DNA of 50,553 bases from Oligoflexales bacterium. Its GTDB lineage: Bacteria > Bdellovibrionota_B > Oligoflexia > Oligoflexales > JAGOVF01. The stretch spans positions 1 to 50,553 of the forward strand of contig JAGOVF010000006.1 of the NCBI GenBank assembly GCA_018060885.1, written 5' to 3'. The notes below the pieces were generated by a model. That model did not search any database. It was not told where the DNA came from and saw only the letters and a program-made list of their open reading frames with translations. This document shows positions 1-50,553 of the stretch, one piece after another (position 1 is the first letter of the stretch; each line of letters opens with the position of its first letter). Position numbers and translations under genes: made by a program.

Positions 1-2265
1 ATCGTCAATAAGGCTTTAGAATCTACTCTTGACGCTCCCTTTGATGTTTACAATATAGGAACCGTCTGTTCTATCATGCGGACGCGCAAGCTACCTGACG
101 GGCGCATGAAGGTCTTAGTTCAAGGTTTATATAAAGGGCGGATTAATCGACTAGAACGCGCCAATCCACATCCAGTTGTCAGTGTCGATAAAATCTCTGA
201 CCCAGCCTTTGAAACCAAATCTGCTGATATTGAAGCGATGATACGCGCCGTCCGCGAGCACCTTGAAAAAGTAGTAAGTCTAGGCAAAGTGCTTTCACCC
301 GATATATTAATGATCCTCGAAGACGTAAAAGAGCCCGGTAGACTCGCTGATCTTGTAGCTGCAAACCTCGGATTAAAAGTCAATGAAGCCCAATCAATTC
401 TAGCAATCTATCATCCTGTGGAACGGCTTACGCGCGTTCATCATTTTCTATCGCGAGAAATTGAAGTCTACCAAATGCAAGTGCGCATTCAATCACAGGC
501 CAAAGAAGAAATCGGCCGGATGCAGCGTGAGCATTATTTAAGAGAGCAAATTCGTGCACTCAGAAGCGAACTGGGTGACGGAGACCAAAAAGATGATATC
601 GACGAATTCTGGAAAAAAATTGAATCTATAAAACTCTCCGATTCTGCTAAAGAAGAAATTTCAAAACAAATAAAACGCCTAGAAAGAATGCATCAAGAAA
701 GTAGCGAAGCAACCATCACTCGCACTTATATTGAAACTGTTTTTTCTATGCCTTGGGGAACTGTTACCTCAGATAACATAGATTTGAAAAACGTTGCCAA
801 GGTACTTGAAGAAGATCACCATGGTTTAGGACAAGTTAAAGACAGAATTATTGAATACATGGCTGTCAAAAAATTGAACTCTAAAGCAAAGAGCCCAATT
901 ATTTGTTTTGTCGGGCCTCCCGGTGTCGGTAAGACTAGCCTTGGAAAATCCATAGCTCGATCAATGGGACGAAACTTTGCACGCATCGCCTTAGGCGGAG
1001 TCAGTGATGAAGCAGATATACGTGGACATCGAAAAACTTATATCGGAGCTTATCCCGGACGTGTGATTCAAGCTATAAAACAAGCGGGAAGCACCAACCC
1101 AATCATCATGTTAGATGAAATCGATAAGCTGGGCTCTAGCCATCGTGGAGACCCATCTTCGGCTTTATTAGAAATTCTCGACCCCGCACAAAATCATAGT
1201 TTTGTTGACCACTATCTTGGGATTGAATTTGACCTGTCAAATATTATGTTTATAGCAAATGCAAACACTCTCGAAACCATCCCCGCTCCTCTGCGTGATC
1301 GCCTTGAGATCATCGAAGTGTCTGGATATTCTGAAGAAGAAAAGCTTGTCATCGCCAATCGATTTCTCATTCCAAGACAGATCACTGATGCAGGCTTAAA
1401 CGAAGACGAAGTTTTGTTTAGCAAGTCTGCAATCTCTACTTTAATTAATCACTATACAAGAGAAAGCGGTTTACGTGGCTTGAACAAAAAAATCGCATCT
1501 ATTTGCCGCAAAATTGCTCGCCATGCTGCAGAATATCGCGATGAGCAAATAGAAAAAAATAAAACTGAAAAGCCTATGCCCGTTATTCGAGTGACTCCTG
1601 CTGCTGTAAAGCGCTACTTAGGAGCAAATATATTTAGTGGCGAATTTTATTATAAAGAGACCATCGTGGGAGTTTCTTTTGGCTTAGCCTACACCCAATA
1701 TGGCGGCGAAGTTCTAGCGATAGAAACCTCTCTGCTTCCGGCAAATAACGCTAAATTAGTCCTAACTGGCCAGTTAGGTGATGTTATGAAAGAATCAGCT
1801 CAAACGGCATACAGCTTTGTCCGTGCCAATGCAAAAATATTAGGTATTGCTAAAGAAACAATCGATAGCCACGAACTACATCTGCATATTCCAGCAGGAG
1901 CAATACCGAAAGATGGCCCAAGTGCTGGGATTGCTATTGCGAGCTCGATGATTTCTGCGCTGCTTGCCCGCGCTCCTAAAGCCAGAATTGCTATGACGGG
2001 AGAAATTACGCTCAACGGCTTAGTCTTACCAATTGGCGGCTTAAAAGAAAAAGTTCTTGCCGCACAACGTGAAGGCATCGAAATGATCTTAGTTCCCGAC
2101 GGCAACAAAGAACAGCTTTTAGAACTTCCTATCAATGTCAGAAAGAAATCAACGTTTGTCTTGGTGAAAACTTATTCATCAGTTTTTACGGCTCTATTTG
2201 GCGATAACGTCGTCGAAATTTCTGTAAGAACTCCAGGTACCAACTCTGAAAAAATTGCTAGTTAG
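1..2265 (+). CDS. lon: ATP-dependent protease Lon (5' end outside window)
   Basis: Lon is a cytosolic AAA+ serine protease that degrades damaged and regulatory proteins. The reading frame is open from base 1, before the first in-window ATG at 76, so the gene starts upstream and only the first part of the N-terminal substrate-binding domain is missing. In-window numbering (754 residues): the rest of the N domain and coiled region to about 240, Walker A GPPGVGKT at 305-312, Walker B IIMLDEIDKL, then the C-terminal protease domain with the catalytic serine in PKDGPSAG (S641) and the lysine in GGLKEKVL (K684). Their 43-residue spacing equals that of E. coli S679/K722. The catalytic residues are intact and the protein ends normally soon after the protease domain. 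Confidence 0.97.
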   Translation: MVNKALESTLDAPFDVYNIGTVCSIMRTRKLPDGRMKVLVQGLYKGRINRLERANPHPVVSVDKISDPAFETKSADIEAMIRAVREHLEKVVSLGKVLSPDILMILEDVKEPGRLADLVAANLGLKVNEAQSILAIYHPVERLTRVHHFLSREIEVYQMQVRIQSQAKEEIGRMQREHYLREQIRALRSELGDGDQKDDIDEFWKKIESIKLSDSAKEEISKQIKRLERMHQESSEATITRTYIETVFSMPWGTVTSDNIDLKNVAKVLEEDHHGLGQVKDRIIEYMAVKKLNSKAKSPIICFVGPPGVGKTSLGKSIARSMGRNFARIALGGVSDEADIRGHRKTYIGAYPGRVIQAIKQAGSTNPIIMLDEIDKLGSSHRGDPSSALLEILDPAQNHSFVDHYLGIEFDLSNIMFIANANTLETIPAPLRDRLEIIEVSGYSEEEKLVIANRFLIPRQITDAGLNEDEVLFSKSAISTLINHYTRESGLRGLNKKIASICRKIARHAAEYRDEQIEKNKTEKPMPVIRVTPAAVKRYLGANIFSGEFYYKETIVGVSFGLAYTQYGGEVLAIETSLLPANNAKLVLTGQLGDVMKESAQTAYSFVRANAKILGIAKETIDSHELHLHIPAGAIPKDGPSAGIAIASSMISALLARAPKARIAMTGEITLNGLVLPIGGLKEKVLAAQREGIEMILVPDGNKEQLLELPINVRKKSTFVLVKTYSSVFTALFGDNVVEISVRTPGTNSEKIAS

Positions 2266-2301
2266 CTCACAGCAGAAGGGCCCGCGGGTCTGAAAATTTA
2301 C

Positions 2302-2334
2302 ACTCCAAAATGATCTTAAGTTTTACGGAGTTTT
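2302..2334 (+). terminator. possible lon terminator
   Basis: ACTCC (2302-2306) followed by AAAA can pair with TTTT and GGAGT (2327-2331), with a two-base bulge, and the hairpin is followed by a short T run. It lies 37 bases after the lon stop. The stem is weak, so this is a tentative call. Confidence 0.35.
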
Positions 2335-2373
2335 GGGCATTTTATGCATCTAAAGTTGCTTGATACAAACTGC

Positions 2374-2565
2374 TTTTTTGAGAGATACTTTAGAAAGCAG
2401 GTCTAGGCTTGGTCTGAACGGACTACCAGAGGAACTGGTGAGGGCGGGATGCCCGAACCGATAGCGATAATTTTGCCATGGATGGCATAAAAATTGAGCG
2501 GTCCTCTGGTAGTCCGTTCAGACCAAGCCTAGACCTGCTTTCTAAATGAAAGTCGCTCAAAAAAA
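2374..2565. repeat. long inverted repeat, possible MITE-like element
   Basis: Arms 2389-2433 and 2502-2546 are perfect reverse complements over 45 bp. After a short unmatched stretch the pairing resumes with TTTTTTGAG (2374-2382) against CTCAAAAAA (2556-2564). The 68-base centre contains a second small palindrome, TGCCAT-GG-ATGGCA. No ORF lies inside. The T-rich side precedes and the A-rich side follows the hairpin, so it is not a standard terminator for the plus strand. The form suits a non-autonomous terminal-inverted-repeat element or a large structured intergenic repeat. No second copy was noticed in this window. Confidence 0.7.
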
Positions 2566-2705
2566 TGTGTGCATCACGAAGCATTGGTCAGTAGTCAATT
2601 GTCAGATTTTTGTGGGATTAAATTAATATTTTTCTAATTGCGAAAATTCTCTTCGAATTTCTTCGTCCAAGATTCGCTTATTTCTCAAAAAATGAGGTAG
2701 AATAA

Positions 2706-2750
2706 ATTGTATTTAAATATCTAAATTTACTTGGGTATTTTAAATACAAT
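2706..2750. promoter_or_regulatory. AT-rich palindrome upstream of small membrane gene
   Basis: ATTGTATTTAAA (2706-2717) is an exact inverted repeat of TTTAAATACAAT (2739-2750), with a 21-base centre. It sits 27 bases before the start codon at 2778, just ahead of the ribosome binding site. It could be an operator for a dimeric regulator or a 5' UTR hairpin; the sequence alone does not decide. Confidence 0.4.
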
Positions 2751-2777
2751 CTATTTTTATTTTTAGAGGAGCGCACT

Positions 2778-3032
2778 ATGGATTTTCTGTCATGGCTTGG
2801 AAAGACGCTGGTCGCATTTGTCATTTGGGTATTTATTTTTTCTATTCACATTGGCGAAAAGATGCTTTTTAATCATGCGCATGAAACATTGATACAAAAT
2901 TCTTTTATTCAAGGGATAGACCAAGAATTGACCTCTCTATGGGAAAACATAAATCAAACTACTAAGTTGACCTTTGCAAATCCGGAAGAAGATGAAGAAG
3001 AGAAAGAAAATTCCCAAGGCACTCGCCTATAA
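2778..3032 (+). CDS. small single-span membrane protein, unknown
   Basis: An 84-residue protein with a good ribosome binding site (AGAGGAG at 2765-2771). One hydrophobic segment at about residues 7-26 is followed by a soluble helical part and a strongly acidic tail (PEEDEEEKE). No family is recognised. The gene stands alone between the lon intergenic region and def, behind a 45-base palindromic region that may control it. The ORF is credible because of the ribosome binding site and membrane-protein composition; the function is unknown. Confidence 0.6.
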   Translation: MDFLSWLGKTLVAFVIWVFIFSIHIGEKMLFNHAHETLIQNSFIQGIDQELTSLWENINQTTKLTFANPEEDEEEKENSQGTRL

Positions 3033-3172
3033 GCCTTCTCTATGATTGCAATTTCAGTTATTTATGTTAATTAGTGCTAGGTATTGCAGCTCTGAACTCA
3101 GTGCGACACGGCTTAGTTCTTGTTTAAAAGAATCTAATAAACATAACTTCTCGAAAAATAGGAGTTCGCCAT

Positions 3173-3742
3173 ATGGCGATCTTAAAAATTGTAGAATGGC
3201 CCAATAAAGTTCTAGAAACCAAAGCTAGCGAAGTCACAGTTTTTAATGAAGCTGTTCAAAAATTTGTGAAAAACATGCATGAAACCATGATTGCATCAAA
3301 TGGCATTGGTCTAGCTGCAAATCAAGTAAATAGTTTGCAAAGAATTATTACAATCAAAATTCCATTTGCTGGGCATCGCTACGAAAAAGAAGAAAAAGAA
3401 GAGCGCCTCTGGTGGCATGACAAGGATTTCACCTTTATAAATCCAGTCATCACTAAAAAACAAGGCAAGATTAAATACCAAGAAGGATGTTTAAGCTTTC
3501 CACAGATCTATGATTATGTAGACCGTGCTTCAGAGGTCTGGGTTCAGGCTAAAGATGAAAAAGGTGTCGATTTTGAAGTACACGCGACGGGTTTATTCGC
3601 AGTTTGTTTGCAGCATGAAATTGACCATATCGATGGGATTGTTTTTATTAATCGCATGAGTCGTTTGAAGTCTTCAATGATAAAGAAAAAAATTCTAAAA
3701 ACAACGGTTTTTGATGAAACAGAAGAGTTCACTCATGCCTGA
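3173..3742 (+). CDS. def: peptide deformylase
   Basis: Def removes the formyl group from the N-terminal methionine of new proteins and is a cytosolic metalloenzyme. All three family motifs are present: GIGLAANQ (residues 44-51), EGCLS (104-108, metal ligand C106) and HEIDH (148-152, metal ligands H148 and H152, catalytic E149). An insertion rich in Glu/Lys (about 68-86) lies between motifs 1 and 2, a place where family members vary. GGAG at 3161 precedes the ATG. The stop codon overlaps the ATG of rpe by 8 bases, so the two genes are probably translationally coupled. Confidence 0.96.
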   Translation: MAILKIVEWPNKVLETKASEVTVFNEAVQKFVKNMHETMIASNGIGLAANQVNSLQRIITIKIPFAGHRYEKEEKEERLWWHDKDFTFINPVITKKQGKIKYQEGCLSFPQIYDYVDRASEVWVQAKDEKGVDFEVHATGLFAVCLQHEIDHIDGIVFINRMSRLKSSMIKKKILKTTVFDETEEFTHA

Positions 3743-4399
3743 AAAAAAAAAGTTTTAGTCGCCCCATCACTTCTCGCAGCTAATCCATTGCATTATGCAG
3801 AAGAATTAAAGAGTGTCGAATCATGCGGAGCAGACTGGCATCATCTTGATGTTATGGATGGGCATTATGTGCCAAATCTTACTTTTGGACCACCGCTTAT
3901 ATCCGCAATTAAAAAAGTTAGTAAAATACCTTTAGATGTTCATATTATGGTCAGCAATCCTGACGTCACGGCTTTTGATTATATAAAAGCTGGCGCGGAT
4001 TATCTGGTATTTCATATTGAAATCGCTATCCATTGCCATAGATTAATCCAAGCGATTAAAGCCGCTGGGTGCAAAGCTGGAGTCGCACTCAATCCGGGCA
4101 CACCAGTTGAAATTTTAGAACCGATTTTGGCTGATTTGGATTTGATTAACGTCATGTCAGTAAATCCAGGCTTTGGTGGCCAAAGTTTTATCGATAGCTG
4201 CATCCCCAAAATATCAAAATTACGTCAGTTGATCGACCGCGCTTCTCTAAAAGGCAAAACGCTTATACAAGTCGACGGAGGAATAAATGCCGAAACTGGC
4301 AAGCGAGTTGTAGATGCTGGGGCAGATGTTTTAGTTGCTGGCACTTACATCTACAGCGCAAAAGACCGTCAGGCCGCAGTAAAAAGCTTGCGATTTTAA
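3735..4399 (+). CDS. rpe: ribulose-phosphate 3-epimerase, requires frame change near start
   Basis: Rpe interconverts ribulose-5-phosphate and xylulose-5-phosphate in the pentose phosphate pathway. The TIM-barrel hallmarks are present: HLDVMDGH (metal and catalytic residues), the phosphate-binding region VNPGFGGQSF and QVDGGI with the second catalytic Asp. The first strand, VAPSLLAAN, has no start codon in its own frame: the codon chain leads back to the TGA that ends def. An ATG at 3735 in another frame reads MPEKKKF and stops at TAG 3756. A -1 shift at A AAA AAG (3746-3752), or one extra A in the A10 tract, gives MPEKKKVLVAPSLLAAN and a normal 221-residue enzyme. The only in-frame alternative, TTG at 3788, would delete the conserved first strand. 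Either the shift is real or the assembly lost one A. Confidence 0.85.
3742..3752 (+). promoter_or_regulatory. A10 tract / A AAA AAG slippery site in rpe
   Basis: Ten consecutive A (3742-3751) followed by G. In the frame of the ATG at 3735 this gives the heptamer A-AAA-AAG at 3746-3752, the type used for -1 frameshifting in E. coli dnaX, with a zero-frame TAG six bases later (3756-3758). Long A tracts also permit RNA polymerase slippage. Either event would restore full-length Rpe. I did not identify a clear stimulatory hairpin downstream. Confidence 0.5.
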
Positions 4400-4423
4400 T
4401 TTGGATTTTATTGGAGAATCTAA

Positions 4424-5953
4424 GTGTTTTTATTAGGGCAAGACAATCTTAATTCCACGACTTTAGTATCCTTAGCAAAGTCTTCGACAAAAAATGCTTG
4501 GGGAGTTGATGAAAATACATGGAAACGACTGCAAACTACCAGAAAAGTAGTTGATAAATGTGTAACAGAAAATAAAGTCGTCTATGGAATTAACACCGGC
4601 TTCGGCTTTTTATCAAATGTTTCTATTGAAGCATCAAAACTGAGAAGCCTGCAAATAAATCTCATAAAATCCCATGCTGCAGGCGTTGGAGCACTCCTCC
4701 CAGTAGAACAGGCCCGTGCCTTATTGATACTAAAACTGCACAATTTGCTGCTCGGAGGTAGCGGAGTCAGCCAAGCTTGTATTCAAAGCCTACTTCAACT
4801 TCTAGAAAAAAACCTCATTCCTGCAATTCCTTGCCAAGGCAGCGTTGGTGCAAGTGGAGACTTAGCACCACTTGCACATATGGCACTTGTAATGCTGGGT
4901 GAAGGTCAGGTTTTTTTAAATAAAGAGTTGTTGGATACTGAAATAGCCTTTAAGCAGCTCGCAATCAAACCTTATGAGCCTCAAGCAAAAGAGGGGTTGG
5001 CGCTTATAAATGGCACGCAGTTTATCGCAAGTTTAGCAGCATTTGCTCTAGAGCAAGCAAAAAACATTATGCGCAGTGCTGATGCCATTGCAGCTCTATC
5101 ACTAGATGCGTTTCGCGGCAGCCTCAGTCCATTTGATGAACGTCTACATAATCTAAGACCTCACCGAGGGCAAAAAGAAGTCGCTAAGAATTTTCGCAAT
5201 ATATTTGGCAGCCATGATGAGATTTTAAAAAGTCATGAAAATTGCAATCGAGTACAAGACCCGTATAGCTTTCGCTGTATTCCGCAAGTCCACGGTGCAA
5301 GCCGCCAAGGTATCTATCATATTGAGAGTGTGATAAACCAAGAGTTGAATAGCTCGACAGACAATCCAGCTGTTTTTGATGACGGTGATATCATTAGTGG
5401 GGGTAATTTTCATGGGCAGCCCTTAGCCTTAGTCTTAGATTACTTAGCTATTTGTGTGGCTGAATTCGGCAGCATCTCAGAACGTCGTATTGAGAAGTTG
5501 ACCAATCCTCATTTTAGCGATTTACCGGCTTTCCTATCGAAAGAATCAGGCGTCAATTCCGGTTTTATGATCCCTCACGTTGTGGCCGCAGCTCTTGTTT
5601 CTGAAAATAAAATTCTTTGCCATCCAGCTTCTGTAGATAGCATCCCAACATCTGCAGACAAGGAAGATCACGTCAGCATGGGGCCCATTTCTGCCAGAAA
5701 AGCCATTAAAATCAATGAGCATCTTAGTAAGATTCTTGCAATCGAGCTGCTCACGGCATGTCAAGGCCTAGATTTATTAAAACCATTACAGCCTTGCAAA
5801 CCTCTATTAGCTCTACATAAGGCTACGCGAAGTTTCTCTCCTGAATTAACTCAAGATCGTTCTTTAAGTCGAGATATAGAAAAAGTGGCGGGCTGGATTC
5901 TAAATGGTGGTATTATTGACTTGTTTTCTGAGCAAAAGATTGAATTAATTTAA
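4424..5953 (+). CDS. hutH: histidine ammonia-lyase
   Basis: HutH deaminates L-histidine to urocanate, the first step of histidine breakdown, using the self-made MIO group. The Ala-Ser-Gly triad that forms MIO is at 143-145 in GSVGASGDLAPL, the catalytic tyrosine is at Y54 before GINTGFG, and the Ser-His pair (IKSHAAGVG, S83-H84) is typical of His-specific members rather than Tyr/Phe lyases. NSSTDNP, GGNFHGQP and EDHVSMG match later family blocks. The length of 509 is normal. It starts at GTG 4424 behind GGAGA. No hutU, hutI or hutG lies nearby, so the rest of the pathway, if present, is elsewhere. Confidence 0.93.
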   Translation: MFLLGQDNLNSTTLVSLAKSSTKNAWGVDENTWKRLQTTRKVVDKCVTENKVVYGINTGFGFLSNVSIEASKLRSLQINLIKSHAAGVGALLPVEQARALLILKLHNLLLGGSGVSQACIQSLLQLLEKNLIPAIPCQGSVGASGDLAPLAHMALVMLGEGQVFLNKELLDTEIAFKQLAIKPYEPQAKEGLALINGTQFIASLAAFALEQAKNIMRSADAIAALSLDAFRGSLSPFDERLHNLRPHRGQKEVAKNFRNIFGSHDEILKSHENCNRVQDPYSFRCIPQVHGASRQGIYHIESVINQELNSSTDNPAVFDDGDIISGGNFHGQPLALVLDYLAICVAEFGSISERRIEKLTNPHFSDLPAFLSKESGVNSGFMIPHVVAAALVSENKILCHPASVDSIPTSADKEDHVSMGPISARKAIKINEHLSKILAIELLTACQGLDLLKPLQPCKPLLALHKATRSFSPELTQDRSLSRDIEKVAGWILNGGIIDLFSEQKIELI

Positions 5954-5986
5954 ATCAGTGAAAAAAAAAGTAATGAAGGACTTGTG

Positions 5987-6433
5987 ATGAAAAATTTTTT
6001 AAATCTAATCATTTTTAGCTTAATTTTATGCGGAGAAATCTTCGCACAAAATACCAGCATTCAAACTTCCCCGCCGATAAAAATCGAGCAAGTCGGTGGA
6101 ACTTACAAAATTGAAGCCATCAATAAATATGTTGGAGGAGTGAAAGTGATATTTGTCAGCAGCAGTAGTGCTGATAAATACCAAAGATTAATTTTGGATA
6201 CTCAACACATTCATATCGGTTTAGACGTCGGAGACGAACTAAGAATATCTTCAGAAGTAGAATCTATAAATAAAAGCACAATAAATATTCGGCAAGTCCT
6301 CGTTTTCCTTCCAGCTGTAGAGTCTCACACTCCAGTTTGGCTAACTTCAAAGAATTTATTAGTACCTGATTTTTTTTCAAATAAAAATATTCTTAAAATG
6401 CATGTTCCGCAAAGCGACTATTTAATTTTTTAA
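5987..6433 (+). CDS. small secreted protein, unknown
   Basis: A 148-residue protein with a clear signal peptide (hydrophobic residues about 4-20, likely cut after IFAQ). GAAGGA at 5975-5980 supports ATG 5987 over the GTG three bases upstream. The mature part is predicted to be strand-rich, with alternating hydrophobic residues, and has no cysteine and no recognised motif. It lies between hutH and the rhomboid gene in the same direction with short gaps and may belong to the same transcript. Function unknown. Confidence 0.65.
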   Translation: MKNFLNLIIFSLILCGEIFAQNTSIQTSPPIKIEQVGGTYKIEAINKYVGGVKVIFVSSSSADKYQRLILDTQHIHIGLDVGDELRISSEVESINKSTINIRQVLVFLPAVESHTPVWLTSKNLLVPDFFSNKNILKMHVPQSDYLIF

Positions 6434-6449
6434 TATAGAAGGCTGATAT

Positions 6450-7292
6450 TTGCGCTACGATGCACATCCTCGTTATGGCGGAAATTTACAAAGATTTTCT
6501 TGGCCGCAATTCCTATTTAGAAGCTGTGCTGGTTGGATATTAATATCTATTTCTATTTTTTTTATAATAAGCAGCTGGATGAGCGGAGACATTTTTTTTA
6601 CTAACCCTAAAGCGCTCATTAGCTTGGGTGCACAGGATCCTGTGAAGCTCGTACAAGGCGAGTATTGGCGTTTTTTAACTCCAATGTTACTGCACGGCGG
6701 ACTCATTCACTTTCTTTTTAATGCCTATGCAATCTCTTATGTAGGGCGAGATCTTGAACCGGTGCTTGGTTCAAAGTATTTTCTTCTTATATTTGTACTT
6801 TCTGGCTTTGCAGGATCGATTTCTAGTGCAGTTTTTTCAACTGTTTTGAGTGTTGGAGCATCCGGAGCTATATTTGGTTTACTCGGCGCAGGTCTCTATA
6901 TTGAATATGCCGTTGCAAAGCTTATCAAAACAAGCACCGGGGTAAAGCCAAAGGTTGGGCCCTATATGATGCTTTTACTAATAAATATACCTTTGTCGTT
7001 TTTGCCAATGATAGATAGTTCAGCGCATTTTGGTGGCTTATTATCTGGATTTATGTTGACTTATATTTTGACAAAAATGCGACCAAGTCGCCTAAATAAA
7101 CAAAATAAAATTGTCGGGTCTATGGTTTTGATTTTGTACACAGCGATTCTAAGTTTTGGATTTATGCTCGGCACTGATAGAAGTTTTGTAAAAGAGCGTT
7201 TGCTTCTAAAGTACAAAGAAGAAACTCATGTTCCCCAACAAATAATTTTGCTAAATCAAATAATGGAACTTGATAGTGATGAAGTTGAATAG
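6450..7292 (+). CDS. rhomboid family intramembrane serine protease
   Basis: Rhomboids cut substrate proteins inside the membrane with a Ser-His dyad. The catalytic serine is in GASG (S138) and the histidine in SSAHFGG (H193), with the family's upstream HGGLIHFLFNAYAI segment. At least six hydrophobic segments run between residues 25 and 245. The start is TTG at 6450 behind AGAAGG. Both catalytic residues are intact, so it is probably active. The substrate cannot be inferred from the neighbours. Confidence 0.92.
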   Translation: MRYDAHPRYGGNLQRFSWPQFLFRSCAGWILISISIFFIISSWMSGDIFFTNPKALISLGAQDPVKLVQGEYWRFLTPMLLHGGLIHFLFNAYAISYVGRDLEPVLGSKYFLLIFVLSGFAGSISSAVFSTVLSVGASGAIFGLLGAGLYIEYAVAKLIKTSTGVKPKVGPYMMLLLINIPLSFLPMIDSSAHFGGLLSGFMLTYILTKMRPSRLNKQNKIVGSMVLILYTAILSFGFMLGTDRSFVKERLLLKYKEETHVPQQIILLNQIMELDSDEVE

Positions 7293-7300
7293 AATGTCTT

Positions 7301-7927
7301 ATGTTGCAAAAATTAATATTTAAAATTCAACTTTTCCTTATCGGGATGCTAGCTAGGCTCATAGATCTCACTTTAAGCTATAGATTTGTTGGAGTCGAAA
7401 ATCTTGAACTGGCAAAAGCGCAGTCTGAAAGCGGAGTGTACATCTTAGCGCTTTGGCATCGCTATGCTCTTCTGGGTGTTATGGGTCACGAAGGCCAAAA
7501 CATTGTTCCTCTTGCTAGTCAATCTAAAGATGGAGAAATAGTTGCCTATGTTGCAAATATTTTTCGCATGAAGTGCGTGCGTGGAAGCTCAAATCGCGGC
7601 GCGATTGGCGCGGTTAAAGAAATTCTTCGCAGCATCAGCGAAAACAAAAACATTGCCATCACCGTCGATGGCCCAAAAGGACCTGTTTATGTCGCAAAAT
7701 CAGGAATCATTGATATCGCGGCAAAAACTGGGGCTGCTATTGTTCCTATGAAACCAATAGCCTCTCGCAACTGGATATTATATAGAACATGGGACAAAAC
7801 CTGCATCCCAAAACCCTTTAGCCGAGCGACAATTACTTATGAGAAACCTTTTTTTATAGAAAAAAATGCCAGCGATGCACAACGGGCTCAATACTTAAAA
7901 AAATTAGAGACCTGTCTAAATACATAA
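7301..7927 (+). CDS. DUF374 lysophospholipid acyltransferase-like protein
   Basis: This matches the DUF374 branch of the LPLAT acyltransferase superfamily, inner-membrane-associated enzymes thought to act on lipid A or related lipids. Residues: an N-terminal hydrophobic helix (5-22), LWHR with the conserved histidine (H53), GSSNRG (95-100) and DGPKGP (123-128), which is the family signature. It begins 8 bases after the rhomboid gene ends, so they are probably co-transcribed. The acceptor is unknown; lipid A late acylation is the usual guess for the family. Confidence 0.85.
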   Translation: MLQKLIFKIQLFLIGMLARLIDLTLSYRFVGVENLELAKAQSESGVYILALWHRYALLGVMGHEGQNIVPLASQSKDGEIVAYVANIFRMKCVRGSSNRGAIGAVKEILRSISENKNIAITVDGPKGPVYVAKSGIIDIAAKTGAAIVPMKPIASRNWILYRTWDKTCIPKPFSRATITYEKPFFIEKNASDAQRAQYLKKLETCLNT

Positions 7928-7936
7928 TTTTTACAA

Positions 7937-8617
7937 TCAAGCAGCTAAAAGCGCGTGTTTCTCGCCATGAGAACAAAGATAAAACTGCCGAATAAATTCT
8001 GCAATCGTATAAATGTCTTTTTCGAATTCAGGGTTTTCACGTTGGAATTTTTGGAAAAGCTGCCGAGTCATTTTTGTTGCGTAATTATAAAGCTCAATAT
8101 TTTCTGAAACAATATGCGCTTCGAAAATTAGCTTTTGCAGTAGCGGTGCCATATGTGGATCTCCACACTGTTTTTGTAAAAAAGCGGCACTCAACAAAAA
8201 CTTATCAACTTCCCCCTGCCACTCCAACTCCGCCTTATGAACAGACCGATTTTGGCACCCTCGATTAATAATTAGGTGAAAGTGGCTAATTTCCTCCGCC
8301 AATATACAAAAGGACGATAGATTGTTTGACGTCAATGCTTTTCTTGGGTCTAAACTATTAAGTTCATCCCATACAACATCTGAAACGTGGAGAGCGATAA
8401 AAGCTTCTTCATTGTTTTGTGTAGGCAAATACCAAACGGATCCTGCCGAATTCCATTCCGAATTATTAGTAATTGCATCCCCGCAGATTCGTTTTAGTTC
8501 AGATTTTGAAACGATAAAATCTTTTGCGCTATATGAAAGAGGAAATTGATAAAACTTTTCCAGCTCGTTTTCAATTTCTTCGATTAAAGATAGTAATTTA
8601 TTACCCTTTTCAATCAA
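7937..8617 (-). CDS. conserved-looking protein of unknown function with EExxH motif
   Basis: A 226-residue soluble protein with no signal peptide or membrane span. Near the middle it has AEEISHFHLI (E108, E109, H112, H114), which resembles a metal-binding helix, but no known metalloprotease family could be assigned. The start is TTG 8617 with GAGAGG upstream. It follows the 8645-9274 gene by 27 bases on the same strand, so the two probably form an operon. It converges on the acyltransferase gene with a 9-base gap. Confidence 0.7.
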   Translation of the reverse strand: MIEKGNKLLSLIEEIENELEKFYQFPLSYSAKDFIVSKSELKRICGDAITNNSEWNSAGSVWYLPTQNNEEAFIALHVSDVVWDELNSLDPRKALTSNNLSSFCILAEEISHFHLIINRGCQNRSVHKAELEWQGEVDKFLLSAAFLQKQCGDPHMAPLLQKLIFEAHIVSENIELYNYATKMTRQLFQKFQRENPEFEKDIYTIAEFIRQFYLCSHGEKHALLAA

Positions 8618-8644
8618 GTTTTTTGCCTCTCTCGTGCTCCCTGC

Positions 8645-9274
8645 TTATTGTGCTTTACGTGTATTGGTTTGAATTGGTGAAATTCCGCTATCTTCTAATA
8701 CCTTTCTTAATCGATTGGAGTTCGTCTTTGTCCACCGATCATAGATTGCAAGTATATTGGAAGGTTGATTGATAGCATTTGTATCTGAAATATCCGCAAC
8801 CACTTCTACCAAAGTTGGAAAATTATTCGCCAGATGAGCATAAAGCGACGAAAAATGATCGTCGTGGCTTTTTTCTTTAAAGATAATTGAAACATTCGCG
8901 TAGGCATTTTTTCCCATGGTGATAAAATATTCGATATCGAATGTCTTTCTATTAAAATAGTCTTGGAAAAATCCAGAAACATATAAACTTGTATCACCGA
9001 GGTGTTTTAGAATTTTCAATTTTTTTTCGCTACTCTCAGCTTCATGCGCTTCTTTATAGAGCAAAGCCAAAGGGGTATGTAAAAATCCATTGTTTTGGTT
9101 TTTTTGTTCGCTCATCATTTTGTGAGGTTCAATGAAATCACAAAGCAGGTTTACTAGATAAAATTGAATGTCGCTGTTGAGCTTGACCTGCTGCTTATTT
9201 ATGGCGCTTTGCACCATTTCGTGGAAAAATTCTTTTGCGCTGATAGTTAGACTGCTGTTGCCTTCAGCTCGCAT
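8645..9274 (-). CDS. protein of unknown function, upstream partner in two-gene operon
   Basis: A 209-residue soluble, mostly helical protein starting at an ATG behind GGGAG. No motif was recognised. It is the first gene of a two-gene minus-strand unit with the EExxH protein downstream. There is no signal peptide. The ORF is supported by its ribosome binding site, length and tight spacing to the next gene. Confidence 0.7.
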   Translation of the reverse strand: MRAEGNSSLTISAKEFFHEMVQSAINKQQVKLNSDIQFYLVNLLCDFIEPHKMMSEQKNQNNGFLHTPLALLYKEAHEAESSEKKLKILKHLGDTSLYVSGFFQDYFNRKTFDIEYFITMGKNAYANVSIIFKEKSHDDHFSSLYAHLANNFPTLVEVVADISDTNAINQPSNILAIYDRWTKTNSNRLRKVLEDSGISPIQTNTRKAQ

Positions 9275-9541
9275 AATCTTTATCTCCCAAAAGCTTCGCC
9301 CTTAATAAATTACACCACTAATTGGCCAGTCAATCAATACGATGCCGCCATATTTCTCTTCTGTTGTTTCGGAACTTTAGTGATAAATATTAAGAAATTT
9401 AGCTTGTTTGCAGCTCGATTGCCCGTATATGGGTTGAGTCATTAAATTATATTAATAAATTCATGTAGTTAAACCTTGTAATTTGAGTACACCTCTTGCC
9501 TTGCTCCTAATTCAAGGGCTTTTAATTGAAATTTTGCGAAT
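9275..9541. other. divergent intergenic region, no feature seen
   Basis: 267 AT-rich bases between two divergent genes. It must hold promoters for one or both sides, but no convincing -35/-10 pair, hairpin or small ORF with a ribosome binding site was found. Confidence 0.5.
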
Positions 9542-10021
9542 TTGAATCTTTTATCAAAAAATTGCTCCCCTCCCCGATTATTACCTGACGCATTCATACC
9601 GAAATGGAGGAGAGGGCTATTTTTCCTTCATTTAGAGGCACCTTTGTTTGATCAGATTGACATAGAACTTTTAAAAGACTTTCGAATATTTTTAGACCAA
9701 AACGTCATTCAAGGTGGTTATCGACTTTTGTGGATATTTTTTTGGCCTATTTTGTACTATTGGCCAATCAAAGAACTGCAAAAAGACGACATATTAACAG
9801 CGATACTGTACGTCGCTTTTTTAACTTTCTCTGGATTGTGTTTAATTATTTTTCCGCTTGAATATCTAAAAGAAGAAAACTCGTTTGCATTCTATTCTTT
9901 TATTTGTGTTGTTTTTGGCGCTCTTGGATATATGCGTTGGCAAAAAATAAGTGTTTTAGCTCATTCGCCTCTAAAGGGGCAAAAAAAATTAATTGAGGAA
10001 AATAAAAATGGCAAAGAATAA
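9542..10021 (+). CDS. two-span membrane protein, unknown
   Basis: A 159-residue protein. A Pro/Arg-rich N-terminal part (to about residue 60) is followed by hydrophobic segments near 61-76, 86-104 and 112-130, then a basic tail. The TTG start at 9542 lacks a clear ribosome binding site, so the true N-terminus is uncertain. Its 3' end overlaps the next membrane protein gene by 14 bases, suggesting translational coupling and a shared role. Function unknown. Confidence 0.5.
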   Translation: MNLLSKNCSPPRLLPDAFIPKWRRGLFFLHLEAPLFDQIDIELLKDFRIFLDQNVIQGGYRLLWIFFWPILYYWPIKELQKDDILTAILYVAFLTFSGLCLIIFPLEYLKEENSFAFYSFICVVFGALGYMRWQKISVLAHSPLKGQKKLIEENKNGKE

Positions 10022-10319
10022 AGAAGCTAGCAAAAAAAGGGCCGAAGGCAATGAGAATTTTGCCAGTGAAGCACACTACTCAAAGATAATAATAAATAGA
10101 ACCATGCGACTCAGTTTTTTACCGATTTTTATTCTATTGTTTTTTATTTTTTCTGGACTAATCTTTCAAGCTCTTGTCCGTGGAGAATCCTGGGTAACCT
10201 TGGTTTTTCCTATACTGGGAATGGCAGCGATGATTTGCCTTTTTCCACTTACTGAAGAGTGGAGCTACACTCCATGGCAAACTAAAGCTCAGCGTTACGA
10301 GCGTGAATTTCATGACTAA
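10008..10319 (+). CDS. small two-span membrane protein with Lys-rich N-terminus
   Basis: A 103-residue protein from ATG 10008 with GAGGA upstream at 9995. The N-terminus is Lys/Glu-rich (MAKNKEASKKRAEGN), followed by two hydrophobic segments at about 40-60 and 66-86 and a charged end. It overlaps the upstream gene by 14 bases and the convergent mqnC-like gene by 38 bases at its 3' end. Hydrophobic layout and coupling suggest it partners the preceding protein. Confidence 0.55.
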   Translation: MAKNKEASKKRAEGNENFASEAHYSKIIINRTMRLSFLPIFILLFFIFSGLIFQALVRGESWVTLVFPILGMAAMICLFPLTEEWSYTPWQTKAQRYEREFHD

Positions 10320-11409
10320 AGTCTCTATGAAAATTTTTGCTAGATAATTTTTTTAGCTCAAAAGGATGGCGCTCCCTTAGCTTAAAACCTTGATTTTCGC
10401 CAAATGCTAAAATTTCCGCAAAATCATGCGATATTGTCGCACCTGCTTTTTGTGTGACTTCATCTTCCGTAGGTAGATCAAAATCATTCGCACCAAATTG
10501 CAACCCGCGCAATGCATCTTGATTGCGCGTCAATACAGATGTTCTAATATGAACAAAATTATCCAGGTAAAGTCGACAAATAGCCAACCAACGTAGATAT
10601 TCCTGGGTCGTGATCTCTTCGCCACCTATCTCCGTGTTATAGGGCTTGTAAGTCCAACATAAAAAACTTGTTAAGGGATGGTCGGATACTGAATCTTGAA
10701 ACAGTCGTAATGATTCGAGGTGGTTTAATCTTTCTTCAAGAGTTTCATCAAAACCTATCACCATGGTTGCCGTGGAACCTATCCCAGTTTCAAGTAAAGC
10801 TCTTTGAGCAATATAATAGTCTTCTGTTGTATATTTACCCGGGCTATGCCGCTTTCTAAAAGCATTATCGAGAATTTCGGCTCCGCCGCCAGTCACCCAG
10901 CGAGTTCCATGCGCTTTTAATATTGCTGCGCCTTCGTGGTAACTAAGTTTGCTTAATTTACAGCTAAACATAAACTCTGCCACCGTCATTTCATAAAACT
11001 CTAGCCGATCGGCATAGCGTTGACGGAGTTTGCTAAACAACTCTGCATAGTCTTGAAGCTTCAGTTTCGGGTGAAATCCGCCATTAAAGCCTACTAAGCG
11101 ACCACCAAAGGAACACAATTGGTCAATTTTTTCACAGAGTTGCTCAAAATTGAGAAGATAGGTTCCCGATTGATGCGGAAGACGGTAAAATGCACAATAG
11201 TCACACTTTGCAACACAGACGTTGGTGTAATTAACAATCGCCATTATCAAGTAAGTTGCGCTATCAATTGGATGGAACTTAGCTTTTTGGAGAGTAGCTA
11301 GCTCCATTAATTCCAGATCCGACGCCTCTTGAAATAAAACTGCCGCGTCACTTCTATCGATTCTCAGCTTCGAGTTAATTTTTTCTTTAATTATATCAAT
11401 ATGTTTCAA
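10282..11409 (-). CDS. mqnC: radical SAM dehypoxanthine futalosine cyclase-like protein (MqnC)
   Basis: MqnC is a radical SAM enzyme that cyclises dehypoxanthine futalosine in the futalosine route to menaquinone. Counting from an upstream ATG at 11427, the cluster cysteines are C71, C75 and C78 in NVCVAKCDYCAFYR, a C-x3-C-x2-C motif in the MqnC/MqnE/CofH style; GGGAEIL, SPGK and TATMVIGF further match MqnC. The ribosome binding site AGAAGGAG lies inside the codons following ATG 11427, and a TTG seven bases beyond it at 11409 is therefore the likelier start. No other mqn genes are nearby. CofH-like or MqnE paralogy is the main alternative. Confidence 0.8.
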   Translation of the reverse strand: MKHIDIIKEKINSKLRIDRSDAAVLFQEASDLELMELATLQKAKFHPIDSATYLIMAIVNYTNVCVAKCDYCAFYRLPHQSGTYLLNFEQLCEKIDQLCSFGGRLVGFNGGFHPKLKLQDYAELFSKLRQRYADRLEFYEMTVAEFMFSCKLSKLSYHEGAAILKAHGTRWVTGGGAEILDNAFRKRHSPGKYTTEDYYIAQRALLETGIGSTATMVIGFDETLEERLNHLESLRLFQDSVSDHPLTSFLCWTYKPYNTEIGGEEITTQEYLRWLAICRLYLDNFVHIRTSVLTRNQDALRGLQFGANDFDLPTEDEVTQKAGATISHDFAEILAFGENQGFKLRERHPFELKKLSSKNFHRDFSHEIHARNAEL

Positions 11410-11605
11410 TATTATTCTCCTTCTCATGCCAAGGTCTCAGGCTGTGAGTTATTTATAGTCTGAAAGCGCCTTCGAAGAAAGAAAACATTGACCAAATTTC
11501 AAACATTCTGTAACAAATAGGGCTCAGTTGTTTGCTCCAGCAGCGTTTTAGTTGTTAGTGAAAACATATAAAACGAACTCATTATTTTTAGATTAGGTCA
11601 TCAGT

Positions 11606-12037
11606 ATGAAAAATCAAATCATTAGCCGTTTTGAAGAAAGAATTTTTAAAGCTCGTCCGCGTATACCTAACTTTCGATCAGGCGATACAGTTAGAGTGCA
11701 TTATAAAATCCAAGAAGGCACAGATGCGACGAAGTTCAGGATTCAGCCTTTTGAAGGCGTCGTCATTCGCCGTAAAAATGGAACTGTGGATGGTTCTTTT
11801 ACTGTTAGAAAAATTTCTGCGGGTGGAGTCGGCGTTGAGCGTGTGTTTCCTTTGTGGTCGCACAGCATAGAAAAAGTTGACTTATTAGCTTCTGGCGTTG
11901 TTCGCCGCTCTCGTCTTTATTATTTGCGTAACTTGTCAGGAAAATCCGCTAGGATTCGTAGCAAGTATGTCGCTGCGGTTGCTGATACGACTGCGGGTGC
12001 AGATACTTCTGCGAGTACAGGAGCTTCTGCAGAGTAG
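11606..12037 (+). CDS. rplS: 50S ribosomal protein L19
   Basis: L19 sits at the 30S-50S interface. The N-terminal and central blocks are typical ([46 protein letters not shown]). Length is 143 against a usual 115 or so because of a C-terminal Ala/Thr/Ser tail after RSKYVAAV. The usual partners rpsP, rimM and trmD are not upstream; the gene appears to stand alone with its own terminator. rnhB and yraN, often next to rplS in bacteria, are about 1 kb away on the other strand. Confidence 0.96.
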
Positions 12038-12070
12038 TCATTTCGGTTTAAGTTTTAGTTTTAAGCTTAC

Positions 12071-12097
12071 AAGCGCTAGTCTTTCTAGCGCTTTTTT
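12071..12097 (+). terminator. rplS terminator
   Basis: AAGCGCTAG (12071-12079), a 5-base loop and CTAGCGCTT (12085-12093) form a perfect 9-bp stem, followed by a T run. It begins 34 bases after the rplS stop. Confidence 0.85.
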
Positions 12098-12237
12098 CGT
12101 TTGGGTTTAGATCTTCTAAAAGATTTCTGTTAGAGCAAAATGTACGCTCTTTAATGATTGATTGACATACCCCCTTGTGATACTGGGACTCCGAGTCGAA
12201 TAGGTTTTTGGCTCATTTCACATCAATTGGGGGATCT

Positions 12238-12726
12238 ATGAAAAGTTTGAAGAAGTTTTTAAGCGCATGTTTTTTAGGTTTAATATTGTCACAAGTTGCG
12301 GCTGCTCAAGACACAGACCCTAATTTAGCAGTTTTTGGATTTTATACGCTTTATGATGGTGCAAAAGAAGCAGCTCCAGGTTCTGCCGGCGTTATATATT
12401 TCTATGCAAACCCGGCAAATCCAAGCCAAATTGTCGGAGAATTCGCTACCAGCGTTTATAATGGTGGTGGTGATGATTTTACAAAATACACAATATCCAA
12501 CGTAGTATTGACCGGTTCGAAATTGACTGCAGATTGGAATATTGTTGGCAAAGAATTTTACAAAGGAGTCTTGGAAATTAATTTTTATACTGCACCGGAT
12601 GGCATCTTCTTCGAAGGTTTTGAAGGAAAGATTAAAACTACTGTTTATGAAGATGGCACTCCAGTGTCACTAGAATCTCAAGCAAGTTCTTGGGAAGCTT
12701 CAATATTTTCAGGAAAAAAAATATAA
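12238..12726 (+). CDS. small secreted protein, unknown
   Basis: From ATG 12238, with GGGGGA just upstream, the 162-residue product has a clear signal peptide (cut after QVAAAQ). The mature part is rich in Gly, Phe, Tyr and Thr with alternating hydrophobic residues, suggesting a beta structure. It has no cysteine. It has its own terminator downstream, so it is monocistronic. A longer TTG reading from 12208 is possible but lacks support. Function unknown. Confidence 0.75.
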   Translation: MKSLKKFLSACFLGLILSQVAAAQDTDPNLAVFGFYTLYDGAKEAAPGSAGVIYFYANPANPSQIVGEFATSVYNGGGDDFTKYTISNVVLTGSKLTADWNIVGKEFYKGVLEINFYTAPDGIFFEGFEGKIKTTVYEDGTPVSLESQASSWEASIFSGKKI

Positions 12727-12745
12727 ATAATAATTAGGCTTAATT

Positions 12746-12780
12746 AAGTCTCTTTGGTTAAAAGAATCAAAGAGACTTTC
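12746..12780. terminator. terminator after small secreted protein
   Basis: AAGTCTCTTTG (12746-12756) pairs with CAAAGAGACTT (12768-12778) with an 11-base loop. T residues follow on the plus strand. It lies between the convergent secreted-protein gene and yraN and may serve both. Confidence 0.75.
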
Positions 12781-12797
12781 TTCTTGAGTTAAAAAAG

Positions 12798-13229
12798 TTA
12801 CAATTCAATATTCTGCGAATAAAAGTAATCAATCTGCTTTTGCGTATTTAAATAAAGAACTATTAAATCACAGCGCAGAGTTGAAAAAAAATGGCCCCGC
12901 TTGCTAGATAACTGAACAAAATGCTGCATTCCTTTTTTTAGTGCTTGGCGTTTTTTATAAGGCATGAGTTGCTCAACATCGGCCATCTCAAGTTTAAAAT
13001 TTTTTCTCCATTTAACTTCAACGGCTAAAAGCAGCTTGCTTTTCGATGCTAAGATATCGATCTCACAAGCGCGCTTGCGAAAATTTCGCCGTAATACTTT
13101 CCAAGACTTTTTTTCTAAAAGAGACGCAACGAGATCTTCGGCAAGCGCTGCGGTTCTATATTTGTTGCTGCTCGTTGAGCAAGCGCTTAACTGGAGCAAA
13201 ATTTCTGCGGTGGAGGGGGGTGATGCCAT
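12798..13229 (-). CDS. yraN: YraN/UPF0102 family predicted nuclease-fold protein
   Basis: YraN proteins have a restriction-endonuclease-like fold of uncertain cellular role. The family core is clear: a helix AALAEDLVASLLEKK, then LRRNFRKRACEIDILA and LLLAVEVKWR, giving the E-x-D ... E-x-K arrangement of the PD-(D/E)xK fold. The start is uncertain: ATG 13229 overlaps rnhB by 74 bases, TTG 13199 by 44, and ATG 13289 is also in frame. None has a strong ribosome binding site, so translation is probably coupled to rnhB upstream. Confidence 0.85.
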   Translation of the reverse strand: MASPPSTAEILLQLSACSTSSNKYRTAALAEDLVASLLEKKSWKVLRRNFRKRACEIDILASKSKLLLAVEVKWRKNFKLEMADVEQLMPYKKRQALKKGMQHFVQLSSKRGHFFSTLRCDLIVLYLNTQKQIDYFYSQNIEL

Positions 13230-13830
13230 ATTTTGTGAGCATATCAAGATGCAGCTTAGTCCCGTAACCGACATGTTGCTCAAAGCCATAATTTGGAAAA
13301 ATATCTGCTTGCTGTTGCATAAAATGATCGCGAGCTTGTTTTGCTAAAATCGAAGCTGCCGAGATGCAGTAACACAAGTTATCACCACCAACTATGCTTT
13401 GTTGCTTACCTTTGAAGCTTGGTAGTTTTTGGTTGCCGTCTAAAAGGAGGATATCGATCTTGCTGCTATTTGAAACTTGATCGACAGCTCGCTGCATCGC
13501 AATAAAAGTGGCTTTTAGAATGCCAAAATTCTCAATTTCATCGACAGGACTCACTCCTATCGCAGCAGAAATTGAAATCTCCAGCAGTAGGCCCTCAAGC
13601 GAAGAGCGCTGCTTATAGCTTAGAGTCTTTGAATCGCGAATCAGAGCTTTTGTTTTTGGATCTAAGAGCTGAAAAGCATTGTAGTCTAATAACACCGCAG
13701 CAGCATAGACGGGGCCGGCCAAACAACCGCGACCAACTTCATCTACACCGACGATAAAAGAACAAGCTTCAGATAAAAGCCGCTCTTCCAAAAGCCCTTT
13801 TTGCAGAACTAACTCTGAATTTTTTTGCAC
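13156..13830 (-). CDS. rnhB: ribonuclease HII
   Basis: RNase HII cuts RNA in RNA-DNA hybrids and at single ribonucleotides in DNA. Motifs: GVDEVGRG with catalytic D30 and E31, LLLDGN (D131), and SILAKQARD (D168), followed by HRRNFAPVK at the end. Length of 224 is normal. The start is GTG at 13830. It overlaps yraN downstream, forming the rnhB-yraN pair common next to rplS in other bacteria. Confidence 0.95.
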   Translation of the reverse strand: MQKNSELVLQKGLLEERLLSEACSFIVGVDEVGRGCLAGPVYAAAVLLDYNAFQLLDPKTKALIRDSKTLSYKQRSSLEGLLLEISISAAIGVSPVDEIENFGILKATFIAMQRAVDQVSNSSKIDILLLDGNQKLPSFKGKQQSIVGGDNLCYCISAASILAKQARDHFMQQQADIFPNYGFEQHVGYGTKLHLDMLTKYGITPLHRRNFAPVKRLLNEQQQI

Positions 13831-13854
13831 GACTAGGCCTACAGCATAAAAAAT

Positions 13855-14181
13855 CTAAAGAGCCTTGTTGATCATTTCTTCTATTTTTACTTTTGGTACA
13901 GCACCAACAACAGAATCGACAACTTGCCCATTCTTGAACATGACCAAAAATGGTATTGATCTCACTCCATACACGGAAGGCACGTTTGCATTTTCGTCAA
14001 CATTCATCTTAGCTACTTTTATTTTCGTATTGTACTGCGCAGCTAGTGTGTCGAGCATCGGACCAATCGCAACACAAGGGCCGCACCAAGGTGCCCAAAA
14101 ATCAACTAAAACTGGAATGTTGGACTTAATGACTTCGTTATCAAAACTGCTATCATTCACCGCAACTGTATTTTGACCCAT
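13855..14181 (-). CDS. trxA: thioredoxin
   Basis: A 108-residue cytosolic thioredoxin with the classic WCGPC redox site (C33, C36), the preceding VLVDFWAPW strand and the cis-proline loop RSIPFLVMF. The ATG is preceded by AGGGAGC. It lies just upstream of rnhB with a 24-base gap, so the three minus-strand genes trxA-rnhB-yraN may be one transcript. Confidence 0.97.
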   Translation of the reverse strand: MGQNTVAVNDSSFDNEVIKSNIPVLVDFWAPWCGPCVAIGPMLDTLAAQYNTKIKVAKMNVDENANVPSVYGVRSIPFLVMFKNGQVVDSVVGAVPKVKIEEMINKAL

Positions 14182-14496
14182 ACGTTGGCTCCCTATAAGT
14201 ATTTATAATCTTGATTCAATAAAATACGTCTTTTACTGACTAAGTAAACGATAATTATAAAAGATAAATAAAATGTTGTCTAAAATCACCTTTTTCCCCG
14301 ATGCCTTGCCCTGAAAAGCACGGCCAGCTTGAATTGAAACATTAGGCAACGATTAACTTATCTTCAATTATCTGTAATCACTAGATATTTTTCACCATAA
14401 GCTAAAACTCCGGAAAAAACTTAACTTTTTCTCCTAAGTTCCGAACACCTCAATAGTCCAAAATGGGACATGAACGTTTTTAGAGGAAAAGATTCT
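14182..14496. other. divergent intergenic region between trxA and envelope cluster
   Basis: About 315 AT-rich bases separating trxA (minus) and the beta-barrel gene (plus). It should contain both promoters, but none was convincing. A short in-frame extension from ATG 14470 exists for the downstream gene. No hairpin of note was seen. Confidence 0.45.
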
Positions 14497-15279
14497 ATGC
14501 ATACTTCTACGCAAGCGCTGCGAAAATGCTATTCGTTTATCAAGTCTAGCTTCAACCTTCGTTTAATAACCCGGCTTTCCCTTGTTATCGCAATGGCAAT
14601 TGGAGTTCATAATACAACAGCATTTGCACTTGAGCTTTCGCCTGAAGAAATTAGAGGCGAAAAAACCAATCGTCCTGTGAGTGTGTTGCAAAATAGATTT
14701 TTTAAGAAAGTATTACGCCCAGAACTCGGAATACTCGCTGGCCAAGTCAATGACGAAGCGTACCTAGAAACGAAATATACCGGTGCGCGCCTTGGTCTGT
14801 TTTTTACCGAACAGATTGGCCTCGAGTACCAATTTATAAAGACTAAGGTCAGTGATAGCTTAGATAGAAAGGCCCTTCGTAACATCAAGTACCTACCCTA
14901 CCCTCTTCCAACTGAAGAAGAAGACCCGAACTTTGATCCTGCAACGCAATATAAAGAAGTAAGCCCTGAAATTAATCCTATAAGAAGGGCTCATGATTTA
15001 ACCGCCGTCTATGCTCCTATTTATGGAAAACTCGATCTGCTCAACGCCTATATTCTCTATTTTGATTTATATATCAGCTTAGGCCTTTCGAAAGTAGACA
15101 CTGATCAAGGAGAAAAAAGTGCTTTTACTTTTGGAATAGGTGAACGCTTCTACTTCAGTGAATCATGGTCTATTCGAGTAGACTACAAGCGAAGAATGTA
15201 TGACGAAACTCGCGATGGAAAAACTGTAAACAAAGACGCCGATACTATTGATTTGGGACTTAGTTTCTTTTTCCTTTAA
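14497..15279 (+). CDS. outer-membrane beta-barrel protein, first gene of TPR envelope cluster
   Basis: The ATG at 14497 is preceded by AGAGGA at the right distance, so it is preferred over ATG 14470. The 260-residue product has a signal peptide (basic N-terminus, hydrophobic residues about 30-45, likely cut after AFA). The mature part shows alternating aromatic/hydrophobic strands and ends in DLGLSFFFL, a terminal aromatic strand typical of barrels. It resembles the outer-membrane beta-barrel domain proteins of deltaproteobacteria found beside gliding-type TPR genes (GltA/GltB-like in Myxococcus); that link is inference. The next gene starts 35 bases later. Confidence 0.75.
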   Translation: MHTSTQALRKCYSFIKSSFNLRLITRLSLVIAMAIGVHNTTAFALELSPEEIRGEKTNRPVSVLQNRFFKKVLRPELGILAGQVNDEAYLETKYTGARLGLFFTEQIGLEYQFIKTKVSDSLDRKALRNIKYLPYPLPTEEEDPNFDPATQYKEVSPEINPIRRAHDLTAVYAPIYGKLDLLNAYILYFDLYISLGLSKVDTDQGEKSAFTFGIGERFYFSESWSIRVDYKRRMYDETRDGKTVNKDADTIDLGLSFFFL

Positions 15280-15314
15280 GAAGAAAAAAGAAAATAGCCA
15301 CATAGGAAAAAAAG

Positions 15315-16985
15315 ATGTTTAAAGTAGAAAAAAAAGATAAAAAAACAAACTCAAAGGTAAAAACTTACACTGGGATTATCATGGCTTCCGCAGTATGTTT
15401 TGCCTTTAGCCTAAATTTACTAGCGAATCCGAATTCTAAAAAACAAAAAATAAACAAAACAAATAAAAACAACACCCAACAAGCCGCTTTAAGTTCTGAA
15501 GAGAGAAATTTTCTTGATTTAAAATCTAAGCACCGCAACGGAAAAATTTCTAAAACGCAATTCTGGCGTGGAATGGCTAAAATTATTCCAAATCTAGGTA
15601 AGCTAAGCTATCCATCCCAGCTTTCTTTGGTACAGTTGAATGCAAATATTCTAAAAGAAACAGGCTATCCTCTGAGTGCAGCACTACAAGCTTCGCAAGC
15701 TATCATGTTAGCTAATAACCCTATGGAAGAAGATGTTAAGCCAGCATGGAAGCTACTAAAGGACATTGCAGATAAAAGAACTATCGACACTCTCCTCGAA
15801 ATTTTAGCAAAAAATCTATTTGAAAAAAACAATCAATTGACTCCACCCTACTTTGCAAACAATTGGAATTACTATGTTGGAAACTCTTTGGCAAAAGAGG
15901 CTAAATCAAGTGAATCAATTGTCTACTTCGATAAGATTCAGACGAGTGATTCCCACTTTGGCTTAGCAAGCTACCAAAAAGCAATGCAGAAAGTCGAACG
16001 CGGAGATCTGAAGGAAGCTGAATTGGACTTAAGTATTCTCGTTCATCCGAGCGTACGTGAAAAAATCTCTGACAAACATTCGGCGAATGAAAATCTATTT
16101 GACTTGAGTTATTTGGCACTTGGTCGGATTAATTATGAGCAAAAGGACTTTCAAGATTCATTTACAGCCTACCGCTTAGTTCGAAAAGATAGCCCATACT
16201 TCTATGAAGCCCTTTTTGAACAAGCTTGGGCCTTTTTTATGGCCGGCTATCCGAATCAAGCGCTCGGAGCTCTACATGGAGCCGAAAGTCCATTTTTTAG
16301 CAAAAAATTTAATCCCGAAGTCAGTATTCTAAAGTCGAGCATCTACTATTGGATGTGTCTTTATGAAGATAGCAAGGTTGGATTGCGCGAATTTTTGGAA
16401 AAACATTCTAAAAGCGTAGAAACCCTAGCAAAGTACTTTCACAACCGAAAGCTTGAGCCAGAAACAGCCTATGAAATATTCGAAAACTATATATCTGGTG
16501 TCAGCGCAACAACAATTGGCATACCCGTCGATGTTCTTGATACCGCAGCTACAAGCGATGGCATGATGTTCTTGCGCAGTCAATATGCGGATATACTGCA
16601 AGAGTCCGAGCGCCTAAAAAAATTCAGTGCCGGTAAGCGAGTAGATACTAATAGGGCGCAAGACTATTTACGAAGACTGACTAAATCTATGCAAATCGAT
16701 ATTGGCCGAGAATTTAGCGATCAGCTCATGTTGATAAAACAAAACTATGAAGTATACTATGAGCAAGCACAATTCCTATATGTTGAATTATTGATGAGTG
16801 AAAAAGATCATCTATTGGGCAAAGAACTCCATGCAGATTCTAAAATTACTACGGTGTCTAGCGCTAATGTTAAAGGTTGGGGTCAAACTGATTACTCTTG
16901 GAAAGATGGGGTTGGAAAAGAGTATTGGTGGGATGAAGTTGGGCATTTTGTTTATAGAGCAAAACCAGCATGTAATATTCAGTAA
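15315..16985 (+). CDS. periplasmic TPR-like protein
   Basis: A 556-residue protein with a Lys-rich N-terminus, a hydrophobic segment (about 18-36, signal peptide or anchor) and a helical body with degenerate TPR units, for example LGRINYEQKDFQDSFTAYRLV and the ALFEQAWAFFMAGYPNQALGAL stretch. The C-terminus ends in an aromatic-rich stretch (EYWWDEVGHFVYRAKPAC). Position between a beta-barrel and a giant TPR protein suits a GltC-like periplasmic component, which is inferred from architecture only. Confidence 0.7.
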   Translation: MFKVEKKDKKTNSKVKTYTGIIMASAVCFAFSLNLLANPNSKKQKINKTNKNNTQQAALSSEERNFLDLKSKHRNGKISKTQFWRGMAKIIPNLGKLSYPSQLSLVQLNANILKETGYPLSAALQASQAIMLANNPMEEDVKPAWKLLKDIADKRTIDTLLEILAKNLFEKNNQLTPPYFANNWNYYVGNSLAKEAKSSESIVYFDKIQTSDSHFGLASYQKAMQKVERGDLKEAELDLSILVHPSVREKISDKHSANENLFDLSYLALGRINYEQKDFQDSFTAYRLVRKDSPYFYEALFEQAWAFFMAGYPNQALGALHGAESPFFSKKFNPEVSILKSSIYYWMCLYEDSKVGLREFLEKHSKSVETLAKYFHNRKLEPETAYEIFENYISGVSATTIGIPVDVLDTAATSDGMMFLRSQYADILQESERLKKFSAGKRVDTNRAQDYLRRLTKSMQIDIGREFSDQLMLIKQNYEVYYEQAQFLYVELLMSEKDHLLGKELHADSKITTVSSANVKGWGQTDYSWKDGVGKEYWWDEVGHFVYRAKPACNIQ

Positions 16986-17023
16986 TTAAGAGTGAGAAGA
17001 AACGATTTTAGAGGAGTATGTAA

Positions 17024-20000
17024 ATGTATTGTTTAAAAACAAAAAAAGAATTATTTGCGCTTTTGACTATTCTGGCGCTTCTTTTTCCAAGCTACCTTAT
17101 CAGCAAGCCTACGATTCAGGTTGAAAACTCAAAACAAAAGAGTAAAGAATTCTCACCCACCATTGAGAACCATGCGGAGTTTTTCCAGCAAGCTTCTCAA
17201 CAAGAAAATATCAATGCTGACAAAGCTGACGAGATTCGAGTTAAAAGTATAAATTCAATTAGCTCACTCATAGAATCAGAGAAAATAGACAAGAACAAGA
17301 AATTCGAACTCTATTTAAGAATGGGGGAGCTTTACGTTGAGCGCCACGACTATCTGAGAGGAAAAGAAATCGAGTCATTTGTTAAAGAATATGACAAATG
17401 GCAAAATGAAGGCGCAAAAAATAAAGAACCTGTGATTAATCATCAAAATTCGAAGAACGAGCTCACAAAAGGCACCAATGCATTTCGCAGTTTAGTTACT
17501 AAATATCCAAAGCATCCGCGCCTAGATGCTGTACTAATGGAATTGGGCAGAAACCTTACACGTTTAAACAATGATAATGCAATTATGTACTATAACCAGC
17601 TATTGACAGAATATCCAAAATCAAAGCTCATACCAGATGTCTATCTTGCTTTGGGAGAGCACTATTTTGATAAACATGACATAAACAATGCACTCAAAAA
17701 CTACAGAAAAGCAATGGACTTTAAAGATCACCGTGTTTATCCCTATGCCGTGTATAAACTCGGTTGGTCACATTTCAATTATAACAATCAAAGTCCGCAA
17801 GAAGAAAAAGAAAATCTCAACAAAGCTCTAGCCGCATTCAAATTAGTAATTAAACTTGCTGATAAGAACAAAGACAATTCAGCCCTGACAAATCTACGTG
17901 AGGAAGCTGTTAAAGATCTGGTGCTTGTATGGGCAGAAATTGAAGACGTCGATGCGGCATGGGCTTATTTCAAGACTATAGGTGAGAATGATGCTTTCTT
18001 TGTTTTATTAGAGCGTTTAGGTGGCATTTATTCTGAACAAGGCAAAAATGACAAAGCTCTTGCTGTTTACAATCGCCTTTTAAATCAGGCTCCTAATCGC
18101 GAAAGCAGTCCAAAAATCCATGAAAATATTGCTCGACTTTACGAAGTCACCAACAAACCTGAGTTGATAGTTAGCACTCTCGATACTATGGCAAAGCTCT
18201 ATGTGAATAACGGTGCTTGGGTGAAAGCACAAAAGGACGCGCCAAAAGAACTTTTTGAAGGAGTTGCAAAACAACTAGAAAATTCACTCTATCGTTATGC
18301 CGCGACGTTTCATAATTCCGGGATTAAAAGGGATGGCAAGCGAAGCTTTGTTTTAGCGCGCGATAGCTACTTGATCTATTTGAGGTCATTTCCCGAACAC
18401 GCAAACGCCTATACAATTAGGTACAACTTAGCAGACATCTATTTCAACCTTAACGAATATGACCAAGCTGCAAGCGAATATATGACAGTGTCTCAAAATA
18501 AAAGTGAGAGCAAATTTCTCAAAGACGCCGCCATGAATGCCGTAGTATCAATGAATAAGATCATTGAAATAAAAAAATACCCTACACTTCCACCACCCGG
18601 TGAAGTTGCTGAACCGGTGGCAATTCCATCCGAAAAATTAAAACTGATTAAAACGCTCGAAAACTTCGTCGCTCTTTTGCCAAAAGAAAAGAATTCTAGC
18701 AACTTTACGATGACAGCTAGTAATATTTACTTCAGCTATGGGCACTATGAAAAAGCAATTACTCAATACAAAGGTATAATCGAAACTTATCCTGAAACAA
18801 AAGAAGCAGAAAATTCCGTACAAATCGTTATTAATTTTTTCGCAAAACACAAAAAATGGCCTGACATGGTTGCCTTTATCGGTAGCGTATCGTCAAAACC
18901 TAATTTGTTGAAAGATCCAAAATTACGTGATTTTGTCTCTAAAAGTTTGCAAAATGCCACATTTAATCTTGCATTGTTGGAAGAAAGTCGAAAAAACTAT
19001 CTAGCAGCTGCAGATAAATTTATGGAATACCAAAAGAATTTTTCTAAAGACGAAAACTCAGATCGAGCTCTACATAATGCTTCAATAAATTATTATCGAG
19101 CTGGAAAAGCTGTTTCTGCAATAAACGCATTGGAGATGCTGATTAACAATTATCCAAAATCAACCATGGCTCCAGATGCATTTGCAAAACTTGCAGAGAC
19201 CAATGATGGACTAGGAGAAGTTGAAAAGGCCGCTTATTACTATTCGCAATTAGGTACGCGTTACCCAACAGATAAAAGAACACCTATCAGCCTTTATAAT
19301 GCTGCAACTATCTATTTTGGATTAACCAAGTTTTCCGATGCAAAATTAAATTATCAGAAGGTAATAGCTAGTCATAAAAATTCTGAATTCTTTTTGAAAT
19401 CTTTGAGTGGCTTGGCAGCTACTTACGAAAAAACAGCCTTATATAAAGATGCCTCAAACGAGTATGAAAAATTGTCAAAAGTCGCTACTGATAAACAAAC
19501 TAAAATGTTCGCCCGCGCAAAACAAGCTTCACTTATGCTTAAATTTGGCGAAACAAAAAAAGGCGACAGGCTTATGACTGATTTGTTAAGAGAAGTTACT
19601 TCGGATCAAGAAACAGAAGCCTTTGAGGCAAGAAAGATTGTTGCCGAATACCACTTTTCTGCGATTCAAAACAAGTACAACGAATTTATGAACACAACAC
19701 TTCAGATAGCTAAATTAGAAAAGACAGTCAATGATAAACAAAACATTTTAAAATTTCTTGCCGATAGCTACCAAAGAATTATCGCAATTGGCAGCCCTGA
19801 ATACTTGGTTGCAAGTCTCTACCAATTAGGTTGTTTGCATGAAGATTTTTCTAATCGACTGTTTGCGGTTGAGGCACCGAAAGGAACTGCACCCAAAGAA
19901 GTCGACCAACTCAAATCAACACTTGAAAAATTAGCATTTCCTTTGAAAAAAGACGCAATGGAATACTTCGAAACCGCGTACCAGAAATCAATTGCAGTGC

Positions 20001-20152
20001 ATTCATTTTCCAGCTGGACTCAGTTGACTTATAAAAAATTGACTCAATTAAACAGTACAAAGTATCCGCTTATCGACGCAATCGCGCTGACACCTGGATA
20101 CCAAAGTCATAAAATTGTATTAACAGATGCCACAGCTAGTTTGGCTAATTAA
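17024..20152 (+). CDS. large periplasmic TPR protein (GltD/AgmU-like architecture)
   Basis: A 1042-residue protein with a signal peptide (hydrophobic 12-28) and TPR repeats along most of its length, with repeated Y-P-K/S and A-x-x-x-Y-x-x-L patterns from about 150 to 880. TPR arrays are protein-interaction scaffolds. Size, signal peptide and position in a barrel/TPR/TPR-lipoprotein cluster resemble AgmU (GltD) of the myxobacterial gliding complex, but the assignment needs a profile search. RBS AGAGGAG precedes the ATG. Confidence 0.75.
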   Translation: MYCLKTKKELFALLTILALLFPSYLISKPTIQVENSKQKSKEFSPTIENHAEFFQQASQQENINADKADEIRVKSINSISSLIESEKIDKNKKFELYLRMGELYVERHDYLRGKEIESFVKEYDKWQNEGAKNKEPVINHQNSKNELTKGTNAFRSLVTKYPKHPRLDAVLMELGRNLTRLNNDNAIMYYNQLLTEYPKSKLIPDVYLALGEHYFDKHDINNALKNYRKAMDFKDHRVYPYAVYKLGWSHFNYNNQSPQEEKENLNKALAAFKLVIKLADKNKDNSALTNLREEAVKDLVLVWAEIEDVDAAWAYFKTIGENDAFFVLLERLGGIYSEQGKNDKALAVYNRLLNQAPNRESSPKIHENIARLYEVTNKPELIVSTLDTMAKLYVNNGAWVKAQKDAPKELFEGVAKQLENSLYRYAATFHNSGIKRDGKRSFVLARDSYLIYLRSFPEHANAYTIRYNLADIYFNLNEYDQAASEYMTVSQNKSESKFLKDAAMNAVVSMNKIIEIKKYPTLPPPGEVAEPVAIPSEKLKLIKTLENFVALLPKEKNSSNFTMTASNIYFSYGHYEKAITQYKGIIETYPETKEAENSVQIVINFFAKHKKWPDMVAFIGSVSSKPNLLKDPKLRDFVSKSLQNATFNLALLEESRKNYLAAADKFMEYQKNFSKDENSDRALHNASINYYRAGKAVSAINALEMLINNYPKSTMAPDAFAKLAETNDGLGEVEKAAYYYSQLGTRYPTDKRTPISLYNAATIYFGLTKFSDAKLNYQKVIASHKNSEFFLKSLSGLAATYEKTALYKDASNEYEKLSKVATDKQTKMFARAKQASLMLKFGETKKGDRLMTDLLREVTSDQETEAFEARKIVAEYHFSAIQNKYNEFMNTTLQIAKLEKTVNDKQNILKFLADSYQRIIAIGSPEYLVASLYQLGCLHEDFSNRLFAVEAPKGTAPKEVDQLKSTLEKLAFPLKKDAMEYFETAYQKSIAVHSFSSWTQLTYKKLTQLNSTKYPLIDAIALTPGYQSHKIVLTDATASLAN

Positions 20153-20166
20153 AAAGGAGTTATTAT

Positions 20167-21291
20167 ATGAAGCATTATTCTTTATTAAGCTGTTGGCTAC
20201 TCTTATCGTTTCTGTGGATGTCTTGCAAAACGACAGAACCTATACGTTCTGTTAACTCCGAGCGTCAAGAGGCGCTGCTTTATTCTTCTTATGACCCGAA
20301 CTCCTCTGTATCTTCAGGCTATAAAGGCTTGGACTCCTTAGTTAAAGCTACCGAAGAGCGAGTTAATTCAAATCCGAATGAAATTGACGCAATTTTGAAC
20401 CTCGCCCAAATGTATCTTTTACAAAATAGAATTGCCGACGCAGAACTTTTAGCGAAACGCGCCTTGGCAATAGACTTCAAAAATATCGCGGCGAAAAAAG
20501 TACTTGCGACCACTACTTTTAAAAAAGGCCAGCATGATTTAGCTGAGGTTCTGCTCTTGAATTTAGGCGGAGAAAATTCAAATGATAGCGAAGTTTTAAA
20601 TTTACTGGGTCTCATAAGCTTAGAGAAAAAGGACCCAACTAAAGCGATCTACTACTTAAAAAAGGGACTCGAAATCAACGCAGAAGATTCAGCCATAAGA
20701 ATGAATTTAGGCGGAATGTATTTAGAATATCGCCAATTGCATCTAGCTGCCGCTCAATTTGAGCGAGTTTTAAAATCTATGCCCCAACACATTGATGCAA
20801 AAATTAATTTAGGTATCGTCAAAATGGCACGAGGAGAAGCAGAAGCCGCGGAAACTGATTTTGGTGAAGTTTTAAAATCAGATGACAAAAATTTACCCGC
20901 ACTTTATAACTATGCATCGGTTCTGTATCAGCTACAAAAATATAAAGATAGCGAATCAGTTCTTAAAAAATACATAGCTTTGCTCCCTGAAAATTCTCAA
21001 CAAATGCAAATGGCCTTCGCATTGGCCGACAAATTGCAACAAGCCCAAGGCTCAGAAAGCGGCATAAGCAGCGAAGAAATTAAAAGCCTATCCGACCGTA
21101 TGGCAGCTTCAGAGACAAATAATACTAAACGAGTTGTCCAAAAAGACGCCCTGAAAACACAAGCCCCTAAAGAAGAAGTTAAGCCAACCGTAATGGAAAA
21201 AGCAAAAGTGAACACAAATCCAGAAAAGGGTACTGTTCAAAAAGTTTACCAAGACGAAAACATTGAAGACTTAGAACGAGCATTGAAATAG
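20167..21291 (+). CDS. TPR lipoprotein (AglT/GltE-like)
   Basis: A 374-residue lipoprotein: signal peptide with WMSC lipobox (Cys 20), then five or more TPR units between about 50 and 285 (NLAQMYLLQNRIADAELLAKR, LNLLGLISLEKKDPTKAIYYL and similar), and a Lys/Glu-rich tail. AAAGGAG precedes the ATG, 14 bases after the previous gene. It resembles TPR lipoproteins such as AglT (GltE) of the gliding machinery in order and shape. This is inference. Confidence 0.75.
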   Translation: MKHYSLLSCWLLLSFLWMSCKTTEPIRSVNSERQEALLYSSYDPNSSVSSGYKGLDSLVKATEERVNSNPNEIDAILNLAQMYLLQNRIADAELLAKRALAIDFKNIAAKKVLATTTFKKGQHDLAEVLLLNLGGENSNDSEVLNLLGLISLEKKDPTKAIYYLKKGLEINAEDSAIRMNLGGMYLEYRQLHLAAAQFERVLKSMPQHIDAKINLGIVKMARGEAEAAETDFGEVLKSDDKNLPALYNYASVLYQLQKYKDSESVLKKYIALLPENSQQMQMAFALADKLQQAQGSESGISSEEIKSLSDRMAASETNNTKRVVQKDALKTQAPKEEVKPTVMEKAKVNTNPEKGTVQKVYQDENIEDLERALK

Positions 21292-21313
21292 TCGCAAAAT
21301 GGAGCTTTTTAAT

Positions 21314-21595
21314 ATGAAAATCAAAAAAATAATGATTATGAGTCTTTTATTATTTTCGGCATCTCTTCTTAGCGCCGAAGAAGAAGCTCGACCGGATTAC
21401 GTAAAAGAAGCACTCCTTTCTTCAACTAAGTTAGATTTTAGTGAAGCTTTAATTGACGGAAAAATGAAAGCCCCTGTCGGGTTTATGATTTCAGGTCGCC
21501 AAAATCAATCATTGACTCAAATGGTAAAACTAAGGTCGGAATTCAGACGGGAGCTCAGGGGATCAAAATTAGGCGCTAAGAGCCTGGGCCATTAA
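21314..21595 (+). CDS. small secreted protein, CglF/AgmX-tail-like
   Basis: The 93-residue product from ATG 21314 (GGAG at 21301) has a signal peptide cut near LLSAEEE. The mature 70 residues contain LDFSEALIDGKMKAPVGF and LTQMVKLRSEFRRELRGS. This pattern (an I-x-G, then P, then a basic/hydrophobic helix with an RxxFxxEL core) recalls short proteins and C-terminal tails encoded with gliding-type clusters, such as CglF or the end of AgmX. It closes the plus-strand block 14497-21595. Assignment is tentative. Confidence 0.6.
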   Translation: MKIKKIMIMSLLLFSASLLSAEEEARPDYVKEALLSSTKLDFSEALIDGKMKAPVGFMISGRQNQSLTQMVKLRSEFRRELRGSKLGAKSLGH

Positions 21596-21612
21596 GGGAA
21601 ATCTAATTTTTT

Positions 21613-22275
21613 TCAAATCGCAACATTGTAGCTGAGACTAACTTCTGCTGCGTGTAATTTCATAGTCGCAGTACCTCGCCATCGATCGATCCTGAGATCA
21701 AAAAAGCTATTTTCTCCGAGCTTATAGAGATAGCCTAAACCAATCGATACTCCAACTTCTTGCTTATAATCTAGGCTTTTTTTCATCGGTATCATTGCCT
21801 TTTGGACTGGTAATAAATAGAGCAATTTAGTGCCCAAATATATAAAATGTGGATAAAATAAGCGCGTCATATAGTTAATTTCCTGATATAAATTAAAAAT
21901 TGGAAGTTCGCGGTCTATGCCCTTTTGTTTCATAAGTTTAAAGCCGCCTCCTACTCCCAGGAGCCACTTTGGATGGAAAATATAGCGATACCCTAGGTGC
22001 CAGTGACTTTTTGATGTACTCAATTCCGAAGACCCAGAGGCTAGTGGCATAGTTTTAGAAGCAGTAACTGCAAAATAAGTATCTTTAAAGAGAAGCGGCG
22101 TTTCTTGACTAGTATTACGCGATATTTCAGCAGTAGGTAGCGGCTCTTTAGTTGTAGGTTGCACTTGCGAAAAAGCATTGCTCGTACAAGTCATGACAAA
22201 GAAAAAAAGCCAGGGATATGACTTGCCCTTAAAAAAATTAAATAGAATCTCGCTATAATCAGACGCATCACTCAT
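21613..22275 (-). CDS. probable outer-membrane protein, unknown
   Basis: A 220-residue protein with a hydrophobic stretch at about 20-36 ending in SNAFSQV, consistent with a signal peptide after a long N-terminus. The mature part has alternating polar/hydrophobic strands and ends with EVSLSYNVAI, as in small beta-barrels. The ATG at 22275 has no visible ribosome binding site, so the start may lie further in. It converges on the gliding-like cluster with a 17-base gap. Confidence 0.55.
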   Translation of the reverse strand: MSDASDYSEILFNFFKGKSYPWLFFFVMTCTSNAFSQVQPTTKEPLPTAEISRNTSQETPLLFKDTYFAVTASKTMPLASGSSELSTSKSHWHLGYRYIFHPKWLLGVGGGFKLMKQKGIDRELPIFNLYQEINYMTRLFYPHFIYLGTKLLYLLPVQKAMIPMKKSLDYKQEVGVSIGLGYLYKLGENSFFDLRIDRWRGTATMKLHAAEVSLSYNVAI

Positions 22276-22331
22276 AAAATTAGGTTATTCTATGAACCGT
22301 ATATTGACAATAAATATCGTCGAGGTCAGCC

Positions 22332-23645
22332 TTGCTTTGGAATTACTTATTAATTTTTTTATGCTGTCTACTGCCAATTTTTTCAGGGTATTTAGTCTGT
22401 TTTCTACTACTTCTGTACCTTGTATATAAAAAATTTATTCTAGATGTAGCCGAACTTGCCAATACAGCTCGCCCATTATTACTAGACGAGTCCGACAAGC
22501 CTAGTTTTAGAGCGAAGTTTTACACCCTTCAAAAACCATTATTTGTCGGCCTTACGATTCTTATAGCATGTTTTTTTATTTCGTCTTTAGGAAGCTATTT
22601 TCAAAATGGATCAGAAGTAAAATTTGGCGTGTGGCTAAAACCTTTTGTCCATTTATTAGCAAAAACTTTTGTTCTATATACTGTTCTTGTTATTGCATTC
22701 GGCAGAATTTATTTAGATTCAAAAGTAGCAGAAAAAAAATTGCATAACTTCGGCTTCTTGAGTGGACTTTTAATAATTGCAGGGATTTATTTAATATACT
22801 GTCTCTTTCAACGCGAATACGGTTTGGATTGGTCGCGTGGATTCGCTGCTTATTTACCAAACAACCGTCTGACTGGAACTTCTTACCGTGTTTCTGGCTT
22901 TATGAGTCACCCACTCACATTAGCCTACAATTTATGCCTCATTTTAACAGCTCATTTGTTATTTCTTAAAGTCAGATTAGCTTCACTTTCATCTCCACAA
23001 AAAGCCGCACACGGGCTCTTGCTCCTTTTCTTACTTTCTATACTTCTGCTTTCTCAATCGAGATTTCCTTTTGTCCTAACAATTATAAGTTTTATGGCCG
23101 TTTTGTCTTTCAAAAAAGCGCATTTAAAATACCTTCTACCATTAACAGTTTTTGCGGGAATTGCGCTCTATATTGAAGGCTCAATTATAGAAAGATTTAC
23201 TCACACGCTAAAATTTGCGGAATTTGATCGATTAAAATTCTGGAAAGTACATCTTGAAATTTTTAAAGAAAGCCCGATTTTTGGAAATTCTCCAAAAATC
23301 TCTGCTGGTACTTTAGAGCCATTTTACGCGAAATTTTCCTACCGTGATAAAATATATACAGCCCATAATATTTTTATTCAAATATTGGCAAATTATGGAA
23401 TTGTGGGATTTTTTGGCTTTTTATTTTTTCTGGTAAAACTTTGGCAATTTTTCAAAACATTAGCAAAATCAGCAAATGAACGCTCAATCATCGTTTTCTT
23501 TTTCGTCTTTGTTGGTTGCAACTTGCTACAAAATGCGTTTTACGATTCTGAATTTGTATATTCTTTTTGGGTGATGATTTGTTCACTGGGAGCGGTCGTC
23601 GCTAGGATTGATCAAAAAAATGAGCGATTATGTAAAAATCAGTAA
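22332..23645 (+). CDS. O-antigen ligase / polymerase family membrane protein
   Basis: A 437-residue polytopic membrane protein with ten or more hydrophobic segments. The conserved region before the C-terminus (YTAHNIFIQILANYG) matches the Wzy_C/O-antigen ligase family, and LLLSQSRFPF matches the family's Arg-containing motif in the middle. Such proteins join or polymerise surface glycans at the periplasmic face. The start is TTG 22332 with GAGG upstream. The next gene overlaps its end by 26 bases. Confidence 0.8.
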   Translation: MLWNYLLIFLCCLLPIFSGYLVCFLLLLYLVYKKFILDVAELANTARPLLLDESDKPSFRAKFYTLQKPLFVGLTILIACFFISSLGSYFQNGSEVKFGVWLKPFVHLLAKTFVLYTVLVIAFGRIYLDSKVAEKKLHNFGFLSGLLIIAGIYLIYCLFQREYGLDWSRGFAAYLPNNRLTGTSYRVSGFMSHPLTLAYNLCLILTAHLLFLKVRLASLSSPQKAAHGLLLLFLLSILLLSQSRFPFVLTIISFMAVLSFKKAHLKYLLPLTVFAGIALYIEGSIIERFTHTLKFAEFDRLKFWKVHLEIFKESPIFGNSPKISAGTLEPFYAKFSYRDKIYTAHNIFIQILANYGIVGFFGFLFFLVKLWQFFKTLAKSANERSIIVFFFVFVGCNLLQNAFYDSEFVYSFWVMICSLGAVVARIDQKNERLCKNQ

Positions 23646-24408
23646 TAAAGAGCGGATCGAACGCATTTTATTAAAAGTTTGTGAGTCTCAGTTAAAAGTA
23701 TTTTTACGAATTTCAAAAACCTCGCAAGTAGCTATTCGCTCAACAGCCATCAATGTGCATTTTAACGATGAGCAACCTAGAATTTTAGTTAGTAGTATTT
23801 CTGCAAACGGATTAGAACTTCTGCGTGGCTTAAAAAACAATGCTCCGGTTTGGGTAGAGTTTATTATGCTTTCAAGCAAAATTGTTTTTGAAAGCGCCCT
23901 TTTCTCTATCAATGGCAATTCTGCCTTCTTAAAAGTCCCTGAATATTTAATCAATATTGAGCGTCGACAAAACATGCGCTACGGAATTAGCGACGCCTAT
24001 CCGGCATATTTTTCCAATGCGATAATCGATAAAATTGCACAAAGTGGAATTTCAGAACCCAACTTTGAACTCTACAACAATCAAAAGAATAGAGTGATTT
24101 TGAGTGATATCAGCATGGGTGGAGCATGCATATCCTCATATTTTCCTTTTTTAAAAGAATTACAGGCAAGCGAAATAATTGACTTTCATTCAAAGCTTTA
24201 CCTACCCATGCGAAGTCCAATAGAGTTACCAACCACCATAAGATGGCAAAAGAAAGTTACTGAACGTTTTGAGTCCTTCGGCAACAAAGATAATGTCAGC
24301 ACCGTCTATAAGGTAGGAGTACAGTTTGTCGAAGATTTAGTTTCTGACGAAGTTAAAGGAAAGCTCATTCAATATATGGCGCGCTTAAATCAACAAAATG
24401 CAGTTTAA
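23620..24408 (+). CDS. PilZ domain protein (YcgR-like), c-di-GMP receptor candidate
   Basis: From ATG 23620 the product is 262 residues. An N-terminal YcgR-like beta domain (about 20-112) is followed by a PilZ domain with the binding motifs RRQNMR (R116-x3-R120) and DISMGG (D163-x-S165-x2-G168). Both c-di-GMP motifs are intact. YcgR-type proteins regulate motility or polysaccharide machinery when c-di-GMP rises. Overlap with the glycan ligase/polymerase gene suggests control of surface glycan or motility, but the target is not shown. Confidence 0.85.
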   Translation: MSDYVKISNKERIERILLKVCESQLKVFLRISKTSQVAIRSTAINVHFNDEQPRILVSSISANGLELLRGLKNNAPVWVEFIMLSSKIVFESALFSINGNSAFLKVPEYLINIERRQNMRYGISDAYPAYFSNAIIDKIAQSGISEPNFELYNNQKNRVILSDISMGGACISSYFPFLKELQASEIIDFHSKLYLPMRSPIELPTTIRWQKKVTERFESFGNKDNVSTVYKVGVQFVEDLVSDEVKGKLIQYMARLNQQNAV

Positions 24409-24422
24409 AAAGGAGTTTGAAT

Positions 24423-25223
24423 TTGTTTCTAAGATATTTATTGACCTCTATACTTCTATTGTTAGTCTCATGCGAAACAATTTCCAATTTATTTTCAAGC
24501 TCAGATCCAAAAGAAATTGAAAATCTGACACCAATAACAGAAAAAAAATCTTTAGCTTTTGCCGCTGATTCTAATGAAGAAGACATACATTATAAAATTG
24601 CAAAGCTTTGGGCGAGAGTTGACGATCTAAATATAAAGCTTAAAGAGCAGGAGGAAAAAGTCAGTGTTATAGAAAAAAGCTTTGCGCTCGGCCTCAGCCC
24701 TAACAGGCCTGAAACTGAAAGCAAAATCGAAGACTTTCAGACCCCTCTTGCGACAAATGACCATGAGGACACGGAAATTCAAGCACCTCCAAAATCAGCT
24801 CCAAGCGCAAATGTGCTTGGCGAAAGCAGCATCGACGACAGTGTGTATGAAGCTGCATTTGCCAAAGTTCATGAGTTTTATCGCTTAGGGAATTATGGTA
24901 GGGCTATTGTCGAACTCAATGAATTGCGCAAAAAATATGGTGAAACCTATCGCCAAGGTATGCATATTTATTGGATAGGAAAGTGTTGGATTGGACTTCG
25001 AGAATATGAAAGTGCACGAACACATTTAGAATCTTTTATCGCTCAACAACCTAATAGCCCCTATTTAGCTAGAGCCGAATTTGATCTTGCCCGCGTTTAT
25101 CATTTAGCTGGACAAAGAAACTTAGCTGTAAAATTGCTAAAAAAGATTATTGATAGCTATCCAACTCAAGAAGTTGCGGATATGGCAAAGCTGCAACTTG
25201 AAACAATGCAGCAAGACTTATAA
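24423..25223 (+). CDS. CpoB/YbgF-like TPR lipoprotein
   Basis: TTG 24423, eight bases after AAGGAG, gives a 267-residue lipoprotein with lipobox LVSC (Cys 17). A predicted coiled coil (about 58-85, KIAKLWARVDDLNIKL) precedes a Pro/Ser linker and C-terminal TPR units from about 145 (FAKVHEFYRLGNYGRAIVEL). This is the layout of YbgF/CpoB proteins that work with Tol-Pal in outer-membrane constriction. No tol or pal genes are adjacent. A second protein with the same layout lies at 32407. Confidence 0.8.
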   Translation: MFLRYLLTSILLLLVSCETISNLFSSSDPKEIENLTPITEKKSLAFAADSNEEDIHYKIAKLWARVDDLNIKLKEQEEKVSVIEKSFALGLSPNRPETESKIEDFQTPLATNDHEDTEIQAPPKSAPSANVLGESSIDDSVYEAAFAKVHEFYRLGNYGRAIVELNELRKKYGETYRQGMHIYWIGKCWIGLREYESARTHLESFIAQQPNSPYLARAEFDLARVYHLAGQRNLAVKLLKKIIDSYPTQEVADMAKLQLETMQQDL

Positions 25224-25240
25224 ATATTCTAAAAATCGGA

Positions 25241-26977
25241 ATGAAGATGACGACAGATAAAATTGAAATTAAAATTTTAATATTCCTTCACCTTCTATTA
25301 TTAATTTCTTGTCAGAGCAACTCGGATATCCCTGAAACTGAAAGCGAGTTGAGCAACGAAGCTAATGTACAAAGCTCAAATGAAGCGGAAAATTTTAACA
25401 GTTCCTCTGAAAATCAGGGACTCAATCAAAGCCAAGGTAACAACGAAATCTTGAATGAAAGCGAAAATCCATCCTCCAATGAAGATTTTTCAGAAAATTT
25501 TTCCCAAAATAATGCGGAGTTCTCACAACAACAATACAATTCACAATCAAATCCTTTTGCACTGCAAGAAGTTGAGGATAATACAGCTTCAGCAAATCAA
25601 AACGTTTCTGAACAATCTGTCTCTAATCAATCTGCATCTGATCAATTTGCATCTAACCAATCTGCGTCTATTCAAACCGTACCAAGTCAAACTACTGCCG
25701 AGCAAAGTTTCAACAACACTCTAGAGCAAGAGCCCTTTGTCAATTTGGAATCGACAGATAACTCAATAGACCCAACAAACAACCCCGCTAATTCTGTCAA
25801 TGAATTGCCAACATCCAATCAATTACCAGCAACAAACAACAATATCGCTACAACTAACGCAGCCCCTGTTTTAAATGAAACTGGGGTTCGAATAAACGAG
25901 TTTTCCGGCACCCCGCCTCTTCCAGGCAGCATAAGAGAGCTTTTAGAGGGTGAAGCTCCTGAAGAGTACTATGTTCAACCTGGGGATACTTTATATGACA
26001 TCTGCGACCAACTTTTAGACGAACCAAGTTATTGGCCAAAGCTTTGGGCTTTAAACCCCGACATTAAAAATCCACATTTTTTACAACCAGGTATAAAATT
26101 GAGATTTTATTCAGGCGATTTAGAGACACCACCTTATCTCGAAGTGGTCAGCAAACAAGAAATACCCATAGTCGAAGAGGAAATGCTGCCAATTATTCTT
26201 GGCGAACATATTCCTTCCGAAATAGTCGAGCTTAAAGATGTCAACGTAATAGATTCTGAAGACTTTCAAAGCGATACAGAAATCACCAGCAAAATCCAAT
26301 TTGCCGGCGCCGAGTGGTTAGAAAAAGAAATAAATCTAAGAGTCCCGGGATTTGTCTTTGCGCAAAAGCAGGCGGAGTTGGGCTTTATCCTTAATGGCAT
26401 TGATGGTAACTCTTTAATTCAAGATTATGCCCAAGCTTATATTCGTTTCAATTCAAATCTACAAGCAGGCCAAACTTACACTGTATTGAGATATTCCCGA
26501 CCCACGGAAAATGGCCACCTCTATTATTACATTGCAAATGTTAGCATTGACAAACTGATCAATCAAAATCAAGCAATGGCAACAGTGAAAGATTCGCGAA
26601 CGGGGCTACTTTCTGGCGATATTATAGTTCCATATGTCTCAACTCTACGTCGCATTGATCCAGCTGTTGTTTCTTCGGCTCTTTCTGGGGCTAATGGGGC
26701 TAGTCTTTTAGCTTTCGAAAATGAATATCAGAATATAGGCTCCGGCGGGCAAATGGCGCTTCTCAATAAAGGAACTTCCAACGGGGTCGCGGTAGGACAA
26801 TACTATAATATTATACAAAAGCAAAACCGCTGGCTATTAATGGATGAGACCGATAACGGCAGTGAAGAGAACATTGGATTGCTTCGTATTATAGATACGA
26901 CTGATGTTGGGGCAGTTGCTTATATCCTGAGCTCCCAGAAAGAAGTACGCATCGGCGATCGCATCGGCGGCGGTTAG
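25241..26977 (+). CDS. LysM-domain lipoprotein with Ser/Asn/Gln-rich region
   Basis: A 578-residue lipoprotein (signal peptide, lipobox LISC). Residues about 30-225 are low complexity, rich in Ser, Asn, Gln and Glu. A LysM domain follows at about 241-290 (YYVQPGDTLYDICDQLL, then NPHFLQPGIKLRF), which binds peptidoglycan. The C-terminal 270 residues form an uncharacterised domain. The protein is likely to link the outer membrane and the cell wall. It follows the CpoB-like gene by 17 bases. Confidence 0.85.
   Translation: MKMTTDKIEIKILIFLHLLLLISCQSNSDIPETESELSNEANVQSSNEAENFNSSSENQGLNQSQGNNEILNESENPSSNEDFSENFSQNNAEFSQQQYNSQSNPFALQEVEDNTASANQNVSEQSVSNQSASDQFASNQSASIQTVPSQTTAEQSFNNTLEQEPFVNLESTDNSIDPTNNPANSVNELPTSNQLPATNNNIATTNAAPVLNETGVRINEFSGTPPLPGSIRELLEGEAPEEYYVQPGDTLYDICDQLLDEPSYWPKLWALNPDIKNPHFLQPGIKLRFYSGDLETPPYLEVVSKQEIPIVEEEMLPIILGEHIPSEIVELKDVNVIDSEDFQSDTEITSKIQFAGAEWLEKEINLRVPGFVFAQKQAELGFILNGIDGNSLIQDYAQAYIRFNSNLQAGQTYTVLRYSRPTENGHLYYYIANVSIDKLINQNQAMATVKDSRTGLLSGDIIVPYVSTLRRIDPAVVSSALSGANGASLLAFENEYQNIGSGGQMALLNKGTSNGVAVGQYYNIIQKQNRWLLMDETDNGSEENIGLLRIIDTTDVGAVAYILSSQKEVRIGDRIGGG
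25610..25669 (+). repeat. four 15-bp tandem repeats in the LysM lipoprotein gene
   Basis: Four imperfect 15-base units (for example AATCAATCTGCATCT) encode the pentapeptides EQSVS, NQSAS, DQFAS and NQSAS. The unit length keeps frame, so copy number changes would lengthen or shorten the linker. Confidence 0.75.
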
Positions 26978-27034
26978 TAGATCTTTGCAAGCTCTATAAT
27001 TTTTTCTAAGACCACTTGAAAATTATGTCCGTAA

Positions 27035-27616
27035 AAGAGAATTCCTCTTTTCGAAAATTCCGAAAATTCCGAAAATAATTCTTCAGGAGTACAAAAATCT
27101 TATAACGGAAAACAGCTCGGGCAACTCTTAACAAAATCAGCGGATTTGAATGCGCAACTGGATATTCCGCTTGTATTTCGGCGTAGCCTAATTAATGGCG
27201 CTGTTTGGACAAAAATTAAAAGAGAAAATGAAACATTGAGAATTATACAATTAAATGGAAATGCAGAACTGCGAGCGGTGTTATTTGAAACACTCATACG
27301 AAAAAAATCGATTCGAATTCTTGAAGAGATCTTCAAAACATTTAACACATCTCAAATAAAGATATCACTCAAATATTCTACAGATGCAGTCACAACGAGC
27401 GATTTTGAATTTAAAACAACTCAAAAAATTTTTAACAACGAAATTGAACTCCACACTACGCGTTTTTTGAAATCACCGCAATTCGGAGCAAACGGATTTA
27501 TAATTGATGATGAACATGCTAAAAAAGCGCGGACAAAAGATAGAAAAGCTTGGTCTGAACTAAAAAAATCTCCTGCATATAATAGAGTCATTAAAGACTA
27601 CATTTATTCTCTATAA
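27035..27616 (+). CDS. unknown protein with missing or unusual start
   Basis: The reading frame is open from about 27035 to the stop at 27614-27616. Its only standard in-frame start is TTG 27146, which has no ribosome binding site and lies inside coding-like sequence. AGGAG at 27085-27089 is followed only by non-standard codons. An ATG at 27025 in another frame reads 17 codons (MSVKENSSFRKFRKFRK) and stops in a 9-bp repeat. The product, about 156 residues from TTG, is basic and not recognised. It could be a gene with a frameshifted 5' end or a rare start. Confidence 0.4.
   Translation, partial: KRIPLFENSENSENNSSGVQKSYNGKQLGQLLTKSADLNAQLDIPLVFRRSLINGAVWTKIKRENETLRIIQLNGNAELRAVLFETLIRKKSIRILEEIFKTFNTSQIKISLKYSTDAVTTSDFEFKTTQKIFNNEIELHTTRFLKSPQFGANGFIIDDEHAKKARTKDRKAWSELKKSPAYNRVIKDYIYSL
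27052..27081 (+). repeat. 9-bp tandem repeat near cryptic start
   Basis: Two exact copies of CGAAAATTC (27052-27060, 27061-27069) are followed by a third with extra bases, CGAAAATAATTC (27070-27081). The extra bases create the TAA that closes the short frame from ATG 27025. Confidence 0.6.
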
Positions 27617-27731
27617 GTGCGTCCTACTTATTTTAACTTAATATGGGTATGGGAAAGCGGACGGACTGCGACCACAACTCATTGTAATTGTTTAATTTTT
27701 TGCAAAAAAAACGGCTCTTAATTCTATTCTT

Positions 27732-27761
27732 AAATAGTGGACGCTAGAGAGTCCACTATTT
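27732..27761. terminator. 11-bp perfect hairpin, possible terminator
   Basis: AAATAGTGGAC (27732-27742) pairs with GTCCACTATTT (27751-27761) around an 8-base loop. The A side precedes and T residues end the stem, but no further T run follows. It may terminate the gene ending at 27616, or be an operator. Confidence 0.45.
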
Positions 27762-27822
27762 AGAGACAAGACTGCTGCTAAGCTTTTATGACCCCTTCTC
27801 CTATGCTACTCAGTGCGTGAGT

Positions 27823-27839
27823 TCAGCCGTGGTGGCTGA
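27823..27839 (+). promoter_or_regulatory. small 5' leader hairpin before secreted protein
   Basis: TCAGCC (27823-27828) and GGCTGA (27834-27839) form a 6-bp stem with a 5-base loop, followed four bases later by a run of T. It lies about 40 bases before the ATG at 27878. It could be a leader attenuator or a weak terminator of upstream transcription. Confidence 0.3.
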
Positions 27840-27877
27840 CCAGTTTTTTATGTTTCAGTTCTTAAAGGGGTTTAGTC

Positions 27878-28300
27878 ATGAGAGCAGTTTTTAAATCATT
27901 GGTTTTATTTTCTAGTTTGATTCTTGTTGCTGTGAATGTTCAAGCAGATGGGCTTTTTTCAGCTGATCCAAAAGAAGTTGACGGCGTGACAGTTGCCAAT
28001 CTTTTGACAAGTCGCGATCCAGCTATCAAGGCTTGTTTAGCTAAACTCGAAGCACTTGGGAGCCCGACTTTTGAAAGCATAAAGCTTTTTGAAACTTTAG
28101 CTCCTGCTACCGGAGAAGTAATCAGCAATCTTTACGTTTTTAACGCTTTAGATCTTAGTTTTGATATGGTCGTTGGCACTATCACGATGACGATTACGGA
28201 AACCCAATCCGATGTATTTATTGGCTTTGAGCCAGCGTATGAGTACACTTGCCGCGTTGAAAATAACCCGCTTTTCGATATGGGTTCAACTCTTGAATAG
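27878..28300 (+). CDS. small secreted protein, unknown
   Basis: A 140-residue protein with a signal peptide (cut after VQA) and a strong ribosome binding site (AAAGGGG). The mature domain contains two cysteines (in KACLAKL and YTCRVENN) that could form a disulfide. There is no known family match. It is monocistronic, with a strong terminator downstream. Confidence 0.75.
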   Translation: MRAVFKSLVLFSSLILVAVNVQADGLFSADPKEVDGVTVANLLTSRDPAIKACLAKLEALGSPTFESIKLFETLAPATGEVISNLYVFNALDLSFDMVVGTITMTITETQSDVFIGFEPAYEYTCRVENNPLFDMGSTLE

Positions 28301-28340
28301 TTTAAGCATCTAGAATAATTTTAATTTTTGCTCTATAAAA

Positions 28341-28376
28341 AAAAATAGCGGGGAAAGCAAGCCCCGCTATTTTTTA
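28341..28376. terminator. strong bidirectional-type terminator
   Basis: AAAAATAGCGGGG (28341-28353) pairs perfectly with CCCCGCTATTTTT (28362-28374), loop 8 bases, T run following. A run of A precedes it. Confidence 0.9.
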
Positions 28377-28471
28377 CTTTTTAAACTCCCACGAAAAATA
28401 GAATCCTCCTAGATAAAGATGACCGATATTTCATTTTACGGACCAGATAATTAGATATTAATTTAGCATCT

Positions 28472-29437
28472 ATGCTAAATCTAAGTTTAGAAAAAGCTTA
28501 CATTTTATTTCCCCTTATTCACGCGTTTCATCAAACCTTGAATAGATGGCATAGCTTGAATAGCTATATAATCCAGTCAAATGAAAAGTTACCAACACCT
28601 AAACTTGGATCAGAAAATTTGACTAAATTCTACGCAGAATTCAGCGCAAACAAGTGGACAGAATATTTCTATACTCACTGCGAAATATTTGAAAAGTTAC
28701 TACCCTCGAAAAAACTCTTCGCTCTCTACCACGACAATATAATTCGTATTACTGCCGCCTTGCAGCGACACTTTGAAGCTGCAGCAAAAGCAAACGCACA
28801 TAGCCTATTACTATTTGAAAAGCGCTATCCAACAAAACTGACTTTTGTTTCTGACGCACCTTTAATGTTGACTTTTGTTGGACAGGGCACCTTATTGGCA
28901 CAAAAAAACATCGCTTTAGTAGGTTCTCGGAAAGCAAATCCGTTGGTTTTAGATAAGTGTTATTCCTTTGCCAAAAATTTGTCCAAAGATCATGTGATCA
29001 TCAGTGGTGGTGCCTATGGCTGCGACATTGCGGCGCATCTTGGTGCCCTCGATTCGAAACAAATTCCCACGCCAACCATTGTGGTTTTTGCGGGTGGGCT
29101 CTTCCGGTGGTTTCCAAGGGGTAATCATCATATTTTTAGGAAAATATTCGAAAACGGTGGCGTGCTACTCAGCGAACGTCTATGGCATAGCGTGCCGCGG
29201 CCATGCGACTTTCCAATTAGAAATCGGATTATTTCTGGCATGTCTCAACAGCTCGTTATCATGCAGGCACAGCGGCGGTCAGGTGCTCTCACTACGGCAC
29301 GTTATGCACTTGACCAAGGGCGCGACATTTATGTGTATCAGCCATCGAGAGTTCAGCATCCTTCTTATATCGGATCAGAGGAACTCATTGCTCAAGGCGC
29401 TGAAAGCTTTCAAGACATCAGCGAGCTCCCACTATGA
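28472..29437 (+). CDS. dprA: DNA-processing protein DprA/Smf
   Basis: DprA loads RecA on incoming single-stranded DNA in natural transformation. The Rossmann-like domain shows ALVGSRKA, IISGGAYGCDIAAHLGAL, VVFAGGL, SERLW and the hallmark FPIRNRIISGMS followed by SGALTTARYALDQGRDIYVYQPS. Length of 321 includes an N-terminal helical region of about 120 residues. There is little room for a C-terminal winged-helix domain. It overlaps the next gene by 4 bases (ATGA), so the two are translationally coupled. Confidence 0.92.
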   Translation: MLNLSLEKAYILFPLIHAFHQTLNRWHSLNSYIIQSNEKLPTPKLGSENLTKFYAEFSANKWTEYFYTHCEIFEKLLPSKKLFALYHDNIIRITAALQRHFEAAAKANAHSLLLFEKRYPTKLTFVSDAPLMLTFVGQGTLLAQKNIALVGSRKANPLVLDKCYSFAKNLSKDHVIISGGAYGCDIAAHLGALDSKQIPTPTIVVFAGGLFRWFPRGNHHIFRKIFENGGVLLSERLWHSVPRPCDFPIRNRIISGMSQQLVIMQAQRRSGALTTARYALDQGRDIYVYQPSRVQHPSYIGSEELIAQGAESFQDISELPL

Positions 29438-30309
29438 ACTTTGAAGCCAATATCCGCCAGTTATTAACGCTCTTTTCAGAAGAGGTCGACGAATTACTTT
29501 TCAACGGCTACTCAACTGCTTTCGCCCTTGAATCTGGACAAATGAAAGTGGTTAAAAGCCACTTTACCTCAGAAGACAGTTACATCGATTTTTTACAAGA
29601 ATTTTCTCAATTGCAAGGTGTACGATTAGATCCCTATCAGCCTTTTGCTGGTGGACAGTTTCAAGCTGGGGCCTACCGTTGGCACTGCATTTTACCTCCT
29701 ATTAGTCAGTGTGGCCCTATTTTTAGCCTACGCAAAAATCGTTTTTTAGAGTTAGAAATCGATCATTTTACATATAAACGCGAAGTTTTCGATCGTCTCG
29801 AAAAGGCTATAAGGGAAGATAAATCTCTGCTCATTTTTGGGCCTACGGGTAGTGGGAAAACAAGCCTGTTAACGGTCTTACTGCAAAAGTATTGTGCCTC
29901 AGAGCGTATTATCATTCTAGAAACCTTAGCTGAAATCCCTCAATTAAATCCAAAATGGGTGCGCCTTGTCGAACGTCAGCCAGATTTAGAACAAAGGGGC
30001 GAAGTCCGTTTACCTAGTCTATACAAACAAGTCCTACGTCTTAGACCTGATCGCATTATAGTAGGAGAATTAAGAGGCGAAGAACTTAGTGTTTTTTTAA
30101 ACGCGTTACATTCTGGCCATAGAGGTAGTTGGACGACTCTACATGCAAGTGATCCACAGCAAGCTTTCAAACGCTTTAAAGCACTTATTAATGAATACAG
30201 CACAGAAAAATTCGAAGATTGCCTGGAAAACTTATGTTTTGTTCAACTAGCTCGCGGTAAACCGCCGATCATTCAGTCGCTTTTATTTGCGAATGAAATT
30301 AATTATTAA
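29434..30309 (+). CDS. CpaF/VirB11-type secretion ATPase, isolated
   Basis: A hexameric type II/IV secretion ATPase of the CpaF kind. Walker A GPTGSGKT (136-143), the Glu-box/Walker B region IIVGELRG (E212, R214) and the His box HSGHRGSWTTLHA (226-238) are all intact. At 291 residues it is shorter than typical CpaF because the N-terminal part is reduced. No pilin, TadB/C or secretin genes are near. Coupling to dprA (4-base overlap) suggests a role in DNA uptake or pilus action; that is inference. Confidence 0.88.
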   Translation: MNFEANIRQLLTLFSEEVDELLFNGYSTAFALESGQMKVVKSHFTSEDSYIDFLQEFSQLQGVRLDPYQPFAGGQFQAGAYRWHCILPPISQCGPIFSLRKNRFLELEIDHFTYKREVFDRLEKAIREDKSLLIFGPTGSGKTSLLTVLLQKYCASERIIILETLAEIPQLNPKWVRLVERQPDLEQRGEVRLPSLYKQVLRLRPDRIIVGELRGEELSVFLNALHSGHRGSWTTLHASDPQQAFKRFKALINEYSTEKFEDCLENLCFVQLARGKPPIIQSLLFANEINY

Positions 30310-30339
30310 TTCTTCTTACATTATAATTTTTTGGCAAAT

Positions 30340-31896
30340 CTAACTCTTGCCAAAAAGTAAGCGAAAAACTTTTTTAATAATATTCTTAAATCCCGGTTCA
30401 AATTTATTCTGTTCTTCAATTTTCTTAAAATGCGTGCTCGATAAATTGGCGTGGACGCTTTTCGCGGGACCCTTTTCGTGATGTTTTACATTTTTTCGAT
30501 GTTGCTGCTGACCGCGCGGACCACTTTTTTGCTCGTTGTTGAATCTCGGCGCTGAGTTTTTCTCTTGCGACTTATGCTGCCGGCTAGGCGAACGCTGATG
30601 ACTTTGCTGACTTTGATGCTGAGCTTTTGGTGCATCATCGTCTTCATCCATATTATCTCGAGATCTTACCACTCGCTTAGCTAAGGGATTAATTGCTTCA
30701 TCTTTTATCGCAAGATATTTTTGGTCAAACCATTCTGCCCGCGGCAAATCGCCCAGCAGCTTTTTTATCGGTGACATATATTCACTGTAAACTTCGCACA
30801 TTAGTGTATAGGACTTGCCACTTGCCCCTGCACGGGCAGTTCGGCCTATGCGATGCACGTAATTTGCTGCTTCGTTTGGAACATCAAAATTGTACACTAT
30901 GGTTACACCTGAAATGTGTAAGCCACGACTGGCAATATCTGTCGCTATTAAACAATTGACCTGACCAGCTTTTATTTTTTTTATTAAACTTGTGCGCTTA
31001 GACTGCGGCAAATTTCCTGTTATCAATTCGGAAGTAAAACCATTGTGATTAAGTTTATATTGCAACCATTCTGCGGTTAATTTTGTGTTGGTAAAAATAA
31101 TTGTACATGCTGGTTTATGGTCCCGCAGCAATCCTATCATGACTTGCAGTTTGTTTGGACTTTCGCAGATAATAAAATGTTGCTCGACATTTTCCGGCGT
31201 TAGCTTGTCTTCATTGAGGAAAATATATTCTGGCTGATTTAAATATTTGAAAGCTAGCTCTTCGACTTGAGGATTTGAGGTTGCTGAAAATAGCAGTTTT
31301 TGGCAGGTTTCTGGAATCTTATCGAAAAAAAACTCGACTTCGTCAATAAACCCCATATCGAACATTCTATCTGCTTCATCGCAAATAAATAGTTCGCATT
31401 CCGCAAGAGAAATAGCTTTTCGACGCACTGTGTCTGCAAGGCGTCCGGTTGTTGCAACAATTAAATCTGGACTGATCTTTAAATTCTCAACTTGCTGATC
31501 CCAATTGGTGCCACCGAAAATCGCTAAGGTCGAAAGCCCGAGTGCCGTAAAAATTTTTTCTGCATCATCGCTGATCTGCATCGCGAGTTCTCGCGTTGGT
31601 GCTAAAACTACCGCACGCGGAGCGGGTATTTTATGATCACGAGGAATGATGGGTTTGTTTAATATATGATTTGCGATTGTAATTAGGAATACGCCAGTTT
31701 TCCCTGTTCCTGTTTGCGCGAATCCAGCTAGATCTTTACCCTTTAAACTAATCGGCAAACAGCGCGATTGCACAGGAGTAGGTTTGGTCCAACCAACAGA
31801 TCCAACTGCTTTAACAATATTCTCATGGATCCCGAGTTCCGGAAATGTTTCATAGACGACGTGATTTAATTCTAGTTCGTTGTCAATTTGCGACAA
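30340..31896 (-). CDS. DEAD-box RNA helicase
   Basis: A cytosolic ATP-dependent RNA helicase of 518 residues. Q motif (PTPVQSRCLP), Walker A AQTGTGKT (60-67), PTREL, DEAD (173-176), LFSATS and the C-terminal IGRTARAG. Motif Ib reads TTGRLAD where TPGR is usual. The core ends near residue 400, then a Gln/His/Ser/Lys-rich tail of about 115 residues, typical for RNA-binding tails of RhlE/CsdA-like helicases. Probably acts in ribosome assembly or RNA decay. Confidence 0.93.
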   Translation of the reverse strand: MSQIDNELELNHVVYETFPELGIHENIVKAVGSVGWTKPTPVQSRCLPISLKGKDLAGFAQTGTGKTGVFLITIANHILNKPIIPRDHKIPAPRAVVLAPTRELAMQISDDAEKIFTALGLSTLAIFGGTNWDQQVENLKISPDLIVATTGRLADTVRRKAISLAECELFICDEADRMFDMGFIDEVEFFFDKIPETCQKLLFSATSNPQVEELAFKYLNQPEYIFLNEDKLTPENVEQHFIICESPNKLQVMIGLLRDHKPACTIIFTNTKLTAEWLQYKLNHNGFTSELITGNLPQSKRTSLIKKIKAGQVNCLIATDIASRGLHISGVTIVYNFDVPNEAANYVHRIGRTARAGASGKSYTLMCEVYSEYMSPIKKLLGDLPRAEWFDQKYLAIKDEAINPLAKRVVRSRDNMDEDDDAPKAQHQSQQSHQRSPSRQHKSQEKNSAPRFNNEQKSGPRGQQQHRKNVKHHEKGPAKSVHANLSSTHFKKIEEQNKFEPGFKNIIKKVFRLLFGKS

Positions 31897-32040
31897 TCTG
31901 AGCCCCTTTGTTTTAACTATCTATAAACATTTATATAATTCACCACTTGGCCTTTGGCAAGAAAGAGATTCTAACTTTAATTCCTAAAAATCCGATAGCT
32001 ACTCATCTGTAAGACGTAAAAACCAAGGACTATCAATACA

Positions 32041-32310
32041 ATGAGCGATGCAACAAAACAAGAGCCAAGCCAAACAATAGAAAAGCCAACACAATTGAGT
32101 TTAGAAGAACAGTTGCTAAAATTTCGCACGTTAGTCGATAACGTATTGATATCAAAACAAAGATTAATATTAAAAACAACCTATGACAAGATTCATCCTT
32201 CTTACCACAAAAACTGGACCCTTGAAGCAAATGATTTAACATTTCTGTACATTAAGCTTTCAAAACGCTTAAAGGCTGCTAGAGCTAAAGCTTCTGCAGC
32301 AGAGAAATGA
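32041..32310 (+). CDS. small helical protein, unknown
   Basis: An 89-residue, charged, helical protein from ATG 32041 with no signal peptide. The C-terminus is Lys/Ala-rich (RLKAARAKASAAEK). No family recognised and no obvious ribosome binding site (AAGGACTATCAATACAATG is the nearest). It sits in the divergent space between the helicase and the CpoB-like gene. Credible but unproven. Confidence 0.45.
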   Translation: MSDATKQEPSQTIEKPTQLSLEEQLLKFRTLVDNVLISKQRLILKTTYDKIHPSYHKNWTLEANDLTFLYIKLSKRLKAARAKASAAEK

Positions 32311-32406
32311 ATAAAACGCTAATTTGATTTGAGCTACCACAGATTCTTTTAGATTTTTCTCCAAATATCCTCTAGCATAAAAGGCCTATTCTCGAGGAGG
32401 AAGCCT

Positions 32407-33201
32407 GTGAAGCACGAAAATATTCTAATATTTTTGATAATTTCAATTTGTTTTTCATCAGTCAGCTGTATTTCAACCAAACGCGAGCGGGATCTACAAG
32501 CTCGGGTCTTTGATACTCAAGCTCGGCTTATGAAATTAGAAAACATGTTAGGCGACGGATCTAAAGCGCAGCAAGTCGGCCATCAACTCGCAAGTACGGA
32601 AATTCGCTTCGAACGTTTAGAAAAAGACCTTCGGGTGTTGCGAGGGGAGCAAGATCGTTTGCGTGTTGGAGTTTTAACTGGACAAATGCCAGGTGAATCC
32701 GCAACGGAAGCTGTGAGCGTTGCAGAAAGAATTGCGTTGCTAGAACAACGTTTTGCTGATTTAGAAACGACTCTTCAAGAAATTAAAGGGCAAAAATCGT
32801 CGAACAGTTTTAGCCAAAAATCCTCGCAAAAAAATCAAAAGGAGAATTTTGAGTCATTACAAGAAGCATTTGACGCAAAGCAATATAAAAAGGTCGTTTC
32901 ATCGGCTCCTGGACTTTTAAAATCAGCAAAAGGCGATGAAAAGCAGAAACTTTCCTATATTTATGCAGAAAGTTTATTTCAGCAAAAAGATTACCGCAAC
33001 GCCGCACTGGCCTATGATTCTTATGTAAATATAAATCCAAACAAAGCTGATCAAGGCTCTGCATTATTGCGACTAGGCGATTGTTTTCGCAATATCGGCG
33101 ATAAAGCAACCGCAAAAATCTATTACCAAGAAATTATCGAAAAATTTCCCAATTCAGAATATGCAAATGCAGCTAAAGGGATCATAAAAGACAAATTATA
33201 G
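32407..33201 (+). CDS. CpoB/YbgF-like TPR protein
   Basis: GTG 32407 with GAGGAGG upstream. A 264-residue protein with signal peptide ending SSVSC (possible lipobox, with Ser at -3 atypical), a long predicted coiled coil (about 25-125: RDLQARVFDTQARLMKLENM and ERLEKDLRVLRGEQDRL), then TPR units from about 150 to the end (YKKVVSSAPGLLKSAKG, AALAYDSYVNINPNK). This is the YbgF/CpoB layout, as at 24423. It lies 12 bases before tsaD. Confidence 0.8.
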   Translation: MKHENILIFLIISICFSSVSCISTKRERDLQARVFDTQARLMKLENMLGDGSKAQQVGHQLASTEIRFERLEKDLRVLRGEQDRLRVGVLTGQMPGESATEAVSVAERIALLEQRFADLETTLQEIKGQKSSNSFSQKSSQKNQKENFESLQEAFDAKQYKKVVSSAPGLLKSAKGDEKQKLSYIYAESLFQQKDYRNAALAYDSYVNINPNKADQGSALLRLGDCFRNIGDKATAKIYYQEIIEKFPNSEYANAAKGIIKDKL

Positions 33202-33213
33202 AGGATTCATTTT

Positions 33214-34245
33214 TTGCTCGTTCTTGGAATAGAAAGCAGCTGCGACGAAACGGCAGCTGCAGTTGTTGAGTCTGGAGTCCGGGTCTTATCTTCTGTTGTA
33301 AGTTCGCAGATTGAAAAGCACAAGCCTTTTGGCGGCGTCATACCAGAAATCGCTGCGCGAGAGCACCTCAGTAATATAGGTGTGATAGTTGATGAAGCAC
33401 TGCGCGATGCTGGCCTAAAGCTCGCTGAGATCGATGCTATCAGCGTGGCACAAGGTCCTGGGCTTATTGGCTCGCTTTTGGTCGGTGCCTCATTCGCAAA
33501 AGGTCTCGCATTTAGAGCAGACATTCCCCTCATTCCAGTTAACCATGTTATTGGCCACATTTACGGTGCACTGCTGGGCCTCGCAGATCAAGAATTCATA
33601 GCTAAAAAAATATTTCCCGTTTTGGCCTTAGTTGTTTCAGGAGGCCATACAAATCTTTATATAATGAACTCATTAGTTGAGCACAAGCTGCTCGCTCACA
33701 CGGTAGATGATGCCTGTGGCGAAGCTTTTGACAAAGTAGCGAAGTTGTTTGGCTATGCGTACCCTGGTGGACCAGAAATAGAGCGCGTAGCGGCTACATG
33801 GCAAAAAGAGTTGATAAAAATGCCTAAAATGGTTGCGAAGAAGAGCGATCTATTTTTCAGTTATTCTGGTCTTAAAACCGCAGTTATGAACACCTGGCTT
33901 AAAACAGCGCCAGATTTACGGGAGAATTTAATTCCGCAATTAGCGGCTTCTTTTCAGGAAGCCGCTTTTGACCAAATTATTAGAAAAATTAAGGTTTTCT
34001 TCGAAAGTTCACTGACTCCAAATTCTATTTTAGTTGCAGGAGGCGTCGCAGCCAATAAACGTTTGGCAACTCTTCTAAACGCTGAATTTCCTCGTACACA
34101 ATTGTTGTTGCCCCACCCGACGTTTTGTTCCGATAATGCTGCGATGATTGCTTCTTATGGCTATTTTTTAGCAAAAGAAAAAGACTTAGATTTATTCCTG
34201 AAAAATTATAATTGGTCTTGTTTCTCGCGCTACGCCTTTCAATAA
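33214..34245 (+). CDS. tsaD: tRNA N6-threonylcarbamoyladenosine transferase TsaD
   Basis: TsaD completes the essential t6A37 modification on ANN-reading tRNAs. Start TTG 33214: MLVLGIESSCDETAAAVV is the family N-terminus. The metal-binding HVIGHIYGALLG (H-x3-H), VSGGHTNL, GPEIERVA, the FSYSGLKTAVM segment and VAGGVAANKRL are all present. The length of 343 is normal. RsmA follows 60 bases later. Confidence 0.97.
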   Translation: MLVLGIESSCDETAAAVVESGVRVLSSVVSSQIEKHKPFGGVIPEIAAREHLSNIGVIVDEALRDAGLKLAEIDAISVAQGPGLIGSLLVGASFAKGLAFRADIPLIPVNHVIGHIYGALLGLADQEFIAKKIFPVLALVVSGGHTNLYIMNSLVEHKLLAHTVDDACGEAFDKVAKLFGYAYPGGPEIERVAATWQKELIKMPKMVAKKSDLFFSYSGLKTAVMNTWLKTAPDLRENLIPQLAASFQEAAFDQIIRKIKVFFESSLTPNSILVAGGVAANKRLATLLNAEFPRTQLLLPHPTFCSDNAAMIASYGYFLAKEKDLDLFLKNYNWSCFSRYAFQ

Positions 34246-34305
34246 AGCCTCTATTTGTTTACGCGACTTTTGAACCCATATATTTTCTGATACAATCTAG
34301 GCATT

Positions 34306-35136
34306 ATGAACAGATCCGAACCGCACATATTTCAAAAAAAATCTCTTAGCCAAGTGTTTTTACGCGAAAACTGGCCTTGCCAGAAAATTGTGCAAAAGCT
34401 TCAGCAATGGCAGGTAAAGCGAGTTCTAGAAATTGGTCCAGGTGCAGGTATTTTAACACATGAATTGTTGCAGGCAGGATTTGCAGTCACTTCAGTTGAA
34501 AAAGACTCGCGGTTTTTTGAAAGATTGAACGAAATTAAAACCGTGATGAGTGATTCCGAACGTGAACGTTTTCAGATTGTAAATCAAGATTTTTTAAAAT
34601 TTGATCTCGATAGTTGGTGCAAGTCAAGCGAACGCTCTGCTCTAGTTGGAAATATTCCCTACAGCATTTCTAGCCAAATATTACTAAGTACTCTTCAAAA
34701 TATTTCTTTACTGGTTGGTGCCATGTATTTAGTGCAACTAGAATTTGGCCAGAGACTCGTCGCAGCTCCGAACACTAAAATATATGGTAGTTTAAGCGTT
34801 TATACGCAATTGCGGGCGAAAGCGACCCTAGAGGGCAAAGTAGCAAAAACCTGTTTCAAGCCTATACCAGCTGTCGACAGTGTCTTGGTGAGCTTGCAGT
34901 ATCGAGCAAATAACATAGAACAACGTATATTGAAGCATGCAGAATTGATAACACGCGCGGCTTTTATGCAACGACGTAAAAAAATGATTAATAGCATTGC
35001 CCAATATATCAAAGGACTTCCAGCAGAAGAGCTCGGGGTAGATCTCAATCGCAGAGGTGAAAGCTTAAGTCCAGAAGAGTTTACTAATCTTGCTGCGCAG
35101 GTTCTGCGCCTAGAAAATGCGAAAAAAACAAATTAA
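34306..35136 (+). CDS. rsmA: 16S rRNA dimethyladenosine transferase RsmA (KsgA)
   Basis: RsmA dimethylates the two adjacent adenines near the 3' end of 16S rRNA. SAM-binding motif EIGPGAGILT, then VEKD (acidic loop of motif II) and the catalytic motif GNIPYSISSQIL. The C-terminal helical domain (FMQRRKKMINSIAQY) is intact. Length 276. It starts at ATG 34306 without a strong ribosome binding site. Confidence 0.95.
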   Translation: MNRSEPHIFQKKSLSQVFLRENWPCQKIVQKLQQWQVKRVLEIGPGAGILTHELLQAGFAVTSVEKDSRFFERLNEIKTVMSDSERERFQIVNQDFLKFDLDSWCKSSERSALVGNIPYSISSQILLSTLQNISLLVGAMYLVQLEFGQRLVAAPNTKIYGSLSVYTQLRAKATLEGKVAKTCFKPIPAVDSVLVSLQYRANNIEQRILKHAELITRAAFMQRRKKMINSIAQYIKGLPAEELGVDLNRRGESLSPEEFTNLAAQVLRLENAKKTN

Positions 35137-35165
35137 TAAATTATACTGTATTATGATTTTTAAAA

Positions 35166-35498
35166 TTACTCTATGACGCCATCATCTGGTGAATATGAAT
35201 TTTGGAAAGCCAAGTCCACTTCAATATCGCCACTAAGAACTTTTGCCTGACACGCCAACCTGATCGAACCATCAGTTTTTAAACGCATTTTGTTGAGCAA
35301 CTCACGCTCATCATTTTGTATCGGTGACAACTGCTCTGAATTACAATTTACCAAGACCGCACACGTCCCACAGCGGCAAGCTGCACAGCCAAATCTAATG
35401 TTTAATTTTAGCCTCTTTGCAGCTAATAAAATTTTAAGAGATTCATCTGTTTCAAGAACTTTTTGCTCAGGCAAAAATTTGACACGGATTTGACTCAT
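35166..35498 (-). CDS. [2Fe-2S] ferredoxin
   Basis: A 110-residue plant-type ferredoxin. Cluster ligands are C38, C43 and C46 (C-x4-C-x2-C in GCAACRCGTC) and C83 in RLACQAK. It is a small electron carrier; the partner is not evident from the neighbours dapD and rsmA. It lies 47 bases downstream of dapD on the same strand. Confidence 0.9.
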   Translation of the reverse strand: MSQIRVKFLPEQKVLETDESLKILLAAKRLKLNIRFGCAACRCGTCAVLVNCNSEQLSPIQNDERELLNKMRLKTDGSIRLACQAKVLSGDIEVDLAFQNSYSPDDGVIE

Positions 35499-35545
35499 AA
35501 ATATTTGCTCATTCGTAAAAGCTAATCAGAGAAACTTGATCGAAT

Positions 35546-36370
35546 TTAGACAGAAATTGCAAACTCACGCAAAACATTGTTTAAAGAAGTCTTACGATCG
35601 GTCGATTCCTTACGCTCTCCAATTATATACGCACAAGAGGTGTAAATCTTTCCTCCAGGAAGAGCCTTTTCTTTAGTTCCGGGAACTACAACTGAACGTG
35701 CAGGTATACGGCCTTTGGTTTCTGAATGTTTACCATCACGAGTGTCAATAATCGGCGTAGAGGAAGTTAAGGTCACATTCGCGGCAAGCACAGCTTCTTC
35801 TTCTACAACCACACCTTCCACAATGATACAACGGGAACCCACAAATGCGCCATCTTCTACAATGACAGGCTGCGCCGACGCCGGTTCCAACACACCACCA
35901 ATTCCCACTCCACCCGACAAATGGACGCCTGCGCCGATTTGCGCACAAGAGCCTACTGTAGCCCATGTGTCGACCATGGTGCCACTACCAACATAAGCGC
36001 CAATATTAACGTAAGATGGCATCAAAATCACTCCAGGCTCTAAAAAACAGCCATATCTAGCTGTCGCAGGTGGGACGACTCGAACATTTAATTCTTTATA
36101 ATTTTGCTTTAGTGGAATTTTATCGAAGTATACAAAATCCCCAACACGACTTTCTTTCATGGTGGAGATTTTAAAATATGCCAAAATCGCTGACTTAATC
36201 CAGGAGTGAGTAACCCAAACATTATTGATCTTTTCGGCGACGCGCAATTTGCCGGAATCTAAAAGTTGGATAATTTCTTCAACCAAGGCTTTATTAGAGT
36301 GCAAAGCGGCATCGCCTTGTGCGAGATGAGCCTCAAACTTTGTTTTCAATTCTGAATAATCCATAAGCAT
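35546..36370 (-). CDS. dapD: 2,3,4,5-tetrahydropyridine-2,6-dicarboxylate N-succinyltransferase
   Basis: DapD succinylates tetrahydrodipicolinate on the way to meso-diaminopimelate and lysine. The N-terminal helical domain leads to a left-handed beta-helix with hexapeptide repeats (VNIGAYVGSGTMVDTWATVG, then CAQIGAGVHLSGGVGIGG) and the typical end LNNVLREFAISV. Length of 272-274: either of the two ATGs, 36370 or 36364, could start it. It lies 18 bases after the aminotransferase gene, forming a dap pair. Confidence 0.95.
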   Translation of the reverse strand: MLMDYSELKTKFEAHLAQGDAALHSNKALVEEIIQLLDSGKLRVAEKINNVWVTHSWIKSAILAYFKISTMKESRVGDFVYFDKIPLKQNYKELNVRVVPPATARYGCFLEPGVILMPSYVNIGAYVGSGTMVDTWATVGSCAQIGAGVHLSGGVGIGGVLEPASAQPVIVEDGAFVGSRCIIVEGVVVEEEAVLAANVTLTSSTPIIDTRDGKHSETKGRIPARSVVVPGTKEKALPGGKIYTSCAYIIGERKESTDRKTSLNNVLREFAISV

Positions 36371-36388
36371 TTATTTATAACCTTAAAT

Positions 36389-37579
36389 TTATCGCGCAAT
36401 TTCTTTAATGAGCTCAAAACCCAACTTCATTTCTTGCATCTCCGGAACCATAGCAAGCCGGAAATAACCTTGCACCGATTCACTCACCCAAGATGACGGA
36501 CTAGTAATGACACCTTTTTCAGCCAGTTCCAAGCAAAAACGCACATCATCAGAGCCGAATCTTGGTGGTATTTTCGCCCAAAAATAGAAGGCCGCGAGGG
36601 GCTTACTTTTAATTAGACCCAATGTTAGGAGCTCGTTACTAGCATATTCCATGCGCTGACTGAATATTTCGCGTCTTGCCCTTACGTGTTCGTCGTCTAA
36701 CCAAGCGACTGCTCCAGCTTTTTGGACGTAGCTCGCCGGCGCCACGCCGAAATTAGCCCGAGCTTGCAAGTGCGCTTGCATAAAATTTCTATCGCCAGCA
36801 ATAAAACCACAACGGATACCTGTCATACCAGAGCGCTTTGACAGAGTATGAAAAGCAACAATACGCTCATTGGTGTAAGCCAGAAGGGTTTGCGGCCGAA
36901 GATCTTTTCCTTGTTCTAACTGTTGATCAATCTTTGTATCGTAGATATCGACATAACAATCATCTGCCAAAATCAAAACATCAAATTTTTTCGACCATTC
37001 TACTATTGCACGAAAATAATCCGGCGTTGCAATAACGCCACTAGGATTGTGGGGGTAATTTATCCATATAGCCGCAGCATCTTTTTGCCACTCTAAAGGC
37101 AAAGTCCACGGCTCTAAAAGAAAATTGTTTTGCTCATTGAGCACCACCGGGCAGGGTAAGCCGCCTGCAAACACTGTTGAAGAATGATAGACTGGATAAC
37201 CAGGATCAGGATAGATGATACGCTTTCTGCCACCGGCTCGCCCAACAACTGATAGAGCAACATGGAAGATTGCTTCTTTGCTGCCAGAGCTTGGCAGAAT
37301 AAGAAACTGCCCTGGGTCGACATCAAACCGACTTTTAAGATAGTGCTCATGCGCTGCGGTTAATTCATCCGAGCCTTTGACGGAGGGATAATGGCTTACA
37401 TAGGGTACTGCTTGAATTAAAGCGTCACGGATTTTTGCATCTAAGGGAATGTTGGGATCGCCTGTACCAAAATCGTAAACTTTCACACCATTTTTCAACA
37501 ATTTTTTCTTTATGTCGCCCAATTGCTCCATTGGGTAGGGCTTAAGATTATTCGAAATAGGATTTGCCAGCTTATTCAT
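36389..37579 (-). CDS. dapC: succinyldiaminopimelate aminotransferase-like PLP enzyme
   Basis: A 396-residue class I/II aminotransferase. The PLP lysine is in HTLSKRSGMTG, with NYPHNPSG and LADDCYVD before it and the arginine region SVQGYFRLAMV near the end. Adjacency to dapD points to the succinylated diaminopimelate step (DapC); LL-diaminopimelate aminotransferase or another aspartate-family aminotransferase is possible from sequence alone. Confidence 0.8.
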   Translation of the reverse strand: MNKLANPISNNLKPYPMEQLGDIKKKLLKNGVKVYDFGTGDPNIPLDAKIRDALIQAVPYVSHYPSVKGSDELTAAHEHYLKSRFDVDPGQFLILPSSGSKEAIFHVALSVVGRAGGRKRIIYPDPGYPVYHSSTVFAGGLPCPVVLNEQNNFLLEPWTLPLEWQKDAAAIWINYPHNPSGVIATPDYFRAIVEWSKKFDVLILADDCYVDIYDTKIDQQLEQGKDLRPQTLLAYTNERIVAFHTLSKRSGMTGIRCGFIAGDRNFMQAHLQARANFGVAPASYVQKAGAVAWLDDEHVRARREIFSQRMEYASNELLTLGLIKSKPLAAFYFWAKIPPRFGSDDVRFCLELAEKGVITSPSSWVSESVQGYFRLAMVPEMQEMKLGFELIKEIAR

Positions 37580-37624
37580 AATCAGCCTTTTTAAATCTTA
37601 AGTATTTTTATTCTGATGGCCTTT

Positions 37625-38476
37625 TTAGTAACCACTTCCACTATTATGCATGAGATTTCGCACAGCCCAAATATCTGGGAAGAATTTTTTACTTAAAGTC
37701 GAGGAAAGATACGCCACACCAGAAGATCCACCCGTCCCCATTCTATTACCTATCATGCGCTCAACCATTGCCACGTGACGATAGCGCCACAGCATAATTT
37801 TTTCATCAAATCCAAGCAAGCCCTCCAGAGTCATATAGAGGTCATAATTTTTTTGCGGGGCATCGTAGATTGATTTGTAAATCAACGTAATGCGTTCATC
37901 ACCCAAATATGACTTTTCGACGTCACGTTCGAGCACTTCTTTAGGAATTTGGTAACCATTGCGATTAAGATAATTTAAAAAGACATCGTGTAGACTTGGC
38001 ATTGCAAGGGCCTCTCTGAGAATCTGATGCTCCTCAGCTTGGGCGCGATAGAATTTTAGATACTGGCTATCTCTTTGTCCAAGGCGAAACTCTAGCAAAC
38101 GAAATTGATAGGATTGAAAGCCACTTGCTGGATTGAGTTTGTTTCTAAATAGATTGAAGTCTACTGGCGTCATAGTTTCAATGACATCAACTTGTTTAAT
38201 TAAAATATCTTGAATTGCAGCGACGCGATTTAACTTACGCAAAAACCCTAGAAGCTCGTCTTGGTTAAGATGCCGAACGCTGTCAGTAAGCTCATGGTGA
38301 ATTTGTTTAAACCACAACTCATAAACTTGATGAATAATGATAAACAGCATTTCATCATGTTCTTGTGGGAGTGAAAGTGGGTGTTGCAGGTTCAAAAGTT
38401 CGCTGATTTTTAAGTAATTTGAGTAAGAAACGTCTTTTTGACCTGGAGGAATAATTTGATCAAGTTCTTTTGACAT
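37625..38476 (-). CDS. kynA: tryptophan 2,3-dioxygenase
   Basis: A haem enzyme that opens the indole ring to give N-formylkynurenine. Conserved blocks: SYSNYLKISELL, HDEMLFIIIHQVYELWFKQI (substrate pocket), FQSYQFRLLEFRLG and LWRYRHVAMVERMIG containing the axial histidine, followed by GTGGSSGVAYL. Length of 283 is normal. No kynB or kynU lies nearby, so it may act alone in tryptophan breakdown. Confidence 0.95.
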   Translation of the reverse strand: MSKELDQIIPPGQKDVSYSNYLKISELLNLQHPLSLPQEHDEMLFIIIHQVYELWFKQIHHELTDSVRHLNQDELLGFLRKLNRVAAIQDILIKQVDVIETMTPVDFNLFRNKLNPASGFQSYQFRLLEFRLGQRDSQYLKFYRAQAEEHQILREALAMPSLHDVFLNYLNRNGYQIPKEVLERDVEKSYLGDERITLIYKSIYDAPQKNYDLYMTLEGLLGFDEKIMLWRYRHVAMVERMIGNRMGTGGSSGVAYLSSTLSKKFFPDIWAVRNLMHNSGSGY

Positions 38477-38526
38477 TTTTAACCCTTAATAAATCTAAAT
38501 TTTATGTGACCGCCCCGATTGACTGC

Positions 38527-39852
38527 TTAAACTGAATTTATAAAAACACCGAGCCATTCTAGCTTGTCTGTTTGTGGGAACATATCAAATGCTTCGACTT
38601 GGCGCAAGATAAACCCGGCTTCTTTAAGGTCAACAATGTCACGCGCAAAGGTAGTAACGTCGCAGGATACATAAATGAGTTTGACGTTTTTTCTTTGCTT
38701 AAAATGTTTTTTGAGAAAATCTTTGAACGCCGGAGCGAGGCCTTTGCGTGAAGGATTGACGGTCAACAAATCCGGCAAACGCGCCCACGTTGGAATTTCA
38801 GTGTAAAGCTCTTCAACTTGACCTGTCATAAATTCCAGTCGCTCTATTAGATTATTTTTTTCCGCATTAATTTTCGCACACGCAATCGCCTGGGGATTTT
38901 CTTCAATTCCAAGTACCCGATAGCCACGACGTGCAATCAGCAGAGTTATTATGCCTGCGCCACAGTAAAAATCCCAAGCAATTCTTGGTGAAGAATTTCT
39001 ATTGCTCGTTAACGCAACTTGGCCAGTAGATATAGTTGTCGGCTCAATTTCCCCAATTAATTGCTCTAAACGATGATAAAGAAGTTCTGCTTGGCTGGGA
39101 TTGATTTGGAAAAAAACTCCTGGGCCTATTTCTACATCTAAATCACATATTCTTTCGCGCAAACGATCTGCACCGCTAATTTTTATGTATTCATCGCCAA
39201 AAATCACGTTGGTATCTTTTTGGTTAATATTTATATGCGCACTATAGATTTTGTGGCCTTGATCTTTTAGCCGATTGAGTAAAACGCGAAGCTTTGGTTT
39301 AAGTTCTGGATTCGTCACCACAAAAGTAACCATTAGCTCGCCGGTAAGATGGGCGTTGCGAACTGCTAGATATCGCAATTCGCCTTTATGAGTTTTCTCA
39401 TCATAAATAGAGATTCCAGCTTCGAACAAAACCGTTTTAAGATCTCTCACAAAATCATTAATGACCTGTGCTTGAACTGGACAGGGACTTATATCGATGA
39501 CTTGATGGGTCTGCGGCTGATAAAGGCCAATTCTTAAATCTTCTTGCGAGTTAGGTTTAAAAGCATCTTGATTAACTTGCAATGCGAGTTTTGCGTAACA
39601 ACGATAACCCAACTTTTGTGGCGCTGGCTTTGTTGCCAAAAAAACTGTGCTTTTCGTCAAAGAAGCCGCGCTCACTATAAGATTTTTGCCTTTGTTGTAT
39701 TTTTGCTTAAGGCTTTCTAGGTAATCGTTATTTATAAATGTGCAAGAACCGCATTCACGACTAATTTTACAAGTCTGCAAATTTAGTCCCGCTGCTTGCA
39801 TTTGTTGAGGCCGTACTGCTTTAGCAGGCCGCTTTGGCGATGATGGGTGCAT
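38527..39852 (-). CDS. RumA/RlmCD-family RNA uracil-5 methyltransferase
   Basis: A SAM-dependent m5U methyltransferase family protein. ATG 39852 with AGGA upstream is preferred over ATG 39942. A [4Fe-4S] motif near the N-terminus (TCKISRECGSC, C-x5-C-x2-C as in RumA) and SPCPVQ supply four cysteines. SAM motif FYCGAGIITLL and catalytic cysteine in YVSCDVTTFARD. The motif usually read DPPRKG is NPSRKG, an Asp-to-Asn change. No clear TRAM domain. The target, 23S or tRNA, is undetermined. Confidence 0.85.
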   Translation of the reverse strand: MHPSSPKRPAKAVRPQQMQAAGLNLQTCKISRECGSCTFINNDYLESLKQKYNKGKNLIVSAASLTKSTVFLATKPAPQKLGYRCYAKLALQVNQDAFKPNSQEDLRIGLYQPQTHQVIDISPCPVQAQVINDFVRDLKTVLFEAGISIYDEKTHKGELRYLAVRNAHLTGELMVTFVVTNPELKPKLRVLLNRLKDQGHKIYSAHININQKDTNVIFGDEYIKISGADRLRERICDLDVEIGPGVFFQINPSQAELLYHRLEQLIGEIEPTTISTGQVALTSNRNSSPRIAWDFYCGAGIITLLIARRGYRVLGIEENPQAIACAKINAEKNNLIERLEFMTGQVEELYTEIPTWARLPDLLTVNPSRKGLAPAFKDFLKKHFKQRKNVKLIYVSCDVTTFARDIVDLKEAGFILRQVEAFDMFPQTDKLEWLGVFINSV

Positions 39853-39954
39853 TTTAAATAATATCCTTACGGGTCCAATCGAAGCTAGATTGGCTTCATA
39901 CCCGATATAACAGTTATTTGCAAGGAATAGGAGTGGACGCACTATTGAGAAAAT

Positions 39955-41175
39955 TTAATATAACCAGTCTGTTAGCTTAGTTGTAGCTTGATTTTGCCAG
40001 CCGTTGGTTTTATTACGGCGAAAGACCTTCACCCCTAACTTCTTTGTGTAGGATGCCCATGTCGTCCATTCTGATTCGAGGGTTTTTACAGTGTAAGGTG
40101 TATTGGGAGACTTCGAGCCTTTCGAAAAGGTGTAGTCATTGAATAAATACGCCGCTGCATGGCGTATCCAGCGAAAATTCACCGGGCTTGAATCTGATTT
40201 TGCGCTACTCGTGTCAAGAAAAACCAAAATATCCCCATACTTCAAAGGACTCGTTTTTGGGTCAATTTCATAAAATTTATTTTGTAGGGTGAGCCACAAC
40301 TCATCATAATTAATCATCGCACGGTGGTAACCCTCTTCTTCTTTGATATTAACAAAGTCAGCTTTCGGTAACTGAGGATTCTGAAATGCCAAAGAAGCAT
40401 GAAAACAGTTTGGACCGCGATAAATCGTGAATTTCTTAACCATGGTGCGAGCAAAAGAAGGCAAAAGGACCTCATCTACTAACAGCGGGTTTCCCGAATC
40501 GAGGGCAGTAATAAGTTGTTTGCGCTCTTGTTTGTTAAGAAAGGGCTGAACTTGATTAATGAGAGCGCTGCGGCTCTCTAGATTTCTATTAAGAGCTAAT
40601 GTGTCTAAGCTCAGGTCTTGGTGGGAAGTCGTAAAAAATGCCGATAGAGAATTTAGATCGATATACTTCATGAGGTTTGCTTCAATAGGTATACGCAATG
40701 TGGCCGATTTGTCGGCGGGGTTTTGAATTTTTACCATCGTGTTTTTTAAAAAATTATAAATTTTTTTCGTTTGTCCAGGCAATGCAATCGATTGGGCTTT
40801 TTGCCAAATCTGCTCTCTACTAGCATTTTTGGACAGCGCAATTTGAATTGGTTCTATCCTTTCATCTTCTTTCGAGCGGATGATTCTTTGTTTAACTTTG
40901 GAAAGGGGCTTTTGTATAGACTCTGTTTTTGCGGTCAATGGTAATGTAAGACTCGGCTTTAGCTCATCTAATGATCTAACATAATTAATTTTAGGTGCTT
41001 TTTCAAAAGACAAATTTTCGTTGGTTTCATTAAATAAATTGGCGTTTTGTTTCTTAAAATTATTTGCCTTACTGACTGCAAAAAGAATCTCTTCTTTTGA
41101 GAAGATCGCTACCATCGTCATTATAATAGAAAATAGTTTCAAATTATTTTTTATTCTAAAAAACAAAATACTCAC
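39955..41175 (-). CDS. secreted protein with Cys/His hydrolase-like C-terminal domain
   Basis: A 406-residue protein with an N-terminal hydrophobic segment (about 13-33) suggesting export. The first 245 residues are helical and charged. The C-terminal domain has GPNCFHASLAF (C257) and, 82 residues on, WIRHAAAYLF (H339), with YGDILVF between, an order resembling papain-like/NlpC-P60 cell-wall hydrolases. No exact family recognised. It sits alone between the methyltransferase and a divergent intergenic region. Confidence 0.6.
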   Translation of the reverse strand: MSILFFRIKNNLKLFSIIMTMVAIFSKEEILFAVSKANNFKKQNANLFNETNENLSFEKAPKINYVRSLDELKPSLTLPLTAKTESIQKPLSKVKQRIIRSKEDERIEPIQIALSKNASREQIWQKAQSIALPGQTKKIYNFLKNTMVKIQNPADKSATLRIPIEANLMKYIDLNSLSAFFTTSHQDLSLDTLALNRNLESRSALINQVQPFLNKQERKQLITALDSGNPLLVDEVLLPSFARTMVKKFTIYRGPNCFHASLAFQNPQLPKADFVNIKEEEGYHRAMINYDELWLTLQNKFYEIDPKTSPLKYGDILVFLDTSSAKSDSSPVNFRWIRHAAAYLFNDYTFSKGSKSPNTPYTVKTLESEWTTWASYTKKLGVKVFRRNKTNGWQNQATTKLTDWLY

Positions 41176-41408
41176 ATTTTACCTTTCGATATTTGATGAT
41201 TGAGGACGATCTCTTTTTTCAATCACTAAAAATACCTGATTTTTATCGGATGACCTGACAAAGACTTTAGTAACTAGGGCGGGTACTCATGCCTTGGGGA
41301 CAAATCTCATGCATTAGCTATCTTGCTGTATTCAAGTTATACTGAAAGAGAAGATTAAAATAAAAAACTTTTATTTGACGACTGGCTCGTGCAAGGGAGA
41401 TGTGCGCC

Positions 41409-42260
41409 ATGCCCCTAATCCTTATAGCTGACTCCTGTAAAGCAAGTTTAGTGATGACTTCCGAAATATTTAAAGACAACTTCAGTCAAGTGCAAGTGGT
41501 CGTTGCCTTAAGTGGTGAAGAATGCCTAAGCTTAGCTGCAAAAAATAAGCCTGACTTAATACTTGTAGATTTTGACTTACCAGATGCCGATGGCGCTGCT
41601 TTAATTCGTCTGCTTAGAAAAACTTATAAAGGCCCAATTTTGATGACGGCCCATCCCTATCCAGATGTAAAAATTGCAGTAGCGGAAGACTTATTTGCTT
41701 ATTCAGATGCCAGCGAGTGGATTCCTAAGCCAGTTAAAGCAGAACAATTAATTACGGCCATTCAAAGATTTTTGCTAGAAAATCGGCGTTTAACCCGCCG
41801 CTTTCCAGTTTCTTTTGAGACTGCACTCCAATCTCCAGCTAAAGACAATAAGAAGAAATCCTCTTTACCAGAGATAAAGGCAAAATGCATTAATTTGAGT
41901 CTAACTGGAGCGCTCTTTAAACTCCAGCCAGAAAAAAGCCAAAACAAAATCAATTTGCGATTTGGGTCAAAGTTGGAATTAGATTTGCCGAAAAATTTTG
42001 AACTCGCCAATGAAAAATTATCAGGCTCAAAAGCTAAAGTTGCACTAGCTGCAGCAAAGTCGACTTCGAAAAAGAAAGTTGCCAAAAAAACGGGAAAAGC
42101 TGCGACGGGAAAAGCTAAAAAAATTCCTACACTAAAAGTTTCTGGAAAAGTGATTCGAATTGTTAAAAATGTAGTTGCCGTGCAATTTACTGGTTTAAGT
42201 GAAGGACAACAGTCTGACATAGAAACCTATCTTAAAAATTCGTTCCAACAGTCACTTTAA
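41409..42260 (+). CDS. response regulator with PilZ-like domain
   Basis: From ATG 41409 (AGGGAG upstream) 283 residues. A receiver domain has phospho-Asp D54 (LVDFDLP), T80 and K107 (PKPVK). A C-terminal PilZ-like domain has RRLTRRFP and NLSLTGA (N-x-S-x2-G). Between PilZ strands lies a Lys/Ala-rich stretch of about 35 residues (SKKKVAKKTGKAATGKAKK). It lies 16 bases upstream of cheV, so the two are probably one operon linking c-di-GMP and phosphorylation signals to chemotaxis or motility. Confidence 0.85.
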   Translation: MPLILIADSCKASLVMTSEIFKDNFSQVQVVVALSGEECLSLAAKNKPDLILVDFDLPDADGAALIRLLRKTYKGPILMTAHPYPDVKIAVAEDLFAYSDASEWIPKPVKAEQLITAIQRFLLENRRLTRRFPVSFETALQSPAKDNKKKSSLPEIKAKCINLSLTGALFKLQPEKSQNKINLRFGSKLELDLPKNFELANEKLSGSKAKVALAAAKSTSKKKVAKKTGKAATGKAKKIPTLKVSGKVIRIVKNVVAVQFTGLSEGQQSDIETYLKNSFQQSL

Positions 42261-42276
42261 TAATTCGGGTTTTTAT

Positions 42277-43230
42277 ATGAACGACGATGATATGAAAAAT
42301 CTCGACCAATTAGAACTTACACAGCAAGGTGTTTTTGAACTCATAGAATTTACGCTAAATCGACATTTGCCTAACGGAGAATTTCGCCAAGGACTATACG
42401 GTATCAACGTATCGAAAGTTCGTGAAGTTGTGCGCATGCCTGAAATTAACCCGCTTTCATCACAAATACCAGGTGTTGCCGGTGTTTTCGAATTGAGAGG
42501 CGTGCCTATCCCGGCAATTAATCTCGCTCAGGCACTCGGAGATAAATACACTGAACGACGCGACAACCAGCAGATTATCGTCGCTGAGTTTTCTAACAAA
42601 CGTGCTGGCTTCGTGGTGGACCAAACTCACAGAATCCGCCGAGTATCCTGGGACAAGGTACTACCGCCAACTGCTGATAGTTCTACCTGCATTAATGGCA
42701 TGATACTTATTGAAGAAAATAATTTTCTATTCATATTAGATCTAGAAAAAATAATTAGTCGGCTCGAAAAAACAGATCTAATAAGCTCATCTCAAGGAAC
42801 AAGTGACCCGCGTTTCGAAAACGCCTCCTCACAAAAAATTCCTGGGCTTTCTGGTCGCGTTTTGGTGGTCGATGACTCGCAATTTATACGGTCAAATATA
42901 GTAAATTACCTAAGCAAAAGCGGTTTGGAAATAATCGAAGCGGAAAATGGCGTCGCAGCTCAAGAAATTCTACTTAACAATCTAGACAATCCCGACTATC
43001 AAGATATCCAACTTATCGTAACTGACGTAGAAATGCCGCGCATGGATGGGGTTTCCTTATGTACTTGGATAAAGTCACAAGAAAAATTTAAAAAAATTCC
43101 TGTCATCATGCACTCCTCACTTTCAGGTAGCGCCACCCAGCAGGCCGCCAAAAAAGCCGGGGCAGATGCCTATGTTGTTAAAAGTGATATGAAAGATCTT
43201 CTAGTGAAAGTAAAAAAACATCTGGCTTAA
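42277..43230 (+). CDS. cheV: chemotaxis protein CheV (CheW-REC)
   Basis: CheV couples chemoreceptors to CheA and is tuned by its own receiver. A CheW-like domain (about 15-165, with GINVSKVREVVRMPE, FELRGVPIPAINLAQ and FVVDQTHRIRRV) is followed by a receiver domain (about 195-315: VLVVDDSQF, VTDVEMPRMDG, VVKSDM). The phosphorylation Asp and the Lys are intact. No cheA or cheY is nearby. It follows the REC-PilZ gene closely. Confidence 0.95.
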   Translation: MNDDDMKNLDQLELTQQGVFELIEFTLNRHLPNGEFRQGLYGINVSKVREVVRMPEINPLSSQIPGVAGVFELRGVPIPAINLAQALGDKYTERRDNQQIIVAEFSNKRAGFVVDQTHRIRRVSWDKVLPPTADSSTCINGMILIEENNFLFILDLEKIISRLEKTDLISSSQGTSDPRFENASSQKIPGLSGRVLVVDDSQFIRSNIVNYLSKSGLEIIEAENGVAAQEILLNNLDNPDYQDIQLIVTDVEMPRMDGVSLCTWIKSQEKFKKIPVIMHSSLSGSATQQAAKKAGADAYVVKSDMKDLLVKVKKHLA

Positions 43231-43233
43231 TCA

Positions 43234-43899
43234 ATGAATCAATTTACCCTGAAGCACTATGTCCGCTTATGTCTTTTTTCCTTGCTTCTCGTGATTTGTT
43301 TTTCATATCTCTATCTAAAAATTTCAGACTTATTTGAACACCCTTGGTTTGGAATTGCAGTCGTAAATACTGTATTGGCAAGTTTTGTCGTTTTATTACT
43401 TATAATAAAAAACACGGCATCAATTCAACTTACAAGCAAAAAAATGAACTCGTTGTGGTACGCACCTTCAATTGCTGTGTTGATCCTAGCTGTTATCTTG
43501 CAAATAGCTGTGTATTCTTGGAATGAAATTAATTGGACTATAAATATCGAACAAGCTGCCTTTATATTTTGGATTCCGCTCATCGAAGAGCTTATTTTTC
43601 GCAGTGGAATTGCAAATGCTTTAATAAAATTTAGCACACCCGTCTTAGGGCATTTTTTTGCAGCCTTGATATTTGCTTTAGTGCACAACTTTTCAGTCCT
43701 TGAATCCTTTAATATTGCAGAACTTTTTAATTTGCCGCTGGGGGCATTTTTGTTGGGGATTTGTTGTTCATATCTTTATTGTATGGCAAAAGATATTAGA
43801 CCTGCCATATTATTTCATATGGCGTGTAATGCCACTGTCGTCATACTTGGTTCCAATGGCGCGATTTGGTTAAAACGATTTCATTTTCTATACCAATAA
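43234..43899 (+). CDS. CPBP-family intramembrane metalloprotease-like protein
   Basis: A 221-residue polytopic membrane protein of the CAAX-protease/bacteriocin-processing (CPBP) family. Motif 1 IEELIFR (E-E-x3-R), motif 2 FALVHNF (F-x3-H) and a third HMACN (H-x3-N) are present. Six or so hydrophobic segments. It starts four bases after cheV stops, so the genes are probably co-transcribed. Substrate unknown. Confidence 0.85.
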   Translation: MNQFTLKHYVRLCLFSLLLVICFSYLYLKISDLFEHPWFGIAVVNTVLASFVVLLLIIKNTASIQLTSKKMNSLWYAPSIAVLILAVILQIAVYSWNEINWTINIEQAAFIFWIPLIEELIFRSGIANALIKFSTPVLGHFFAALIFALVHNFSVLESFNIAELFNLPLGAFLLGICCSYLYCMAKDIRPAILFHMACNATVVILGSNGAIWLKRFHFLYQ

Positions 43900-43912
43900 T
43901 TGAGAAGTAAAT

Positions 43913-44179
43913 ATGTCAGATGACGAAGACAATAAAACTGAAAATGAAACAGAAAATCCCCCAGCGCTATCTGACGAAGAACGCATCAAACGATTGAGTA
44001 TGATTGTCTGCATCTGCAAAGGCATCCCACTCAAAAACATGATAAAAGCAATCAAATCCTCGTCCACAGTGCAAGAAGTCAATAAAAAAACCGGCTCCGG
44101 CTCAGGCGGTTGCAAGGGTGAACGATGTGGCCCACGCATAAAAATGCTGCTTAAAAAAGCCAAGGAAGAAAGAGAATAA
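43913..44179 (+). CDS. BFD-like [2Fe-2S]-binding small protein
   Basis: An 88-residue protein. VCICKGIP (C-x-C) and, later, GCKGERCGP (C-x4-C) form the four-cysteine pattern of bacterioferritin-associated-ferredoxin-like domains. The N-terminal 25 residues are acidic and disordered. BFD domains donate electrons or deliver iron-sulfur units. No bacterioferritin is adjacent. Confidence 0.75.
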   Translation: MSDDEDNKTENETENPPALSDEERIKRLSMIVCICKGIPLKNMIKAIKSSSTVQEVNKKTGSGSGGCKGERCGPRIKMLLKKAKEERE

Positions 44180-44206
44180 TCAATGACGCTTTGGCAACTA
44201 TGAAAA

Positions 44207-44788
44207 TTACTTTAAGATGTCGGTGAGCTCTGAAAGTTGTGATATCTGTTGAGTCGAAGTCCCACGCCGCCCTTTAGGGTTACTTCCAAATAAAACACCG
44301 GTCAAACCCGCATTTTCAGCACACTGCATATCCGAATCTTTATCCCCGATTAAAAAACTTTCATTGAGATTTAAATCATAAGAATGTTTGGCCTGTTCCA
44401 CCAGAGCTGTACCTGGTTTTCTACAGTCACAGAATTTAACGAAGTCTTTATTCAATCCTTCGCTATAATGTGGACAAACATAAACTCCATCAAATACCGG
44501 GCCGCCACTTTCTAGTATTTTAAACTGCAGCGTTTGATGAAAATGATAGACGTCATAGAGACTAAAAAAACCTCGAGCTACGCCAGACTGATTCGTAAGT
44601 ATAAATAAAAGATAACCCAAATTTTTCGCTTTATTTAAACATGCCACCAAACCTATATTAAATTCGATTGTCTCTGGCTTAAATGCATAGCCCTTATCAA
44701 CGATTAGCACACCATCACGGTCAAAAAAAATTGCTTTGTTTTTTTTGGAACTAGCAGCTGACTTTTTGAAGGGCTGATTTTTTGCCAT
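44207..44788 (-). CDS. gmhB: D,D-heptose 1,7-bisphosphate 7-phosphatase-like HAD protein
   Basis: A HAD phosphatase (class IIIA) of the GmhB type, acting in ADP-heptose synthesis for the LPS core. Nucleophile DRDGVL, ILTNQSGVARG, and the zinc loop with CPH and CDC (VCPHYSEG, FCDCRKPG), then IGDKDSDMQCAENAG. Length 193. Related histidinol-phosphatases share the motif set, so the LPS role is inference. Confidence 0.85.
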   Translation of the reverse strand: MAKNQPFKKSAASSKKNKAIFFDRDGVLIVDKGYAFKPETIEFNIGLVACLNKAKNLGYLLFILTNQSGVARGFFSLYDVYHFHQTLQFKILESGGPVFDGVYVCPHYSEGLNKDFVKFCDCRKPGTALVEQAKHSYDLNLNESFLIGDKDSDMQCAENAGLTGVLFGSNPKGRRGTSTQQISQLSELTDILK

Positions 44789-44799
44789 TTTTTGCTTGT

Positions 44800-45084
44800 T
44801 TAGTTTTTTGAAGTTTTAAAATAGGCAAACAAAGTCGCACGATCGCGGTCATTTATTGCGTAAGCAGCTACTGTTTGGAAAAAATCCTTGAGGTCCTTCT
44901 TAGGGTTTCCTTGATATTCAGGATCGCTAAGTTTAAATTCATAATTGCTTAAAAGCGTCCTGGCTTTGTCATAGACAGCAATTGGCAGATCAAGTTCAAC
45001 GGTACGAAATTGATCTTCGTTAATTTCATGTTTTGAATTTGCAAAAAAAACATGCGAGCCAACTGCTAAGATCTTTCGAATCAA
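44800..45084 (-). CDS. small unknown protein
   Basis: A 94-residue protein without signal peptide or membrane span. The likely start is TTG 45084 with AAGGATG upstream. No motif recognised. It ends 12 bases before gmhB, and so may be co-transcribed with it. Confidence 0.55.
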   Translation of the reverse strand: MIRKILAVGSHVFFANSKHEINEDQFRTVELDLPIAVYDKARTLLSNYEFKLSDPEYQGNPKKDLKDFFQTVAAYAINDRDRATLFAYFKTSKN

Positions 45085-45116
45085 TGAAAAAACATCCTTT
45101 CATTTAAAATTTATCG

Positions 45117-45785
45117 TTACTTTTTCTTTGTTTTTTTGGTGCTTTTCTTAGCTGGAATAGCACTCGCTTTTTTAACGACTTTTTTCTTGCTAGCTACGCT
45201 GGCGGTGCCGCTTGCTTTTTTCTTCGCAACTGGAGCTGCTTTTTTTACTGTACTTACTTTTGATTTTTTAGCTGACTTTTGCGTGTTTGCTTCTTCTTTA
45301 GCCGTTGGCTTTTCGGTCTTCTTTGCCGCTTTTTCTATTGGCTTGAGTACCGGCTTTTCTGCTGCTTTTACTGTTTTTTCTACTGTCTTAATTGCTTTTT
45401 CTGCTGGTTTTGCTGTTTTTTCTACTGGTTTTGCTACCGGCTTCTCTGGTTTTCTCTCCGCAGTCTTTTCTAATTTTCTTTCCTCTGGCTTGGCTGCAAC
45501 TTCTTTCTCGCTTGCTTGATTAATGGTTTCTTCACTTAATTCCATCTCTTTAGTAATAAGATTAAAAACTCGCGACCATAAGCTGCGATCTTTGCGCAAC
45601 CAAGCTTCAAACAGCTTGCGAGCTGGGCGATTAATGAGAGCTTCATATAAAAAATACTGACTAAAACTTTTTGGGTCAGTGCGTTTTTTCAATTCGAAAA
45701 CATGGTGTGGCAGAATTAATAATTCTGATCCACGCGCTTTAAGGAGAACAGAGTCTTGAATTGGCATCATTTCTACTTCTAGCAC
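45117..45785 (-). CDS. unknown protein with histone-H1-like Lys/Ala/Pro tail
   Basis: A 222-residue protein. The N-terminal 85 residues are a small globular region with FSQYFLYEALINRPARKLFEA. From about 90 the sequence is Lys/Glu/Pro/Ala, with repeats such as KPVEKTAKPAEKA, then more basic, ending KKSTKKTKKK, as in histone H1-like nucleoid proteins. GTG 45785 has AGAGG upstream; ATGs at 45770/45767 are alternatives. DNA or RNA binding is likely but not shown. Confidence 0.65.
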   Translation of the reverse strand: MLEVEMMPIQDSVLLKARGSELLILPHHVFELKKRTDPKSFSQYFLYEALINRPARKLFEAWLRKDRSLWSRVFNLITKEMELSEETINQASEKEVAAKPEERKLEKTAERKPEKPVAKPVEKTAKPAEKAIKTVEKTVKAAEKPVLKPIEKAAKKTEKPTAKEEANTQKSAKKSKVSTVKKAAPVAKKKASGTASVASKKKVVKKASAIPAKKSTKKTKKK

Positions 45786-45850
45786 TTTTTACCTCTTTTT
45801 TACTTTGGGTTCAGTATTGTAGCCTCAGTGATTAACTTACAATAAGTCCT

Positions 45851-46660
45851 TTAACTATTACTGGGTTGTGAAGATGTTGCAAGCTTTTTGCTTTTACAAT
45901 CTGCATCATCGCCTGCTTGCATCCCTTCTGCTTCCAAAATTGCGGCCGCTTTATGACGCGCCCGATAGACCTTAAATGGGAAATATTTCGATTCACTGGA
46001 TGCCCCATAACCTACGATTTGTTTTAGGAAAAATCCACGAAAATAGCGTTCCATGAGTAACCATGAAGCTTCCAAAGAGGGGCTAAAAGTTAACTGGCTA
46101 CAGTCAATAATCAAGTTCCACTTCGAATGCCATTGCATGAGATTATTTGTGAGTTTGCTTTTAAGAATTGCTAACTGCTCTTGGCTATTAATTTCCACAG
46201 CCGAACTAAAAGAGAGTTCAACCGTATGCTGGCGAAAGTGGTTTTCGAGAACAATCATCTGGCGAAAATCAGTTTTTTCTCGCTTGTTATTTGTCTCACG
46301 GATACCGAGCTCTGTAAGCGCTTCTTCTTCCGTTAATTTAACAGGAAAAGGTAGTTGCTCGTGGCCTAAGTTTTTATCAAAACCCCAACCTACCGCTTTG
46401 CGCAAAAACAAACCGCTTAAAAATTTATGCATCACAATGAGACTTTTTTGAATCTCTTCATTGTTCTGAATACTAAGTAATCGACAATCTACTAAGCATT
46501 TATAAGGTGAATGCCAGGTCTTTAATCCATCCGTCCATTGTTGACGCCAGACTAAAACATCTTCTTTGCTTTTTAGTACAGTGGGAGCAGAAAAAGCCTG
46601 AGACATAAGCTTTTTTTGGTAATCGTGTTCAAATAAAAGCTTTAACTGAGGAGTTTCCAA
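45851..46660 (-). CDS. unknown protein with two copies of a ~90-residue domain
   Basis: A 269-residue protein with two homologous halves. Repeat 1 (about 20-115) contains WHSPYKCLVDCRLL and FLRKAVGWG before PFPV; repeat 2 (about 155-245) contains WHSKWNLIIDCSQL and FLKQIVGYG before PFKV. The order WHS-x(3)-LIDC-...-VG(W/Y)G-...-PF is kept in both. The LIDC strand recalls STAS/SpoIIAA-like folds, but no family could be named. The C-terminal 25 residues look disordered. Confidence 0.65.
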   Translation of the reverse strand: METPQLKLLFEHDYQKKLMSQAFSAPTVLKSKEDVLVWRQQWTDGLKTWHSPYKCLVDCRLLSIQNNEEIQKSLIVMHKFLSGLFLRKAVGWGFDKNLGHEQLPFPVKLTEEEALTELGIRETNNKREKTDFRQMIVLENHFRQHTVELSFSSAVEINSQEQLAILKSKLTNNLMQWHSKWNLIIDCSQLTFSPSLEASWLLMERYFRGFFLKQIVGYGASSESKYFPFKVYRARHKAAAILEAEGMQAGDDADCKSKKLATSSQPSNS

Positions 46661-46695
46661 AATGCTTCCTTATTTTTAACAAGCGCAGCTGAATT

Positions 46696-47955
46696 CTATA
46701 ATTGCAACTGCTTTTCCAATTCCATACGAAGCGTGAAATAATCTCTATCTCCAATGTAGTTATGTCCATTGATATAGAGAGCTGGTGTGCCTTGAACTCC
46801 AGCAGCATTTCCTTGTTTTATGTCGTTTTGAATTTTTTCAAATCGCGATTCTGCCGTTAAACATTCTTGAATTTGCGCTTGTGATAAACCAGACTTCAGT
46901 GCCCAGCTCTGCAATTGCTCGCTATTAATAGAATCTTGATTTTCGAAAAGTAGGTCATGAAATTGCCAAAATTTACCCGCTGTGCCAACACAGCGCGCCA
47001 AAACTGCAGCGTCACATGCAAATTCATGTAGTTTGCGGCTTATCCCCGGATTACATTTTTGGTCCAAAGGGTAATTTTTAAAAACAAAAAGGACTCTATC
47101 CTTATACTCTTCTTTTAGTCTTTTAATTAATGCTGCCATTTGCGAACAAGCAGGACATTGAAAATCGGCAAACTCTACGACAACCACTTTTGCATCATCG
47201 GATCCGTAACGATAATCTTCACCGAAGCCGGAATAAGCAGTTTTATCGACAGGTAGTTCAAATTTCTGCGTAGAAAGATTTTTTTGTCCGTTAGGTGTTA
47301 ACACGGCATCATCCAATTGATTTTGCGGCATGGAAGTGCCGAATATATTGAATGCAAGTAATGCTATCAAAAGACCGGCAAATGCAGGAGCTGAAGCTTG
47401 GGCGCTCCCTTTTAAATCAAAAGGAGCTTTCATTTGTTTATAAAAACTAAATGCCACCACCCCCTGAAGTAGGGTAATAAGATAGGTCGCAATGCAAGAA
47501 AGACAATAGGATTTAATGACTGTAGCTGAAATCGTCGCTAACACCCCAGAACTAACGACTCCCGCTATTGCCATAGCGATATAAATAAAGATGAGATTAA
47601 ATTTCTTCGAAGCTGAATCTTCTCTAAACGCATAAAAAAGAATAAATAAAATTCCGAGAAAAAAACCAAGTCCATAAAATCCTAGGGGTATCCCGAAAAC
47701 TTCAGAATAAGCACTATTTGCAACCGCATCACAGCTAAATTGCTGATTAATATTACAAGAAAAGTCCGTGACCCCCTGTTTCTTGAGCGCCATGTGGTGC
47801 ATAATAGCATAAGTAGCAGAGGCAATACCTGCTAGTGCTAAAACCAACGCGCTATAGAAACTAAAAAGATTTAGATTTTGTGAACGGGTCGTTAAAAAAT
47901 CTTTCTGGCTCAATGATTCTTGATCCGAATGCGCGCTTGTTTGTTTTGAACTCAT
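46696..47955 (-). CDS. VKOR-DsbA fusion, disulfide-forming membrane protein
   Basis: A 419-residue inner-membrane protein. The N-terminal half is a vitamin K epoxide reductase domain: periplasmic cysteines in FSCNINQQFSCD, then the CLSC redox pair (SYCLSCIATY) in a hydrophobic four- to five-helix bundle. The C-terminal half is a DsbA-like thioredoxin domain with CPAC and the cis-Pro loop GTPALYING. Such fusions make disulfides in exported proteins by passing electrons to quinone, replacing DsbA/DsbB. Confidence 0.93.
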   Translation of the reverse strand: MSSKQTSAHSDQESLSQKDFLTTRSQNLNLFSFYSALVLALAGIASATYAIMHHMALKKQGVTDFSCNINQQFSCDAVANSAYSEVFGIPLGFYGLGFFLGILFILFYAFREDSASKKFNLIFIYIAMAIAGVVSSGVLATISATVIKSYCLSCIATYLITLLQGVVAFSFYKQMKAPFDLKGSAQASAPAFAGLLIALLAFNIFGTSMPQNQLDDAVLTPNGQKNLSTQKFELPVDKTAYSGFGEDYRYGSDDAKVVVVEFADFQCPACSQMAALIKRLKEEYKDRVLFVFKNYPLDQKCNPGISRKLHEFACDAAVLARCVGTAGKFWQFHDLLFENQDSINSEQLQSWALKSGLSQAQIQECLTAESRFEKIQNDIKQGNAAGVQGTPALYINGHNYIGDRDYFTLRMELEKQLQL

Positions 47956-48056
47956 TTCCTCGGCTCCCTCTCAATACATGACAACAGTTCAATTTTGACA
48001 ATTGGACATTATTTTAACTGATTTTTCGCAATTATATTATATAAAAAGAAAAAATC

Positions 48057-48085
48057 TTGACTCTATTGAAGCTTATATCTATACA
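48057..48085 (+). promoter_or_regulatory. sigma70-type promoter for tRNA-Ala
   Basis: TTGACT (48057-48062), a 17-base spacer and TATACA (48080-48085). Transcription would start near 48092, about 60 bases before the tRNA. Confidence 0.75.
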
Positions 48086-48150
48086 AAAAGACTCTTTTTA
48101 ACTGTCGTTCGACCAAATATCTCTTATGTTCGGTCTAAAAGCTGTTTTGA

Positions 48151-48226
48151 GGGGGTATAGCTCAGTTGGTAGAGCGTTGCAATGGCATTGCAAAGGCCAG
48201 CGGTTCGACTCCGCTTACCTCCACCA
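48151..48226 (+). tRNA. tRNA-Ala (anticodon GGC), CCA encoded
   Basis: A 76-base cloverleaf. Acceptor GGGGGTA pairs with TACCTCC (one G-T pair), D arm GCTC/GAGC, anticodon stem TTGCA/TGCAA with loop ATGGCAT giving anticodon GGC, T arm AGCGG-TTCGACT-CCGCT, and CCA encoded in the DNA. It stands alone, not in an rRNA operon in this window. Confidence 0.95.
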
Positions 48227-48429
48227 TGCTTTCTTAGAGCCCAAATCTTAATGTTTTTATCCCAAATCTCGCGTTGTTTTCTTAGTTTTTTAATTAATTA
48301 ATAAGCCTGCATCTATAGTTTTTCCTTATGACAGCCATAAACTGAATCAATTATCCCTATGGAAACGTACCTGATATCTGTGTGGATAAGGGGATGATTG
48401 AAATTGCCTAAATTCAAAAGGAGAAAGAA

Positions 48430-48963
48430 ATGAGTCATAGGTCAAAAGCGTTTTTTGGATTTTTTTTATTTATTTTAGGTGCAACACCTTCATACTCTCA
48501 AGGCTCTAGTGTAAGCGATATCAAATCAATAAAAGAGATTGTCGAGATCCCCTTGATTTTTGGGGACAGTGTTGTTCTCGGCCAGCTTTGTTACCCAGGA
48601 ATAGACTCTACTGATCTAGGAGTTCCTGCGCCAATAAATGGTGTAAGCACAATTGTGTCTCCTGGGGGCCAAAACATCACAGTTACAAAGAAAGAAATAG
48701 ACCTTGCTGTATTGAATAATAAGGTGCGCGCAATCGATAAGGCAAAGTGGGACTGTGCCCAAGAAGCTAAGCGCTCTAATCTTGGCGTAAAGGACCCAAC
48801 TCTTCACCATGTTGAGTTAGTAGAAGAACGTCCTTTCCTTCTATCAATTACCTGTATGTATAGTTACGCCCTGGAAAGTACCTGGGAGTTAATTGCGGCA
48901 AGAGACACACAAAAATTCAGGTGTATCGATAACGCAATTTTTAATCTAACAGCCGTAAGATAA
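48430..48963 (+). CDS. small secreted protein, unknown
   Basis: A 177-residue protein with a signal peptide (cut near SYSQ) and a strong ribosome binding site (AAAGGAG). The mature part has four cysteines (in GQLCYPG, KWDCAQE, ITCMYSY, FRCIDNA) that could form disulfides. The neighbourhood gives no clue to function. Confidence 0.7.
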   Translation: MSHRSKAFFGFFLFILGATPSYSQGSSVSDIKSIKEIVEIPLIFGDSVVLGQLCYPGIDSTDLGVPAPINGVSTIVSPGGQNITVTKKEIDLAVLNNKVRAIDKAKWDCAQEAKRSNLGVKDPTLHHVELVEERPFLLSITCMYSYALESTWELIAARDTQKFRCIDNAIFNLTAVR

Positions 48964-49001
48964 GTTTCAGTATCATCCCCCCGATACAGAGGAAAATCAA
49001 A

Positions 49002-49694
49002 TTGCAAAAATCTATAATACAAAAGCTTGAATCCATTAAAGTAAAACTGTCCATTAAAATTATCTGGCGTTTTTTTCCCCAAAAACTACATGAAAGCCTT
49101 AGAAATTACGTAGCCATAGAGGCAGACAGCTGCTGGCAGCTACTCAATCAGTTCAAGAAAATCCAAAACCCAACTAATAAGCTGCGCTTATTTCAACAAG
49201 CTATTGAAGAACGCAAGCACAGCGAATTGTTTTTACGCGAGTATAAAAAACTGACGAAGACTTCAGTGAAATCACAGAATATGAAACGTGAAGCAATTAT
49301 TAAAAAGTCTCAACCTGAGAGTGAATTTTATAGCTATTGTTTTGTAGGTGAACAATTTGCAGCAGAACACTTTTTTCTCATACAAAAATGCCTACCCGAA
49401 GGTTCTCTAAAACGAACGTTTCGGCGCATCTTAAAAGATGAAGCAAAGCATATGCACAGCGCAAAATTTAATGCCGATGAAGTCGGCGTGGATTTAAATA
49501 CCTTCTTAAAAGCTAATAGGAAGTTTATTTGGCAACGGCGTAAACAAGCTTGGATTGAACAAGGTCAAGTTATAGTCGCCAAAGCTGGATTGCTCATTCT
49601 TGCCCTGACTTATTTAGTTATAGGCCCCTTCGCAACTTTGCAGTGCCGACGGCGATTGTGGGGACACCCAATTAAACGCAATTTCTCTGATTGA
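49002..49694 (+). CDS. ferritin-like diiron protein
   Basis: A 230-residue protein starting at TTG 49002 with GAGGA upstream. The helices carry the ferritin-like four-helix pattern: an early glutamate in AIEADSC, EERKH (E-x2-H), then GEQFAAEHFF and KDEAKH (E-x2-H), which together give a set of E...ExxH...E...ExxH ligands. The C-terminus has a hydrophobic helix (AGLLILALTYLVIGPFATL) that may anchor it in the membrane. It lies 12 bases before the carbamoyltransferase, so the two may act on one product. Confidence 0.7.
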   Translation: MQKSIIQKLESIKVKLSIKIIWRFFPQKLHESLRNYVAIEADSCWQLLNQFKKIQNPTNKLRLFQQAIEERKHSELFLREYKKLTKTSVKSQNMKREAIIKKSQPESEFYSYCFVGEQFAAEHFFLIQKCLPEGSLKRTFRRILKDEAKHMHSAKFNADEVGVDLNTFLKANRKFIWQRRKQAWIEQGQVIVAKAGLLILALTYLVIGPFATLQCRRRLWGHPIKRNFSD

Positions 49695-49706
49695 AAAGGT
49701 CCTGAA

Positions 49707-50492
49707 ATGTATACTCTTGGCTTATCCTTTGGCTTTCATGACTCGGCTGTGGCCCTGCTGCATAACGACCAGTTGGTCTATGCCAGTCACGAAGAACGTT
49801 TGAGTTTAAGTAAACACGACGATAGTTTCCCTGCCTTGGCTATAGACAAAGCTTTAGCTGAGAATGGTCTTGAACTTAGAGACATTAATCGCATTGCCTA
49901 TTATGAGAGTCCAGAACTCAAGTTTACTCGTATACTCAGCTCCAGTTTGGCAGAATATCCTTTTGGAATAAAAGATTTTTGTTACTCCATGCAGTCTTGG
50001 CTCAGTCATAAAATCTGGCTTAGAACTCAACTTGAGAAGTATTTTCAACTTGATGCCGATAAAATCGATTTCTTTGAGCACCACGACTCGCATGCAATGC
50101 AAGCTTTTGTTGGATCTGGTTTTTATTCAGCTGCTATTTTAGTCATTGATGCCGTAGGCGAATGGGCAACTAGCAGTATCTATCAGGCAAAGTACAAAGA
50201 TCAAAAGTTTTTCTTAGAAAAAAAATGGCAACAAGACTTTCCTCATTCTCTTGGTTTGTTTTACTCTGCAATGACGGCCTATCTTGGATTCCAACCTATG
50301 AACGATGAGTGCAGCCTCATGGCCTTGGCAGCTTTTGGTAAACCGCGCTTTTATGAACAGCTCAAACAGTTGGTTTTTGATGGAGACTTAGAGACATTTC
50401 ATATCAATAATAAATTTCTCAACTTCAATCGTTATGTTGGTGAACCTTTTACAACGAAGTTCACTCACACTGTGCAGTCCGCGCTCGTTTGA
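49707..50492 (+). pseudogene. NodU/CmcH-family carbamoyltransferase, truncated
   Basis: Carbamoyltransferases of this family have about 550-600 residues; only the first 261 are present before TGA 50490. The N-terminal Kae1-like domain is intact: GFHDSAVALL, SHEERLSL, EHHDSHAMQA, VIDAVGEW and YSAMTAYLGF. The remaining domains are absent. Stops occur in all three frames by 50514, so a single frameshift cannot restore it. A mobile-element insertion, gene decay or a natural short form are options. An inverted repeat begins at the break point. Confidence 0.75.
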
Positions 50493-50532
50493 CACAAATA
50501 TAGCCAAAAATTAAGATAGGATCATGTGTCAA
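50489..50532. promoter_or_regulatory. promoter-like sequence with inverted repeat at carbamoyltransferase break
   Basis: TTGACACA (50489-50496) is an inverted repeat of TGTGTCAA (50525-50532). TTGACA (50489-50494), a 17-base spacer and TAAGAT (50512-50517) also look like a promoter reading rightward. It could be an element end, an operator, or the promoter of the next gene. Confidence 0.35.
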
Positions 50533-50553
50533 TTCACTTGTAACTATTTGAAT

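Follow-up and report, generated by a model that had tools for sequence, protein, structure and literature searches.

A conserved five-gene Glt-like operon without motor genes in Oligoflexales, possibly driven by a second, motor-bearing Glt locus

Results

A Glt-like operon in the window

The window, the whole stretch of 50,553 nucleotides from an Oligoflexales bacterium analysed here, contains an operon of five tightly packed genes (W) at 14470-21595 on the forward strand, in the order OMP-GltC-GltD-GltE-GltF and with intergenic gaps of 35, 38, 14 and 7 bases. The cluster of five same-strand genes with small gaps described in the initial annotation is thus present with all its open reading frames, but the start it gave for the first gene, 14497, is an internal ATG at codon 10 of a frame that begins at 14470. 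The genes are:

14470..15279, + strand, W_OMP, GltA/GltB-type outer-membrane beta-barrel, 269 aa (TIGR04565 OMP_myx_plus; PF13505)
15315..16985, + strand, W_GltC, GltC-like periplasmic TPR-type protein, 556 aa (NF033756 gliding_GltC)
17024..20152, + strand, W_GltD, GltD-like large TPR protein, 1042 aa (TPR families)
20167..21291, + strand, W_GltE, GltE-like TPR lipoprotein, 374 aa (NF033758 gliding_GltE)
21299..21595, + strand, W_GltF, CglF/GltF-like short secreted protein, 98 aa (NF033764 gliding_CglF)

Profile searches with NCBIfam bear out the relation to Glt proteins that had been suggested from gene order and size. W_OMP matches TIGR04565 (1.1e-23, 84.1 bits), exceeding the cut-off of 60, and also PF13505 (4.2e-6). 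W_GltC matches NF033756 (1.5e-24, 86.7 bits), W_GltE matches NF033758 (2.5e-14, 53.1 bits) and W_GltF matches NF033764 (1.4e-6, 28.2 bits), all of them under the equivalog cut-offs (450, 225 and 90, respectively) of the strict myxobacterial Glt complex. In the comparison set, the GltC cut-off was exceeded by genomes G085, with 1060 bits, and G148, with 493.7 bits (summed). Many general TPR models match W_GltE equally well or better than NF033758, and no GltD-named model of NCBIfam matched W_GltD. The W_GltD profile recovers the large TPR protein in 13 loci outside the phylum, with 131 to 665 bits.

A lipobox-like motif is present in 20 of the 28 W-type GltE proteins, and the W-type GltF has a C-terminal block that is conserved across 25 aligned copies. 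The AlphaFold2 model of W_GltC (pLDDT 81.9, pTM 0.77) is all-helical except for the C-terminal end and forms a helical solenoid, which we judged by eye to be of the TPR type, with low-confidence ends. Promoter and terminator scans gave matches no more frequent than in shuffled sequence. Downstream of W, at 21613-22275 on the reverse strand, lies a barrel gene with no relative among the fetched loci.

The statement that the window has no motor genes holds, as none of the eight MotA/ExbB and four ExbD matches of the genome is on its contig, and there is no GltG on this contig among the GltG-profile matches listed.

A second, motor-bearing operon in the same genome

The initial annotation proposed to look for AglRQS and AgmX elsewhere in the genome: AglRQS homologues are on contig C186, and an AgmX-type tail protein is on contig C4. 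The AglRQS genes on C186 are part of a paralogous operon (M), AglR-AglQ-AglS-OMP-GltC-GltD-GltE-GltG, whose GltD matches W_GltD at 2.5e-70 with 25% identity. The FHA/TonB-type GltG of M (NF033760, 5.1e-38, 131 bits, under the equivalog cut-off of 650) is the one full-length GltG of this genome, and its AglR-Q-S set is the only one adjoining Glt genes that was found among the eight MotA/ExbB matches. AglQ and AglS of M retain the membrane Asp of this motor family. An unlinked GltF is encoded on contig C261. The tail protein on C4 belongs to another motor set, with ExbB-like and ExbD-like proteins, and matches the C-terminal end of GltG (1.3e-9); ExbB/ExbD sets are also present on contigs C147 and C169.

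Apart from W, the genome contains a complete glt-like core locus that includes AglRQS and GltG, a result that the initial annotation had named in advance as refuting. The proposal of a partial gliding complex misses this locus; the alternative suggestion, that W is an envelope system related to Glt but with some other, still putative job, agrees better with the data.

Distribution and conservation of W

Among 58 genomes of the phylum that were searched for both operons, W is present in 34, all of which also have M, 15 have M alone and nine have neither. M was called in the W genomes by GltG in 33 cases, and in G005 by an M-type GltD (996 bits). The association of W with M has a Fisher p of 1.2e-4, uncorrected for kinship, and eight of the nine M-less genomes belong to one genus, which confounds the nesting of W in M genomes.

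Of the 34 W loci, our own included, 26 are complete and the remaining eight are cut by contig ends. The complete loci all share the five-gene order on a single strand, and this recurrence (26/34) puts the order beyond chance. The fetched stretches of all 34 loci lack motor and GltG genes, and none has an own GltG paralogue equivalent to NfsG; the absent parts of W are exactly the inner-membrane ones. GltF is found in 33 of the loci, the exception being G010, which is cut by a contig end. An incomplete locus or an assembly artefact was rejected, given that GltF is the last gene of the operon in the 26 complete loci, with no gene family shared downstream by all of these. W is a conserved, separately inherited operon, and neither a remnant nor a broken gliding locus. 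The fetched loci show no conserved additional genes next to W; a barrel-like gene on the same strand comes after it in just four loci, all from a single genus-level group.

The W_GltC alignment, run against genome contigs in a scan that relies on short patterns and misses distant relatives, found 31 loci. Where these are named below 'Proteobacteria' or 'bacterium', they belong to Oligoflexia, Oligoflexales, Oligoflexus or Pseudobacteriovorax, or to Silvanigrellales or Silvanigrella. Two loci are exceptions by title, L134 (Bdellovibrio sp.) and L149 (Betaproteobacteria); they correspond to genomes G020 and G048, both in the order and class of the window.

Ancestry and rates of the two operons

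In the GltC and GltD trees, W and M each form one clade, while the deep forks, on which any affinity of W to the Nfs proteins would depend, are weak and long-branched. These trees, built by a quick method with several long branches and, for GltD, without a mixture model, put the apparent duplication of W and M before the split of Oligoflexales and Silvanigrellales. At loci outside the phylum, GltC mostly scores nearer to M, and GltD and GltE nearer to W. With these mixed score affinities, and with W and M each set alone by the trees, W is not assignable to the gliding Glt and M to Nfs, or the reverse.

GltC is less conserved in W than in M in all 210 genome pairs, and W is lower in 102 of 136 pairs for GltD and in 57 of 136 for GltE, the pairs not being independent. 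The barrel is lower in W in 124 of 210 pairs, a count that supports no claim, as the G001 entry is a longer solo barrel. A fast evolution of W as a whole was rejected, GltC alone being lower in every pair.

Comparison with known Glt-type systems

The Nfs spore-coat complex of Myxococcus xanthus (nfsA-H) resembles W in being a Glt paralogue in a cell with a common AglRQS: W is likewise a paralogous Glt set that has no motor genes of its own and shares its cell with a single AglRQS. The collinear barrel(s)-C-D-E-F order is also shared, as seen in locus L154 of G085 (presumed Myxococcaceae), and the W gene order with profile matches recurs in L161, L163 and L164, and in L166, where no E was detected. 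Nfs differs in possessing a pair of barrels together with NfsG and NfsH of its own; W has a single barrel and lacks GltG, and a GltH was not identified in it.

The M. xanthus Glt gliding machinery (gltA-K plus aglRQS) has homologues of the GltA/B, C, D, E and F of W and the same envelope location, which for W is expected from signal sequences, but is encoded in the G1 and G2 operons and not in a single operon without GltG. The Agl-Glt 'core complex' of other bacteria, in which a single region holds aglRQS together with gltC, gltD, gltE and gltG (Luciano 2011), is matched by operon M, which has an additional barrel, whereas W lacks the motor and GltG and has a barrel and GltF instead. PMC3169522 reports expanded glt/agl sets in Bdellovibrio (e.g. 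Bd0828-0838), several per genome, with GltA/B and F and without GltH-K; by this description, our genome is alike in having several glt sets.

Discussion

The motorless W probably borrows a motor, because the same genome holds the complete motor-bearing copy M. On the basis of homology, operon structure, lacking parts, the second locus, the nesting of W in M genomes and the separate ancestry of the two operons, we consider it somewhat probable, by analogy with Nfs, that W is an outer-membrane and periplasmic cargo module driven in trans by the AglRQS-GltG of M. In a surface transport machine of the Agl-Glt/Nfs type, W would provide the half that lies in the outer membrane and periplasm, and M the inner-membrane half that W lacks, the AglRQS motor and the GltG transducer. 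GltG would receive its push from the proton-driven AglRQS unit, to which the W complex would attach, either beside the M complex or in its stead, to move a cargo in the envelope; this cargo may be an adhesin, some polymer of the surface or the whole cell. In M. xanthus, according to the available text of PMC3858216, AglRQS is common to Glt and the paralogous Nfs, through AglR with GltG or NfsG. Docking on a foreign GltG is without precedent in the literature examined, since Nfs has its own NfsG and W has none, and nothing compels W and M to interact, since M is complete without W (solo GltF in 47 of 49 M genomes).

The constant absence of motor and GltG from W could also mean that it is a static structure of the envelope, in which periplasmic TPR proteins hold a barrel that acts as an anchor or porin-like scaffold; left behind after the loss of these parts, it would no longer need a motor. 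The lower conservation of GltC in every pair is what relaxed motor constraint would produce, but this holds for GltC only, and GltF, which localises to the motility complexes in Myxococcus (PMC3169522), is retained in nearly all W loci. Moreover, W never occurs without M, and its absence from 15 genomes that keep M indicates that it is not a generally required scaffold; we regard this explanation as unlikely. Another motor of the cell might instead drive W, either the C4 set with its AgmX-type tail or the ExbB/ExbD sets on C147 and C169. All three are present in the genome, and the tail does match the end of GltG. However, most genomes of the phylum encode such tails, among them seven of the nine without W and M, so that the tails do not track W, and no conserved gene family of that sort lies beside W in the fetched loci, which makes a drive of this kind quite improbable.

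Finally, W and M could build one mixed machine, in which the W barrel and GltF join the M proteins, much as GltA and GltB depend on each other in Myxococcus, where they are mutually stabilising (in the available text of PMC4488436). Each operon has one barrel, compared with two in several glt/nfs-like loci outside the phylum (L154, L155, L160, L161), and W has F without G as M has G without F. Yet the 15 genomes with M and no W, together with the solo GltF owned by nearly all M genomes, indicate that M is complete alone, and the complete C, D and E set of W would be superfluous in such a machine, so we consider it highly improbable.

For gliding in myxobacteria and Bdellovibrio, a central question is how AglRQS force reaches the surface through the envelope. 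Oligoflexales and Silvanigrellales carry the Glt machine widely, and our literature search found no earlier report of Glt genes in either order. The conserved W, complete from the periplasm to the outside but devoid of any part of the drive, is a natural experiment that divides the machine in two, and the division between W and M predicts where the two parts meet. Trans driving of W by M leads to a more general and still tentative idea, that Oligoflexia may run two paralogous outer-envelope cargo modules on one AglRQS-GltG drive, with GltG as the common output shaft. If so, GltG would serve pluggable periplasmic-outer-membrane modules rather than being a dedicated part of each complex, and W would be a naturally minimal, detachable five-gene cargo module.

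The window operon

Five genes, all on the + strand and separated by 35, 38, 14 and 7 bases, make up the window operon (W, 14470-21595), and four of their products are named by NCBIfam:

Barrel, + strand: outer-membrane beta-barrel of the OMP_myx_plus family, 84.1 bits, above the cut-off
GltC, + strand: 86.7 bits
GltD position, + strand: TPR protein of 1042 residues
GltE, + strand: 53.1 bits, alongside other TPR models
GltF (CglF), + strand: 28.2 bits

Since the scores of GltC, GltE and GltF fall far under the equivalog cut-offs, these proteins are, as judged from sequence, relatives of the myxobacterial gliding families rather than members. The 1042-residue protein is matched by no GltD-named NCBIfam model; a profile built from its relatives detects, in glt/nfs-like loci of other phyla, the large TPR protein 3' of GltC (519 bits in one of them, L154). 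Signal-peptide-like N-terminal stretches were recognized by eye in GltC, GltD and GltF, and a lipobox-like motif is present in 20 of 28 GltE relatives.

Convergent with the operon end lies an orphan barrel-like protein (21613-22275, - strand), relatives of which were sought in the fetched loci and not found. The window also encodes two lipoprotein-like proteins (24417-25223 and 32407-33201) with a coiled-coil start and a TPR-like end, CpoB/YbgF-like by eye, and a CpaF/PilT-like ATPase (29434-30309; GPTGSGKT motif, by eye) with no obvious adjoining pilus genes.

Motor genes elsewhere in the genome

The initial annotation had noted the absence of motor genes from the window, which is borne out, as neither MotA/ExbB nor ExbD matches, nor any of the GltG type, were found on its contig. 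The search for aglRQS elsewhere that it proposed revealed an AglR-AglQ-AglS set on another contig, C186, of this genome (266 contigs, 93.5% complete), which contains eight MotA/ExbB and four ExbD matches in total. The relevant loci are:

C186 (L016, 7447-17906): paralogous operon M, which begins with AglR-AglQ-AglS and continues with a second barrel, GltC, GltD, GltE and GltG
C261 (L029, 1477-1827, - strand): second GltF/CglF copy, unlinked (solo GltF)
C30 (L015, 1324-2196): unlinked gene for a third TIGR04565-family barrel
C4 (L024, 3483-7012): ExbB-like protein, a pair of short membrane-anchored proteins where ExbD would stand, and a 564-residue protein
C147: ExbB/ExbD/TonB-like set
C169: lone ExbB/ExbD pair
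C142, C105, C149 and C110: four MotA/MotB-like pairs (labels by eye)

Motor sets other than M were labelled from the sequences and their matches, not from named-family scans. The M GltG has 711 residues, with FHA and TonB-type ends. The 564-residue protein of C4 has an AgmX/GltG-type C-terminal tail, and such tails occur in most genomes of the phylum, also in genomes without glt genes. The C30 barrel could serve as second member of a pair like GltA and GltB; in the sister genus, its close relative is encoded some 8 kb away from the W operon (L064:19079-19975). The four MotA/MotB-like pairs exceed what one flagellar motor requires.

Conservation and co-occurrence of the two operons

We fetched 33 W-type and 27 M-type loci of relatives, to which this genome adds one each; genes were called as ORFs of at least 60 residues by BLAST against the window and own-genome proteins, with flanks covered as far as fetched. 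All five W genes are found in the same order on a single strand in 26 of the 34 W loci (one with an extra barrel gene some kilobases off), the remaining eight being truncated by contig ends, and no AglR, AglQ, AglS or GltG was found in the fetched stretches of any of the 34. Similarly, 24 of the 28 M loci have all eight genes in the same order and four are truncated, with no GltF found in the stretches fetched; L171 and L172 are two further complete M loci. Many M operons are flanked by isocitrate-dehydrogenase-like, SurE-like and LysM/M23-like genes (labelled by eye from sequence).

Across 58 genomes of the phylum, W-type GltC is present in 34 (W profile score of at least 436 bits, the next score being 218) and M in 49, of which 48 were recognized through GltG, some as pieces or fragments, and one, G005, through a 996-bit M-type GltD in a search covering 14 of the 58 genomes. 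W was never detected without M: all 34 W genomes have both, 15 have M alone, and nine, eight of them from one genus, have neither. Of the 49 M genomes, 47 have the solo GltF (it was not found in G007 and G010), against none of the other nine, so that the C261-type copy probably belongs to the M system as an unlinked component. Uncorrected for kinship, the Fisher test p is 1.2e-4 for the nesting of W in M and 5e-9 for the association of the solo GltF with M. Three contigs of G005 (C1001, C837 and C973) carry GltD-like matches beyond one W and one M copy, which may be foreign, because this genome is rated 8% contaminated.

Loci outside the phylum and ancestry

Outside the phylum, W GltC matches were obtained in 8 of 133 genomes. 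Five loci of these genomes (L154, L161, L163, L164 and L166) have the order barrel(s)-GltC-GltD-(GltE)-GltF-GltG, GltE being undetected in L166, and no complete motor set was found adjoining them; L161 has a weak AglR-like match nearby (60 bits). Motor genes stand beside GltC and GltD in L159 and L165, and L156, L157, L158, L162 and L167 show partial sets. An nfs identity is suggested for L154 by its genome, G085, which carries in addition a 1060-bit GltC adjoining two barrels (L155). W has the same gene order as L154, but ends before GltG.

Trees were built by a quick method from 47 rows for GltC and 45 for GltD, some of them long-branched. In each tree a single branch sets off all W rows and another all M rows; the deep forks joining W, M and loci from other phyla are weak. 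Both trees separate the Silvanigrellales from the Oligoflexales rows on the W side, and the GltD tree does so on the M side as well; among the M rows of the GltC tree, the Silvanigrellales are a single group lying between other rows. This separation is most simply explained by a W/M duplication that would predate the Oligoflexales/Silvanigrellales split, with W later lost in several families.

Discussion

In Myxococcus xanthus, earlier work describes GltA and GltB as barrels, both bound by the periplasmic GltC (PMC4488436), with GltF and GltD located at the motility complexes and GltG bound by AglR (PMC3169522). AglRQS also leaves Glt and drives the paralogous Nfs complex on spores via NfsG, so that motor sharing between Glt-type complexes is already known (PMC3858216). 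A conserved paralogous module without motor and GltG, nested in genomes with the complete core operon, was not found described in the portions of the literature examined, and the supplementary surveys of Deltaproteobacteria loci (PMC3169522, PMC3858216) may draw a similar arrangement. Searches on Oligoflexia or Silvanigrella with gliding returned general papers, and those on Oligoflexus with Glt and gliding, or Pseudobacteriovorax with gliding motility, none. A sponge-microbiome study describes Oligoflexia bins with twitching genes, with gliding genes not reported in the text available (PMC7313196), and according to a 2026 review the gliding machinery of Bdellovibrio has yet to be identified (PMC13104615).

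W retains all parts from the periplasm outward and is without exactly the drive, the inner-membrane half formed by the AglRQS motor and the GltG transducer. Such an operon could be a static scaffold, the rival we place foremost; it could, next in order, be powered by another motor; or W and M could form one mixed machine. The simplest reading, from the parts lists and the co-occurrence, is that W is driven by the AglRQS-GltG of M, into which it would plug. Given the co-occurrence counts, M and the solo GltF between them make up a complete core machine, with W as a second, optional envelope module.
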